Below are positions 1 through 52,625 of a stretch of 52,625 nucleotides of DNA, piece by piece. The DNA is from Bacteroidota bacterium (GTDB taxonomy: Bacteria > Bacteroidota > Bacteroidia > UBA8524), in contig WGMZ01000052.1 in assembly GCA_016124735.1 (NCBI GenBank), forward strand, positions 1 to 52,625, in the 5' to 3' direction. The notes under the pieces are model-generated. The model was not told the origin of the DNA. It saw nothing but the letters and a program-made list of their open reading frames with translations, and did no database searches. A program made the position numbers and the translations under genes. Each line of letters begins with the position of its first letter. The first letter of the stretch is position 1.

Positions 1-128
1 AGGTTACTCGGCTTCCGCGTACCTTGTTCTGGACTTGATTGGTATTAAAAGGAGACTCGCGATAGCGCCAAAAATTTGTTGGCCAATTTTCCGTGACGAA
101 CACAATCTATTTAGCTGCTAAAAAAATG

Positions 129-178
129 CGGCATAACGGTCTTGTATATGAAAAGTAGCGGATTTTTAGCACGAACTT
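129..178 (+). repeat. Imperfect cassette-flank repeat, copy 1
   Basis: The copy reads CATAACGGTCTTGTATATG, then an AAAAGTAGCGG core, and ends in TTTTTAGCACGAAC. The same succession (TAAC, GTATAT, AAAA, TAGCGG, TTTAG-GC-AAC) is seen on the opposite strand at 212..263 and more loosely at 1711..1762. Boundaries are by eye. Confidence 0.5.
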
Positions 179-211
179 TTCAGAAAGCAAGATACTTAAT
201 TAAATGCAAAA

Positions 212-263
212 ACGGTTCAGGTTAGCACCTAAACCGCTATTTTTTATATACGTTGTTACCCAC
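212..263 (-). repeat. Imperfect cassette-flank repeat, copy 2 (inverted)
   Basis: Read on the minus strand this begins GTGGGTAACAACGTATATA, continues AAAAATAGCGG and ends in TTTAGGTGCTAACC, matching copy 1 at 129..178 in order and spacing of its blocks. It lies just beyond the 3' end of the mercury operon. Its outer GTGGGTAAC is also found at 1711 beyond the 5' end of the operon, so the operon is bracketed by related sequences. Confidence 0.5.
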
Positions 264-381
264 TGGCTTTATTCCGTTCTGTTTGTTTTCAGCGTTGGCA
301 AAGACATACTCTTTTGCAATTTTTGGCTTGTGTTTTGGCTGGTGCGAATTGCAAATGTGTATGGCTTTTAGCGTTGGATTT

Positions 382-588
382 TTAACAACAACTTTTGTTT
401 TCTTGAATTGGTGGACAGGCTACAGTTCCGTATGAGCAATAAACGCAACAATCTCCTTCTTTTGGCTTTAAAACCGTTTTACAATTCTCGCATTCGTAGA
501 AATATTGACAAGCATTTGTCGGCATATCTTCAACTTTTTTATGTCCGCAGTTAGGACAAGTAATTTCTGATTTTAATTGAACTTCCAT
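382..588 (-). CDS. Cys-rich GDCCxxCSYG small protein of mer operon
   Basis: This 68-residue protein has 11 cysteines. An N-terminal CPNCG knuckle (C11, C14) pairs with CENC (C33, C36), which looks like a zinc ribbon. It is followed by the signature GDCCVYCSYG (residues 45-54), then CPPIQ and a C-terminal Cys-Cys pair. Small proteins with a GDCCxxCSYGxxxCPP signature are found beside MerT-type transporters in Bacteroidota; their biochemical role is not established, and metal binding or trafficking is an inference from the cysteines. The start codon overlaps the MerTP stop by one base (TAATG), so translation is probably coupled. No signal peptide is seen, so the protein is likely cytoplasmic. 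Confidence 0.75.
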   Translation of the reverse strand: MEVQLKSEITCPNCGHKKVEDMPTNACQYFYECENCKTVLKPKEGDCCVYCSYGTVACPPIQENKSCC

Positions 589-1187
589 TAGTTTTCTTTT
601 TTATCGGTTACTTTGTAGCCTGTTGAGTTAATTGCTTTCTCAATTTCCGCTTCATTGGTTTTGGTTTTGTCAAATTCAATAATTGCGTTTCCATTTTCGT
701 AGGACGCTTTTGAGTTTACAATTCCGTTGAGTTTATTTACTTCGTGATTGACGAGTTCTTCACAACTCGCACAGGTCATTCCGCTGATTGTAAATTCAGT
801 TGTTTTAATGTCCGATTTGTCAACTATGATTATTTGCTTTTCTGTATTTGGGTAAAAAAATCCTGAATAGTATGGGAAAGCCAACATCACAATTGCAAAT
901 ACTGTTATAATTCCTAAAAACTTTTTCGATTGAATAAATTTTGGTTTTTCGTCCGTTTCACATTCACAGTCAATTTCTTTTTGTGGTTTTAGTTTTTGAT
1001 ACCAAGCAAATCCAAGAACCAAAATTGTCAGTCCAATTAGATAAGGTCTAAATGGCTCAATCCAAGAAAAAGTTGAAGCAATTCCGCTTGTTCCTGCGAT
1101 TAGAGCTAAAACTGGTGTAATGCAGCATAACGAAGCTGTAATTGCAGTTAACAAACCTGCACCGATTAATTTGTTTTCGCTTTTCAT
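588..1187 (-). CDS. merTP: MerTP: mercuric ion transporter fused to MerP-like HMA domain
   Basis: This 199-residue protein joins a MerT-like membrane part to a MerP-like heavy-metal domain. Helix 1 carries the vicinal pair C21-C22 (SLCCITP) typical of MerT. A second helix spans about 49-63, a cytoplasmic loop has C74-E-C76, and a third helix spans about 90-108. The C-terminal HMA domain holds GMTCASC (C139, C142). In this family the HMA cysteines pick up Hg(II) and pass it to the membrane pair for import. The start overlaps the stop of the upstream ArsR gene (ATGA), so the two are translationally coupled. No mercuric reductase gene is present next to it in this window, which is odd because uptake normally serves MerA. 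Mercury is the family substrate; another thiophilic metal is possible. Confidence 0.85.
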   Translation of the reverse strand: MKSENKLIGAGLLTAITASLCCITPVLALIAGTSGIASTFSWIEPFRPYLIGLTILVLGFAWYQKLKPQKEIDCECETDEKPKFIQSKKFLGIITVFAIVMLAFPYYSGFFYPNTEKQIIIVDKSDIKTTEFTISGMTCASCEELVNHEVNKLNGIVNSKASYENGNAIIEFDKTKTNEAEIEKAINSTGYKVTDKKEN

Positions 1188-1558
1188 ATCGTTTCTAAAA
1201 TTTTGTTTTTGTCAAGTATCTCAAAGAATGGGTTTAGTAATGTTGAGTATTGAGAAGTTAGTGAGTAAAAAATCGTTTGAGCTTCTCTGTCTGTTTCTAA
1301 TAAATTTCTGTCTTTCATTTTCCTCAAGTGTTGAGAAATAGCAGAAATGTTCATTCCGAGAATGTCGCTTAAATCACAAACGCAAAGCCTTTTTTCCTCA
1401 AAGAGTAGGTAAAGTATTTTCAGTCGAACGCTGTTTCCAACTAATGAAAGTCCGTTCGCTAAATAGTCGAAGGATTCGTTTAATTCCGAAACGGTGTCTT
1501 TGCAACGATTTATTTGTTCAATATCAGCTTGTTGTCTTATGCAAGAATTATTTTCGAT
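1184..1558 (-). CDS. ArsR/SmtB-family metal-responsive repressor, no canonical start codon
   Basis: Reading the minus strand gives a 124-residue winged-helix protein. It contains RLKILYLLFEEKRLCVCDL, where the CVCDL at about residues 59-63 is the alpha-3 metal site of ArsR-type sensors, and the recognition helix MNISAISQHLRKMK. It ends at a TGA overlapping the MerTP ATG. An in-frame TAA lies four codons before residue 1, and there is no ATG, GTG or TTG before M69, which is inside the HTH. The most likely initiation is ATC at 1558 (or a nearby ATT), giving an N-terminus of the ENNSCIRQQADIEQINRCK type. Either a rare start codon is used or the start has mutated. It probably represses the operon and releases DNA on binding Hg or a similar metal. 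Confidence 0.7.
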   Translation of the reverse strand: MENNSCIRQQADIEQINRCKDTVSELNESFDYLANGLSLVGNSVRLKILYLLFEEKRLCVCDLSDILGMNISAISQHLRKMKDRNLLETDREAQTIFYSLTSQYSTLLNPFFEILDKNKILETI

Positions 1559-1562
1559 AAAA

Positions 1563-1602
1563 CAAAGTTACGATTATTTCTTATTTAAGCAAATACTTAA
1601 AT
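1563..1602 (-). promoter_or_regulatory. mer operon promoter and ArsR operator
   Basis: A perfect 7-bp inverted repeat, ATTTAAG N6 CTTAAAT, lies at 1583..1602, the size and AT-richness expected of an ArsR-family operator. Just downstream on the minus strand, TAACTTTG (1570 to 1563) fits the Bacteroidota -7 box TAnnTTTG. A start 4-7 bases after it would fall at or within a few bases of the ATC codon at 1558, so the message may be leaderless. The operator lies upstream of the -7 box, where the -33 element would be. Confidence 0.6.
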
Positions 1603-1710
1603 ACATAATTCCAAGCGTTGTGAAATTTTAGCTCTTTTGGTTTTTATAGCGTTGGATTTGTGTGTCGGAAAAAACCGAAAGTGCTAAAATGTGCGGCTGG
1701 TTTTCAGCTT

Positions 1711-1762
1711 GTGGGTAACGGTACGCTATTCAAATAAAACTTTGCATTAAAGCACGTATTCA
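1711..1762 (+). repeat. Imperfect cassette-flank repeat, copy 3
   Basis: The copy starts GTGGGTAACGGTACGCTAT and continues with an A-rich stretch and TTAAAGCACG, a degenerate version of copy 1 (129..178). GTGGGTAAC is an exact inverted match to 255..263 at the other end of the mer operon. Confidence 0.4.
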
Positions 1763-1832
1763 TTTCTTGAATGCGTCGTCTGTAATGGGTTCAAAGCTTG
1801 AATAGCAAGATAGGGAAAAGTACGGAATAAAA

Positions 1833-2074
1833 GAGACGGTGGGACATTGGGATGTTGCGAGATTGAGACGAAAGCGGGAAATACTGTAGTAATGAGTACA
1901 AGAGACGTTGGGACATTGGGATGTTGCGACATGGAGACGAGAGCGGGAAATACTGCAGTAATGAGTACAAGAGACGATGAGACGTTGGGATGTTGCGACA
2001 TGGAGACGAGAGACGGTGAGACGGTGAGACGGTGAGACGAGAGCAGGAAGTACTGCAGTACTGAGTACTAAAGT
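1833..2074. repeat. 69-bp tandem repeat block (minisatellite-like)
   Basis: Units begin at 1833, 1902 and 1971, exactly 69 bases apart. Each starts GAGACG, continues GGGATGTTGCGA and ends in AGTAATGAGTACAA. The third unit is expanded internally by repeated GGTGAGAC hexa/octamers and finishes with AGTACTGAGTACTAAAGT (2057..2074), an 18-mer repeated exactly at 36680..36697. Units are nearly identical, which suggests recent slippage or gene-conversion-type growth. Confidence 0.85.
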
Positions 2075-2096
2075 GGAGAGAAAATGGAATGATGGG

Positions 2097-3266
2097 TTAC
2101 TCGATATCGGGATAGAGCAAATACTTCTTCCGCATAAGCTTATAGGCTTCCAAGCCTTCCTGCCAACTAAGCCGGATCTCTGTCATGGATGTTCCGACGA
2201 TGATTTGTTCCCGCAATTCATCTCCACCGGCCAACTTGTCAAAAAAGGAATTGAAAAAGGCCTTTTCGCCTTGGTTGTCCTGGTAGGCTTGGATCAGCGG
2301 CGCAAAGTCCAGACTGTCCATCTGAAAACCTTTTGTGTTCAGATAGAGAAAGGACTTCCCATAGCACTCCGCATTTAAAAAAGGTGGATTGGGGGCTGCA
2401 TTGGGGATGCTTTTCGGCACAAAAGAAGTATCCCAGTACTTTCCCTTTAAATACGGACTTCCAATAATTTGAAAGGGGGTAGCCGTTCCGCGCCCCACAC
2501 TTACTTCTGTTCCTTCAAAAAAGCACAATGAAGGATACAACTGTATACTCAGATCATTCGGTAAATTCGGCGAGGGTGGAACCGGTAATGAATACCGGGA
2601 TTGATGCGTATACCCTTCCAGCTCAATAACCTCCAGTTCGCAACGAATGCCACCATTGAGCCAGCCTTCCCCGTTGATCATCTGTGCATACTCTCCCACC
2701 GTCATGCCATGCACCACCGGCACCGGATGCATACCTACAAAGGATCGGTAGGCCGTATCCAGGATCGGACCGTCGATATAATGTCCGTTTGGATTCGGAC
2801 GATCCAGCACCAGGACAGGTATCCCCTGCTCCGCGCAAGCTTCCATCACATAATGCAGGGTAGAGATATAGGTATAAAAACGCGCACCCACATCCTGAAT
2901 ATCAAATACCACCATGCCTACACCAGCCAAATCTTCCTTTGTGGGTTTTTTGTGCTTCCCGTACAAAGAGATGATGGGCAAGCCTGTTTGGGCGTCTTTT
3001 CCTGAGCTTACCTTCTCTCCTGCCCCGTGATCGCCGCGTATGCCATGCTCCGGAGCAAATAAAGCTTTGACCTGTACTCCCTGGCTTAAAAGTGTATCAA
3101 GCAAATGCTGATTCCCAACCCGGCTCGTTTGGTTCACAACCAGACAGACTTCTTTGTCGCGCAGGAAAGGCAAGTACTGGTGCATCCGTTCTGCACCGAC
3201 CTTAATTTGGGCATGGAGCGGCAACAAGCAGAAAAGACTCAGGGAAAGAAGAAAAGTTTTGTGCAT
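2097..3266 (-). CDS. namZ: NamZ-like exo-beta-N-acetylmuramidase (DUF1343)
   Basis: This 389-residue protein has an N-terminal signal peptide ending near HAQ (residues 18-20), so it is exported. The DUF1343/GH171 signatures are VVNQTSRV (43-50), APEHGIRGDHGAGE (71-84), the DIQDVGARFYTY block (about 123-134) and LDRPNPNG. NamZ-type enzymes remove terminal MurNAc from the non-reducing end of peptidoglycan fragments during wall recycling, which is the likely role here; the enzyme would act in the periplasm. The full family length is present with no break. The divergent ABC-type permease starts 38 bases from its start codon, so the two share a short promoter region. No other wall-recycling genes are adjacent. 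Confidence 0.85.
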   Translation of the reverse strand: MHKTFLLSLSLFCLLPLHAQIKVGAERMHQYLPFLRDKEVCLVVNQTSRVGNQHLLDTLLSQGVQVKALFAPEHGIRGDHGAGEKVSSGKDAQTGLPIISLYGKHKKPTKEDLAGVGMVVFDIQDVGARFYTYISTLHYVMEACAEQGIPVLVLDRPNPNGHYIDGPILDTAYRSFVGMHPVPVVHGMTVGEYAQMINGEGWLNGGIRCELEVIELEGYTHQSRYSLPVPPSPNLPNDLSIQLYPSLCFFEGTEVSVGRGTATPFQIIGSPYLKGKYWDTSFVPKSIPNAAPNPPFLNAECYGKSFLYLNTKGFQMDSLDFAPLIQAYQDNQGEKAFFNSFFDKLAGGDELREQIIVGTSMTEIRLSWQEGLEAYKLMRKKYLLYPDIE

Positions 3267-3303
3267 TTTTGAGGCGGTTCAAAATTCAGACCGCAACGAA
3301 AAT

Positions 3304-4527
3304 ATGCAATTCCCTTTGTTTACCGCTCGACGTTTGGCATTAGGACGAGGTTCCTTCTCGGCTCTGATCATTCGCCTGGGAATTGCCGCTGTGTCTGTCT
3401 CCATCGCTGTAATGATTCTGGCTATTGGTATCATGCAGGGCTATAAGCGGGAGATTACCAATAAAATCACCGGGTTCAATGCGCATTTACTTATCAATGC
3501 TATGGACTTTAACGAATCCTTTGAAGCCCACCCCATCCCCAATAATGAACCCTACCGCGAACTTCTCAATCAAAACCCCGAAGTGCTCAACACGCAGGGT
3601 TTTATTCAGAAAGCCGGCATCATTAAAACCGACGAGTTCATCGAAGGCATCATCTTAAAAGGCATTGGACCCGATTACGACGAACATTTTCTGGAGCAAA
3701 CACTGGTCAAAGGAAGATTGCCTGTACTAAGCGATTCGATTGCGTCCAACGAAGTAGCACTTTCACGCTATACGGCCAATAAGCTCAAGCTGGATACCGG
3801 ACAAAAAGTTACGGTGATATTTATCCAACAAGACAAACAGCCGGTACGTATTCGGCGCTATACCATTACCGGAATCTTCGAAACGGGACTGGATAATTAC
3901 GATAAAACGTACGGCATCGTGGACCTTCGTCAATTGCGTCGCTTGTACGGATGGAAAGACAATGAGGTGGAAGGAATTGAAGTACGAATCAAAGATTTTT
4001 CCAGGATAGATGAAGTAAGCACGAACCTGGCTGCAATTGTTCCTCCCGTTTACAATGTGCGAAATGCAAGGGAACTGCGTCCGCAAATCTTCGATTGGCT
4101 TTCCTTGCTGGACACCAATGTGGTGATCATCCTAACCCTGATGATCCTGGTGGCAGCTATCAATATTGTGACCGCACTATTGATCCTGATTCTGGAGCGA
4201 ACAAATATGATCGGCATTCTTAAAGCTCTTGGCTCTCGCGATAAACAGATACGCCAAATCTTCATCTGGAAGGCGGGTTATTTAATTCTCCTGGGACTTT
4301 TATACGGTAATATTGCGGGACTCGGTCTGGGCTTGATTCAAAAATACACCGGACTCATCACGCTCGACCCGGCAAGCTATTATCTAAAGCAGGTGCCATT
4401 CGATATAGACCTGCTGCCCATGCTTGCCATCAATGCCGGTACCTTTTTATTTTGTCTTCTTGTACTGCTTTTGCCAGCGCGTATCATTAGCGGAATCTCG
4501 CCTGTAAAGGCGATTAAGTTTGATTAA
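3304..4527 (+). CDS. ABC transporter permease, FtsX/LolC-E type
   Basis: This 407-residue membrane protein has the MacB/LolE layout. One N-terminal helix (about 19-40) is followed by a periplasmic domain of some 230 residues, then three C-terminal helices with the FtsX-domain sequence ERTNMIGILKALGS, and it closes with ISPVKAIKFD. In Bacteroidota such solo permeases act with an unlinked LolD-like ATPase to move lipoproteins or related cargo from the inner membrane; the cargo here is an inference. The ATG at 3304 is preferred over longer in-frame possibilities because it puts the usual FTARRLA...GRGSFS N-terminus directly at the start and leaves the intergenic space to the divergent namZ. No ATPase gene is adjacent. 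Confidence 0.8.
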   Translation: MQFPLFTARRLALGRGSFSALIIRLGIAAVSVSIAVMILAIGIMQGYKREITNKITGFNAHLLINAMDFNESFEAHPIPNNEPYRELLNQNPEVLNTQGFIQKAGIIKTDEFIEGIILKGIGPDYDEHFLEQTLVKGRLPVLSDSIASNEVALSRYTANKLKLDTGQKVTVIFIQQDKQPVRIRRYTITGIFETGLDNYDKTYGIVDLRQLRRLYGWKDNEVEGIEVRIKDFSRIDEVSTNLAAIVPPVYNVRNARELRPQIFDWLSLLDTNVVIILTLMILVAAINIVTALLILILERTNMIGILKALGSRDKQIRQIFIWKAGYLILLGLLYGNIAGLGLGLIQKYTGLITLDPASYYLKQVPFDIDLLPMLAINAGTFLFCLLVLLLPARIISGISPVKAIKFD

Positions 4528-4559
4528 GGAGTTTTAAGTGTTAAGATTTAAGTTTTAAG

Positions 4560-5075
4560 GAGACGACAGGTTTCAGACGACAGATTCCAGAAGACAGACG
4601 CCAGACTACCGGTACCCGTAACCAGATGCCAGAACCCAAGACCAGATTTCCGATTACAAATGCTCAAGTCAGTTCGAGCCTGTCGAGAACTGCGGAGAAG
4701 AATCCAGTCGCCAGAACCCAAGACCAGATTTCCGATTACAAATGCTCAAGTCAGTTCGAGCCTGTCGAGAACTGCGGAGAAGAAACCAGTCGCCAGAATC
4801 CAAGACCAGATTTCCAATTACAAATGCTCAAGTCAGTTCGAGCCTGTCGAGAACCGCGGAGAAGAAACCATTCGCCAGAGTTCAGACTGCAGACGACAGA
4901 TTCCAGAAGACAGACGCCAGACTACCGGTACCCGTAACCAGATGCCAGAACCCAAGACCAGATTTCCGATTACAAATGCTCAAGTCAGTTCGAGCCTGTC
5001 GAGAACTGCGGAGAAGAAACCAGTCGCCAGAGTTCAGACTGCAGACGCCAGACACCGATACCCGATACACCTACT
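4560..5075. repeat. 82-bp tandem repeats with higher-order duplication
   Basis: Units starting CCAGAACCCAAGACCAGATT occur at 4629, 4711, 4793 (CCAGAATCC variant) and 4945, with 82-base spacing; each ends with a half-unit starting CCAGAG or the next copy. Every unit holds GTTCGAGCCTGTCGAGAAC, an inverted repeat able to form a hairpin. The leader at 4567..4628 (CAGACGACAGATTCCAGAAG and following) is copied at about 4882..4944, so the whole block was duplicated at two scales. Related CAGACGxCAGAC sequence recurs at 43557 and 50755. The stretch from 4528 to 5093 has no credible gene. Confidence 0.85.
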
Positions 5076-5093
5076 TCAATACTTCCAAACAAA

Positions 5094-5121
5094 AAACCCT
5101 TCACCAACCGGTGAAGGGTTT
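5094..5121 (-). terminator. Intrinsic terminator of the small T9SS gene
   Basis: A perfect 12-bp stem, AAACCCTTCACC / GGTGAAGGGTTT with a 4-base loop, is followed on the minus strand by a run of T (complement of 5091..5096). It lies 27 bases after the stop of the minus-strand gene at 5148. Confidence 0.85.
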
Positions 5122-5147
5122 ATTCATATGTATTGTTTACGTGATTG

Positions 5148-5519
5148 CTAATTGCGGGTGATCTTCCGCGTTTGCTTCACTGAATTACCATTGACAAAGG
5201 AATACACCTCCAGGAAATAAACTCCGGCAGGCACATCAGTAAAATCAATTCGAAGTTCATTGTTCAGACCATTCAGATCCAAAAAATTGGTTGGCACCAT
5301 CTCTTGACCCAATAGATTGACAATTTTGACTTCTACACGGGAAAACTGATTCAGGTATTCCAACTGAACTTCAATTGTAAGATACTTTTGGATAGGGTTC
5401 GGATAGTATCGAATCACCGGACCCTTGTCGCCTATAATCTCGCCGGTATCCGGCCCTCCCGCATGGGTGGTCGAACCGAGAGAAACAAGCATCAGGAGGA
5501 ATAGTAAAAATTTCTTCAT
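5148..5519 (-). CDS. Short secreted protein consisting mostly of a T9SS type A sorting domain
   Basis: This protein of 123 residues has a signal peptide (residues 1-20, ending STTHA). Almost everything after it is a type A C-terminal sorting domain: YYPNPIQKYLTIEV, VKIVNLLGQEM, then PAGVYFLEVYS and the final KQTRKITRN. Such a domain normally steers a large cargo through the type IX secretion system and is removed or anchored at the surface. Here the cargo is only about 15 residues (GGPDTGEIIGDKGP). It may be a remnant of a larger gene or a genuine tiny surface protein. It has its own terminator and is followed on the same strand by no other gene. Confidence 0.75.
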   Translation of the reverse strand: MKKFLLFLLMLVSLGSTTHAGGPDTGEIIGDKGPVIRYYPNPIQKYLTIEVQLEYLNQFSRVEVKIVNLLGQEMVPTNFLDLNGLNNELRIDFTDVPAGVYFLEVYSFVNGNSVKQTRKITRN

Positions 5520-5584
5520 ACGGTGTGATTACTTCAAAAATATGATAAAATCGAGCCAAAATCCCAAACGCAATCCAAAATTTT

Positions 5585-6547
5585 TTAAGGTTTTCGATGA
5601 CTGGCTCGATGCAGACGGTCGTTAATAGCTCGTCCCAATCCCTCGTCAGGAAAGCGTTCCGCGAGTATGACCTCCACCCCACTTTCATCCAATCTGCGCA
5701 TGGCTGCAAAAAGACGACTCGCCGCTTCATCTGCATTGCCATCCGGACTCAACACTTCCCGATGAGCGAAAGCCAAATCCGGATAGCCATTTTGAAAGGA
5801 AATCAAACCCACCAATTTCTGTCGATTCTCCAGGAAATCCTCAATAATATCATCTGATAGAATCAGAGAAGCCGAAGTCGCATAATGCTTGTCCAATTGT
5901 CCGGGCGCCTGTGGATTACTATGGGTGGAAATCTTTAATACCGGCTTTTCTCCCAGGTACTTTTCCAGGGTCTCCAAACTCATTCCACCTAATCGTAAAA
6001 CTTCCACAGGCTCGTTAACAAAACTCACTATGGTCGACTCTAATCCTACCCGACAGGGACCTCCGTCCAGAATATAACTGACTTTTTCTCCCAGTTGATT
6101 TTCAACATGAGCGGCTTCTGTCGGACTCACATATCCGAAGGGGTTCGCACTCGGTGCGGCGACCGGTTTGCCAAGAAGCCGGAGCATCTCCAAAGACATG
6201 GGGTGACTCGGAAAGCGAATGGCCACGGTTGGGTTCCCGGAAGTGACAAGATCCGATACCTGATCTGATTTTCGAAACAAAAGAGTAACCGGTCCGGGCC
6301 ACACGACTTCCATAAAGCGTTTGGCTTTTTCAGGTATTTCGCTCACTAAAAAGTCCAGCCAATTGAGATCGGCGATATGGACAATTAAAGGATCGAAAGC
6401 GGGCCGGTTTTTTGCGTGAAAAATGGAGAGAATTGCTTCATTGTTGTCGATGCATGCCGCCAAACCGTAGACGGTTTCAGTAGGAATGGCTACCAACTTT
6501 CCTTTGGACAGCAATTCTGCTGCCTTTTTCACATCCTTTCCGGTCAT
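5585..6547 (-). CDS. tsaC: L-threonylcarbamoyladenylate synthase (Sua5/TsaC)
   Basis: This 320-residue protein makes threonylcarbamoyl-AMP from threonine, bicarbonate and ATP for the t6A modification of ANN-decoding tRNAs. The YrdC fold is clear: PTETVYGLA near residue 22, HAKNRPAFDPLIVHI, and the APSANPFGYVSPTEA block with the SxN motif. The length and the C-terminal part (PGQLDKHYAT onward) show the Sua5 form with its extra domain, not short TsaC. It starts one base after the stop of the upstream response-regulator gene, so they form an operon. Confidence 0.92.
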   Translation of the reverse strand: MTGKDVKKAAELLSKGKLVAIPTETVYGLAACIDNNEAILSIFHAKNRPAFDPLIVHIADLNWLDFLVSEIPEKAKRFMEVVWPGPVTLLFRKSDQVSDLVTSGNPTVAIRFPSHPMSLEMLRLLGKPVAAPSANPFGYVSPTEAAHVENQLGEKVSYILDGGPCRVGLESTIVSFVNEPVEVLRLGGMSLETLEKYLGEKPVLKISTHSNPQAPGQLDKHYATSASLILSDDIIEDFLENRQKLVGLISFQNGYPDLAFAHREVLSPDGNADEAASRLFAAMRRLDESGVEVILAERFPDEGLGRAINDRLHRASHRKP

Positions 6548-6548
6548 T

Positions 6549-7922
6549 CTAAATGCTTTGAGTGGCGTCTTCCCGCTTTAATCCAAACTTATCGATCTTA
6601 TTGTATAAGTGACTTCTTTGGATTTCAATCTCCTGTGCTGTTTTGGCGATATTCCATCCATTGCTTTTCAACTTGTGCAGGATGAAATTTTTCTCAGCAT
6701 AATCTTTGAACTCCTGGAATTTGCTGAATTTATCATAGGTGGTTTGCGGACCGCTTCCCGGTTTCTGAATATTGGCATAGGCCTGCACATCTTCTTCCGA
6801 TATTTTTTGATCACACATGATGGCCAAACGCTCGACCACGTTTCTCAGCTCCCGGATATTCCCGCTCCAGTTGATCGTTTTCAAGGCTTCCATCCCCAGA
6901 GGAGTGAATACTTTTTTAGCATAACCACTTTCCTCACAAATCTCTTTCAGGAATTTTTCTGCGATAAGCGGAATATCTTCTTCCCTTTCGTTCAGGGTTG
7001 GTACATGAATTAAGATGACACTCAGGCGGTGGTATAAATCGAGACGGAAATTTCCTTCTTCAATCTCCTTGAGTAGGTCTTTGTTGGTTGCTGCTACCAC
7101 CCGAACGTCCACGCTTTGTTCTTTATCGCCACCCACGCGGGTAATTTTATTCTCTTGCAAGGCTCTCAGGACTTTCGCCTGAGCAGCCAGTCCCATATCG
7201 CCAATCTCATCCAAAAACAAAGTACCGCCATTGGCTTGTTCAAATTTTCCAATGCGTTGTTTCACCGCAGAGGTAAATGAACCTTTTTCGTGTCCGAATA
7301 ATTCCGATTCAATCAGCTCTCCCGGGATAGCCGCACAGTTCACTTCAACAAGAGGACCATTGGCCCGATTGCTTTTCTCATGGATCCATCGCGCCACCAG
7401 TTCTTTACCAGTACCGTTTTCACCGGTTACCAGAACTCGGGCTTCTGTTGGAGCCACCTTATCGATGGTTTCCATGATTTTCTGAATGGCTGGCGAATCA
7501 CCAATAATTTCCTTGGTCTTGCTAACTTTTCTCTTCAGAATTTTGGTTTCAACCACCAGATTTTGCTTCTCTACCGCATTTCTCAGGGTAATCAGCAATC
7601 GATTCAAATCGGGTGGCTTGGAGATGAAGTCGTAAGCCCCTTTTTTAGTGGCTTCAACGGCAGTCTCAATGGTTCCGTGTCCGGAAATCATAATAACCGG
7701 CACATCCGGAGCCATTTCCTGAATCTTTGTGAGCACTTCGAGCCCATCCATCTTGGGCATCTTAATATCACAAAGCACTGCGTCGTAGTTGTTGTTTTTA
7801 ACCATCTCGAGTCCGATGCTTCCATCGGATGCTTCCTCCACGCGGTATCCCTCGTATTCGAGAATTTCTTTCAGTGTGGTTCGGATGGTTTTTTCGTCGT
7901 CAATGACTAATAAATTCGCCAT
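6549..7922 (-). CDS. NtrC-family sigma-54-dependent response regulator
   Basis: This protein of 457 residues has three parts. A receiver domain (1-120) has phospho-acceptor D52 in LCDIKMPKMDG. A central AAA+ domain has Walker A GENGTGKE and Walker B GTLFLDEIGD. A C-terminal Fis-type helix-turn-helix ends NIAKTAQEIEIQRSHLYNKI. The loop that contacts sigma-54, normally GAFTGA, reads GSFTSA, a conservative variant. No histidine kinase is adjacent, so the partner is encoded elsewhere. It lies directly upstream of tsaC with no room for a promoter between them, so tsaC is probably co-transcribed. Confidence 0.9.
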   Translation of the reverse strand: MANLLVIDDEKTIRTTLKEILEYEGYRVEEASDGSIGLEMVKNNNYDAVLCDIKMPKMDGLEVLTKIQEMAPDVPVIMISGHGTIETAVEATKKGAYDFISKPPDLNRLLITLRNAVEKQNLVVETKILKRKVSKTKEIIGDSPAIQKIMETIDKVAPTEARVLVTGENGTGKELVARWIHEKSNRANGPLVEVNCAAIPGELIESELFGHEKGSFTSAVKQRIGKFEQANGGTLFLDEIGDMGLAAQAKVLRALQENKITRVGGDKEQSVDVRVVAATNKDLLKEIEEGNFRLDLYHRLSVILIHVPTLNEREEDIPLIAEKFLKEICEESGYAKKVFTPLGMEALKTINWSGNIRELRNVVERLAIMCDQKISEEDVQAYANIQKPGSGPQTTYDKFSKFQEFKDYAEKNFILHKLKSNGWNIAKTAQEIEIQRSHLYNKIDKFGLKREDATQSI

Positions 7923-7975
7923 AATTTCTTCCTTAAAATAGAGCTTGGTCCGAAGACCGGATTGTCATTAAAAAA

Positions 7976-8363
7976 AGCAGAATCATAAGCCGGGTTCTGT
8001 TTCTCTTGGAACACGTTCCGCGATAGCCTGTCATTTATCTGGGACCTCCGTTGCCGAAAGCCTCCATCAACCTACCCACCTTACATCGGAACGAGCAGCT
8101 CCGCGGTGTTTCCACCGGTAAGGCCTATTTGGTCTTTCAACCCATGAGGTTTACCCTGCCAATTCCGTCGCCGGAAAAGCGGTGGGCTCTTACCCCGCCT
8201 TTTCACCCTTACCCCGCAGCAAAAGCTACAAGGCGGTTTGTTTTCTGTGGCACTGTCTGTATTCGCCGGATGACGAACCCTTCCCGTTAGGAAGCATGGC
8301 GCTCTTTGTTGCCCGGACTTTCCTCCCGTTCTGTTTCACACGAGCGACAAGCCGTTCTGCCTG
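7976..8363 (-). ncRNA. rnpB: RNase P RNA (class A)
   Basis: The minus strand shows hallmark RNase P RNA pieces in order: GGCAGAACGGCTTGTCGC at the 5' end, GGGAGGAAAGTCCGGGC (P4 5' strand region), the GTAAGGGTGAAAAGGCGG segment, AGAGCCCACCG, and near the 3' end GACAGGCTATCGCGG, then GAACCCGGCTTATGATTCTG. The end GCAGAA/TTCTGC can pair as P1, and a run of T follows (7975 down to 7970). The length of about 388 fits class A. It processes pre-tRNA 5' ends. The ends are estimated from P1 and the promoter. Confidence 0.95.
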
Positions 8364-8366
8364 ATT

Positions 8367-8374
8367 CAAAAATA
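8367..8374 (-). promoter_or_regulatory. rnpB promoter -7 box
   Basis: TATTTTTG on the minus strand fits the Bacteroidota TAnnTTTG box and ends about 4-6 bases before the expected 5' end of RNase P RNA. Confidence 0.6.
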
Positions 8375-8508
8375 GTATAATTTTTTAGACAATTAATAGG
8401 TATAGAAAAAAATACACTTTTAAATTTTTAAGACCTGATTTTGTCGCTGATCTGTCAAAACATCGAATGAATCTTTAAACCTATTCAACTTTCATTATTT
8501 TGGCAGAA

Positions 8509-9915
8509 ATGAGCCAAAATTTCGGAGCCTATATCCTCGATTCCATTCGAAGGCAATCGGATTCTGTCCTGCTTGCGGGGAAGGATTCGGATGATCATCC
8601 AAAATACTGGACAGGAGCCGAACTGGAAGCTGAAATACGTATCCGCGTTCAATCCATAAAAAGAAAACCCACGCAGGCCCTGATCCTCATTCCATTTGGA
8701 GAAGAACATCTGGTTTGGGTTCTGGCCATGATGATACGTGGAGTATCAGTAATCTATCTACCCAAAAAAGGCTTGTTTTGGCGCCTGTTATTCGGCAAAA
8801 GATTGACAATGGTAGTTCCTAAAAAAGGAAAATCGCTTCAGGGATTCATCCTTCAGATGCTTGGACATCGGGTAATGCGACTGAATCCATCGGCCGCAAA
8901 ATATCAGGAAGATGAACGGGCTGGTCAGCCGGCATTAATCAGCCACAGCTCCGGTACCGGCGGGAAGCCCAAGACAATCAGAAGAAGTCATGAGGTATTG
9001 ATGAGACAGCATGAAGCTTTGAAGAAAGCCTTTCCTCCTTTCGACGGACAAATAGATTATCCTTTGTTTCCAAATGTGCTGCTTCATAACCTTGCCTGCG
9101 GCATTAAAACTGTTTTACCCGATCTGAACTGGTCGGATTGGACAGAATTCTTTCCTGGACATTTATTGGATCAGATGGAAAAAGAGCAAGTATCCACCCT
9201 CACCGGTAATTTATTTTATTTCCTCAAGTTGGTAGGAACGGCGTTGAGTCGCGAGTATACACTAAACCATGTCAAAGCAGTTGGAATAGGAGGTTCAACC
9301 ATACCCGACTGGCTTCTCGACGATATGCAAAAGGTATTTCCCAAGGCTCAAATATTTGTCATCTACGGTTCCACCGAAGCAGAACCCATTACCCTGAGGG
9401 AATTCAAGCGACACCGCAATCCAATGCATGGTTATTGTGTGGGGAAACCTCATCCCGACATTGAATTGCGCATTCAAAAAATTGGAGAAATCGAGCAACA
9501 CGATGCCACCCAGGATTGGGGAGAAATAACAGTGAGCGGCCCTCACGTCATCTCGAAAAATAATGCCCCGCTTCAAACAGGCGACCTGGGATATCTTTTT
9601 GAAGATGAACTGTATTTGATTGGCCGCAAGGAAAATATAGGAGACTACATGGGCATTTACTCTTATCAAATAGAGCATTATCTCCGGGATCAAACCGACC
9701 TGGAAGATGTGGCAGTAATCATTGAAAATGAAGTCATTCGAATATTCTACGTATCGGACGAAAACGAAGACGGAGAAATTCATGCAGCCATAAAAAATGC
9801 ATTGGGAGAAGTACCCTGCGTCAGCAAAAGACTTTTTGAGTTACCCAAAGACGACAGACATCATTCTAAAACCATTTATAAAAAACTTTATGCAGACCAC
9901 ATTTCAAGAAATTGA
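8509..9915 (+). CDS. AMP-dependent ligase resembling OleC / fatty-acyl ligases
   Basis: This 468-residue adenylating enzyme has motif A3 SHSSGTGGKPKTIRRSHE (about 144-161), A5 IYGSTEAEP (about 285) and A7 TGDLGYLF followed by LIGRKENIG. A short C-terminal subdomain ends with HHSKTIYKKL, which supplies the usual lysine. The segment YCVGKPHPDIELRIQKI before the GEITVSGP strand resembles the OleC-type or long-chain fatty acid ligase branch more than acetyl-CoA synthetase. It probably activates a carboxylic acid, perhaps an acyl or beta-hydroxy-acyl chain, as the AMP ester; the substrate is unknown. The ATG at 8509 was chosen over TTG at 8500. It opens an operon and overlaps the next gene by 26 bases. 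Confidence 0.8.
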   Translation: MSQNFGAYILDSIRRQSDSVLLAGKDSDDHPKYWTGAELEAEIRIRVQSIKRKPTQALILIPFGEEHLVWVLAMMIRGVSVIYLPKKGLFWRLLFGKRLTMVVPKKGKSLQGFILQMLGHRVMRLNPSAAKYQEDERAGQPALISHSSGTGGKPKTIRRSHEVLMRQHEALKKAFPPFDGQIDYPLFPNVLLHNLACGIKTVLPDLNWSDWTEFFPGHLLDQMEKEQVSTLTGNLFYFLKLVGTALSREYTLNHVKAVGIGGSTIPDWLLDDMQKVFPKAQIFVIYGSTEAEPITLREFKRHRNPMHGYCVGKPHPDIELRIQKIGEIEQHDATQDWGEITVSGPHVISKNNAPLQTGDLGYLFEDELYLIGRKENIGDYMGIYSYQIEHYLRDQTDLEDVAVIIENEVIRIFYVSDENEDGEIHAAIKNALGEVPCVSKRLFELPKDDRHHSKTIYKKLYADHISRN

Positions 9916-10954
9916 CCTCCATATTATCCGGTATTCCCTCGTTTGGGAAGACCCCCATGTGCTGGCCGAAGCTCTTCAGGTGGATCAGTGTAAAAGAATT
10001 GCCTTAATCGGATCGGCGGGCTGCAATGTGCTGAACATGGCTTTGCATCCGGCAGAAGAAATTCATGCAATAGATATCAACCCCATCCAAAACCTCCTGC
10101 TGCGTCTAAAAAAGCACCTTTACCTCGAATACAACTGGACCGTGCTGGCAGATCTGATTTGCATTAACGGCAACGATGCATTGAAACAAAGATGCAGTGA
10201 ACTGAAAAGAGTACTTCCGGCCACCTTCCTTCCTTTGCTTCCTTCCATTGAAGAATATGGCCTCTTAGGCTGTGGCCGATTAGAAAAGTATATCCATGGG
10301 TTTATGCCTTATCATCCTCAATTCTCCTCCGTCATCCATCAGATTCTGGATGAAGGCCCCGGAAGAAAGCGGGAAGAATTGATTGAACTATTGCTTCAGG
10401 ATGCAGATTTTAAAAAATCCTTTGAGGATTACTACTCATCTGAAAACCTGAGCAAAGGCCGCGACCCAAAACTGCTGCGTTTTACCCATGGAGATGCGGG
10501 TGAAAAATTCTACCATCGCTTTTCCCGGTATATGCGCCAATGGGAGCAGGAATGGCCCTTTATCATGCATTTTTTCTTCAAAGGAATGAAGGACATATCG
10601 CCAGGGTTGCTGCCTGCTTGCTACCGCGAGGAAAATTTTATCAGGATGAAAGAGGCAGTTCAAAAAATACATATTGTCCATGCCGAGATGATAGAATATA
10701 TCAGCTCTGCCTATGCTCCAAAATACGATGCCATAGGGCTCAGCAATATATTCGAATATATCTCTCCGGCAGTCTTCCAGGAAGCTATGCAGGTGCTTCA
10801 TTCCTATATGAAGAAAGGAAGCAGGATGGTATTCTGGAACCTGCTGAATAGTCAGTACAGCCCCGATAATTTACTTCAGGAGCTTTCGAAATCTATGAGC
10901 AAGAAAGAATCCTGTTTTTATTTCGACAACGTTCAAATCTATAGCTATGATTGA
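9890..10954 (+). CDS. DUF3419 / BtaA-like 3-amino-3-carboxypropyl transferase
   Basis: This 354-residue protein has a Rossmann-type SAM-binding start, RIALIGSAGCNVLNMAL, followed by the DUF3419 signature IHAIDINPIQNLLLRLK, and later GLSNIFEYIS. BtaA enzymes transfer the 3-amino-3-carboxypropyl group of SAM to diacylglycerol, the first step of betaine lipid synthesis. The same chemistry on a lipid or other hydroxyl acceptor is the best guess here. No BtaB-like N-methyltransferase is present, so the product would not be the trimethyl betaine lipid unless that gene is elsewhere. The start at 9890 lies inside the previous gene, and its end overlaps the next start by 8 bases, so the three plus-strand genes are tightly coupled. 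Confidence 0.8.
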   Translation: MQTTFQEIDLHIIRYSLVWEDPHVLAEALQVDQCKRIALIGSAGCNVLNMALHPAEEIHAIDINPIQNLLLRLKKHLYLEYNWTVLADLICINGNDALKQRCSELKRVLPATFLPLLPSIEEYGLLGCGRLEKYIHGFMPYHPQFSSVIHQILDEGPGRKREELIELLLQDADFKKSFEDYYSSENLSKGRDPKLLRFTHGDAGEKFYHRFSRYMRQWEQEWPFIMHFFFKGMKDISPGLLPACYREENFIRMKEAVQKIHIVHAEMIEYISSAYAPKYDAIGLSNIFEYISPAVFQEAMQVLHSYMKKGSRMVFWNLLNSQYSPDNLLQELSKSMSKKESCFYFDNVQIYSYD

Positions 10955-12116
10955 TTCCATAGAATTTCCAGCTTCGCTGGACCAGCAAAAAGTAGAAGGA
11001 CTGCTTAAACAGAGGTTTCCTGATAAACGGGTTCGCATCTACAAAATTATCCCGATGGCCCTGGACAATTCCTCCAGTATTTTGGTTACCCTGACGGCGG
11101 CCAGTGGAGAAGATCGAATCGGGCACTTTCGTTATATCATTGGTTACGAGTTGGAAGGAGAGTTTCTCAGTGCAGATTTGGTAATCAAAGTAAAGCCTCA
11201 TGGTGCAGCAATCGCTGCAATGCTTGAAGGACTCGCTGCTGCCAATGGTCCGGAATTGGGAAATGCATACAAGACTGCCAGCGCATACACCGGGTTTTCA
11301 TACAGTCATGAGAAAGAGTTGTTTATTGATGAATGCCAGAAAGCAAACGATATATTTCCTGAAATCTGGGGAATCAGCCGGGATGAAGATGCGGGACTAT
11401 TCTATATCATGATGGAATATTTAGGTGAAGCCGACCTGATAAATTCAGTAATGATTCCCGAAAAATGGACCGACGGACCAGTTCGTCAGGCTTTAAAATC
11501 TGCAGCTTCCTGGCATGCCCGGAGTATGGATCTTCTAAAGCAGGACAATTTCCCTCATTGGAAAGATGAACGGTATTATGGATCAAGGGAAGAACTAATC
11601 CCCTTGTACCGTGCGCTTTGGCAGAATGCAGAATCAAAATTAACCGACCTGTTGGATCCTGAGGAATACCAGCTGATTCTGAAGGAACTGGAGAAGGCCG
11701 GTACCTTGAAAGATATTTATTCAGGATACCCTAAAGCCATCATTCACAACGACATGAACCCGAGGAATTGTTGCTTTCCACAGCGGGAGAACCGGAAAGA
11801 CTTTGTACTCTACGATTGGGAACTTTTCAATATCCACATGCCGGCCTACGATGCAGTGGAGTTCCTGGCCTTTGTATTGGATGAGGACCGTTACGCACAA
11901 CGGGAACATTACCTGAACTATTATTTGGATTGTCTTCAGGATGAGACCGGCGTACATGTGTTATTGGAAGACCGAAAAGACTTGTTCCGTGCCTTGCACC
12001 TCGACTTCTGTTATTTGCGCATTGGCATGTACCTGATGGCCCATTGCCTGAGCCCTTATCCATTCTTACCCCGCGTGGTAAGAAGTGCAATGGACGGAAT
12101 CCGGTGTTTTAGTTGA
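10947..12116 (+). CDS. APH/choline-kinase-like phosphotransferase
   Basis: This 389-residue protein has the kinase-like APH fold. An N-lobe includes VIKVKP (a candidate ATP-binding lysine), the hinge region is YIMMEYLGEAD, the Brenner motif is IIHNDMNPRN (about residues 264-273) and the metal-binding DWE motif is LYDWELFN, followed by PAYDAVEF. Such enzymes phosphorylate small hydroxylated or amino compounds (choline, homoserine, aminoglycosides, macrolides). In this operon a biosynthetic hydroxyl or amino-alcohol substrate is more likely than an antibiotic. Its stop overlaps the stop of the convergent GNAT gene by 8 bases, leaving no room for terminators between the two operons. Confidence 0.8.
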   Translation: MIDSIEFPASLDQQKVEGLLKQRFPDKRVRIYKIIPMALDNSSSILVTLTAASGEDRIGHFRYIIGYELEGEFLSADLVIKVKPHGAAIAAMLEGLAAANGPELGNAYKTASAYTGFSYSHEKELFIDECQKANDIFPEIWGISRDEDAGLFYIMMEYLGEADLINSVMIPEKWTDGPVRQALKSAASWHARSMDLLKQDNFPHWKDERYYGSREELIPLYRALWQNAESKLTDLLDPEEYQLILKELEKAGTLKDIYSGYPKAIIHNDMNPRNCCFPQRENRKDFVLYDWELFNIHMPAYDAVEFLAFVLDEDRYAQREHYLNYYLDCLQDETGVHVLLEDRKDLFRALHLDFCYLRIGMYLMAHCLSPYPFLPRVVRSAMDGIRCFS

Positions 12117-13155
12117 TTTCCTTCTCAAATAAGCCGTAAAAAACTTCCTCTTTTTTAATTCGGGCAGTAAAGGAATTGGAGATATTTCCCTCTCGCATCA
12201 AACAAAAAATAGCGTCTTCATAATAGGCCGGGAACTTTAACATTCCGTAGGCTGCCAGATAATGCATCAGCCTGCGGTTGCGGTAATCCGGATGAACACC
12301 CACTGTTTTGGCTAAAAAGGTCTTCCTCTTCAAATGGGGGTAGTCGCGTTCGAATTGAAAATTATCTTTAACCAGCTCAAGCTCATGATAATTTGGCAGG
12401 CACAGACTGATAGCTGCCCATTCTCCCGACTCTTTGTCACGGAAAATTACCGAAGTATGGGGACAAAGTCGTGCACCGAAATCTTCTCCGAATTCCATTT
12501 TAAACTCGTCGAAGGATATGGGAGAATAAGCCAGATTCTCAGAAAAAACTTTATGCAATAATTGATGAATCTCAATCAAATGCTCTTTCCAAAATGTAGC
12601 ATTCAGGGGAATAGCTTCAAATGGAATCTCAGAAAGTGTATCTAAATAAAGTTGTTGACGGGCATATACCACCTGCACGGTGCGGGCATCTATAAAATGG
12701 CTGGCATAACGCTGAACCAACTGAAAACCAGAAGCTATCAGCAAATCCTGATAATAATCCGGATTGGCCGGTTCGCCGGGAAATGAGGTCCACGATTCGC
12801 CCGCCTTTAAACGAATCCGATTTGAATGAAAGGTATTAAAATTGACGGGTCCCTGTATTTTTTCATAACCCAATTGTTTAGCGTCTTCCTCCAGGGCATG
12901 AAACAATTCCGCACTTGCCACCAGATCTAATTCTGCATCCCAATAACCAAAAAGAGCCTTATTTCCCGGCGGAAATATCCCGGTAAGAGCCGCCTTTTCA
13001 TTGAAATAGAATATTATCTGATCACCGACACCTCTTAGTTGACATAGTTCCTCCATTTTCTTTTTTTGATATGGAAGGACGTCGTTCGCATACACCTTTT
13101 GCATGGGGTTAAAATAAGCCGATGGAATACTGCCTTTGAAGGGATGCCTTGTCAT
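12109..13155 (-). CDS. GNAT-like acyltransferase
   Basis: This 348-residue protein has, near its C-terminus, TVGVHPDYRNRRLMHYL, the acyl-CoA-binding motif A of GNAT enzymes. Earlier it has a segment LGYEKIQGPVNFNTFHSN and FPGEPANPDYY of a kind found in large two-domain GNAT-like hypothetical proteins in lipid or natural-product loci. It probably acylates an amine or alcohol; donor and acceptor are unknown. It is the last gene of the minus-strand operon, with its ATG overlapping the upstream stop by 4 bases. The N-terminal half may be a second, degenerate GNAT fold. Confidence 0.65.
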   Translation of the reverse strand: MTRHPFKGSIPSAYFNPMQKVYANDVLPYQKKKMEELCQLRGVGDQIIFYFNEKAALTGIFPPGNKALFGYWDAELDLVASAELFHALEEDAKQLGYEKIQGPVNFNTFHSNRIRLKAGESWTSFPGEPANPDYYQDLLIASGFQLVQRYASHFIDARTVQVVYARQQLYLDTLSEIPFEAIPLNATFWKEHLIEIHQLLHKVFSENLAYSPISFDEFKMEFGEDFGARLCPHTSVIFRDKESGEWAAISLCLPNYHELELVKDNFQFERDYPHLKRKTFLAKTVGVHPDYRNRRLMHYLAAYGMLKFPAYYEDAIFCLMREGNISNSFTARIKKEEVFYGLFEKEIN

Positions 13156-15437
13156 GATTTTATTTTAATTCGACCATTGGGAATATCGATGTCCACTACC
13201 ATTCCCGATTTTAAGCACTTGCATAGACCGGGGATATTAATCATGCAAGGAATACCCATTTCCCTCAAAACCACCACCGAATGCGACAAAGACGAACCTT
13301 TTTCAATCAACACGGCTTTGCAACCCGGAAACAAAGGAACCCAGCCTGGGTCGGTTCTCGGAGCTACCAGTATCTTACCTTTTAAATTGGGCACAAGCTC
13401 TTCCATCTGATACACTAACACTTCGCCTTCGATTCTTTTTCCAATGATTCCCTCTCCTTTCAATTCGCCTTCCATAACAACTGACGAAGTACTTAGTCGC
13501 TGAGGAAGCACAATATGACCGGGCAGGTTCAGGTCCTTATAGGAGGCGAATTCGGCTTTTCTATCATCGATAAGCGGTTTCCAGTTTTGCGTCCAAAGGT
13601 CCTCCCGGGACAATTCCTCCCGGGTGAGGTAAAAGATATCACGCTCGGATTCCAACATTCCGGCAGTATTCAATCGGCTCCCATATTCTAAAAACAAGCG
13701 GCGGTACATACCAAACAGCCGTGTGCGATCCATTCGCAGTGCTTCCCTGCGCTCGATGGCATTTTTCAAACGATGGAAGCTTCGGTCCCTGGTTTCAACC
13801 AAACCCGTCTCTTTTGCGGTAAGATCGGAAAGATCATCTTCTACAAAATTTCTAAGGATATGATATACCCCATCTGGGTTTTGCCGGAGGGTTTTCGTTT
13901 CGAGTTTCAATTCTCCAACTACGCGGTCGCCATATTCCGAAATAAATGCCTCTACTTTTTTTGCTATGGCCGGGTAACTCTCCGCCATCCATTTATGAGT
14001 TGGTAAGTCTATTTGAAACTGCCTGAGCAGATCCGGAATCTGCCTGACCTCCCTGGCCAATTCCTGATAAAACAAAAGAGGTTTCATGGATTCTATTTGC
14101 ATATCCTGTGCAAGTAAGCGCTGCAAACGCTCCTCTCCGGCCTCCCCTTTCCATTTCCGCTTCATTCTCCCATTTAGCATCATGACCAAAAAGTCATTTA
14201 TAATCGGAGTTTCCCATTTCTGCAAAATCTCGTTATCGAGATGATTCCATTGCTGCTGCAATTCTTCCTGCGAAAATTGTTCTAAATCACATTTCCAGAA
14301 GCTCAGAAACTCATCACGAAAATGCTGTCTGAATTGCCCGGCATCTCGGTCAATGGTGCGAAAGGCGCGCAGAAGACGAATCATGGTTTGAATTAAAACC
14401 GGTAGCTTTATCAACCTTTGAAAGGTGTTTCTCTTGTCTTCTTCAACAAAATCAACTGGTTCCTGAACGCCCATCATGGTTTCCATGTCTTCCTTGTTCC
14501 GGCGAAAGGCTGGTAGGAGCAACAAGCCTCTGTACCAATTTTCAATATGGTAATAGATTCTTCCTTTGTATGAATAGAGGAGATGGTTCAGGACATCTTC
14601 ATACGCTTCAATCTGCCTTTCTTTTAACCGCATCAGGCGCATGGTCTGACGGTATACTGTTGCATAGGCATGTTTCGCAAAGGAAAAAGTTAAAGGCAAA
14701 CATATCCCCGCGTAACTCTCCTGGATATTGGAATTGTCGAGTACCACTCTCCGGGGAATCGGCTGGGTAACTGTACGCATCTGGTAGAAATAGGTTTGAC
14801 CCTCCTTCACCCCGAACTCAATATCCAAAGGCTTTTTCTTTTCGTCTTCCAACCGAATCACTTCGTCTTTTAAGGCATTCAGAAAAGAAAGCGTTTCTGT
14901 GTTTTTCGATATCCACTCCCCACTTCGTTTATTGAAATAATACTCTTTGCCCTGCGCACTCCCACTCAATAACTCGCTGTTGTCGCCTTTTACTACATGG
15001 ATTGCCACCTCATCCGGGTATTCCGGAAAGGTGCTGAACACCACTCCCGAGTAATCTGCTTCGATATAGTGCTGAATCAACACAGGAAATCGTTCAGGCA
15101 CAGGGAGCAGATTCTCCCGGAGATAGGCTTTTGCCCTTTCGGAATGATACGATTCGAATACCTTTTTCAGGGCCGGAAGAAATTCCCCCTTATTTTTTAC
15201 CGGTCCGGAGCTATCAAAAATACCTGCAAAGGAATGTTTGTCCCCATCTTCCATGGCCAGGTTCGACCGCACGATGAGCGGAAATTCGGGCAGCGGACTG
15301 TCATCCAGCATTTTCACTATGCTTTCATCTGTGAATCCCTCCAAACCAGGAATCACCCATTCCACAAAATCGGGGACCCGAGTTCCCAAATCTTTCAGGG
15401 CCTGCAATCCTTTCGCTTTAGCTCCTTCCACTTTCAT
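13152..15437 (-). CDS. PEP-utilising phosphotransferase-like enzyme (rifampin-phosphotransferase layout)
   Basis: This protein of 761 residues has three regions. An ATP-grasp PEP/pyruvate-binding domain (about 1-240) starts EGAKAKGLQALKDLGTRVP, has RSNLAMEDGDKHSFAGIF and ends DIEFGVKEGQTYFYQMRTV. A long helical middle (about 250-650) looks unlike PEP synthase. A C-terminal swivelling domain has PRTDPGWVPLF and GSSLSHSVVVLREMGIP, whose His is the candidate phospho-carrier. This domain order (ATP-binding, substrate-binding, His domain) is that of rifampin phosphotransferase, which uses ATP to phosphorylate a hydroxyl and releases AMP and Pi. The TIM-barrel of true PEP synthase/PPDK is missing. 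The substrate is unknown. It overlaps both neighbours by 4 bases. Confidence 0.78.
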   Translation of the reverse strand: MKVEGAKAKGLQALKDLGTRVPDFVEWVIPGLEGFTDESIVKMLDDSPLPEFPLIVRSNLAMEDGDKHSFAGIFDSSGPVKNKGEFLPALKKVFESYHSERAKAYLRENLLPVPERFPVLIQHYIEADYSGVVFSTFPEYPDEVAIHVVKGDNSELLSGSAQGKEYYFNKRSGEWISKNTETLSFLNALKDEVIRLEDEKKKPLDIEFGVKEGQTYFYQMRTVTQPIPRRVVLDNSNIQESYAGICLPLTFSFAKHAYATVYRQTMRLMRLKERQIEAYEDVLNHLLYSYKGRIYYHIENWYRGLLLLPAFRRNKEDMETMMGVQEPVDFVEEDKRNTFQRLIKLPVLIQTMIRLLRAFRTIDRDAGQFRQHFRDEFLSFWKCDLEQFSQEELQQQWNHLDNEILQKWETPIINDFLVMMLNGRMKRKWKGEAGEERLQRLLAQDMQIESMKPLLFYQELAREVRQIPDLLRQFQIDLPTHKWMAESYPAIAKKVEAFISEYGDRVVGELKLETKTLRQNPDGVYHILRNFVEDDLSDLTAKETGLVETRDRSFHRLKNAIERREALRMDRTRLFGMYRRLFLEYGSRLNTAGMLESERDIFYLTREELSREDLWTQNWKPLIDDRKAEFASYKDLNLPGHIVLPQRLSTSSVVMEGELKGEGIIGKRIEGEVLVYQMEELVPNLKGKILVAPRTDPGWVPLFPGCKAVLIEKGSSLSHSVVVLREMGIPCMINIPGLCKCLKSGMVVDIDIPNGRIKIKS

Positions 15438-16339
15438 AACATCAGGATCAAAAGCAGGTAATTAACAAGCATAACCAGCGAAACGGCATTTTCACCGCGG
15501 CGAAAGGGAATCATCTCCTGTTTTTGGAATGGAATCATATATACCAATGCTGCAATTCCAAATGCCAGCATCGTTACCAGATCGAGAAAAACCGGCAAAC
15601 TATAGCGGTGGAATAAGAGGATGGAGCCCAGAACATTCAACCAAAGAAGCGCCAGAATTCCGGTAATTGCGCCTTTTTCTCCCATCAACTTCGTGTAAGT
15701 TGGAATCCGTTTGGGCTCTTTATGAGGAGTAAAGCTCTTTCTGGCCATTTCAAACGCAAAGGCGGCAAAAAATGCGATCGATGCCAGAATCCATAGCCCG
15801 GCAGAATGTAATTCGCCCCCAGACAATCCCCAAAGCCACATTACTACCAGAGGCATGATGAGCGTATGACTAAGTGCATAAATAAACAATCGGGGTTCGA
15901 GCCAGGATTTAACAAAAAACTCATAGCGCATGAGCAGACTGAAGCCCAGGCAAATCAGCCAGAGGATTGCCGTGAACAATGAATTTTGGTAGCTCCAGTA
16001 TAGTTCAAAAAGAGCCCCGGGTAGGGCAAATAGCATGAGTTCTGAAATTTTTACTTCCCCCCTGACCACCAATCGTTCGGAATGAACTTCCCGATCAATC
16101 TTAAAATCTTTGATTTCATCCATGACCCGCAAACGAAAGAAAAAGGAGATACAGGCAAGCGCGGAGAATATCCACTGCCCGGAGCCCCACTGAAAAACGA
16201 TGTCTCTTTCCTGGTCACTCACCCGAAAAACAGTGAGCGTCAGAATGAGAAATAAAACCATGACTACTATAGGGAATCGCTGCTTGAAATAGGCGGGTAA
16301 CTTGTTCAGGCTCATAGTCAATGATAGAAAATTATCCAT
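15434..16339 (-). CDS. UbiA-family prenyltransferase-like membrane enzyme
   Basis: This 301-residue protein has about eight or nine hydrophobic segments. After the second it carries RVMDEIKDFKIDREVHSER (about 71-89), matching the first aspartate-rich motif of UbiA (DxxxDxxxD followed by R). The second conserved loop reads FEMARKSFTPHKEPKRIPTY, where the usual aspartates are largely replaced. UbiA enzymes move a prenyl or other polyprenyl-like group from a diphosphate onto an aromatic ring, a lipid or a sugar phosphate. It is the first gene of the minus-strand operon; M9 at 16315 is an alternative start because a TAATTTTC box overlaps the first codons. The product is not predictable. Confidence 0.72.
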   Translation of the reverse strand: MDNFLSLTMSLNKLPAYFKQRFPIVVMVLFLILTLTVFRVSDQERDIVFQWGSGQWIFSALACISFFFRLRVMDEIKDFKIDREVHSERLVVRGEVKISELMLFALPGALFELYWSYQNSLFTAILWLICLGFSLLMRYEFFVKSWLEPRLFIYALSHTLIMPLVVMWLWGLSGGELHSAGLWILASIAFFAAFAFEMARKSFTPHKEPKRIPTYTKLMGEKGAITGILALLWLNVLGSILLFHRYSLPVFLDLVTMLAFGIAALVYMIPFQKQEMIPFRRGENAVSLVMLVNYLLLILML

Positions 16340-16461
16340 CCTAAGCTATGGAAAATTGTCACATTCCTGTCAAATTCTCCAACAAAGGCGTTTTGAAAAA
16401 AAAATTCATCCGACGAAAACCAAAAGAAAAAAGCTACCGTATATGGCTTAAAACAATATTT

Positions 16462-16992
16462 ATGAAAAAGTTAGCTTTAAAATTACTCGTCCTTCCTCTC
16501 CTCACTGTTTTCACGTTGAGTTCCTGTAAAAAGAACGACGACATGCAAAACAGTCCTGCTATGAAAAGCAAAACCTTTATGTACGAATTCAATACCGGAC
16601 AAGCCGGTTCAGGAACTGCGTACAAAGGAAATCACGCCAACAGCCTCTCTGCTCAATTGAGACTGGAAGAGTTAAGCAGTGGCAAAACCAAAGTGACCGT
16701 TACCTTGATGAATACCATGGATGGTAAAAATTACCCGGTTCACTCGCACGACGCAGCAGATGCTGCCTCTACACCCAATGGTACTCCTTACAATGAAGTT
16801 CCCAATGCCGATGTGTTGGTAGGAATTGTAAAAGGGAATGGAGGAACAGCCATGTACAGTCAGGAATCAAGCATGAGTTTCGACGACCTGACCACCAAGT
16901 ATGCCGGTTATTTTGTAGTACACGACCCGACTCAGGCCATGTCTACCAAAGACTTAACCACCTTCCTGATTGTAGGATCCTTCGCTCGCTAA
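16462..16992 (+). CDS. Lipoprotein of unknown function
   Basis: The 176-residue product starts MKKLALKLLVLPLL and has a lipobox ending LSSC (C at about 23), so it is probably a membrane-anchored lipoprotein. The mature part has a MYEFNTGQAGSGTAYKG strand, VTLMNTMDGKNYPVHSHDA and VGIVKGNGGTAM. The alternation and the HSH motif recall CHRD or Cu/Zn-superoxide-dismutase-like beta sandwiches, but the match is too weak to name. ATG 16462 is preferred because it begins a clean signal peptide. It is divergent from the UbiA operon and ends at a strong terminator. Confidence 0.65.
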   Translation: MKKLALKLLVLPLLTVFTLSSCKKNDDMQNSPAMKSKTFMYEFNTGQAGSGTAYKGNHANSLSAQLRLEELSSGKTKVTVTLMNTMDGKNYPVHSHDAADAASTPNGTPYNEVPNADVLVGIVKGNGGTAMYSQESSMSFDDLTTKYAGYFVVHDPTQAMSTKDLTTFLIVGSFAR

Positions 16993-17019
16993 AAACTATT
17001 CCTAAGAATGGGTCAGGTG

Positions 17020-17055
17020 ATTCCCTCTGTCTTCATTGGCAGGGGGAATTTTTTT
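17020..17055 (+). terminator. Intrinsic terminator after lipoprotein gene
   Basis: A 10-bp stem with one mismatch, ATTCCCTCTG / CAGGGGGAAT, is followed by TTTTTT at 17050..17055. It lies 28 bases after the lipoprotein stop and touches the end of the convergent ppk gene. Confidence 0.75.
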
Positions 17056-19117
17056 ATCCGCTTTTTAAGCGCAGGTAATCATAGGTTTCAAACTGCGTGC
17101 GAACGGAAGGTAAGCCCGGGGGTTTCATTTTATTCAGTTGTTCCTTTCCAATGATACGGGCTTTAACATTGTCGCTCCATTGAATTTCAAATAGTTCCAT
17201 GAGTTCTTTTTGCAGATCCGGATCGTATATTGGAAAGGCTGTTTCAATTCGTCGATCGAGGTTACGTGTCATCCAGTCAGCCGAGCTCATGTAGTATTTC
17301 TCTGAGCCTCCGTGGCAGAAGATGAAGAAACGCGAATGCTCCAAAAACTTATCGACTATACTGATAATCTCAATGTTCTCGCTCTGCTTTTTGATACCCG
17401 GAACAAGGCAACAAATTCCACGAATAACCAGGCGTATTTTTACCCCTGCATTGCTTGCTTCATACAGCTTGTCTATCATCTGCTCATCTACCAGGGAATT
17501 CATCTTCGCGTAGATATAGGCGGGCTTGCTTCTTACTGCATTTTTAATTTCGTTATCGATAAGTTTTAAAAACTCCTGTTTCATATAAAACGGCGAAACC
17601 AGCAGATGAGAAAACTTGTATTGAATACGCGGAAAATTCTTGATAAAGGAAAAAACCTTCACCACATCTTTGGTAATTCTGGGATCTGCGGTAAACAAGG
17701 CACTATCGCTGTACAATCGTGCAGTTCGTCCATTGTAATTGCCAGTGGAAAGGTGAGCGTAATGAACTGTTTTATTGTTCTCTCTTCTAAAGATGACGCA
17801 GCATTTCGCGTGAATCTTGTAGTTGGGCACTCCGAAAATAACATTAGCACCTGCATCCTGTAATTTATTTGTCCAGTACAGGTTCGACTCCTCATCGAAG
17901 CGTGCCTGCAATTCCATGACTACCGTGACTTCCTTACCGTTCTTCACTGCATTGATAAGAGAATTCACAATATTGGAATGCCGTGCGACTCGATACAAGG
18001 TAATTTTAATCGCGTATACACTCGGGTCAATTGCGGCTTCTCGCAGCATTCGGATCACATAATCGAAGCTTTGATATGGATGATGCAGCAGCACATCCTT
18101 TTTCCTGATTTCATCTACCAGAACCCGTGTGTTTTCGAAACGGGCAATAGGCAGCGGCCGAATCGTATCGTACCAAAAATCATCACCCCCAACCTTGGGA
18201 AAATCGAAAAAATCTTTGAAATTATGGTAGCGACCTCCCGGGATAATGGATTCTTTTGAAACTCCCGCTTTCTTGATAATAAAATTCAGCATATCGTCTG
18301 GCATTTCTTCATCGTAGATAAAGCGCACCGGAGCACCTTTGGGCCGTTCCTTCAGCGATTTTTCAATCTTGGTAATAAGCGAACCCGGCAGATCATTATC
18401 AATATCTAATTCAGCATCGCGGGTAAGCTTTATGGTGTAAGCCTCAAAATGGTCGAAATCGAAGAAGGAAAAAATATCGGGCAAACTGATACGAATTACA
18501 TCATCCAAAAGCATGATATAGGTATTCTGATCCAGGGAAGGAAGGATATAAAATCGATTCAGCACTTCTGAAGGCACTTCCACCAATGCGTACTTGGGTT
18601 TCATGCTTCCATCTTCCTTTGCCATTTTCACTGCGAGATAGATGGATTTGTCGCGTAAAAATGGGAATTCGCGCAAATGATCCAACATAACCGGGAACAA
18701 GTACGAAAGCACTTCCGTTTTATAAAATTCTTTTACTCTGACCTGCTGGGTATGGGTCAACTGATGTTCGTTTATCAGGTAGATATTCCTTTCCGCTAAA
18801 CCCGGAATTATCTGCTCTTCAAAAATAGTATTGAATCGATCTTGCTGATTCACCACCCTTTTCTGAATGGTATTAACCAGTTCAGCTGTTTCTTTCGCTT
18901 CCTTTAATTTTTGCTTCTTCTGGTATTTGAGCAGTCGCCTTGCTGAGGCTACCCTTACACGGAAAAACTCATCCATGTTTGAGGAAAAGATAGCGAGAAA
19001 CTTGATTCTTTCGGCCAGAGGCACTTTCGGATTCTCCGCTTCCTGCAGCACTCTTTCGTTGAAAGATAGCCAACTTAGCTCTCGGTTAATGCGAATAAAT
19101 TCTTTGCTCTTCGTCAT
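17054..19117 (-). CDS. ppk1: Polyphosphate kinase 1
   Basis: The 687-residue product matches PPK1 from end to end, including the N-terminal INRELSWLSFNERVLQEA and FSSNMDEFFRVRVA. The catalytic region has YKIHAKCCVIFRRE, whose His is the autophosphorylated residue, then YAHLSTGNYNGRTARLYSD, and the second phospholipase-D-like half has MSSADWMTRNLDRRIETAFPI. It reversibly polymerises the gamma-phosphate of ATP into polyphosphate. It follows the EEP-family gene on the same strand with a one-base gap and is probably co-transcribed. Confidence 0.97.
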   Translation of the reverse strand: MTKSKEFIRINRELSWLSFNERVLQEAENPKVPLAERIKFLAIFSSNMDEFFRVRVASARRLLKYQKKQKLKEAKETAELVNTIQKRVVNQQDRFNTIFEEQIIPGLAERNIYLINEHQLTHTQQVRVKEFYKTEVLSYLFPVMLDHLREFPFLRDKSIYLAVKMAKEDGSMKPKYALVEVPSEVLNRFYILPSLDQNTYIMLLDDVIRISLPDIFSFFDFDHFEAYTIKLTRDAELDIDNDLPGSLITKIEKSLKERPKGAPVRFIYDEEMPDDMLNFIIKKAGVSKESIIPGGRYHNFKDFFDFPKVGGDDFWYDTIRPLPIARFENTRVLVDEIRKKDVLLHHPYQSFDYVIRMLREAAIDPSVYAIKITLYRVARHSNIVNSLINAVKNGKEVTVVMELQARFDEESNLYWTNKLQDAGANVIFGVPNYKIHAKCCVIFRRENNKTVHYAHLSTGNYNGRTARLYSDSALFTADPRITKDVVKVFSFIKNFPRIQYKFSHLLVSPFYMKQEFLKLIDNEIKNAVRSKPAYIYAKMNSLVDEQMIDKLYEASNAGVKIRLVIRGICCLVPGIKKQSENIEIISIVDKFLEHSRFFIFCHGGSEKYYMSSADWMTRNLDRRIETAFPIYDPDLQKELMELFEIQWSDNVKARIIGKEQLNKMKPPGLPSVRTQFETYDYLRLKSG

Positions 19118-19118
19118 G

Positions 19119-20153
19119 TTAATAGTAACGCAGGGTACTTAAAACAGGGAAATGATCGCTAAATCCGCCGAGGTATTTGTTTCCGGCATAGGTGCGCAAA
19201 GGCTCATCCTTATGGGGTTCTTCCTTTTCCCGGATATAGGATGGGACATAAATACGGGCATATCCATTGGGAACATACAGACGGGAAAGCTGGTACAGTA
19301 AATTTCTACTGACGATAATCTGATCGAGCATATTCCAGGCACCCTTGTACCGGTAAGTCCCAAAACCACGCTCCTGCAGCGGCCAGAAGAGATTTACCAA
19401 ATCTGAGCTATCCTTTTCCGATCTGGCACCCAAGACCTTACTGAGAGAGGAATCCATGGGCTCATCATTGAAATCTCCCATCAGAATAAAGCAGTTATTC
19501 GTGTCTTGTGACGCGTAAAAATCAACCTGTTTTCTGAGCTGAGAGGCTACAAATGCCCTCTTTTCTGCAGAAGCCTCTTTTCCGCCCAGGCGACTAGGGA
19601 AATGGTTGACGGCTATCCAAATCGGACGTTCGGCCAGGTAAATTCGCGTCATCAGAATATCCCGGGTTTTTGCTTTTTTGGATTTTGGGAATTGAATAGA
19701 CACCCAATAGCTTGAATCCGTTTTTACAAAGGGAGGAAGAAGCAAAGCTACATCGATGCCCCGTGCATCCGGAGATTCCTGATGCACGATGCGGAATTTT
19801 CTAAAACTCAGGGCCGGTCGGTTGATAAGGTCTTCTAAAACCTGTTTGTTTTCCACCTCTGCCAGTCCAACTATTCCCGGATTGGTTCCAAGTCCATCCT
19901 GAATCACCTTGGCCAATGAGTCGAGTTTAGCCATATAGCGGCTGCCGTTCCATTGCTTTTCAGAACCAGGCAAAAACTCATCGTCGTTCGTATGGGGATT
20001 GTTCAGAGTATCAAAAAGGTTCTCTACATTGTAAAACATCAACTCCATGTCCCGGTATTTTGCCGCCGACTGAACATTTTCCGGTTGAGTTCTCCAGGAA
20101 ACAAAAACGAAACCGAGGATAAGCGTCGATGTAAGTATGATATTCAAGCGCAT
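19119..20153 (-). CDS. Endonuclease/exonuclease/phosphatase family hydrolase
   Basis: The 344-residue product has an N-terminal hydrophobic segment (LNIILTSTLILGFVFVSW), so it is exported or anchored. It has the EEP-fold motifs MFYNVENLFDT, GLAEVENK (catalytic Glu), NHFPSRLGG, LMGDFNDEP and a final SDHFPV. The family cleaves phosphodiesters in DNA, inositol phosphates or sphingolipids; the substrate is unknown. An in-frame start at 20228 would add 25 residues before the signal sequence; the start at 20153 is preferred because it gives a normal signal anchor. It lies upstream of ppk1 in a likely operon and is divergent from the mutase gene. Confidence 0.85.
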   Translation of the reverse strand: MRLNIILTSTLILGFVFVSWRTQPENVQSAAKYRDMELMFYNVENLFDTLNNPHTNDDEFLPGSEKQWNGSRYMAKLDSLAKVIQDGLGTNPGIVGLAEVENKQVLEDLINRPALSFRKFRIVHQESPDARGIDVALLLPPFVKTDSSYWVSIQFPKSKKAKTRDILMTRIYLAERPIWIAVNHFPSRLGGKEASAEKRAFVASQLRKQVDFYASQDTNNCFILMGDFNDEPMDSSLSKVLGARSEKDSSDLVNLFWPLQERGFGTYRYKGAWNMLDQIIVSRNLLYQLSRLYVPNGYARIYVPSYIREKEEPHKDEPLRTYAGNKYLGGFSDHFPVLSTLRYY

Positions 20154-20241
20154 TACTGCGAAAATATTGGAAGAAGAGCGAGTTTCCGTATTAAATTTTT
20201 CAAGATGGACCATTCGCTTTGATTCCAAGTGGACAATGGCC

Positions 20242-20249
20242 TATTTTTG
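20242..20249 (+). promoter_or_regulatory. -7 box of the mutase gene
   Basis: TATTTTTG followed by CGGC matches TAnnTTTG and lies 15 bases before the ATG at 20265. Confidence 0.5.
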
Positions 20250-20264
20250 CGGCTCGTAATATTT

Positions 20265-21653
20265 ATGACGCTGATTAAATCAATCTCTGGTATCAGAGGC
20301 ACTATTGGAGGAGAGGCAGGAGCAGGTCTGACACCCGTAGATATAGTAAAGTTTACCACCGCTTATGGCATTTGGCTCTCACGCCACGCCGAAAGCCGCA
20401 CTGTAATAATTGGTCGCGATGCTCGCATTTCCGGCGAAATGGTTCGTCAACTTGTTTGCGGAACTCTGATGGCCATGGGATACAATATTATCGATTTAGG
20501 ACTTTCGACCACTCCCACGGTGGAGATGGCTGTTCCTGAATTGAATGCTGGCGGAGGCATCATCCTCACTGCCAGTCACAACCCAAAACAGTGGAATGCG
20601 CTCAAGCTACTTAATTTTAAAGGTGAGTTTATCTCTGCTGAAAACGGTACCGAGCTCCTGCGCATTGCAGAAGAAGAAGTCCCAAATTATATGGGAATTG
20701 ATAAAATTGGTATTTACCTAAAGATGGATGGATTTATCGATACCCATATCGATAAGATTCTTGCCCTTCCGCTGGTTGATGTGGAAGCCATCCGTTCACG
20801 CAAATTCAAAATTGTTGTGGATGCTGTGAATTCCACGGGTGGAATTGCTGTTCCTGCTTTGTTGAGAAAACTTGGCGTGGAAACAATCCATGAAATTTTC
20901 TGTACACCCGACGGAAAATTCCCTCATAATCCAGAGCCATTACCGGAACATTTAGGTGCGATTTCGGGAGAGGTAAAATTCACGAAATCCGACTTAGGAA
21001 TCGTGGTTGATCCCGATGTCGATCGTTTGGCAATTGTTTCTGAAGATGGTTCCATGTTCGGAGAAGAGTACACCCTGGTGGCCGTGGCCGATTACGTGCT
21101 GAGTCATCAAAAAGGATCGACGGTAAGCAACCTTTCCAGTTCCCGTGCACTCCGCGACATAACTGAAAAACATGGAGGCACCTATTCCAGTTCTGCTGTG
21201 GGAGAAGTGAATGTGGTGGAGAAGATGAAAGAAACCCGGGCGGTGATTGGCGGCGAAGGCAATGGAGGAATTATCTATCCAGAACTGCATTACGGTCGCG
21301 ATGCCCTCGTTGGAATTGCATTGTTCCTTACTCATTTGGCAAAATTCGGAAAGACCTGCTCATACCTGAGAGAGACCTATCCTGACTACACCATTGCTAA
21401 AAAGAAGATTCAGTTGGAAGAGGGTATGGACCTCGACGGACTTTTGCAAAATATATCCGGTAAATATGCAGCTCAACCGCAAATTACCATAGATGGACTA
21501 AAGATTGAATTCGATAAAGAATGGGTGCATTTGCGCCGCTCCAACACCGAGCCAATCATCCGCATTTACGCAGAAAGTCAGAGCGAAAGCACCGCCAACA
21601 CCCTGGCCGATAAATTGATTTCAGACATAAAAGAATTGCTTAGCAAACGCTAA
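20265..21653 (+). CDS. glmM: Phosphoglucosamine mutase / phosphomannomutase family
   Basis: The 462-residue alpha-D-phosphohexomutase has the active-site serine loop GGIILTASHNPKQWNALK, the metal loop DPDVDRLAIV, the sugar-binding GGEGNGGIIYPELHYGRDAL and the phosphate-binding C-terminal RRSNTEPIIRIYAE. In this role it converts glucosamine-6-P to glucosamine-1-P for cell-wall precursors; GlmM is favoured because the gene is a single housekeeping-like copy and the family in this phylum is usually annotated so, but mannose specificity cannot be excluded. ATG 20265 starts the usual MTLIKSISGIRGT N-terminus. YchF follows 15 bases after its stop. Confidence 0.88.
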   Translation: MTLIKSISGIRGTIGGEAGAGLTPVDIVKFTTAYGIWLSRHAESRTVIIGRDARISGEMVRQLVCGTLMAMGYNIIDLGLSTTPTVEMAVPELNAGGGIILTASHNPKQWNALKLLNFKGEFISAENGTELLRIAEEEVPNYMGIDKIGIYLKMDGFIDTHIDKILALPLVDVEAIRSRKFKIVVDAVNSTGGIAVPALLRKLGVETIHEIFCTPDGKFPHNPEPLPEHLGAISGEVKFTKSDLGIVVDPDVDRLAIVSEDGSMFGEEYTLVAVADYVLSHQKGSTVSNLSSSRALRDITEKHGGTYSSSAVGEVNVVEKMKETRAVIGGEGNGGIIYPELHYGRDALVGIALFLTHLAKFGKTCSYLRETYPDYTIAKKKIQLEEGMDLDGLLQNISGKYAAQPQITIDGLKIEFDKEWVHLRRSNTEPIIRIYAESQSESTANTLADKLISDIKELLSKR

Positions 21654-21668
21654 GATTAGAAGAATACT

Positions 21669-22769
21669 ATGGCACTACAATGTGGTATTGTCGGACTGCC
21701 TAACGTGGGCAAGTCCACCCTATTTAATTGCTTGAGCAATGCACGTGCACAGGCGGCAAATTTCCCTTTTTGTACCATTGAGCCCAATGTTGGGGTAATC
21801 ACCGTTCCGGACGATCGCCTGACTGAGCTTGAGCGCATTGTGAAGCCCCAGCGTGTCGTGCCAACTACCATTGAGATTGTAGACATTGCCGGACTGGTAA
21901 AGGGGGCTTCTAAAGGAGAAGGACTCGGGAACCAGTTTTTGGGAAATATCCGGAATGTGGATGCGATCATCCATGTAGTACGCTGTTTCGACGACGACAA
22001 TGTAATACATGTAGATGGATCGGTTAATCCGGTGCGCGACAAAGAAATTATTGATACCGAATTGCAGCTGAAAGACCTGGACACCGTTGAAAAACGCATG
22101 ACCAAGGTGGAGAAGCAAGCCAAAAGCGGAGATGCCATGGCTAAAAAGGAGTTCGAGTTGTTGAAACGCTTGTGGGCAACCCTGGAACAAGGCAAAAATG
22201 CCCGGGTGGTAGAGGCACAGAACGAGGACGAGAAACGTTTGTTGAAAGAATTTCAATTACTTACCACTAAGCCCGTATTGTATGTATGCAATGTAGATGA
22301 AGCCGGTTTAAATGGTGGGAATGCGCATACCGAAGCTTTTAAAAAATCCATTGAGGAAGAACAGGCTGAAATCCTCATTATCAGTGCGGCAATCGAGGCC
22401 GACATCATGGAACTGGAGTCTTACGAAGACCGTCAGGCTTTTCTTGCCGATTACGGCTTGAACGAAAGCGGAGTAGCCCGTTTGATAAAAGCCAGCTACC
22501 GTTTATTGAACCTGCTAACCTATTTCACTGCAGGGGTGCAGGAAGTGCGTGCCTGGACCATCACAGAAAACACCAAGGCACCTCAGGCAGCGGCTGTAAT
22601 CCATACGGATTTTGAAAAAGGTTTCATTCGCGCCGAAGTCATCAAATATACAGACTACCTGCAATACGGTTCCGAAGCCGCCATCAAGGAGGCAGGCAAG
22701 ATGGGCGTGGAAGGCAAGGAATATGTGGTGCAGGATGGGGATATCATGCACTTCCGGTTTAATGTTTAG
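21669..22769 (+). CDS. ychF: Ribosome-binding ATPase YchF (Obg-like)
   Basis: The 366-residue protein matches YchF: G1 GLPNVGKSTLFN at residues 8-19, TIEPNVGVITVPDDRL, the G3 region VDIAGLVKGASKGEGLGN, the NVDE segment replacing the canonical G4 NKxD, and a C-terminal TGS domain (TYFTAGVQEVRAWTI to the end). YchF binds ATP rather than GTP and associates with ribosomes in translation and stress responses. It lies just downstream of the mutase on the same strand, with no space for a promoter, so it is likely read from the same transcript. Confidence 0.97.
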   Translation: MALQCGIVGLPNVGKSTLFNCLSNARAQAANFPFCTIEPNVGVITVPDDRLTELERIVKPQRVVPTTIEIVDIAGLVKGASKGEGLGNQFLGNIRNVDAIIHVVRCFDDDNVIHVDGSVNPVRDKEIIDTELQLKDLDTVEKRMTKVEKQAKSGDAMAKKEFELLKRLWATLEQGKNARVVEAQNEDEKRLLKEFQLLTTKPVLYVCNVDEAGLNGGNAHTEAFKKSIEEEQAEILIISAAIEADIMELESYEDRQAFLADYGLNESGVARLIKASYRLLNLLTYFTAGVQEVRAWTITENTKAPQAAAVIHTDFEKGFIRAEVIKYTDYLQYGSEAAIKEAGKMGVEGKEYVVQDGDIMHFRFNV

Positions 22770-23545
22770 TGTTAAGCACGAAAGACTACCGGGTTCCTGT
22801 TGAAAATCCAGATGTGAAAGCCATCGGTAAGCGAATCTGAAACACAGGATTGATTATAGTCTCGCTCAAATTTTTAACGAGGTTGCAGGAATTGCGGGCT
22901 CGCGCATGTCGGAGACGCGGTTTGTTTGCGTCAAAATAAAACGCTTCGGTCTTCCGGACCTATCGCCCCTTATATGCCGTGTGCGAATGGCATTAATCCT
23001 TCCGGCACGGACTCCATAGAGAGCAACTATCTTTTATGCGACATACTTTTTATCCGCTTCCAATCCTCCGAAGAAGTCACTCACCCTTAACCAGAAGCTA
23101 CCCCAAAAAGAAAAGTACCCCGAAGAGGTGGACCATCCTTAACAGAAAAGTGTCCCCATACGCCACTAAGACCTCGTAGGGGTCGCCCATCTTTAACAGA
23201 AAAGTGTCCTCACACGCTACTAGGACCCCGTAGGGGTCCTTCCATCCTTAACAGAAAAGTTACCTCAAACGCCACTAAGACCCCGTAGGGGTCGCCCATC
23301 CTTAACGAAACTGCGATCTCAAAGCGGAAGCACCCCAGAGGGGTGCCCTAATCAATTCACGACGATATCAAGCAGCAGGCGTAAACTCCACTGAAAGGAA
23401 GTCATCGCTCATCTCTATGACTGAGGCGTATGATTCGCGGTCCGAAAGGCCTGAGCGCCCAGAATCGTACCATTCAGCCCCCATATTTTCAAGTCTTTCT
23501 CTCATCCACTCATCCTCTGATCCTCCCTTCCACTTATCGTCTTTC
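22770..23545. other. Long intergenic region with hairpin-bearing repeats
   Basis: No gene is supported in this 0.8-kb space. The first 290 bases hold mixed, degenerate sequence with the hairpin-like GCCGTGTGCGAATGGCA. From about 23085 a 54-bp tandem block begins (listed separately). The part from 23360 to 23545 is low-complexity T/C-rich sequence before the DinB promoter. Confidence 0.6.
23085..23355. repeat. 54-bp tandem repeats carrying a GACCCC-GTA-GGGGTC hairpin
   Basis: The phrase CCTTAACAGAAAAGT (or CTTTAACAG) recurs at 23137, 23191, 23246 and 23300, i.e. every 54-55 bases. Between copies lies GACC(C/T)CGTAGGGGTC, a short perfect or one-mismatch inverted repeat with 3-base loop. Edge units are degenerate: 23085-23136 and 23330-23352 show related CCCC..GGGG forms. 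Unit parts are contiguous with no unique spacers, so it is not a CRISPR. Confidence 0.8.
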
Positions 23546-23553
23546 TACTTTTG
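23546..23553 (+). promoter_or_regulatory. Candidate -7 box upstream of DinB gene
   Basis: TACTTTTG fits TAnnTTTG, 39 bases before the ATG at 23593. A second match, TAGTTTTG at 23581..23588, is part of a hairpin overlapping the start codon. Confidence 0.4.
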
Positions 23554-23564
23554 TCCTTGCTTCT

Positions 23565-23601
23565 CTGGTACGCAAAACTTTAGTTTTGCCAGATGTACCA
23601 G
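23565..23601 (+). promoter_or_regulatory. Inverted repeat spanning the DinB start codon
   Basis: CTGGTACGCAAAACT at 23565..23579 is repeated in inverted form as AGTTTTGC (23582..23589) and GTACCAG (23595..23601) around a 5-base bulge, CAGAT. The start codon ATG (23593..23595) spans the bulge and the second arm, so folding would hide it. Confidence 0.65.
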
Positions 23602-24105
23602 CTGAACGAAAACGATTACGCCGCTTACTATCGTCCCTATATGGAGGGACTCCCTTCTTCTGATATTCTACCCTTTCTGGAAAACCAGATGGATGAGGTG
23701 ATGCGCTTTTTGCGCACCATTCCGGAAAGCAAATGGGATTTCGCCTATGCGGAAGGCAAATGGACGATTCGTGAGGTACTGGGACATGTTACTGATTCAG
23801 AAATCATCTTTGGATGCAGGGCCCTGTGTTTTGCTCGTGGAGAGCAACAATCTTTGCCAGGTTACGATGAGAATGAATATGTGCGGGAAGGACGTTTTAG
23901 GCACGTGTCGTATCAGGAGATCATCCAAATCTGGTTAAAAACGCGGGAACTGAATCTGGTACTTTTCGAAAGCATCGATGAGAAAGGCTGGAACCAAAAC
24001 GGAATCGCCAATGGAAACACTTTGAAAGCGGGAGCCGTGCCTTTTATCATCGCCGGACATGTAAGGCATCATATGCGAATTATTAAGGAACGCTACCTGG
24101 TGTAG
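23593..24105 (+). CDS. DinB-family putative metal-dependent protein
   Basis: This 170-residue four-helix-bundle protein has the DinB/YfiT histidines in WTIREVLGHVTDSE (first His, about 66) and AGHVRHHMRII (later His pair near 155-159), which bind a divalent metal in relatives. DinB-fold proteins include thiol transferases, for example with bacillithiol or mycothiol; here the function is unknown. It stands alone between intergenic repeats on both sides. The start is embedded in a hairpin, but the N-terminus MYQLNENDYAAYYRPYM looks natural for the family. Confidence 0.8.
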   Translation: MYQLNENDYAAYYRPYMEGLPSSDILPFLENQMDEVMRFLRTIPESKWDFAYAEGKWTIREVLGHVTDSEIIFGCRALCFARGEQQSLPGYDENEYVREGRFRHVSYQEIIQIWLKTRELNLVLFESIDEKGWNQNGIANGNTLKAGAVPFIIAGHVRHHMRIIKERYLV

Positions 24106-24141
24106 TGTTGGGATGGACTTTAGATTCTAGATTTTAGTCCC

Positions 24142-24166
24142 GGTCATTTCGACCGGCTCAATGACC
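24142..24166. repeat. REP-like hairpin between convergent genes
   Basis: GGTCATT N11 AATGACC forms a 7-bp stem with a TCGACCGGCTC loop, in the gap between the convergent DinB and peptidase genes. It has no T-run, so it is more a REP-like unit than a terminator. Confidence 0.5.
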
Positions 24167-24206
24167 TATAACCCATTACCTCCTATCAATACTCACAGCC
24201 TTTATT

Positions 24207-25583
24207 CTATTCCACCCCATACTTATCCATCAGGTACACCAAACTGGCCAGCGCCGCTGCTCCGAGTTCCAACTCACGACGATTGACATTCTCGAAGGTA
24301 TCGGTTGCCGCATGATGGAAATCAAAATAGCGTTGTGAATCCGGTACAAAACCAATCAGAACCACACTGTCATCTTTTTGTTGCAAAGGTCCGACATCTG
24401 CTCCGGCACCACCTCCCTTAATGACATAAATTCCATATTCCTCAAAGAGGGGAAGCCACTTACGAATATGTTCCAATTGGGCAGAACTACCCTGAATAAA
24501 AAAGCCCCTCGGTGCAAATGCACCTCTGTCGGCTTCGATACCTGCCACATGTTTCTCTCCCAGTGAATCGCAGTAGCGAGCATATTCCCGCGCCCCCTTC
24601 AAGCCATTTTCTTCGTTCATCCACATGACGGAACGGAGCGAATAACGCGGTGCATATTCCAATGTTTTTAATATCCTCAAAACTTCAATCGATTGGATAC
24701 ACCCTGCTCCATCATCGTGGGCTCCCTCGGCCATATCCCAGGCATCCAAATGTCCGCCCACGGCAATATACTGATTTGGAAAGGTCTGTCCGGTGATTTG
24801 TCCCACCACATTATAAGACATGGCGTCCTTATGTCGTTGCGAAGAAATGGTATATGCCACTCGCAAATGAGGGTCCTTTTGAAGCAGCTCACTGAGTTCT
24901 TCCGCACCTTGGGTACTCACAGCTACGGCAGGAATTTTTGGGATGGTATCGTTGTAAGCCATGGAGCCCGTATGTGGAAAATCGTCTATACGCAAATTCA
25001 TACTACGCACCACCACCGCCTTTGCTCCTTTGGATGCGGCCCAAATGGCTCCCATGACACGCTGATCCACACAGGTTCCATAAGCGCCAAAGGTGTACAC
25101 CATTCGGGCGTCCATCGGACGATTAAAAAAGACAATCTTATCTTTTACCTGCTCGTCTGGAATGTCTTTGAGATCATTCCAACCCATCACTTCAATCACC
25201 TCTCCTTCCACGGAGCCCGCCACAGTGCCTCCCAAAGCACAAATCGGCAATGGACGAACTGTTACTTTGGTTTCGCTGGTGGATACCATAAGCTGCGACT
25301 CATAGCCTCTTTCCCAACGAGGAACCAAAACAGGCATGCGGTACACGGTATCAAAGTCGTAACCCTGCATTTTGGTGTAGGTCAGTTCCACCGCTTTAGC
25401 CGCTTCGGCAGATCCACTCAAACGCGGACCCGCATTTTTGCATAATTCTTTTAGATCGGGATAGGCTCGCCCTTGGGTGAGCGCTGTTTCAAAAATCCGG
25501 GCGATAAAAAGGGAATCTTCCTGAGTTTGCGCTGCCACAGGCAGGGTGCTCAGAAACAAAAAAATCAAGAACAGCTTTTTCAT
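24207..25583 (-). CDS. M28-family zinc metallopeptidase, secreted
   Basis: The 458-residue protein has a signal peptide ending VAAQ. A PA-like insertion occupies about 120-270, and then the peptidase core follows with zinc ligands in GGHLDAWDMAEGAHDDGAGC (His, Asp), WMNEENGLKGAREYA (Glu-Glu) and the late HAATDTFENV (His). Such enzymes are aminopeptidases of the periplasm or outside, cleaving N-terminal residues of peptides. It is a monocistronic gene with a divergent TlpA gene. Confidence 0.9.
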   Translation of the reverse strand: MKKLFLIFLFLSTLPVAAQTQEDSLFIARIFETALTQGRAYPDLKELCKNAGPRLSGSAEAAKAVELTYTKMQGYDFDTVYRMPVLVPRWERGYESQLMVSTSETKVTVRPLPICALGGTVAGSVEGEVIEVMGWNDLKDIPDEQVKDKIVFFNRPMDARMVYTFGAYGTCVDQRVMGAIWAASKGAKAVVVRSMNLRIDDFPHTGSMAYNDTIPKIPAVAVSTQGAEELSELLQKDPHLRVAYTISSQRHKDAMSYNVVGQITGQTFPNQYIAVGGHLDAWDMAEGAHDDGAGCIQSIEVLRILKTLEYAPRYSLRSVMWMNEENGLKGAREYARYCDSLGEKHVAGIEADRGAFAPRGFFIQGSSAQLEHIRKWLPLFEEYGIYVIKGGGAGADVGPLQQKDDSVVLIGFVPDSQRYFDFHHAATDTFENVNRRELELGAAALASLVYLMDKYGVE

Positions 25584-25677
25584 CCATACAAATTTGCATA
25601 ATTCTTTGAGATTCTTGTTCGTGGCATCTTCCTTGTTCTTTTGGGCGATTTTAACGGATTTCGTAATTTGCCAGACT

Positions 25678-27099
25678 ATGATTAAAGGAACGCGTATGAT
25701 AATTGTCTTGAGCCTTTGTTTTTTAGCACAATGGCTTCAAGCTCAAAAAGAAACGGTAATACAAGGTCGTATTAACGGTGAGGCATCAAAGGAAATTCGC
25801 CTCGTTTACAACAAAGTTCCTTTTATAAACAAGCCTTTGGAGCTTCGGTCTCAATCCGACAGTACTGGAAAATTTTTCCTGCAATTTCCATTGGATCGTC
25901 CTACGACTCTGGATTTTTACCAGGGCGGACAATCCATTTCCATCCTGGTTGCACCGGGCGACTCCATCTATATGAATCTCAATATGGTCGACAGTCAATA
26001 TGTCTACCAATTTTCAGGTCGCGGATATAAAGAAGCCTATTTGAATTATCTCAATTACATGAAGTTCGATAAGGATGTGATTCGCACCTTCCACGACAAA
26101 CTAAAAAACCTGGGGGTACCGGCTTATCAAGAGCAGGTAGAATCCTGGATGAAGGAATACAACAAGGTCTTAAAACAAAACCTCAAAAGCGTTGATGCGG
26201 ATAAGTCCTTACAAAAACTTGCCAAAGAAATGGCGCTGATCAAGGAGGCCAATTACTACCTGATTTATGCAAACTTTCAAAAGCAGAAAGCCGTGCAAAA
26301 TCAGGAAAGTTATGTGCTCCCCGAAAGCTTTAAAAAGGTATTGGATAACAAGGAACTATTCAGCATTGACTACACTCCAAGTGGAGAATATCAGAATTTT
26401 CTGCTCCTCCATTTGACCACCCTGGGTCCGCAGCCTCAGGGAGACATGTGTGCCGGTGTGTTGATGTTTCTGGATTTCGTTGATTCGGTATATGCCAAAA
26501 AATCGCATGACGAATTGATGGGACGGGTGCTTTGGGAAGGCATGAACAACGGCTGTTTTAAGGAAATGAAATCGTACTACGATGCGTACGTGACTACTTC
26601 CTATTATCCGGATTATGTGCAAACATTGCAGGCCAAAGCAGCACAAATGGTGGATTTGGAACCAGGCGATATGGCACCGGATTTCGAATTCATGGACAAG
26701 GAGGGCAATACCCACAAAATTCATGATTTGCGGGGAAAAGTAGTTTATCTGGATTTTTGGGCGACCTGGTGTGGTCCCTGCCTGCAATCCATGAAGTTGT
26801 CCGGACCGTTGAAGGAACATTTTAAAGACAATCCGAATGTGGCTTTCGTTTATATTTCTACCGATCAAAATGTCGAAAAATGGAAAAACCATTTTGTTAC
26901 CAATAACGGAGAACCCAATATGTGGCATTTGGGAAACAGCGCCTATGCTGCTTCCACTGCCTACCGCATTCAAACCATTCCCCGCTATGTCATCATCGAC
27001 AAAAACGGCAAAATTGTGGATGCCAATGCACCCCGACCTTATGCGCCCGAATTGATTGATATTTTGGAGAAAGAAGCAGCAAAACCTTATGCACCTTAG
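25678..27099 (+). CDS. TlpA-like thioredoxin-fold protein with DUF4369-like N-terminus
   Basis: The 473-residue product has a signal peptide (MIKGTRMIIVLSLCFLAQWLQAQ). An N-terminal beta-rich domain contains VIQGRINGEASKEIRLVYN, as in DUF4369, and a helical middle follows. The C-terminal thioredoxin domain has the redox motif DFWATWCGPCLQS. It probably reduces disulfides in periplasmic proteins or cytochrome c precursors; the client is unknown. M7 at 25696 is an alternative start. A second TlpA-like gene lies at 29073. Confidence 0.85.
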   Translation: MIKGTRMIIVLSLCFLAQWLQAQKETVIQGRINGEASKEIRLVYNKVPFINKPLELRSQSDSTGKFFLQFPLDRPTTLDFYQGGQSISILVAPGDSIYMNLNMVDSQYVYQFSGRGYKEAYLNYLNYMKFDKDVIRTFHDKLKNLGVPAYQEQVESWMKEYNKVLKQNLKSVDADKSLQKLAKEMALIKEANYYLIYANFQKQKAVQNQESYVLPESFKKVLDNKELFSIDYTPSGEYQNFLLLHLTTLGPQPQGDMCAGVLMFLDFVDSVYAKKSHDELMGRVLWEGMNNGCFKEMKSYYDAYVTTSYYPDYVQTLQAKAAQMVDLEPGDMAPDFEFMDKEGNTHKIHDLRGKVVYLDFWATWCGPCLQSMKLSGPLKEHFKDNPNVAFVYISTDQNVEKWKNHFVTNNGEPNMWHLGNSAYAASTAYRIQTIPRYVIIDKNGKIVDANAPRPYAPELIDILEKEAAKPYAP

Positions 27100-27249
27100 G
27101 AAAATTGTGAAGAGCTAAGGACTTAGTGTTCAGTGAGAAATAGTCTAACTCAAACGACGATTTCAGTTGCGATTAGCGATGGCTTTCGCAGCGGGATTGT
27201 CGGCAGACTAACATACTCATGCCATTCAATGTAATCTTCCACCTCAAAC

Positions 27250-28320
27250 TCAGCCCAGTGTCGGAACAACCTTGGGTTCGGTTACACCTTTCTTGAGGGT
27301 AAACCCGAAGGTGGTGCCGGCACCTATTTTGCTGCGAACATTGATGCTCTGATCGTGTGCTTCGATAATGTGCTTCACGATGGCGAGTCCAAGTCCGTTA
27401 CCACCAGCCTCGCGTGAGCGGCTTTTATCGACACGATAGAACCGTTCGAATAGCCTTGGAAGGTGTTTCTCGGCAATCCCCTCTCCATTGTCGCTGATTT
27501 CGACCAGGATGTTCTCATCCATATCGTAAAAGGCACAGAAGGTATGTCCGCCGTCTTTTCCGTATTTGATGGAATTCACGATTAGGTTGACCAATACCTG
27601 ACGAATCCTGTATTTGTCGGCATATACAAAGAAGGGCTGATCGCATCCTTCTTTAAAATTGAGGGAGATTTCCCTCTCCATCGCCTTCATCTCGAGCGAT
27701 TCAAAAATATCCTTTACCAATGCATGGATATCGAATTTCTCCATCTCCATTTTCAACTGACCTGTTTCCAGTTGGGAGATATTGATGAGGTCTTCCACCA
27801 AATCACATAGACGGTCCACAGATTTTGCCGCCTTTTTCAAAAAGTGAACATTCACTTCCGGATCATCTATGGCTCCATCAATCAAGGTATGTATGTATCC
27901 CTGAATATTGAAAATCGGTGTTTTCAATTCGTGCGAGACATTGCCAAGAAATTCTTTGCGGAAGTTCTCCAATTTCTTCAGCTCTTCAATCTCTGCATTC
28001 TGGTCTTTTGCCCAAAGAATCACCTCCTGGTTCACTTCACTGATTGGATCGGAGGTGAGGCTGGCCTTGTTAAAAACCGTAGATTTCTGCCGGGTCGTTT
28101 TAAGGCGGTGAATATTCTTGTAGATGAGCTTAATCTTCCGGTAGATGAAGATTTCAAGTGCATAATAAAACAGGACAAACGACAGGACCAGCGTGAGTAA
28201 AAAGAACCATAGGCCTTGTTCCCATGACGACTGTATAAACGAAGTAAGCCCTCCAACGAGGAGGGCCACTAAAAATGCTGTAGAAAGCGCAATACTGCGC
28301 GGCGTTGGATTTCTAATCAT
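27250..28320 (-). CDS. PhoR-like sensor histidine kinase
   Basis: The 356-residue kinase has two N-terminal transmembrane segments with almost no periplasmic loop, then a cytoplasmic linker. The H-box is FLGNVSHELKTPIF with H130, the N-box is QVLVNLIVNSIKYGK, and ATP-lid motifs DNGEGI and GNGLGLAIVKHIIEAH follow. No PAS and no clear HAMP is seen. It is transcribed with and overlaps by 4 bases the response-regulator gene upstream, so they form a two-component pair, probably of the PhoB/PhoR type though the signal is unknown. Confidence 0.92.
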   Translation of the reverse strand: MIRNPTPRSIALSTAFLVALLVGGLTSFIQSSWEQGLWFFLLTLVLSFVLFYYALEIFIYRKIKLIYKNIHRLKTTRQKSTVFNKASLTSDPISEVNQEVILWAKDQNAEIEELKKLENFRKEFLGNVSHELKTPIFNIQGYIHTLIDGAIDDPEVNVHFLKKAAKSVDRLCDLVEDLINISQLETGQLKMEMEKFDIHALVKDIFESLEMKAMEREISLNFKEGCDQPFFVYADKYRIRQVLVNLIVNSIKYGKDGGHTFCAFYDMDENILVEISDNGEGIAEKHLPRLFERFYRVDKSRSREAGGNGLGLAIVKHIIEAHDQSINVRSKIGAGTTFGFTLKKGVTEPKVVPTLG

Positions 28321-29003
28321 CCTTCAAATTTGTATCCTACTCCTTTAACCGTACTAATGTACGAATCTCCGAGTTTTTCTCTGATTTTTCGAATATGCAC
28401 ATCAATGGTGCGATCGACAACCAGTACATCGTCGCCCCAAACTTTTTCCAGAATATTCTCTCTGGTAAATACTTTACCTGGTTTTCCTGCAAGAAGATGA
28501 AGCAACTCGAATTCTTTTTTGGCCATTGGTATGGTCACTCCATCTTTCCGCACGGTGAAGCTTTCCCGGTCAATCTCAATATTTCCAATCTCAATTTTAT
28601 CCGATGTTTCTGCCGGTGCTTTCCTTCTTAAAATAGCATTGATGCGGCTAATTAAAACGCGGGGTTTAATTGGTTTCGCAATGTAATCGTCTGCTCCAAC
28701 ATTGAAACCCGCTATTTCAGAATATTCCTCGCTGCGTGCCGTAAGAAAAACAATGAAAGTCTCTTTGAAGGTGTCGTCTTCCCGCAAACGTCTGCAGGTT
28801 TCAATACCGTCGAGGACGGGCATCATGACATCCAGAACAATCAAATCCGGGATAATCTCGGAAGCTTTATCAATTCCTTCCTGGCCGTTCGAAGCAAGGT
28901 ATACTTCGTAGCCTTCTCGTTTCAAATTGTATTCAATGAATTCCAGAATATCGGGTTCATCATCTACAACGAGGATTTTAAAATTCTGATTTGTATCCTT
29001 CAT
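28317..29003 (-). CDS. OmpR/PhoB-family response regulator
   Basis: This 228-residue protein has a receiver domain with D58 in IVLDVMMPVLDG, the conserved Thr/Lys in VFLTARSEE and DYIAKPI, and a C-terminal winged helix ending RKIREKLGDSYISTVKGVGYKFEG. It is the partner of the kinase that follows it with a 4-base overlap. It resembles the RprY/PhoB type seen across Bacteroidota; the target genes are unknown. Confidence 0.93.
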   Translation of the reverse strand: MKDTNQNFKILVVDDEPDILEFIEYNLKREGYEVYLASNGQEGIDKASEIIPDLIVLDVMMPVLDGIETCRRLREDDTFKETFIVFLTARSEEYSEIAGFNVGADDYIAKPIKPRVLISRINAILRRKAPAETSDKIEIGNIEIDRESFTVRKDGVTIPMAKKEFELLHLLAGKPGKVFTRENILEKVWGDDVLVVDRTIDVHIRKIREKLGDSYISTVKGVGYKFEG

Positions 29004-29072
29004 ATGTTAATGCAAGGTTACCAGTGGGTAATGAATTGCATGTTAAATCAAATTTAAGGAATTGTTACTTGC

Positions 29073-30200
29073 CTAATTAAGTACTTCCTTCAATTTCGCT
29101 TCTAACTCCTCACCTCTTAAATTTTTTGCAATGATCTTCCCTTCCCTGTCAATGAGGAAAGTAGCGGGGATGGCATTCACCGCATAGGTGCGCGCCGCCA
29201 TGCATTGCCAGGAGCGAAAATCGCACACCTGCTTCCAGGTAATTCCATCCTGATGAATGGCATTGATCCATTTACTCTTGTCGTCGTCGAGCGAGACTCC
29301 ATAGATTTCAAAACCTTTGTCTTTGTATTTCTGATACATGCGCACCACATTCGGGTTTTCCTGTCTGCATGGTCCGCACCAGGAAGCCCAAAAATCGATC
29401 AAGACCACTTTGCCTCTTAAACTGCTGGTTGATTCCGGGCGGCCCAATGAGTCGGGCATAACCAGTTCAGGCGCCACAGCTCCCACTGCAGTAGCCATTT
29501 CTGCCTGATAGGCGCGGGTAAAAGTTTGCACCAAATCGCCTTGAAGGCCGCTTTCTTTGGCCAATTCAAAAGTTTCCTTTTTCAGGCTGTCATCGAATGG
29601 CATTTGCAATGCAACGTTGTAGTACAATCGAATCAAAGGCGATTTAATTTCACGAAGGCTGTCAATGTATTCCTTCATGTACTTGTTGTTTACCTCCTGA
29701 AATTCTTCTCTCAGCTTATTTAGCGTCTTTTCGTCTTCCGGATCAACTTTCTCGGCCTTTTCCCGGATGGCAGTCAGCTCCGGACCAGATTTCACCTCAA
29801 TTTCTCTGAGGTTCCGAAATCTTTGACTTTCAGGAGATCCTTCCACCACGTAGTTGTCGTAGTTCTGATCAGGAATATCCAAATGAATATCATCTGCAGT
29901 ATCAACTACCAGAAAAATTTTCTTTGTTAAATCGTAATTGAAGATGGCCACAAACTTCTCGCGGGCAAATCCTTCCAACTTAAAGTTGCCATTGGCATCC
30001 GCGGTGTCGGTTGCCAGCACTTCGGCTTGCTGTGCCACCCGAGCCAATTGAATAACTGTTCCCCTACCATTTTCAATATGACCTTCTACGATGAAATTGG
30101 TCGATGATTTGGTTGGGTTTTTCTCCTTTACTTTTTTATCCGAGCCACAAGCGACCAGGAATAGAACGGACAACAGTCCTATATTGAGTAATTTCATCAT
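29073..30200 (-). CDS. TlpA-like thioredoxin-fold lipoprotein
   Basis: The 375-residue product is a probable lipoprotein (LFLVACG, C at 18). An N-terminal DUF4369-like domain has FIVEGHIENGRGTVIQLA, a helical centre carries charged stretches, and a thioredoxin domain has DFWASWCGPCRQENP. It resembles the 25678 protein in layout but is lipid-anchored. Its start overlaps the gatB stop by 4 bases (ATGA), an unusual pairing of a translation gene and a redox gene in one transcript. Confidence 0.88.
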   Translation of the reverse strand: MMKLLNIGLLSVLFLVACGSDKKVKEKNPTKSSTNFIVEGHIENGRGTVIQLARVAQQAEVLATDTADANGNFKLEGFAREKFVAIFNYDLTKKIFLVVDTADDIHLDIPDQNYDNYVVEGSPESQRFRNLREIEVKSGPELTAIREKAEKVDPEDEKTLNKLREEFQEVNNKYMKEYIDSLREIKSPLIRLYYNVALQMPFDDSLKKETFELAKESGLQGDLVQTFTRAYQAEMATAVGAVAPELVMPDSLGRPESTSSLRGKVVLIDFWASWCGPCRQENPNVVRMYQKYKDKGFEIYGVSLDDDKSKWINAIHQDGITWKQVCDFRSWQCMAARTYAVNAIPATFLIDREGKIIAKNLRGEELEAKLKEVLN

Positions 30201-31651
30201 GCTTCGAGTTTTTCTTCCAATAAGCGACTTGCTTCTTTGGGATCGGCTTTGCCTTGTGATTTTTTCATTACCTGGCCCATAAAAAGACCAAGCAATCCTT
30301 TCTTTCCGCCTTTGTATTCAGCGACCTTGTCTGGCATAGCATTCAATACTTCTTCAATGATACCGGTAAGGAATCCGGAATCGCTTTCCTGTATGGCGTT
30401 GAGCTCCTGAGCCAGTTCCAGTACCAATTTATTCGGATTTTCTATCAAGGCAGGAAAAACACGCTGGGAAGCGCTGGAATTTGAAATTTTATTGGCATCA
30501 ATCAGCTCAATCAACTCAGAGATTCCTTTGGCAGGAACCGGAAAATCCTCCATTTCCAGGGCATTCTCATTGAGGTAGGACTTAACTGCTCCCATTACCC
30601 AATTCGCTGCTGCCTTATAGTTCTTGGTTAGGACTGCCAATTCGTTGAAGTACAAGGCGACTTCTTTGGTATCGGTTAAAACATGCGCATCGTAATCGCT
30701 GAGTCCTAATTCTTCTGTGTACTTCTTAAAGAGAGTGTCAGGCAAAGCTGGCATTTGTTCACGAATTCCGTCAATCATCGCCTGTGAAGCAATAAATGGA
30801 GGAAGATCCGGTTCCGGAAAATAGCGGTAATCGTTGGCTTCTTCCTTGGAACGCATGGAGATGGTAATCCCTTTCATGGCATCGAACGACCGGGTTTCAG
30901 AGCTGAATGTCTTTCCAGCTTCTATCAAATCAATCTGGCGGATGATTTCGTGCTCGATAGCCCTTTTTACATTGCTGATGGAGTTCATGTTTTTCACCTC
31001 CACCTTGGTTCCGAATTTCGGTTCTCCTTTCAAACGCACCGAAACATTCGCATCACAACGCAAGCTACCCTCTTCCATGTTGCCATCACAAATGTCCAGG
31101 TAACGAACGAGTTTTCTTATCTCGGTTACAAAAGCATAGGCTTCATCAGCCGAGCGCATGTCGGGTTCAGAAACAATTTCAATCAATGGAACCCCTGCCC
31201 GGTTATAATCCACTAAAGTATCGTGCAAATCCTGATCGTGCATCGACTTGCCGGCGTCCTCTTCCATGTGAATCCGAGTGATTCCTACCTGCTTCTGCGA
31301 ACCATCTTTCAACTTTATAGTGACATGTCCGCCGTTGCAGATTGGTGTTTTGTCCTGGGTAATCTGGTAACCTTTCGGCAAATCCGCATAGAAATAGTTC
31401 TTTCTTGCGTAATAGTTGTACTCCCGAATATCTGCTTCGCAAGCCAATCCCATGCGTATGGCGTACTCAATCACCTTTTTATTGTGACGAGGAAGGGTAC
31501 CGGGATGTCCCAGGCTAATGACACTTACCTGTGTATTGGGAGAAGCTCCATAAGTGGTACTGTCGGATGAATAAGCTTTGCTCTTAGTTAGAAGCTGTGC
31601 GTGGATCTCTAATCCAATAACCGCTTCGTATTTATCGTAAATCGATCCCAT
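30197..31651 (-). CDS. gatB: Asp-tRNA(Asn)/Glu-tRNA(Gln) amidotransferase subunit B
   Basis: The 484-residue protein shows GatB signatures: VIGLEIHAQLLTKSKAYSSD, PGTLPRHNKKVIEYAIRMGLA, the FYADLPKGYQIT block, GSLRCDANVSVR and DYRYFPEPDLPP, and a C-terminal YqeY-like domain ending in the tRNA-binding helices. GatCAB converts mischarged Glu-tRNA(Gln) and Asp-tRNA(Asn) to Gln- and Asn-tRNA. Subunits A and C are not in this window. Confidence 0.97.
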   Translation of the reverse strand: MGSIYDKYEAVIGLEIHAQLLTKSKAYSSDSTTYGASPNTQVSVISLGHPGTLPRHNKKVIEYAIRMGLACEADIREYNYYARKNYFYADLPKGYQITQDKTPICNGGHVTIKLKDGSQKQVGITRIHMEEDAGKSMHDQDLHDTLVDYNRAGVPLIEIVSEPDMRSADEAYAFVTEIRKLVRYLDICDGNMEEGSLRCDANVSVRLKGEPKFGTKVEVKNMNSISNVKRAIEHEIIRQIDLIEAGKTFSSETRSFDAMKGITISMRSKEEANDYRYFPEPDLPPFIASQAMIDGIREQMPALPDTLFKKYTEELGLSDYDAHVLTDTKEVALYFNELAVLTKNYKAAANWVMGAVKSYLNENALEMEDFPVPAKGISELIELIDANKISNSSASQRVFPALIENPNKLVLELAQELNAIQESDSGFLTGIIEEVLNAMPDKVAEYKGGKKGLLGLFMGQVMKKSQGKADPKEASRLLEEKLEA

Positions 31652-31690
31652 GTTTTTCTGAGGAGCACAAAGGTAGGGAAATGTTTGCTC

Positions 31691-32545
31691 CTAATAAATG
31701 GTATCCCGCTCGGTGATTTTGCCTGCCCAAATGCCCAATCCCCCTTTGATATTGTTGTGGATGATGACCGGCTCGGAAATGAAATTATTCTTGGAAGATT
31801 GGTACAAAGCAATGGAATATTGATACAGATACAAATCCTCACTCAGCGACTCACCCAACACCAAAAAGCGCGGTGTTGAAAGTGCAATGTCCCGGGTAAA
31901 GGTCACTTTGATATCTCGAGTTTGTCCATTAAAGAGCTGGTCATTGAAAAGGTAGGATCCATCATCTTCTTTTACAGTAGATGGAGCCAAAAGAATGGCA
32001 TCATTTGTTTCAAAAGTGATGGGAAGAAAACCTGGAATCGTTGAATTGTAATACCCGAAATTCAGGCGGTAGTAATTCGTTTCATTGGAGGGATCGGCAA
32101 GATGAATGGTAATCGCAGCTTTAGCCAATCCGCTGGAGTCCAATCCAATGGAATCTTCATAGATGATTTTTGAGAATGCATTGGCCGATGGCATATCCAG
32201 ACTTTGATCAATGACAGGATAATCCTTGTGTTCCACCCTTACCCGGTAATTACTTCCCGCTTTCGGAACCTGACTCCATTCGTAAACTTTATCGAAGGTA
32301 TTGTAGGTTCCTTTACCAAGCGACGTTCCATCTTCCCAAACCTCTACTACCGCATCAGAAAGGTACTGAGGTTGATCCTGAGACAAAGCTACCACACTAT
32401 AACTAATGCTAACGCGGATACTTTCTTCATTGCTCAGGAGTCCATTCACCACCAACTTCGATGCATAAGCTGGCGGCGTTATATCCGTGACAGTGGTACA
32501 GGATACAAGCAAAACAGCGATGAGGTATGGGAGAATATTTTTCAT
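31691..32545 (-). CDS. DUF4249 lipoprotein, partner of TonB receptor
   Basis: The 284-residue lipoprotein (AVLLVSC) has the DUF4249 start ASKLVVNGLLSNEESIRVSIS, then VEVWEDGTSLGKG and YRVRVEHKDYP beta-strand stretches. DUF4249 genes stand downstream of TonB-dependent receptors with carboxypeptidase-like N-terminal domains, where they are likely outer-membrane or surface accessory proteins. It starts 1 base after the receptor stop, so it is in one operon with it. Confidence 0.85.
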   Translation of the reverse strand: MKNILPYLIAVLLVSCTTVTDITPPAYASKLVVNGLLSNEESIRVSISYSVVALSQDQPQYLSDAVVEVWEDGTSLGKGTYNTFDKVYEWSQVPKAGSNYRVRVEHKDYPVIDQSLDMPSANAFSKIIYEDSIGLDSSGLAKAAITIHLADPSNETNYYRLNFGYYNSTIPGFLPITFETNDAILLAPSTVKEDDGSYLFNDQLFNGQTRDIKVTFTRDIALSTPRFLVLGESLSEDLYLYQYSIALYQSSKNNFISEPVIIHNNIKGGLGIWAGKITERDTIY

Positions 32546-32546
32546 G

Positions 32547-34898
32547 CTAGAAGCTTAAGCGGTAGGTGAAAGAGGGGAAAAAGGGCAATAAACTCTGCTG
32601 GTTGGCTTGCATTTTACCGGTATTCGGATCTGTCGAAATATAGAGGTAGTATGGGTTGTTTCTGTTCAGGAGATTGTATACCGATAAAATCAATTCCCGT
32701 TGAATGTCCCCACCCCAAAGGCTTCTTTTCCCTGTATAAGACACATCAAAGCGCAGGTAATAACTGAGTCGGTAGCCGTTTTTCTTTTCGTAATCAAACA
32801 CTTGATTTCCGTTGATGTCGAGGTATCTTCCGTAGGGGAATGTAACCGGATACCCTGTTCCATAGACAACGTTAAAAGAGTAACTGCTGCGGTCGTTTAC
32901 AGGAATACCCAGCATGAGATTGACCTGATGTCTGCGGTCGTAACGGTAATAGTACCATTCATCGTTATTGATTCCGTCAATCTTTCTTTTGTTCCAGGAG
33001 AGCGTGTAACCCAGCCAGCCATAGACGTTTCCAAATTTCTTTTGAAATAAGAATTCGACGCCGTAGGCTCTTCCAATTCCCTGCTTCACCCTGTCTTCCC
33101 AATCGATTTGTGCACTGGCAAAACTCACTCCTTCTGCATAATCCAACACATTATTCATCCACTTGTAGTAACCTTCTACGGAGAATTTCATGCCGTCTTT
33201 CGAGTCGCGGAAAAATCCGGCCGTTACCTGTTGACTGCTTTGGGGTTTGATATTAGGGGTAGCCGGAACCCAGAGATCCGTAGGCAAGCCTACCCCACTA
33301 TTCGAAATCATATGGAGGTATTGCTTGTTGTAGGCATAAGATGATTTAAAAGCCCATTTATCATCAATCATGTAGCGCATCGACAAGCGAGGCTCCGCTG
33401 CGAAATAGGTTTTACCTCCAATCAAAAAAGTCGAAAGGCGCATGCCTGCATTCATGCGCACCTGATCACTTACATGGATATCATCTTCCACATAGGCTGC
33501 CAATTCATTCCCGATTTTCCGCGATTGAGGTCCTAAGATCGTATCCAAAGCAGAAGATTGATTATGGAACTTCGCTTCAATGACACCGGTTCCAAAAGCA
33601 TGGACGGTTTCCCAAAAGCCAAAACGAATTTTATGCTCGTAACTTCGGGTGTATTCATAATCTGCTTTAGCTGTGAAATCGCGTATACCCGTAAAGTAGC
33701 GTAAATCGTATTGGGTCGATTGTTTGCCGGTATCGCTTTGAACAGTCGAGCTGTAATCCTGCCTTACATTGAAGATGTATTCCGCATAGCTCACAGAATA
33801 AACAGCATACAGGTGCGGACTATGGATGCGTGAATAGCGAATGGCTCCGGTAGTATTAGCCCAATCCAGCTGATTATTAAAAGTTTCCTCTACCCGGGTC
33901 GTGCCAGAAGCGGATTGATTGGTTGTTTTAGAGTAGTATTTATCCTTACTTCTGTAAAAGCTAAAGGTAATTTTTTCCTTGTCTGAAATTTGGTGTGCCA
34001 CCTTCAAAGAGGCATCGTAAAAATAGGCCCCACTTTGTTCATTTGCTGAATGCGTGGCCAGCGGATTCAATGCGTATAATAAGGGAGGAATGGTACGACG
34101 AAAGGAAGCAGAAAATGTCGTTTTACCAGATGAACTCAATGGCCCCTCCAAATTGGCAACAAAGCTCACCAGTCCAAGTGAAAAGGAGCCGTGCATTTGG
34201 TCCGCACTTCCGTCTTTCAGGGTTAGGTCGGTTACCGAAGAAAGGCGTGAACCAAAACGGGCCGGAAACCCACCTTTATACAGACTCATGCTGTTGATAC
34301 TTTGTGTATTGAAGGACGAAAAAAAACCAAAAGCATGGTAAACATTGTATACCGGCACTCCATCCAAAAGGAAAAGGTTTTGATCGGGTGTACCCCCTCT
34401 CACGTAAAAACCACCACTCCCTTCCAATCCATTCTGAATGCCCGGCATGGTTTGCAGGTTCTTAATCAGGTCCACCTCTCCGAAAACAGGTGGCATTGTG
34501 CGCATTTGATCTGAAGGTATTTGCAAGGGATCCGGTGTAGAGCTTTGTTGCCGCTCCGGAGCATCGTCGCTGGGCACCGGGTCGTCTTCAAAATAGATAT
34601 TTACCAGCAGTCCAAAATCCTGTTCCGCGCTGGTACCCACATACACGGTGTCGGAAAGCATGGTATAACCGGTATAATATATTTCAATGATTCGGTGACC
34701 AGCAGGAACGACCAGGTTGTAATACCCTTCATTGTTGGTCATTGTTTCTCTTTTTGATTTGGTATCGTACACCTGGGCCCCGACAAGGACCTCTCCGCTT
34801 TCTGCATCTCTCACGATTCCTGAAAGAGCAAAGTCTTGAGCAGAAAGCCCCATCTCACTAAGTATCAAGACAATACACAGCAACCAAAATTTTTTCAT
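32547..34898 (-). CDS. TonB-dependent receptor with carboxypeptidase-like regulatory domain
   Basis: The 783-residue protein has a signal peptide ending GLSAQ. A CarboxypepD-reg domain (residues 23-95, FALSGIVRDAESGEVLVGAQVY) comes next, then a plug with LIKNLQTMPGIQNG and GGFYVRGGTPDQNLFLLDG, and a long beta-barrel with the aromatic C-terminus FPSFTYRLSF. It imports a substrate across the outer membrane; the substrate is not identified. With the DUF4249 lipoprotein it forms the usual two-gene unit. Confidence 0.9.
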   Translation of the reverse strand: MKKFWLLCIVLILSEMGLSAQDFALSGIVRDAESGEVLVGAQVYDTKSKRETMTNNEGYYNLVVPAGHRIIEIYYTGYTMLSDTVYVGTSAEQDFGLLVNIYFEDDPVPSDDAPERQQSSTPDPLQIPSDQMRTMPPVFGEVDLIKNLQTMPGIQNGLEGSGGFYVRGGTPDQNLFLLDGVPVYNVYHAFGFFSSFNTQSINSMSLYKGGFPARFGSRLSSVTDLTLKDGSADQMHGSFSLGLVSFVANLEGPLSSSGKTTFSASFRRTIPPLLYALNPLATHSANEQSGAYFYDASLKVAHQISDKEKITFSFYRSKDKYYSKTTNQSASGTTRVEETFNNQLDWANTTGAIRYSRIHSPHLYAVYSVSYAEYIFNVRQDYSSTVQSDTGKQSTQYDLRYFTGIRDFTAKADYEYTRSYEHKIRFGFWETVHAFGTGVIEAKFHNQSSALDTILGPQSRKIGNELAAYVEDDIHVSDQVRMNAGMRLSTFLIGGKTYFAAEPRLSMRYMIDDKWAFKSSYAYNKQYLHMISNSGVGLPTDLWVPATPNIKPQSSQQVTAGFFRDSKDGMKFSVEGYYKWMNNVLDYAEGVSFASAQIDWEDRVKQGIGRAYGVEFLFQKKFGNVYGWLGYTLSWNKRKIDGINNDEWYYYRYDRRHQVNLMLGIPVNDRSSYSFNVVYGTGYPVTFPYGRYLDINGNQVFDYEKKNGYRLSYYLRFDVSYTGKRSLWGGDIQRELILSVYNLLNRNNPYYLYISTDPNTGKMQANQQSLLPFFPSFTYRLSF

Positions 34899-34950
34899 AA
34901 ATTTCTATACAAGAATAGTGAAATCTTAACGCAAATAATCGTGAGATGAT

Positions 34951-34958
34951 TATATTTG
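34951..34958 (+). promoter_or_regulatory. tRNA-Arg promoter -7 box
   Basis: TATATTTG followed by CAGCC lies 28 bases before the tRNA. The TTTGCAGCC context also appears just before the starts at 36265 and, as TTCGCAGCC, 49828. Confidence 0.55.
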
Positions 34959-34986
34959 CAGCCCATTCAACGAAATATGCTGATAC

Positions 34987-35060
34987 GGATGCGTAGCTCA
35001 ACTGGATAGAGCACCTGACTACGGATCAGGAGGTTTGGGGTTCGAATCCCTACGTGTCCG
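34987..35060 (+). tRNA. tRNA-Arg (anticodon ACG)
   Basis: A full cloverleaf of 74 bases folds: acceptor GGATGCG with CGTGTCC, D arm GCTC/GAGC, anticodon stem CCTGA/TCAGG with loop CTACGGA, and T arm TGGGG/CCCTA with loop TTCGAAT. The anticodon ACG decodes CGN and is normally edited to ICG. The discriminator is G and no CCA is encoded (CAA follows), so CCA must be added. Confidence 0.97.
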
Positions 35061-35074
35061 CAATGAAGCAGAAG

Positions 35075-35097
35075 CCCCGACTTGTTCGGGGTTTTTT
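35075..35097 (+). terminator. Intrinsic terminator of tRNA-Arg
   Basis: CCCCGA N5 TCGGGG stem followed by TTTTTT, 15 bases after the tRNA. Confidence 0.9.
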
Positions 35098-35462
35098 GTT
35101 TTCCAGCGGGCCAAGCTTGCTTGAGCGCTCATGGAAATAAAAAAACGAGGCTGCGAAGCAGCCGGGCTTCGCTTCATTGCGGGCCACCCCCAACACGGAT
35201 CACGAGCGAACGAAGTGAGCGAGTAATCCCGGTTCACGTAAGGGAAGTAAGCGCAATAAGCGAATGAAGAGACTTGGGTCAGATCGGCTGCGTCGAAAAC
35301 GATCCCACTAATGCGGGAAAAACGAATCCCTCTTCGCGGGATAGAACGACTTTTGAGACGTAAGAGAAGTAAGCGAATAAATAGAAGTAAGCGTAATTGG
35401 TGATTGAATGTTTCTGGACTCTTCCATTTGCCAAATCAAATCATAGAAAAGATTCAAACTAA
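35098..35462. other. Intergenic region, low-complexity, no gene
   Basis: No coding region is supported. It holds short repeated AGAAGTAAGCG-like phrases (around 35242, 35360 and 35381), the inverted pair CGCTCGT/ACGAGCG-like around 35100 and 35200, and GCGAACGAAGTGAGCGAG. These look like degenerate simple repeats. Confidence 0.5.
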
Positions 35463-36125
35463 TCACCAACAAAATCCAGCGCTGACGCCATTCCAAATAG
35501 AAACTTTGGATAGATGATAAATATCTGTACCGTATGGAGGTGGGTTCTCAATCGCAAGGCTCGAGTGCTTATCAAATGTGTTGAATATCCGAAAATCAGA
35601 GTAGATCGAAAGAAAAATACAGCTGGTAACAGTATAAGATAGGCGCAGTTCAGTCATGATTCCCAAATCCTGATTGTGCAGCTTCTGGAAGTGACCTTCG
35701 TATACGGTATATCCATTTGCCTTCCATGGAAGCATTGTGTCTACCTGAACTTCATAGCCCCATCTATAGGATAAACCAGCACCCACAGCCAATCGCCATT
35801 TGGCTCGCTTCAATTCGATAAGTCGATAAATACCTGCAGTCAGAACATTGTGCCTGAGTTCAAAAAGATCGTACCTAATGTTAGGACTTTTCTCAGATCC
35901 TTTGCCATTCATGAAATTATAGGAAAGCCTTAAATCCAGTTCTTTTCCCAGGGCGTAATTCAGTGCAAAAAGATTCGGAAAAAATTTAGGACTAAAATTC
36001 TTATGATATTTCGGAACATAGGAGGAGGCAAATCCCATTTCGATTGAAATGCGTTGAGCATAACATCTTTGGCCAATGGTACCAGACACGCAAAGCGCCA
36101 GAAATAGGATGATTACTTTTGTCAT
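35463..36125 (-). CDS. Probable outer-membrane beta-barrel protein
   Basis: The 220-residue product has a signal peptide (MTKVIILFLALCVSGT, cleaved near CYAQ). Alternating hydrophobic strands follow, such as ISIEMGFASSYVP, LDLRLSYNFMNG, WRLAVGAGLSYRWGYEV and TELRLSYTVTSCIFLSIY. Length and strand pattern fit a small outer-membrane barrel of about eight strands. No family is recognised. The start at 36125 is chosen for its clean signal peptide; longer in-frame starts exist to 36155. Confidence 0.6.
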   Translation of the reverse strand: MTKVIILFLALCVSGTIGQRCYAQRISIEMGFASSYVPKYHKNFSPKFFPNLFALNYALGKELDLRLSYNFMNGKGSEKSPNIRYDLFELRHNVLTAGIYRLIELKRAKWRLAVGAGLSYRWGYEVQVDTMLPWKANGYTVYEGHFQKLHNQDLGIMTELRLSYTVTSCIFLSIYSDFRIFNTFDKHSSLAIENPPPYGTDIYHLSKVSIWNGVSAGFCW

Positions 36126-36264
36126 GCGAATAGCACGCATTAAAACGGTGCTCAAATTTACAGAGCCTCATTTCCATAAGCCTGTTGCCTGTAGCTCATC
36201 GCTTGCGGACTTTCATCGGTAGCTTCTTAACTTTAAATTAACACTGAATTCGAACTTTGCAGCC

Positions 36265-36669
36265 GTGAAACTTAGCTCAATCTTGCTTTTTTTCGGTGTC
36301 CTGCTTCTGATTCCTGCCTGCAAGGAAGACTCTCTGGAGGCGATGGACATCTACCACCGATGCGATCCGGATACAGTCTATTTTGAACAGGACGTATTTC
36401 CCATTCTTAAATCGCGCTGCGGAATACCGGCTTGTCACAATGATCTGTCTGCTTGTGGAGACGTAATCATCATGGATTATTCCTCTTTGATGAAATCGCA
36501 GATAATTACTCCGGGGCAACCCAAATACAGCGGACTTTGGATAAGCATCAATGATACCGACCCTTCTATCCGCATGCCGCTGACTCAAAAATCTTTGGAT
36601 TCTGCTCAATTGCTCCTCATTAAAACCTGGATTGAACAGGGTGCTTTAGGCAACCGGTGTACGCCGTGA
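36265..36669 (+). CDS. Small lipoprotein with cytochrome-c-like CX4CH motif
   Basis: The 134-residue product starts at GTG 36265 with a lipobox LIPAC (C19). The mature part has FEQDVFPILKSRCGIPACH, where C52 and C57-H58 form a CX4CH motif, then YSSLM, and a later RMPLTQKSL that supplies a possible distal Met, then LLIKTWIEQGA. This is the layout of the planctomycete-type PSCyt1/cytochrome-c domain seen in Bacteroidota lipoproteins, in which CX4CH variants occur. Heme binding is likely but unproved. It stands alone, with repeats right after its stop. Confidence 0.75.
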   Translation: MKLSSILLFFGVLLLIPACKEDSLEAMDIYHRCDPDTVYFEQDVFPILKSRCGIPACHNDLSACGDVIIMDYSSLMKSQIITPGQPKYSGLWISINDTDPSIRMPLTQKSLDSAQLLLIKTWIEQGALGNRCTP

Positions 36670-36670
36670 G

Positions 36671-36712
36671 GAGTACATAAGTACTGAGTACTAAAGTACA
36701 GAGTACAAAAGT
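36671..36712. repeat. Short repeat of AGTACTGAGTACT type
   Basis: AGTACTGAGTACTAAAGT at 36680..36697 equals 2057..2074 exactly and is followed by ACAGAGTACAAAAGT. The block directly follows the cytochrome-like gene. Confidence 0.7.
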
Positions 36713-37228
36713 CACGTGTATCCGTTTATTTCCCACAAAATCTATTTGTTGATGGGTTAGTCAAACCATTTTCCTGCTTTCTATTTCCTTTTTTTTAGAA
36801 AAAAAGGAAGAAAAAAATCGCGCTTGCTTCCTCAATGACCCGCTAAGCCTTCCTTCGTTATCCCGCACGTGCGGGATATCCGCTCCGTCAGGCAGCGGGT
36901 ACCCCATCACCGGAAGGTAGGCGCCTATTGCTGACGCCAGCTTAAACTAACATCTCAGTCGGTAAGAAATTGATTAGCTTCTCGCGGGTGGGCTGGCCAA
37001 AATGCGGGCCGTGCGTTGGCGTGATGTTTTTTTTAGGAAGGCCAGATGCAATGGCCGACCGTTAAGAAAAAAACAGAGAGCGGGGAAGCATATTTTGGCC
37101 TTGATTTTTTGGTTCGTTTTGTATCAAGACAAAATGAACATACAATAAGAAAGTAAAAGGAATATTCTCACCAATCAGAAGTGGTATTGAAGCAGGGACT
37201 CATGACAAAAGTACTAAGCGCAATAATT
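36713..37228. other. Intergenic region with repetitive element, no gene
   Basis: No start-to-stop gene is supported. It contains an A/T-rich pair TTTTTTTTAGAAAAAAAGG (36788..), a 16-bp perfect palindrome TCCCGCACGTGCGGGA at 36861..36876, and a T8 run at 37028..37036. A plus-strand frame near 37090-37140 reads FGLDFLVRFVSRQNEH with no supporting start; similar peptides are seen in over-predicted Bacteroidota ORFs, so this looks like a dispersed non-coding element. Confidence 0.5.
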
Positions 37229-37645
37229 TTATTTTACCAATACCCGTGTTCCATGGCGTTCGGCTTTGCCGCGTCCCCATGCAGCCATGGCCCATAGAAC
37301 GGGCTCCAGCGTATACCCCTCTTCGGTAAGGGAATATTCCACGCGCGGCGGGATTTCGGCATAAACCTCTCTTTTGACAAATCCATCTTCCTCCAGAGCG
37401 CGGAGCTGCATGCTCAGCATTTTATCGGTGATAGCTGGTATCCTTCGCTTCAGTTCCACAAAACGCTTCTTCCCCCCCAGCAAATACCACATCACTACCG
37501 CTTTCCATTTCCCTCCAATAAAATTGGCAGTGACATCCAGGGCACAGTGAAATTCATTGCCCCGGATATGAAAACGGTATTCTTTGTCGTCTATAATCAT
37601 TTTAAATCCCTGGTTTACAGCAATACTATCCTTTAGGTTCGTCAC
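37229..37645 (-). CDS. HxlR-family transcriptional regulator
   Basis: The 138-residue protein carries the HxlR winged helix: CALDVTANFIGGKWKAVVMW, then FVELKRRIPAITDKMLSMQLRALEEDGFVKRE and VEYSLTEEGYTLEPVLWAMAAWG. These regulators act as homodimers, often repressors of divergent redox genes. The divergent gene encodes an NADP-reductase-like protein, and a strong palindrome lies between the two, so control of both genes is likely. A later ATG at 37600 is a weaker alternative start. Confidence 0.92.
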   Translation of the reverse strand: MTNLKDSIAVNQGFKMIIDDKEYRFHIRGNEFHCALDVTANFIGGKWKAVVMWYLLGGKKRFVELKRRIPAITDKMLSMQLRALEEDGFVKREVYAEIPPRVEYSLTEEGYTLEPVLWAMAAWGRGKAERHGTRVLVK

Positions 37646-37676
37646 TCTATTTTCACTCAGTCTGAACAGATTGATG

Positions 37677-37698
37677 TTTCAAAACTATACTTTTGAAA
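37677..37698. promoter_or_regulatory. HxlR operator overlapping the -7 box
   Basis: TTTCAAAA N6 TTTTGAAA is a perfect 8-bp inverted repeat. TACTTTTG (37688..37695), the best -7 box for the plus-strand reductase gene, lies across its right arm, so a bound regulator would block RNA polymerase. Confidence 0.65.
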
Positions 37699-37721
37699 GT
37701 GAAAAATAAATATTGAGTAAA

Positions 37722-38390
37722 ATGAAAATAGCTGTATTAGGAACAGGAGTAGTAGGTCGGAGCATCGCCGGCAAACTACTCGAACTCGGTCATGAGGTTT
37801 ATATGGGAACACGCGATCCCGAGCAAACACAAAATATGGAAAAAGACGACTTCCGTATGAGCGATTGGTTAGGAGATCATGAGGTGTATCTGGTCACTTT
37901 TTCCGAAGCTGCCACCGCGGCGGAAATGCTGGTTAATTGCAGCGGCGGAATGGTGAGCCTGGAAGTATTGCGCATGGCAAATGCCGATGACCAGGGCAAT
38001 AAAATCCTTCTGGATGTTGCCAACCCACTGGATTTTTCCAAAGGCTTCCCTCCTACCTTAAACCCCTGCAACGACGATTCGTTGGGCGAACAAATTCAAC
38101 GTAACTATCCCAATCTGCGGGTAGTAAAAAGTCTGAATACCATGAACTGTGATTTGATGGTACAACCGAGCCTGGTTCCCGGAAATCATCAGGTTTTTAT
38201 GAGTGGAGACGATGCAGAAGCCAAAGCAACAGTTTCTTCTCTACTCCAATCGTTTGGCTGGGGCGAAAACCGGATCATCGATCTGGGAGGCATTGAAACA
38301 GCCAAAGGCGCCGAACAACTGCTTCCAATCTGGCTTCGCCTTATGCAAGCCAAAGGTTCCGTGATGTTCAATTTTGCCATTATCGAATAA
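37722..38390 (+). CDS. NADP(H)-binding oxidoreductase, F420-dependent-reductase-like
   Basis: The 222-residue product begins MKIAVLGTGVVGRSIAGKLL, a GxGxxG Rossmann NADP-binding start, then GHEVYMGTRDPEQT with the Arg that selects NADP. Its later LDVANPLDFSKGFPP and VVKSLNTMNC segments match the NADPH:F420-reductase-like (FNO/NOX) family; F420 itself is not expected here. It may act on a small molecule or another electron carrier. ATG 37722 is chosen over TTG 37713. It is divergent from the HxlR gene. Confidence 0.85.
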   Translation: MKIAVLGTGVVGRSIAGKLLELGHEVYMGTRDPEQTQNMEKDDFRMSDWLGDHEVYLVTFSEAATAAEMLVNCSGGMVSLEVLRMANADDQGNKILLDVANPLDFSKGFPPTLNPCNDDSLGEQIQRNYPNLRVVKSLNTMNCDLMVQPSLVPGNHQVFMSGDDAEAKATVSSLLQSFGWGENRIIDLGGIETAKGAEQLLPIWLRLMQAKGSVMFNFAIIE

Positions 38391-38391
38391 A

Positions 38392-38422
38392 AAGAAAAGC
38401 CTCCAAAAGAGGCCTTTCTTTT
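38392..38422 (+). terminator. Terminator between convergent genes
   Basis: AAGAAAAGCCTC N5 GAGGCCTTTCTT forms a 12-bp stem with one mismatch and ends in T-rich sequence, directly after the reductase stop. It may serve both directions. Confidence 0.7.
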
Positions 38423-38444
38423 ACAACACACTACAGTATAAAAA

Positions 38445-39953
38445 CTAATACCACAGCGTAATCTGGAAAATCTGATCGTTTTCCGAAGGGTTGATGGGTA
38501 TCACCTGTGGATCATCTCCAAAAGGATCCGCAACATATACATTGCAGGAACCACTCAAACCAGAAATGCGAAATGCAGCTCCCAGATCACTTAATGTATT
38601 AACGCGCCAAATCGAAGAATAGTTTTTCGATTCGACCCCTTCTGCAAGAATTTTATACTCTGCCCCTTCTTCCGGTTTCGCTTCTTCCAATGCACCACGA
38701 TAACGCAGGTTCTGTTCTCGCTCTTCCTGATGATCGATGGCGGGTTTATCCGGGTTTACCTGTTCCTCCTTCACCGTTGATTTTAAGATTACTTTCTTGT
38801 TCTCATCTACGGTAAGGTATCCCTCATAATTCGACTGCACCACATATTTTGCAATTGCTTCCAAATGTTTCGTGCCAAGGCTTTCAGATTGAAAAGCCAC
38901 GCTCTCAGTCTTTCCTTTATCAATAATTTTTAAAGTTACTTCTGCTCCAGGCTTGATTTTTTCAAAGGCTCCCAAAACTTCCTCCACTGAACGAACCGAT
39001 TGACCATTTACCTCCAATATTTGTGCTCCTTCCTTTCCCTTTAATACTTTTTCAGCCGGAGAGCCGGGCAACAAACTGTTAAAAACCGGCAGGGTATCGC
39101 GCTTTATCCAGGGCTGGCCATACAAGGCCCTATACGAATCGTAATCGTATTGTTCTGCAATTTCCAATCCGAGCCAGGCCCGCTGAACTGTTCCATTATG
39201 GGTTAAGATATCCGATACTAAACGAGCGCATATCCCCGACTCCAATGCAAAATTGATCTGCGGCTGCCAAATGTCTTCTACTCCTTTTTCTGCAAAGGCA
39301 ATCTGAGAATTCATTCCCAGCACCGCTCCTTTCTCATCCAACAGGGGTCCTCCTGAATTTCCCCAGATAACTGTTGCAGTGGTTTGTAAAAAGCCAAATT
39401 TCCCGGTTGCTCCTTCTCTTACTCTGTTTTTTGCAGAGATGATACCATCCGTTACGGTATATGGATACTCGCCCAAAGGATTACCGATGGCATACACCGG
39501 CTCACCGATGCGAGCCGTTTCTTTCCTGAAATCCAGACTTTCTATCTCAGGACCCGGATCATCTACAAATTCTAAAACGGCCAGATCGTAAAAACTATCT
39601 CCCCCTTTCACTTTCATCCGGTAGCGCTTTCTGCTGATACTATACACCACCAGTGCTCCGTCCTCCTCTGCAGCCTTCTCTACCACATGCGCATTGGTAA
39701 CCACATACAATTTTTCATCCCTGCGAATAACGAAACCAGACCCGGATGATTTGCTCTTACTCAGATCCAGCATTTTTTCATACGCCAAATCCGGCGCACC
39801 GCGAAAACCAAGTACCTGTTTACCCATGTCTGTTTTGTAAACTGCAACAGTGACCACAGCTGCCAAACTCTTCTCCAGCATATCGGAACGATTCTGACCC
39901 ATACTCTGGACAACGCTCAATAATGCCAGCACCAGTATTTTGATTTTTTTCAT
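38445..39953 (-). CDS. HtrA/Deg-like secreted serine protease with PDZ domain
   Basis: The 502-residue protein has a signal peptide (MKKIKILVLALLSVVQSMGQ). The trypsin-like domain has its catalytic triad at H89 (VVTNAHVV), D123 (SFYDLAVLEF) and S200 (WGNSGGPLLD). A PDZ domain follows (FNSLLPGSPAEKVLKGKEG). The last ~150 residues are a proline/charge-rich linker and a beta-rich domain of unknown function. It likely removes damaged periplasmic proteins. The start at 39953 was chosen for its signal peptide; a longer frame extends to 40025. Confidence 0.88.
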   Translation of the reverse strand: MKKIKILVLALLSVVQSMGQNRSDMLEKSLAAVVTVAVYKTDMGKQVLGFRGAPDLAYEKMLDLSKSKSSGSGFVIRRDEKLYVVTNAHVVEKAAEEDGALVVYSISRKRYRMKVKGGDSFYDLAVLEFVDDPGPEIESLDFRKETARIGEPVYAIGNPLGEYPYTVTDGIISAKNRVREGATGKFGFLQTTATVIWGNSGGPLLDEKGAVLGMNSQIAFAEKGVEDIWQPQINFALESGICARLVSDILTHNGTVQRAWLGLEIAEQYDYDSYRALYGQPWIKRDTLPVFNSLLPGSPAEKVLKGKEGAQILEVNGQSVRSVEEVLGAFEKIKPGAEVTLKIIDKGKTESVAFQSESLGTKHLEAIAKYVVQSNYEGYLTVDENKKVILKSTVKEEQVNPDKPAIDHQEEREQNLRYRGALEEAKPEEGAEYKILAEGVESKNYSSIWRVNTLSDLGAAFRISGLSGSCNVYVADPFGDDPQVIPINPSENDQIFQITLWY

Positions 39954-40049
39954 AGGAAGGCTTTCACACAAAATAAAACAATTTCGTTTCCATCTATCCG
40001 GCCTCCAAAAAGAAGGTAAATGCATCCTTCATCTTAAAGTCATTAAACT

Positions 40050-40057
40050 TACCTTTG
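40050..40057 (+). promoter_or_regulatory. -7 box of the isoprenoid operon
   Basis: TACCTTTG matches TAnnTTTG and lies 22 bases before the TTG start of the isomerase gene. Confidence 0.5.
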
Positions 40058-40079
40058 TTCCTCACGCTTTACCGAACAC

Positions 40080-41105
40080 TTGAAAAATCTGGATTTAGGA
40101 AAAACGTCAGAGCGAAAAAAAGACCATATCGATTTGGCTTTTCATTCGCGAGTGGAACTGGCACAGTTGGATGCTCGTTTTTATTATGAGCCTCTTTTGT
40201 CGGCCCACCCCAGTGAAAACGCAGTGATTCCCCGCGTATTTCTCGGTAAAACATTCCGATTCCCACTGTGGGTATCCAGCATGACCGGAGGGACAAAGGA
40301 AGCAGGCACCATCAACCGAAATCTTGCCCGTGCTGCCAATGAATTTGGCTTTGGTATGGGTTTGGGCTCCTGTCGAATCATTCTGGAAGATGATACCTAC
40401 CTGAAAGATTTTCAGTTGCGCCCCATCATCGGCGACGAACAGGCTTTCTATGCTAATCTTGGCATTGCGCAAGTTGCACGGCTTCTGGAAGATGGAAAGG
40501 CAGATTTGATGCAAGCTTTGGTTAACAAACTTGATGCCGATGGATTGATTATTCACGTCAATCCGCTCCAGGAATGGCTTCAACCAGAAGGAGACCGAAT
40601 CAGCGAAGCTCCCCTTGTCACGATTCAAAAAGCCATGGATCATTTTCGGGGTAAAATCATTGTGAAAGAAGTAGGTCAAGGCATGGGACCAGCCAGCATC
40701 CGGAAACTTCTGGAACTTCCTCTGGCAGGCATTGAGCTTGCCGCAAACGGCGGCACCAACTTTGCCTTGCTCGAATTACTTCGTGCTGATGAAGCCAAAC
40801 AAGCCGCGTTTAAGGCTATACCTCAACTTGGTCACCATGCCGAAGAGATGCTGGATTGGTGCAATCAACTATTTGATCCCAATACTTCGCTGTGCCGCGA
40901 CCTGATTATATCCGGTGGAGTGCAGGATTTTCTGGATGGATATTATTTTACGGAGAAAAGTAAAATGAATGCGGTGTACGGACAGGCGTCAGCCTTGCTT
41001 AAATATGCCAGGGAAGATTACGAAAAGCTACAACATTATTTAACAGAACAAGTTCGCGGCTTTGGATTGGCTCAATCCTACCTTAGGCTGCGGGAGAATA
41101 TTTAG
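40080..41105 (+). CDS. fni: Type 2 isopentenyl-diphosphate isomerase
   Basis: The 341-residue FMN enzyme interconverts IPP and DMAPP. It shows SERKKDHIDLAF at the N-terminus, FPLWVSSMTGGTKEAGTIN, MGLGSCR, LIIHVNPLQEWLQPEGD, VKEVGQGMGP, LAANGGTNF and SGGVQDFLDGYYF. The initiation codon is TTG at 40080, giving the N-terminus MKNLDLGKTSERKKDH. It begins an operon with HMG-CoA reductase 1 base after its stop. Confidence 0.95.
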   Translation: MKNLDLGKTSERKKDHIDLAFHSRVELAQLDARFYYEPLLSAHPSENAVIPRVFLGKTFRFPLWVSSMTGGTKEAGTINRNLARAANEFGFGMGLGSCRIILEDDTYLKDFQLRPIIGDEQAFYANLGIAQVARLLEDGKADLMQALVNKLDADGLIIHVNPLQEWLQPEGDRISEAPLVTIQKAMDHFRGKIIVKEVGQGMGPASIRKLLELPLAGIELAANGGTNFALLELLRADEAKQAAFKAIPQLGHHAEEMLDWCNQLFDPNTSLCRDLIISGGVQDFLDGYYFTEKSKMNAVYGQASALLKYAREDYEKLQHYLTEQVRGFGLAQSYLRLRENI

Positions 41106-41106
41106 T

Positions 41107-42489
41107 ATGAGTCAGATGAAAAAGACCAATCCATTGGCCAAACCAATGGAAGCCATCAGTGGTTTTAGCAAGCTGAGCAAAGAAGGTAAGGTGGAATGGA
41201 TTTGCAGTCATTTTGAGAATCCGGAAGCCGCTTATCAAACCCTCAGCACCTATTGGAATGAGGATGCCGCCTTGCAAAAGCTGCATGATGAATTTATTGA
41301 AAATACCATCACCAATTATTATCTCCCATTCGGGGTGGCACCCAATTTCCTGATTGATGGGAAAATGTATACGGTTCCGATGGCTATTGAGGAAAGCTCG
41401 GTAGTTGCTGCCGCTGCCAAAGCAGCAAATTTTTGGTTGAGTCGCGGTGGATTTAAAACGCATATCATCTCTACCACGAAAATTGGACATGTGCATTTTG
41501 CCTACTGGGGCGATTATGAGAAACTTCTCAACTTTTTCAATAGTCACATCAAAGAGCTTTTGTACAAAGAAAGTGAAGAGCTGACCAAGAACATGCGCAA
41601 TCGTGGCGGTGGTATTAAGTCCATTCAACTCATCAACAAAAACTACGAAGAGCCAAATTACTATCAAATTATGGCCACCTTCGAAACCTGCGACTCGATG
41701 GGCGCCAATTTTATCAATTCCTGCCTGGAACAATTCTCCCGCACTTTCCGCAGGGAAATCGAAAACAGCGATCTTTTTAGCGAAAGAGAAAAGGAATTGC
41801 AGGTCATTATGTGCATCCTTTCCAACTACACGCCTGAATGCCTAGTCAGAGCCGAAGTAAGCTGTCCGGTAGAAATGCTGGAAGACGAAAAAAAGGAATA
41901 CACCTGGCAGGAATTTGTCGACAAGTTTGAAAAGGCCGTGCACATCGCCCGCATTGAACCCTACCGCGCCACCACGCACAATAAGGGTGTGATGAACGGA
42001 ATTGATTCCGTGGTAATTGCCACCGGAAATGATTTTCGCGCAGTGGAAGCCTGCGCACATACCTATGCATCGCGTGGCGGACAGTACCGCAGTTTAACAG
42101 ATGTGAAGGTGGAAAATGGCGTCTTTTCATTTTGGCTGGATATCCCCCTATCTCTGGGTACAGTCGGAGGAATTACCTCATTGCATCCGATGGTGAAATT
42201 TGCCATCAATCTGCTAGACAATCCGAATGCTGAAAGATTGATGGGAATTACAGCAGTTGTCGGATTGGCTCAAAACTTCTCTGCGCTTCGCTCGTTGGTT
42301 ACCAGCGGTATTCAAAAAGGACACATGAAAATGCACCTGTTGAATATTCTTAATCAGCTGGAGGCCACAGATGAAGAAAGAAAAGTCATTGTAAAATATT
42401 TTGAGACAGATACGGTCTCACATTCCAAAGTTGTCGAATTGTTTTGCGAGATTCGGGGCATCAAAAGCCTGGAGGAACTAAAAAAATGA
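41107..42489 (+). CDS. mvaA: Hydroxymethylglutaryl-CoA reductase, class II-like
   Basis: The 460-residue protein makes mevalonate from HMG-CoA in the mevalonate route. It has ENTITNYYLPFGVAPNFLI, the Glu-bearing MAIEESSVVAAAAKAANFW, DSMGANFINSCLE (a variant of DxMGxN) and SLGTVGGITSLHPMVKFAI. The class II form is suggested by length and motif spacing. The start at 41107 follows the fni stop by one base. Its stop overlaps the next start (ATGA). Confidence 0.92.
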   Translation: MSQMKKTNPLAKPMEAISGFSKLSKEGKVEWICSHFENPEAAYQTLSTYWNEDAALQKLHDEFIENTITNYYLPFGVAPNFLIDGKMYTVPMAIEESSVVAAAAKAANFWLSRGGFKTHIISTTKIGHVHFAYWGDYEKLLNFFNSHIKELLYKESEELTKNMRNRGGGIKSIQLINKNYEEPNYYQIMATFETCDSMGANFINSCLEQFSRTFRREIENSDLFSEREKELQVIMCILSNYTPECLVRAEVSCPVEMLEDEKKEYTWQEFVDKFEKAVHIARIEPYRATTHNKGVMNGIDSVVIATGNDFRAVEACAHTYASRGGQYRSLTDVKVENGVFSFWLDIPLSLGTVGGITSLHPMVKFAINLLDNPNAERLMGITAVVGLAQNFSALRSLVTSGIQKGHMKMHLLNILNQLEATDEERKVIVKYFETDTVSHSKVVELFCEIRGIKSLEELKK

Positions 42490-43556
42490 AACATGTATTG
42501 AGTCTTCTCGCCCTTGGATTGGCATTGAGTTTTGCTTCCTGTGGCGATTCAAATAACAAGAAAAACGAAAGACCCGGGATGCCCCCGGAAAAACCCGCTC
42601 CGGAATCTCCTAAGCAAATAGGTTTGGGCATTGTACACGACAACATTGCCTTTGAAAACGACCCGAACCGCTCCTACTCCATCTATCTTCCAAAAGGCAT
42701 GCTGGCCAAACAGCGGTATCCTGTTTTGTATTGCATCGATCCGCATGGGCGTGGCGAGCAGCCCTTATTGCAATACCGTGACCTGGCCGATAGCCTTAAT
42801 ATTATTCTGGTTGGTTCCAATACCAGCAAGAATGGGATGAGTCTGGATGCCAGCAAAACAGAGATGGACCTGTTGATCAGTGAAATTCAACGCCGGTATC
42901 CGGTTGAAAGCACGATTCGTCTCCTGGGCTTCAGTGGAGGCGCTAAAGTTGCCTTTTATTATGCCGATGCCAACCCAAATGTGAGTCAGATTATTTATTC
43001 CGGTGCGATCTACCCGATGAAGCGTCAGAGCAATATTTCTATTTTAGGCATTGCCGGTAAACGGGATATGAATTTCACCGACCTCGTTTCATTTGACGTA
43101 TCGCTGGGAAAAGCACCATTCATGCACGAAATTATAGAATGGGATGGCAAACATGAATTCCCAAATCAGGCCGCTATGTACGATGGCTTCTACTTTCTGA
43201 TGAATGACTCCGTAGAAAACTACTATGAGAAAAGACCCAATATTAGTCCGGAAGAAGTGATGAGCGAACAATTGCTCAAAAAGAAATTCTATCAATCTTA
43301 TGGTACAAAAGATCTGGAATGGTGGAAAAAGGAAATTGCATTTTTGCATGAGGAAGCAACAAAGGATGTGAAGTATGAGAGAATCTTGGGATTTATTGGA
43401 TTGGGCTGTTATTCCTATACAGAACAAGCCATTAAAATGGGCGACGTTCAGAAAGCCGATTATCTGGTACAAATTTACCTGGCCGCCACTCCGGACAACG
43501 AAGATGCAAAACGCTTCGCGAAGAAGGTGGAGGAAATGAAGAAGATGAGGCAGTGA
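42486..43556 (+). CDS. Alpha/beta-hydrolase-like lipoprotein
   Basis: The 356-residue product is a lipoprotein (LALSFASC). Its core has YPVLYCIDPHGRGE and LLGFSGGAKVAFYYAD, in which GFSGG is a serine nucleophile elbow, and IIYSGAIYPM. It resembles esterase/PHB-depolymerase-like folds, and its role with the two mevalonate genes is unclear: it may simply be carried on the same transcript. ATG at 42486 overlaps the mvaA stop. Confidence 0.75.
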   Translation: MKHVLSLLALGLALSFASCGDSNNKKNERPGMPPEKPAPESPKQIGLGIVHDNIAFENDPNRSYSIYLPKGMLAKQRYPVLYCIDPHGRGEQPLLQYRDLADSLNIILVGSNTSKNGMSLDASKTEMDLLISEIQRRYPVESTIRLLGFSGGAKVAFYYADANPNVSQIIYSGAIYPMKRQSNISILGIAGKRDMNFTDLVSFDVSLGKAPFMHEIIEWDGKHEFPNQAAMYDGFYFLMNDSVENYYEKRPNISPEEVMSEQLLKKKFYQSYGTKDLEWWKKEIAFLHEEATKDVKYERILGFIGLGCYSYTEQAIKMGDVQKADYLVQIYLAATPDNEDAKRFAKKVEEMKKMRQ

Positions 43557-43711
43557 GGGCGAAAGACGCCAGACGACAGACGCCAGACACCAGACGACAG
43601 ACAACTGATACCAGAAACCTGATTCCTGATTCCTGGTAGCATCGCAATGCATTGCGATGCTACCAAACCAAGACACCAGATGCCAGACGACTGTTACCCG
43701 AAACCTGTCAA
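43557..43711. repeat. CAGACGxCAGAC repeat block with palindrome
   Basis: Directly after the hydrolase stop, phrases such as GACGCCAGACGACAGACG and CCAGACACCAGACGACAGAC are repeated, and then a 32-bp palindrome (43634..43665) is followed by AAACCAAGACACCAGATGCC. The composition is like 4567..5075 and 50755..50915. Confidence 0.8.
43634..43665. repeat. 32-bp perfect palindrome (REP-like)
   Basis: TGGTAGCATCGCAATG is followed without a gap by its exact reverse complement. A degenerate copy (TGGTAGCAATGCATTGCGAC) lies at 50840. In either strand a 16-bp hairpin could form. Confidence 0.9.
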
Positions 43712-43713
43712 AC

Positions 43714-44748
43714 CTACATCAGGATATCATTATGCGCCTGGATAGCTGAAGGCAGCTTGCGTTCCTCCAACATTTCGCGTAAATCAATTTCGATGGTTCT
43801 GCAGATGGACAGCATAGGAATGTCATTGGCCATTCCCTGAAAGGGGTTTTCGCTGTAATCGCCCAAAATTTCCATCACCACATATACCCAACCTACCAAG
43901 GCTGCTATGGGTACCGATAGATAGACACCCAGTTGGCCCATATTGAGCAGTTCCGGAATCATGCTGAATGGCAATAGCATGATAAATATCCCCACGAAAT
44001 AACGGCTCAGATTAGCAAATTGTCGGGGTAACGGAAATTTCTTGATACGTTCGCATTTGCCCTGATGCTGGTACAAATCGTAGAGCATTTTCTCCATCTC
44101 CATATGGCGAAAATCATCGATGATTCCCAAGCGCTTCAGGTTGGCCAGGTCTCTGGATTGCCGGTTAATCAACTGAGTGGCTTTGTTGCTTGCTTTCTCA
44201 ATACCGTGTAAATCATCTTTGTTTAGCAACTCATCGTAATGAATCTCCATCACCTCATTTTTCACCATGCCTGTTCCGAAATACTCCTGGTATAAGCGCG
44301 CGTAACGGCCAATATGCCCTGCCTGGCTGCTATGCTCCCAGGAGGTGGGCTCCAATAATTGTTCGCGCAAGGTATAGAGCCAGGCGATATGCCGGTATAT
44401 CAATCTCTTTTTAATGTCGATGAGGGCCGCTTGAGAAACTTCCTCTTTGGCAAACTCATCGTTTACAAATCCATCTGCATACATTCCCCAAGCCCTGCTG
44501 GAGTTCACGATAGCTCCCCAAATTTTTCGTGCTTCCCACATGCGATCATAAGCCTGGTTGTTTTTAAAACCCACATAAAAAGCTACTGCAGTGGCAATCA
44601 CCGAAACCGGAAGCCATGGAAGTTTGATATTTAACACACCCGCCTCATAACCCCAGGCCGCCAGTGCCATCAAGGCACAGAGCCAAACCATATGGTGACC
44701 GGTCCACCGGAAAAGTCTTTTTATACTTATGCCTTTACTGACAATCAT
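43714..44748 (-). CDS. Bestrophin-like membrane channel protein
   Basis: The 344-residue protein has four hydrophobic segments. The bestrophin/RFP-TM signature is VAFYVGFKNNQAYDRMWEARKIWGAIVNSSRAW, and a C-terminal LSVPIAALVGWVYVVMEILGDYSENPF closes the pore domain. The family forms pentameric channels for chloride or other ions; in bacteria the physiological role is mostly unknown. It is a solo gene between repeat-rich intergenic regions. Confidence 0.92.
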   Translation of the reverse strand: MIVSKGISIKRLFRWTGHHMVWLCALMALAAWGYEAGVLNIKLPWLPVSVIATAVAFYVGFKNNQAYDRMWEARKIWGAIVNSSRAWGMYADGFVNDEFAKEEVSQAALIDIKKRLIYRHIAWLYTLREQLLEPTSWEHSSQAGHIGRYARLYQEYFGTGMVKNEVMEIHYDELLNKDDLHGIEKASNKATQLINRQSRDLANLKRLGIIDDFRHMEMEKMLYDLYQHQGKCERIKKFPLPRQFANLSRYFVGIFIMLLPFSMIPELLNMGQLGVYLSVPIAALVGWVYVVMEILGDYSENPFQGMANDIPMLSICRTIEIDLREMLEERKLPSAIQAHNDILM

Positions 44749-44810
44749 AATCCTGTTCTTTCATCCTAAAATAGAAAAAAAGCAGGAGCAGAAAACAAAG
44801 ACGGAATGAA

Positions 44811-47800
44811 TTAGCGCAATAAGGTAATGAGTCCTTTGGTATTCTTACGATGGTATTTGCCCAAATAATCCGCTCCGCCAAAGTTGACTTGATAGACATA
44901 TACTCCGTCTGGAAGGAGTTCTCCCTGGAAGGTGCCATCCCAATATGACTGAATATCCTGACTTGAATAGACCAATGTTCCCCAGCGATCGTAGATATGA
45001 ATTTCGAATTCCGTTACGTCGACATGATTCCATTTAAGCACATCATTCAGCCCATCGCCATTGGGAGAAAATGCGGTTGGCATGAGCAACCAGGGACCGC
45101 AATTTTCCACAATTTGAATGGTATCGCTTACGGGGCAATTGTATCGATTGATTTTTTCAACCCAATAGGTTCCCGAGTCGTTTACCGTGAAATAACGGTT
45201 TTGACCCGCTAATGGGTACCAATGGTAATTACTTCCAATTCCTGCATCCAGGGTAATAAGCAATGCTTCACAAAAACCCGTGTCTTTCCCTAGATTGAGG
45301 TCTTTTGGATAGAAGTTAATCCTCGCTGTATCTCTGGATGAGCAGGCCTTTTTACCCAATTCCAGATAAATCCATCCCGTATCACTTACCTGAATATTTT
45401 GGCTCGTATCGCCAGTGCTCCAGGAATAATAGGCTGCATTCCATTTGCTCTTCAATTGGATGATGCTGTCCGCACAAATGAAAAAATCTGTCGGAATAAT
45501 CGCGTTTCTGAAATCCCGGAACTCCACCTGCATCGTATCCCGGTTGAGGCATTGTTTGTTCTTGCCCTCCACCCAGTATTGTCCATCCAGATTCACCCAT
45601 CGATTCAAAGCGGTGGAGCCATTTTCCCAATGCAGAGTGCCGGAATAAATCGGCAAAACGCGCAAGAGTCCACTGTCTTGCTGACAGAAAACCGTGTCGC
45701 TACTGTGCATAAAGACGGGTGTTAAATCTTCAATCTCCATGGTATCACGCAGAATGCAGCCCAACTCGCGCACTTCAACCCGCAGCTCTCCGGCTTGGTT
45801 CCAATCCAGCAAAGGACTTTGAATGGCACCCGGGTACCAGGTCACATCCTGGTGAGGTTTCAAATCGAAATGGAATACCTGGTCTTTGCACAGGAAGCTG
45901 TCGCTAACCAGGCGCAATAAGCGGTTATGTGTTCGAACAAGCAGCGTAGTATCCATACTGCAATTGTTTGCATAAGCAATGAACCTGACTGTGTTTTTTG
46001 GGTAGATGAAATTGGTATCTGCATGCGCACCAAAAGATGTGTCTTGCCAGTAACTGCCGAAATGAAAAAATACGGCATCCGAATAATTAGATGATGCCTG
46101 GATATCCAGACGTGTGCCGCATTGTACGAGGGTATCAGAAAAAGGAAGATCAATCCTCATCTTCTCTTTCCGAATGCGCACGGTGCGGGTGATGCTGTCC
46201 TTTTTCTCCAAAGCCACATTTTCTGTAATGAGCTTCACAGGAAAATCCCGGGTAGCCGATTGGCTGAAATACCAATGCACCGGATCCTTCAGGTTACTGG
46301 TCGTTCCATCTCCGAAATCCCAGAAATAATGAATATCCTTCCCCTGTGAGGAATAGTTGCGAAAATGCACCGAATCGGCATTGCATTGTCCGTCGAAGTT
46401 AAAAGAAGCAAGCGGTCGAAAGGGGTCAAAAGGTTTGCATACCGGATTGGAAGATGCTTTCACATCTACTACCAATTCCACCTGTTTGGATTGCAGAATG
46501 TCTTTTCCCCAATCTTCCGGGACAATGATTTGAAGGAAGAAATCGGCCGCCTCCATGCATTCAAAACCAAAGGAAGCATTCAGGTTTTCCACGCATGGAC
46601 CGGGAGTTAATGCATCACAGGAGCCATACAAGATTCTGTATTTTACCCGATTATTCAGATTTACACCTGGAACGCCCTGAAGATGAAAACTGACATTGTA
46701 GCGCATGCCGGGATTGATGTGCACTTTATGCCATAAACTCACATAGGGAGTATTATTAGGTAAAGGAAGACAAGCCATATTGTTTCCATCTTCTCCAAAA
46801 CCCTCTCCGATGCTCATGCACCGGCTATCAAGCTGGGCAGTTGTATTTCCTGCTTTATTGATTGGTGTGAGGCCTGCGTTTTGACAGTGGTCGCCGTTGA
46901 TGCCGGCAATGGGTAGCGGGGACCAGTTCATCTTGCAAGTAGTAAATCCCCATAAATAATACCCTTGAAATTCAACAAAGTATTTTCCGGGATTACAAGT
47001 GCCTTTGTAGAGAATTGTAGTACTATCGTTTACTGAATTTGTGTTTATTCTGTCTAAGGACGAAACATAGAATTTTCTCAGAGAGGAATTGGACTTCAAA
47101 GCAGCTGCATCCAAAGAATCAGGCAAACGGTAAATTGAAGCATTCATCTTCGTAGTAAATTCAAGTGTTCCAGCCTGCTTTAATTCAAAGTAATACCAGG
47201 TACTTCCATTTCCACTCCAAACTTTCTTGTTTGGTGTAAGGACTGGAATTATTCCGCTCATATAGTGCAGTTCGAGACTAGTAGAATCGGCGGATATCGA
47301 ACAATTCAAAAGAACAGGAGGTATCTCAGTGGCACCTTGAATAACACCCAAATCAACATACGATTCAAAATGTTCTTCAGGGTATTGCTTAATGGGTATC
47401 ATCCTCATTTCCATTAAGGTTGAATCCCCGATATAACCCAAACTTACTATGGAATATTTTCCTGGTTGAAGATTGCAATATTGGACTACTCTTGTTTCGC
47501 ATGGAGTAATCCAATTGGCGCTATCATACAGTAAATTTGGGTTTTGACTGATACTTCCTTTAATCAGAAAGTTACCAGTCTGCCTTGCCAAATACTGCAG
47601 TTCCATCGCCTGGTTAATCTCAAATTCTGAGTATAGATAACTCTCTGCACCATTGAATTTCCAATTGCAATTGGTTTCCAGATAGTTTGTGAGTTTTGGG
47701 GTTCGGTTTTTACAACTGAAATAAATAGGCGTATTCGACTGATATAATTTCTCGATAGGATATAGCGTTCCCTGATAGTTCGTATCTCCAGCATTCAATG

Positions 47801-49730
47801 TCATTCCGTTGTTATAAACGAACGGGTTTGAAATACTTCCGATTGTGCTGTTATTGCCTTGAGCAGCTGCCGGAGAAATTGAAACCTGATAAGGTGTTTG
47901 TCCCTTCGCCATGCAGTCAGCCTCATAGATACTCTTTCTAGTTACCATGGTATACCAACCTGTATCCGGGAAACCGCAATAGTAAGGGAGATAGGTATCA
48001 ATTATGTCGATCAATTCATTTCCAGTCCCTTGACTTTTTCTTCCTTTAAATAAGTATCCATCTACCCATGAATCATAATACGGAGGAACACGCCTGTCAA
48101 CGGTGAAAAGTAGAGGCACGACTGAGGAAATATAAAACTCCCGGAATTCAAAAGACGCAGTATCCCAATGATCCCCCAACCAGACTATTTGGGGAATATT
48201 ATCAAACACATCTCCTTTCGATACGGTTGGATTTGGAAAACTGCTAATTATGTCCCCCAAAACCTCAGGCTTCATGCTATCATTGAATTGATAGGCATAT
48301 TGAGCTATATCATAAAAATTAGGAGAAATGCGAAGAGCAAAACCCGAACTTGAAGGATCATCTCCAAATAATAATCGAAGCGTGTAAACACCGGATTCCA
48401 AACAATATTCAAGTCCGTTTGGCGAAACCAAACTTACCTTATCGCAACCATTCTGAATATCTCCTTTGTATAATTCGGTCTTTAGAGAAGGGTAATCAAT
48501 ACTGAATCTTGATATTAATTGCGTCTTAAACGAGGCTATTTGTGATTTAGCACTGTTAAACGTGTACCAAAGCTGCCTGTTATATTGGCAAGTTATCCCC
48601 TTCCAATTTTGAAATTCCAGTTGCTGATTTAGATTCGGGCACAGCAAAGTATCAATCAAAGAATTGCAATTCAGCGTGTCATAAAAAACACTCTTTAACG
48701 TGAGATTCTGAAATTGTGAAGGCAGATGAAAAGGGTCAGCATGGGGTGTTCCTCCGGCATCTTGACTAATCCAAGTGATATGTATATTTGAGCTGTAAGA
48801 GTTTTCCGGGTAAAATATCAGAAGGCGATAAAGGCCTTTTTTCAGGGCTTGCATCTTTGGGCAACCCAATGTTATGAGGTAGCCATTCCTACTTAATTGA
48901 TCACCATTGACTTTTTCGTCAACTATAACAGGCCATTGGCTGATGGGTAATGTTGAGTCCTCCCTCAAAAGTAAAATTTTCGCGAATTGGTAGTTTTTAA
49001 TGAATGACGATAATTCTAACAAATACTGGTCATAGTCTCCATCCAAATAGATACGCTCACTTACCTGATTCCAACCAATTGAAGCCGGCGCGAGGGCCTT
49101 CACTTCGCGGTCTGGATAATTTGAACAAGCAGACATCAAGTTAGTATATAGTGTGTTAAAAGGAGTGGTAAATGAATCTACCATCAGATGATAAAAATCC
49201 GGAGCATTCGGATTGGGCAACTCAATATTGATTGAGACATTGATGGAATCGGTGCAACGCAGGCGCGATAACACTTGTACGTAATAAGTGCCTTCTTCCA
49301 GACAGCTGTTTTGAACAAAGCCTACCCGGTTCAATACCGGAAAAGCATCAGCCAGATAGTTGGGTGCAGCAAGTCCTTGTGGGTCTTTATAAACCGCCAT
49401 TCCCATGTCCAACTGGCTTGTATTCGTGTCGTTCTGATCCAGTGTAATCTTAACGGCTCTTCTGGTGGGAATCGTGAATTTGTACCAGATGGATCGCTCG
49501 ATCAGTCCGGCGTGTACCAAATCATCCGGAAAATATTCATTGGAGGATACGGTGGCCAATGCCATCGGATAACTATCTCCGGAAAAAGTCCCGGTTGCGA
49601 AGCCTGACCCGGGTATTTGAATCACTGCAGGAGAGGAAAAATCGTCCATGTACTGTGCCTTCGCTTGTACAGAAAGGAATAGGCTTAGAAGCAAAATTCC
49701 ATGAAGAATCAGATACTTGGAAGATGACAT
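44811..49730 (-). CDS. Large secreted T9SS type B (gliding-associated) protein with PKD domain
   Basis: This 1639-residue protein has a signal peptide (ending QAKAQ) and a long beta-rich N-terminal part with repeated 'FxIPT..VKITLDQND' type segments about 100 residues long. A PKD domain (ASFNFDGQCNADSVHF, IHYFWDFGDGTTSN) lies at about residues 1115-1180, followed by Ig-like repeats with VxVxxxG...W..G patterns. The C-terminal type B sorting domain has LMPTAFSPNGDGLNDVLKWN and YDRWGTLVYSSQD. It is exported by the type IX system and probably displayed at the surface or released, with adhesive or scaffold functions. It is the largest gene in the window. Confidence 0.9.
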   Translation of the reverse strand: MSSSKYLILHGILLLSLFLSVQAKAQYMDDFSSPAVIQIPGSGFATGTFSGDSYPMALATVSSNEYFPDDLVHAGLIERSIWYKFTIPTRRAVKITLDQNDTNTSQLDMGMAVYKDPQGLAAPNYLADAFPVLNRVGFVQNSCLEEGTYYVQVLSRLRCTDSINVSINIELPNPNAPDFYHLMVDSFTTPFNTLYTNLMSACSNYPDREVKALAPASIGWNQVSERIYLDGDYDQYLLELSSFIKNYQFAKILLLREDSTLPISQWPVIVDEKVNGDQLSRNGYLITLGCPKMQALKKGLYRLLIFYPENSYSSNIHITWISQDAGGTPHADPFHLPSQFQNLTLKSVFYDTLNCNSLIDTLLCPNLNQQLEFQNWKGITCQYNRQLWYTFNSAKSQIASFKTQLISRFSIDYPSLKTELYKGDIQNGCDKVSLVSPNGLEYCLESGVYTLRLLFGDDPSSSGFALRISPNFYDIAQYAYQFNDSMKPEVLGDIISSFPNPTVSKGDVFDNIPQIVWLGDHWDTASFEFREFYISSVVPLLFTVDRRVPPYYDSWVDGYLFKGRKSQGTGNELIDIIDTYLPYYCGFPDTGWYTMVTRKSIYEADCMAKGQTPYQVSISPAAAQGNNSTIGSISNPFVYNNGMTLNAGDTNYQGTLYPIEKLYQSNTPIYFSCKNRTPKLTNYLETNCNWKFNGAESYLYSEFEINQAMELQYLARQTGNFLIKGSISQNPNLLYDSANWITPCETRVVQYCNLQPGKYSIVSLGYIGDSTLMEMRMIPIKQYPEEHFESYVDLGVIQGATEIPPVLLNCSISADSTSLELHYMSGIIPVLTPNKKVWSGNGSTWYYFELKQAGTLEFTTKMNASIYRLPDSLDAAALKSNSSLRKFYVSSLDRINTNSVNDSTTILYKGTCNPGKYFVEFQGYYLWGFTTCKMNWSPLPIAGINGDHCQNAGLTPINKAGNTTAQLDSRCMSIGEGFGEDGNNMACLPLPNNTPYVSLWHKVHINPGMRYNVSFHLQGVPGVNLNNRVKYRILYGSCDALTPGPCVENLNASFGFECMEAADFFLQIIVPEDWGKDILQSKQVELVVDVKASSNPVCKPFDPFRPLASFNFDGQCNADSVHFRNYSSQGKDIHYFWDFGDGTTSNLKDPVHWYFSQSATRDFPVKLITENVALEKKDSITRTVRIRKEKMRIDLPFSDTLVQCGTRLDIQASSNYSDAVFFHFGSYWQDTSFGAHADTNFIYPKNTVRFIAYANNCSMDTTLLVRTHNRLLRLVSDSFLCKDQVFHFDLKPHQDVTWYPGAIQSPLLDWNQAGELRVEVRELGCILRDTMEIEDLTPVFMHSSDTVFCQQDSGLLRVLPIYSGTLHWENGSTALNRWVNLDGQYWVEGKNKQCLNRDTMQVEFRDFRNAIIPTDFFICADSIIQLKSKWNAAYYSWSTGDTSQNIQVSDTGWIYLELGKKACSSRDTARINFYPKDLNLGKDTGFCEALLITLDAGIGSNYHWYPLAGQNRYFTVNDSGTYWVEKINRYNCPVSDTIQIVENCGPWLLMPTAFSPNGDGLNDVLKWNHVDVTEFEIHIYDRWGTLVYSSQDIQSYWDGTFQGELLPDGVYVYQVNFGGADYLGKYHRKNTKGLITLLR

Positions 49731-49814
49731 GAAGGCGACTTACTCCTCTAAGGTAAGGTTTGCACGTAAAAAAATGTAGCATAATCTTCATTTTTCGAGG
49801 AACTCGCATTCCCC

Positions 49815-49822
49815 TATCTTCG
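49815..49822 (+). promoter_or_regulatory. -7 box of the GHMP kinase gene
   Basis: TATCTTCG followed by CAGCC fits TAnnTTYG and ends 5 bases before the ATG, implying a very short or no leader. Confidence 0.45.
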
Positions 49823-49827
49823 CAGCC

Positions 49828-50757
49828 ATGGCCGGATCTCTTCATTTTCGCGCAAACGGTAAACTCATGCTCTTTGGAGAATATGCGGTATTGAACGGAT
49901 GCACTGCCATTGCATGGCCGACCCGTTTCGGACAAAATCTGCAGGTTCATTCAGAGAAATTGCTGGTAAACGGTCTTTACTGGAAGAGTATCGACCATAA
50001 GGGAGAGGTATGGTTTGAGGCCTATTTTGATGAGGAATTCAATCTTCTCCATGAATTGCAAAACGAGGTAGCACTCACTCTGCAAAAAATTCTTTTGAAG
50101 GCCCGAAGTTTAAACCCGGAATTTTTAAAAGATGGAAATTATCATTCGGCAGAGATTGAAGCTGATTATCCCCGTGAATGGGGACTCGGTTCCAGCTCTA
50201 CCCTCATCTATCTGATTGCAAAATGGGCCGAAGTAGATCCGATGAAATTATTCTTTTCGACACTAAGTGGAAGTGGCTATGACGTAGCCTGCGCTGGCAG
50301 CGAAACGCCCATTGCCTACCAGAAAACCGGACTACACCAGGCCACGTGGAAAGCGTTGAATTGGGACCTGTCTGTTTTAGATTCTGCCTGCTTTGTATAT
50401 CTCGGCACGAAGCAAAGCAGTCGCGAAGGCATCCTGTATTATGTGAATAAAGGCCTGGACAAACAAGAAATGGCGGAGTCGCTGAATGCATTGGTGGAAG
50501 ATTATCTCCTCTACCCATCCAGGGAAAAATTATTGGAATCCATGGATGACAGCGAAGAACTTTTGAGCCAATCTTTGATGATGGATAAAGTAAAGGACCT
50601 CTATTTCTCTGACTTCCCTGGTTCGGTTAAGTCGCTCGGTGCCTGGGGCGGTGATTTTGTGATGGCCCTGGCCAATGACCCGGAATTCGACGCAAAATCG
50701 TATTTCATCCAAAAAGGATACGAGATAGTATTGGCGCCCAAAGAGATGTTATTGTAG
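49828..50757 (+). CDS. GHMP-family kinase (GYDxA type, mevalonate-kinase-like)
   Basis: The 309-residue kinase has RANGKLMLFGEYAVLNG at the N-terminus, the phosphate loop EWGLGSSSTLIYL at about 114-126 and SGSGYDVACAGSETPI at about 151. The last is the GYDIA-type signature given to a Bacteroidota GHMP clade thought to serve as mevalonate or phosphomevalonate kinase. It likely phosphorylates a mevalonate intermediate and complements fni and mvaA, which are 8 kb away. It is monocistronic. Confidence 0.88.
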   Translation: MAGSLHFRANGKLMLFGEYAVLNGCTAIAWPTRFGQNLQVHSEKLLVNGLYWKSIDHKGEVWFEAYFDEEFNLLHELQNEVALTLQKILLKARSLNPEFLKDGNYHSAEIEADYPREWGLGSSSTLIYLIAKWAEVDPMKLFFSTLSGSGYDVACAGSETPIAYQKTGLHQATWKALNWDLSVLDSACFVYLGTKQSSREGILYYVNKGLDKQEMAESLNALVEDYLLYPSREKLLESMDDSEELLSQSLMMDKVKDLYFSDFPGSVKSLGAWGGDFVMALANDPEFDAKSYFIQKGYEIVLAPKEMLL

Positions 50758-50915
50758 ACGACAGACACCTGACAGCAGACGCCTGAAAGCAGATGCCCGA
50801 TACCCGGTTCCCCCACATAACAGATAAGCTCTGTACCTGGTAGCAATGCATTGCGACGCTAGCAAACCAAGGCGCCCAATGACATATTATTGCAGACGGC
50901 AGACACCAGATACCC
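50755..50915. repeat. CAGAC-type repeat block
   Basis: It follows the kinase stop immediately with GACGACAGACACCTGACAGC and CAGACGCCTGAAAGCAGATG, the degenerate palindrome at 50840, then AAACCAAGGCGCC and another GCAGACGGCAGACACC. The order palindrome then AAACCAAG is as in 43557..43711. Confidence 0.75.
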
Positions 50916-50920
50916 TCCTT

Positions 50921-52006
50921 TCAAACCTCCCCTGCCTCCACCAAGGCCTGCATCATGTCTTCCATGGTTTCTTTAAGCGGTCGAAATTTCATATTCAGCT
51001 CCCGTTTGATTTTTGAGGTATCGGCCTTCCACTCAACATCCACATTTTTCCGGATAAATTCACGCGTGAGCTGTTTGTTCATCATTGGACCTACCAACAT
51101 TACCAGCCATTTGGGCAAGGCTCTTTTGGGCAAGGGATATTTATCGCCATATTTATTCAGTAAGGATTTCCCCAGATCCAGAAAATTGGTATTATGTCCA
51201 CTGGTGATGTAGCGACCGTGCGCTTCGGGGGTGAAACCTGCTCTGTAATGTGCCTCGGCCACGTCTCGAACATCGACAATGCCCATTCCCAGCTTGGGTG
51301 CCCCCATTTTAGCTGTTCCATCTACCAATTGTTTCATGATCATAAAACTATCGGACGTGACATGCGAGGGATTTAAAGGCGGTCCCATCACCAAACTAGG
51401 GTTTATGGTAATTAGTTCCCATTGATTCTGTTCCCCATGAAGCTCCCATGCCCTTCTCTCAGCCAGAACTTTGGAAAATGAATATGGCTGATAATTTAAG
51501 CTGGAACTGGTATTCCACATGTCTTCGGTAAGCATGCCATCTGGCCCAAGAGCACACTCAGTCGCATCGGAATAAATGGCCGCGCAGCTGCTGGTATCAA
51601 CCACTCGTTTTACCGATGGTGTCTTGCTGGCGGTTCTCAGCACATTCTCTGTTCCACGCAACGCCGGATCAATCAATTCCCTTTGCGGATCCTTTATATC
51701 GGACGTAAACGGAGATGCTGTATGAAAAACCAATTCACAGTCTTTCATGGGAGAAAAAAAGGCTTCGGGATCCAGAAGATCGGCCTTGAAATAATGAATG
51801 TTACCAGGCAGCTCAGCGGCAAGGTCATCCAGATGAGCCAACTTCTGTTTGTTTTCTGGGTCACGCACAGTGGCATGCACAGTCAGCCCTTCTTCTAAAA
51901 GTCGTTTTACAATATATCCGGCCACATAGCCAGTAGCTCCGGTAACCATTACCGGTTTCGATGAGTCTATTTGTACTGTCATATTTAAAGGTGAATTTTT
52001 ATTCAT
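50921..52006 (-). CDS. NAD(P)-dependent epimerase/reductase, DFR-like
   Basis: The 361-residue extended-SDR protein has PVMVTGATGYVAGYIVKRLLEEG with the TGxxGxxG nucleotide loop, VHATVRDPENKQKL with the NADP-preferring Arg, and the active-site YSFSK (YxxxK). It resembles dihydroflavonol-4-reductase-like enzymes, which reduce aldehydes or ketones; the substrate is unknown. M9 at 51982 is an equally reasonable start. No co-transcribed gene is seen. Confidence 0.88.
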   Translation of the reverse strand: MNKNSPLNMTVQIDSSKPVMVTGATGYVAGYIVKRLLEEGLTVHATVRDPENKQKLAHLDDLAAELPGNIHYFKADLLDPEAFFSPMKDCELVFHTASPFTSDIKDPQRELIDPALRGTENVLRTASKTPSVKRVVDTSSCAAIYSDATECALGPDGMLTEDMWNTSSSLNYQPYSFSKVLAERRAWELHGEQNQWELITINPSLVMGPPLNPSHVTSDSFMIMKQLVDGTAKMGAPKLGMGIVDVRDVAEAHYRAGFTPEAHGRYITSGHNTNFLDLGKSLLNKYGDKYPLPKRALPKWLVMLVGPMMNKQLTREFIRKNVDVEWKADTSKIKRELNMKFRPLKETMEDMMQALVEAGEV

Positions 52007-52103
52007 TTTAGAGCAAATACCCTGCTGCGATCAATATAAGTACAGGAACCTCGACAAACAAGACATAGAGGTAGGTAGAGGAAATATCCCTAAAGAGGAG
52101 AGA

Positions 52104-52457
52104 CTATTTGCTGATGTAGGCAGTTTCACCCCGCCGAATCAGCTTTCCATGGAAAACAAATTGCTGCTTATCTACAAGGACATTCGGATCTGTGGAATGG
52201 CAATTATCCGAGATGTTTTCTTTCGATTTTTTTATCTCTATATCCAAAAAAGTATCCCTCCCTGTTTTCCAATCAAAAATCAGATCGCTTTCATCCAAAT
52301 AACTAGAATAATAATTGTAGCGGTTGGCCTTTTGCTGAGGTGGATTGTCGGTTAGTACCACAGAACCTATGGCCATATCATCTATTAATAAAAGTTGCTG
52401 AATCAAAAATGAATCTACTTGTCCGGGATTCAATCGATCGATGCGATACTGTAACAC
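52104..52457 (-). CDS. Doubtful small ORF, GTG start
   Basis: A 117-residue frame starts at GTG and has an in-frame stop just upstream (TAA), so it is not a simple piece of a longer gene in that direction. Sequence such as LIQQLLLIDDMAIGSVVLTDN and FDWKTGRDTFLDIEIKKSK looks protein-like but matches nothing I recognise. It could be a hypothetical small protein or a gene fragment. Confidence 0.35.
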   Translation of the reverse strand: MLQYRIDRLNPGQVDSFLIQQLLLIDDMAIGSVVLTDNPPQQKANRYNYYSSYLDESDLIFDWKTGRDTFLDIEIKKSKENISDNCHSTDPNVLVDKQQFVFHGKLIRRGETAYISK

Positions 52458-52542
52458 TCCCCTAATTTAAGACCATCGGGTTAGTTAGGGTCTGCTGATT
52501 TTCTACTTTCATTGTATAAAATATTGATAATCAACTATATTA

Positions 52543-52551
52543 TGTGGATAA
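52543..52551. other. Single perfect DnaA box match
   Basis: TGTGGATAA is the reverse complement of TTATCCACA. One box in AT-rich sequence at the edge of the window is weak evidence of any role. Confidence 0.3.
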
Positions 52552-52625
52552 TATATCTTTAGTTATACTCATAAATGCACGGTTTTAGTAGGTTTGGTGT
52601 TAAATTCCATGCACTTGTTCAAAGC

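Follow-up and report, generated by a model that had tools for sequence, protein, structure and literature searches.

A stretch of 52,625 nucleotides from a Bacteroidota bacterium (contig WGMZ01000052.1), hereafter the window, carries six tightly packed genes at positions 8509–16339. An initial annotation had described them as two convergent, coupled operons encoding a biosynthetic system that it did not recognise, which raises two questions: do the six genes belong together, and what molecule might they produce?

The locus and its enzymes

All the predicted open reading frames are present (Table 1). With position 9890 as start of the DUF3419 gene, neighbours on the same strand overlap by 4 to 26 bases: the ligase and DUF3419 genes by 26 bp (119 bp if the first ATG at 9797 is used), the DUF3419 and kinase genes by 8 bp, and the GNAT and PEP genes, like the PEP and UbiA genes, by 4 bp, while the kinase and GNAT genes meet tail to tail with an overlap of 8 bp. 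The start at 9890 is the more probable one, because the Gramella and Pedobacter relatives (L033–L035) begin at that position. As had been noted, the six genes are not interrupted by any regulator or transporter gene. A scan for promoters and terminators revealed nothing in excess of shuffled sequences. The G+C content is practically the same in the cluster (0.448) and in the remainder of the window (0.446), so that composition shows no sign of recent transfer.

Table 1. Genes of the cluster in the window, with their coordinates, strand and supporting matches.
Product	Position	Strand	Evidence
AMP-forming acyl ligase	8509..9915	+	AMP-binding 8.3e-19; P-loop SSGTGGKPK, C-terminal RHxSK
DUF3419/BtaA-like transferase	9890..10954 (likely start; first ATG 9797)	+	DUF3419 2.9e-29
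APH/EcKL-like kinase	10947..12116	+	EcKL 5.2e-8, APH 1e-7; HNDMNPRN, DWE motifs
Tandem GNAT acyltransferase	12109..13155	-	Predicted structure, pLDDT 93.7
PEP-synthase/rifampin-phosphotransferase-type enzyme	13152..15437	-	PPDK_N 3e-20, PEP-utilizers 4e-16
UbiA-superfamily membrane transferase	15434..16339	-	Prenyltransferase model 1e-12; motif 1 kept, motif 2 replaced

The enzyme families proposed by the initial annotation were all recovered. The ligase, described there as OleC-like, is closest to the PRK09274/OleC-like group of fatty-acid ligases (NF006754, 6.8e-47, below the cut-off of this model). For the second gene, described as BtaA-like, the DUF3419 match is above the Pfam cut-off; the predicted structure of its product (pLDDT 90.9) combines a Rossmann fold of the SAM type with a large inserted helical region, and a fold search against the PDB gave weak matches with SAM-methyltransferases (best 3e-3). 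As this protein shares only 21 to 45% identity with other DUF3419 proteins, its putative function in aminocarboxypropyl transfer is assigned by family resemblance. The third gene is APH-like, as expected, and a search of the PDB with its sequence returned no relative.

A sequence search with the GNAT gene gave no family match, and its assignment comes from the predicted structure, whose top match in the PDB is a glucosamine N-acetyltransferase (6.8e-12); other tandem GNATs also match, with mycothiol synthase and the lipid-aminoacylating MprF lower among the matches and FemX also weaker. The next enzyme, announced as rifampin-phosphotransferase-like, is composed of an ATP-grasp domain, a substrate region and a swivelling His domain (GSSLSH). 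Its profile is closest to PDB entries 5hv2 and 5fbs (3e-97), which we take to be rifampin phosphotransferases, deposited as PEP synthase. It has the ATP-grasp and swivelling-His domains of these entries, arranged alike, but its middle substrate region (profile positions 275–460) has no match to them, and its gene is part of a biosynthetic operon. With NF041857, the model specific to rifamycin, the score is 99 for a cut-off of 999, which would speak against rifamycin as the substrate. The closer NCBIfam matches include the prodigiosin ligases PigC and RedH.

The UbiA gene has no match in a Pfam search of its own sequence, and its family profile matches digeranylgeranylglyceryl phosphate (DGGGP) synthase (4e-5) as well as chlorophyll synthase, in agreement with the earlier assignment. 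With the UbiA superfamily (DGGGP synthase, chlorophyll synthase, EboC) it has in common a weak homology and the first motif, DExKDxxxD in the window, in which R..D..KD...D is invariant in 62 of 62 members; one His is also kept in all 62. In contrast, the second Asp-rich motif, DxxxD, is replaced by ExxRK......E in every one of the 62 members, so that diphosphate-dependent prenyl transfer is no safe assumption.

A conserved unit with variable architecture

The six genes form one conserved unit. A scan of 84,980 species genomes yielded 246 relatives of the DUF3419 protein, the best 80 of which were examined using profiles derived from the cluster, and 50 of these loci, all from other species, have at least 4.5 kb on each side. 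In this set drawn from the best 80 of 246, the GNAT and the ligase are each found in 48 of 50 loci, the PEP enzyme in 47, the kinase in 47 (45, plus two in which it is fused to an HMG-CoA-reductase-like protein, HMGR) and the UbiA-like gene in 46 (42, plus four of half length). The loci span Bacteroidota, Pseudomonadota, Lentisphaerota, Melainabacteria, Bacillota, Saccharimonadota and Myxococcota, with a patchy distribution. Many come from metagenome-assembled genomes, so that individual taxon names may be wrong; they are firmer for the isolates, namely Pedobacter, Sphingobacterium, Dyadobacter, Gramella, Catonella morbi, Lentisphaerae WC36 and Roseinatronobacter. The initial annotation had reasoned that joint recurrence of the six families in diverse genomes would support a single system and that separation of its two halves would speak against it; the halves are together in almost every genome examined, usually in one operon.

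Because the loci had been picked by likeness to the DUF3419 proteins of the cluster, 247 genomes sampled evenly across the phylum were examined as well. A strong PEP match occurs in six of them, the genome of the window included, and in all six a DUF3419 gene lies on the same contig within 2.2 kb (hypergeometric p ~1e-10 for the co-presence of these two genes alone). Two genomes of the sample (G198 and G260) have a strong DUF3419 match without a PEP gene, and a further group, mainly from one family, carries a distant DUF3419 subfamily; no other cluster gene was found in the two loci of this subfamily that were inspected (L137 and L138). Among 60 relative genomes, DUF3419 is present in three (G001, G027 and G050), and strong PEP matches (E < 1e-60) are found in exactly these three, near DUF3419.

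In the common arrangement the genes lie on one strand in the order HMGR, UbiA, PEP, DUF3419, CTP/phytol-kinase-like, GNAT, (START), ligase. The two convergent operons of the initial annotation are real but represent a minority form, kept in five genomes: the window and four others at 34–45% DUF3419 identity, a divergence at which the shared layout is not due to chance. The clade of the window in the tree is small and divergent, comprising a genus mate (G001), Gramella sp. AN32 and two Pedobacter, and is characterised by the convergent layout, a cluster without HMGR, and an APH kinase that is absent from Pedobacter. In the latter (L034 and L035) there is no identifiable kinase, and a genome search with the kinase of the window found no separate one. 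Given that the window has no HMGR in its cluster and Pedobacter no identifiable kinase, at least two steps appear to be dispensable or supplied elsewhere. Other arrangements include that of Bacillota, with the order APH, GNAT, (amidotransferase-like), short UbiA, PEP, DUF3419, ligase, ligase, and an alphaproteobacterial plasmid (Roseinatronobacter) that bears the operon with generic annotation only.

Kinases, HMG-CoA reductase and accessory genes

The kinase slot is occupied by three unrelated families: phytol-kinase/CTP-transferase-like proteins, APH/EcKL kinases and, in L136, a diacylglycerol kinase (DAGK_cat/YegS lipid kinase, 9e-28). The phytol-kinase-like gene, present in most loci, is so named from sequence reading, its best Pfam match being CTP_transf_1 at only 0.22, and it never occurs in the same locus as an APH-type kinase. 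This mutual exclusion, together with the lipid kinase in the slot of L136, makes a lipid hydroxyl the likeliest target of the kinase. HMGR and APH form a single polypeptide in L042 and L076 (Thermincola and Myxococcales contigs, two phyla), the kinase half of which is homologous to the kinase of the window, and they persist as adjacent remnants in L030, which suggests that the substrate of the kinase is the product of HMGR.

Like class I HMG-CoA reductases, the cluster HMGR keeps the catalytic Glu, Lys, Asp and His. It differs from them by its fusion to the kinase in L042 and L076, by its presence in MEP-pathway genomes, and by an acidic residue (Glu or Asp, 46 of 49 sequences) at the position aligned to the substrate-pocket Ser; we take this Ser to be Ser684 of the human enzyme, in contact with the HMG carboxylate. 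Seven genomes with a cluster HMGR possess DXR, an enzyme of the MEP pathway, and at most weak matches to diphosphomevalonate decarboxylase, G063 being the only cluster-HMGR genome with both enzymes. The pocket substitution and the occurrence of DXR without the decarboxylase make it unlikely that the cluster HMGR produces mevalonate, and its role as a mevalonate supply was rejected for the MEP genomes. The model for HMG-CoA synthase, PF08540, gave no usable information, as it found no match even where the genome has mevalonate decarboxylase. In the window, a different HMGR is encoded at 41263–42336, and the mevalonate decarboxylase of this genome is found elsewhere.

Several further genes accompany the cluster. 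MMPL/HAE3 exporters adjoin it in Gramella, which belongs to the clade of the window, and in the myxococcal contig L076, thus in two phyla; the two proteins are alike at 3e-133, compared with 1e-30 to 1e-51 for the other MMPLs of these genomes. The L136 variant contains a phosphatidylserine-decarboxylase-like gene (1e-49) that would fit the decarboxylation of an aminocarboxypropyl lipid, and a START/polyketide-cyclase-type lipid-binding gene is present in some loci. Each of the MMPL, START and phosphatidylserine-decarboxylase genes is found in a minority of loci, and no further gene family recurs widely beside the cluster in the tally of locus neighbours.

Proposed pathway and alternatives

We propose, with a probability of about 0.58, that the six genes encode one pathway for an amphiphile: a lipid, either exported or kept in the membrane, to which SAM contributes an aminocarboxypropyl unit. 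From the gene association, the folds, the motifs named above, the alternative kinases, the HMGR-kinase fusion and the exporter link, we infer the following substrates, order of steps and product. The AMP ligase would activate a (hydroxy) fatty acid, whose acyl thioester would be reduced to an alcohol by the HMGR-type enzyme in most genomes, the alcohol presumably having another source in the variant of the window. The kinase would then phosphorylate the lipid alcohol, and the UbiA-like membrane enzyme would move the activated chain onto an acceptor. The PEP-type enzyme may activate a hydroxyl or an acid with a phosphoryl group from ATP, releasing AMP and Pi; its position and that of UbiA are the least certain in this order. 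The DUF3419 enzyme would attach a 3-amino-3-carboxypropyl group, the amine of which would be acylated by the tandem GNAT, and the START and MMPL proteins, where present, would move the product. The initial annotation had imagined a lipid-like product made of an acyl chain, a SAM-derived amino acid and a prenyl group: its lipid nature is supported by the context, whereas the prenyl group is doubtful in view of the replaced UbiA motif. A more detailed version, which we advance tentatively, is a new lipid class spread horizontally through several phyla, with an alcohol made by a repurposed HMGR, one of three interchangeable kinases, joining by a UbiA enzyme of altered chemistry and an RPH-type phosphotransferase, an N-acylated aminocarboxypropyl cap and dedicated MMPL export.

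That six to eight enzymes stay linked in one pathway over several phyla implies a class of molecule not yet described. Undescribed biosynthetic clusters are not rare; this one stands out by its breadth, its modular exchanges and the changes in HMGR and UbiA. The enzymes raise questions of their own, concerning an HMGR outside mevalonate synthesis, a UbiA enzyme without the second metal motif and a rifampin-phosphotransferase-type enzyme in a biosynthetic role. The occurrence of the cluster in culturable strains (Pedobacter, Sphingobacterium, Dyadobacter, Gramella and Catonella morbi ATCC 51271) opens the molecule to direct search.

No description of the cluster or of the pathway was found in the literature search, in which most subscription journals were outside coverage, so that absence is no proof. 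The cluster does not correspond to the known betaine-lipid, ebo, olefin or mevalonate pathways. The ebo operon, which occurs in Bacteroidetes as well, likewise has six genes, one of them for a UbiA-like enzyme, and has spread horizontally; its gene set includes a sugar-phosphate cyclase, hydrolases and a xylose-isomerase-like protein (PMC5133447). It was rejected, as its eboA-F set has the UbiA superfamily alone in common with our cluster; the EboC model gives 1.4e-5 on the UbiA protein of L052, far below its cut-off. The olefin pathway was likewise discarded, the OleC models scoring 73 and 51 for cut-offs of 900 and 850, and no family of the OleA, OleB or OleD partners recurs beside the cluster, window neighbours included. 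A role in anti-phage defence was also rejected, PADLOC giving only a match of the kinase at 0.0078.

The product could instead be a soluble specialised metabolite, such as an antibiotic, a siderophore-like compound or a signal molecule, with a small hydrophobic part. This is possible, if rather less probable: the patchy distribution and the plasmid-borne copy are typical of specialised metabolism, PigC and RedH are among the closer model matches of the PEP enzyme, and a P450 gene comes directly after the cluster in G027 and three loci of Crocinitomix. To our knowledge no cluster gene is unique to lipid chemistry, and small-molecule antibiotics are likewise products of ligases, GNATs and RPH-type enzymes. 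On the other hand, the membrane UbiA and CTP-transferase-like enzymes, the alternative lipid kinase, the MMPL exporters and the phosphatidylserine-decarboxylase-like gene suggest lipid chemistry, and no other family recurs widely beside the cluster.

In an isoprenoid pathway, the kinase and UbiA would salvage a tocopherol-, quinone- or archaeol-like prenyl alcohol, or attach it, and HMGR would supply mevalonate. Such a pathway would account for the profile matches of UbiA and for the frequent phytol-kinase-like gene. It is unlikely given the altered HMGR pocket, the DXR-bearing genomes mostly without diphosphomevalonate decarboxylase, and the replaced UbiA motif; moreover, no prenyl synthase family recurs beside the cluster.

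We regard as very unlikely a variant of the BtaA/BtaB betaine-lipid pathway, in which the DUF3419 enzyme would make diacylglyceryl-homoserine and the other genes would be accessory. The cluster shares with that pathway the DUF3419/BtaA family and presumably aminocarboxypropyl transfer from SAM, and the DUF3419 protein of G198, fused to a phospholipid-methyltransferase domain and encoded beside a diacylglycerol kinase, illustrates the family in lipid contexts. However, BtaB is missing: no methyltransferase family recurs next to DUF3419 across the loci, and none is among the window neighbours. The cluster also adds a ligase, a kinase, a UbiA enzyme, a PEP enzyme and a GNAT, often with HMGR. We know of no need of BtaA for a ligase, UbiA, PEP enzyme or kinase, and these are nearly invariant here.

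Finally, the opposite strands in the window might suggest two unrelated operons converging by accident, an idea refuted by dozens of genomes in which a single operon holds these genes and by the recurrence of the convergent layout itself.

Features flanking the cluster and elsewhere in the window

The cluster is bordered upstream, close to the ligase gene, by a class A RNase P RNA, to which we assign no part in it, and at its other end by a small lipoprotein-like gene. A gene of the same kind likewise adjoins UbiA in the genus mate (L027, 2002-2526), and none was found next to UbiA in the wider clade. The window also carries a housekeeping HMG-CoA reductase of quite a different type from the cluster HMGR of the commoner one-operon form. 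The window genome has a mevalonate decarboxylase, and a search of it for DXR found none. Among three tandem repeats, the 82-bp array is traversed by long ORFs in two frames.

Features of the window outside the cluster
Feature	Position	Strand	Detail
Tandem repeat	1831-2012		unit 69 bp
Tandem repeat	4620-4879		unit 82 bp
RNase P RNA class A	7970-8363	-	267 bits
Small lipoprotein-like gene	16348-16992	+	directly adjoins UbiA
Tandem repeat	23117-23310		unit 54 bp
Housekeeping HMG-CoA reductase	41263-42336	+

DUF3419 in other gene contexts

In G198, a DUF3419-positive genome lacking the PEP gene, the locus L134 (7500-12870) holds DUF3419 and a phospholipid-methyltransferase domain as a single fusion, with genes for DAG kinase, GNAT and PLP decarboxylase beside it; this is a DUF3419 lipid operon different from the cluster. 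On a Deefgea piscis plasmid (L133, 7246-9475), where the DUF3419 gene is flanked by an iron-containing redox enzyme and the adenosylmethionine decarboxylase speD, the context is a further separate one. A distant DUF3419 subfamily occurs in genomes G300, G147 and others, mainly in one family of the phylum (f65), where it is common; the other cluster genes were absent at the two loci examined.

Partial sets and fusions

The genus mate carries an additional UbiA-PEP-HMGR set without DUF3419 (L030, contig G001:C16, 5264-10291), in which the HMGR-kinase reading frame is broken. The Thermincola HMGR-kinase fusion possesses an additional N-terminal stretch of ~130 residues (L042, 7248-7640) that had no match in Pfam and that, judged by eye, looks like a candidate PilZ-type domain.
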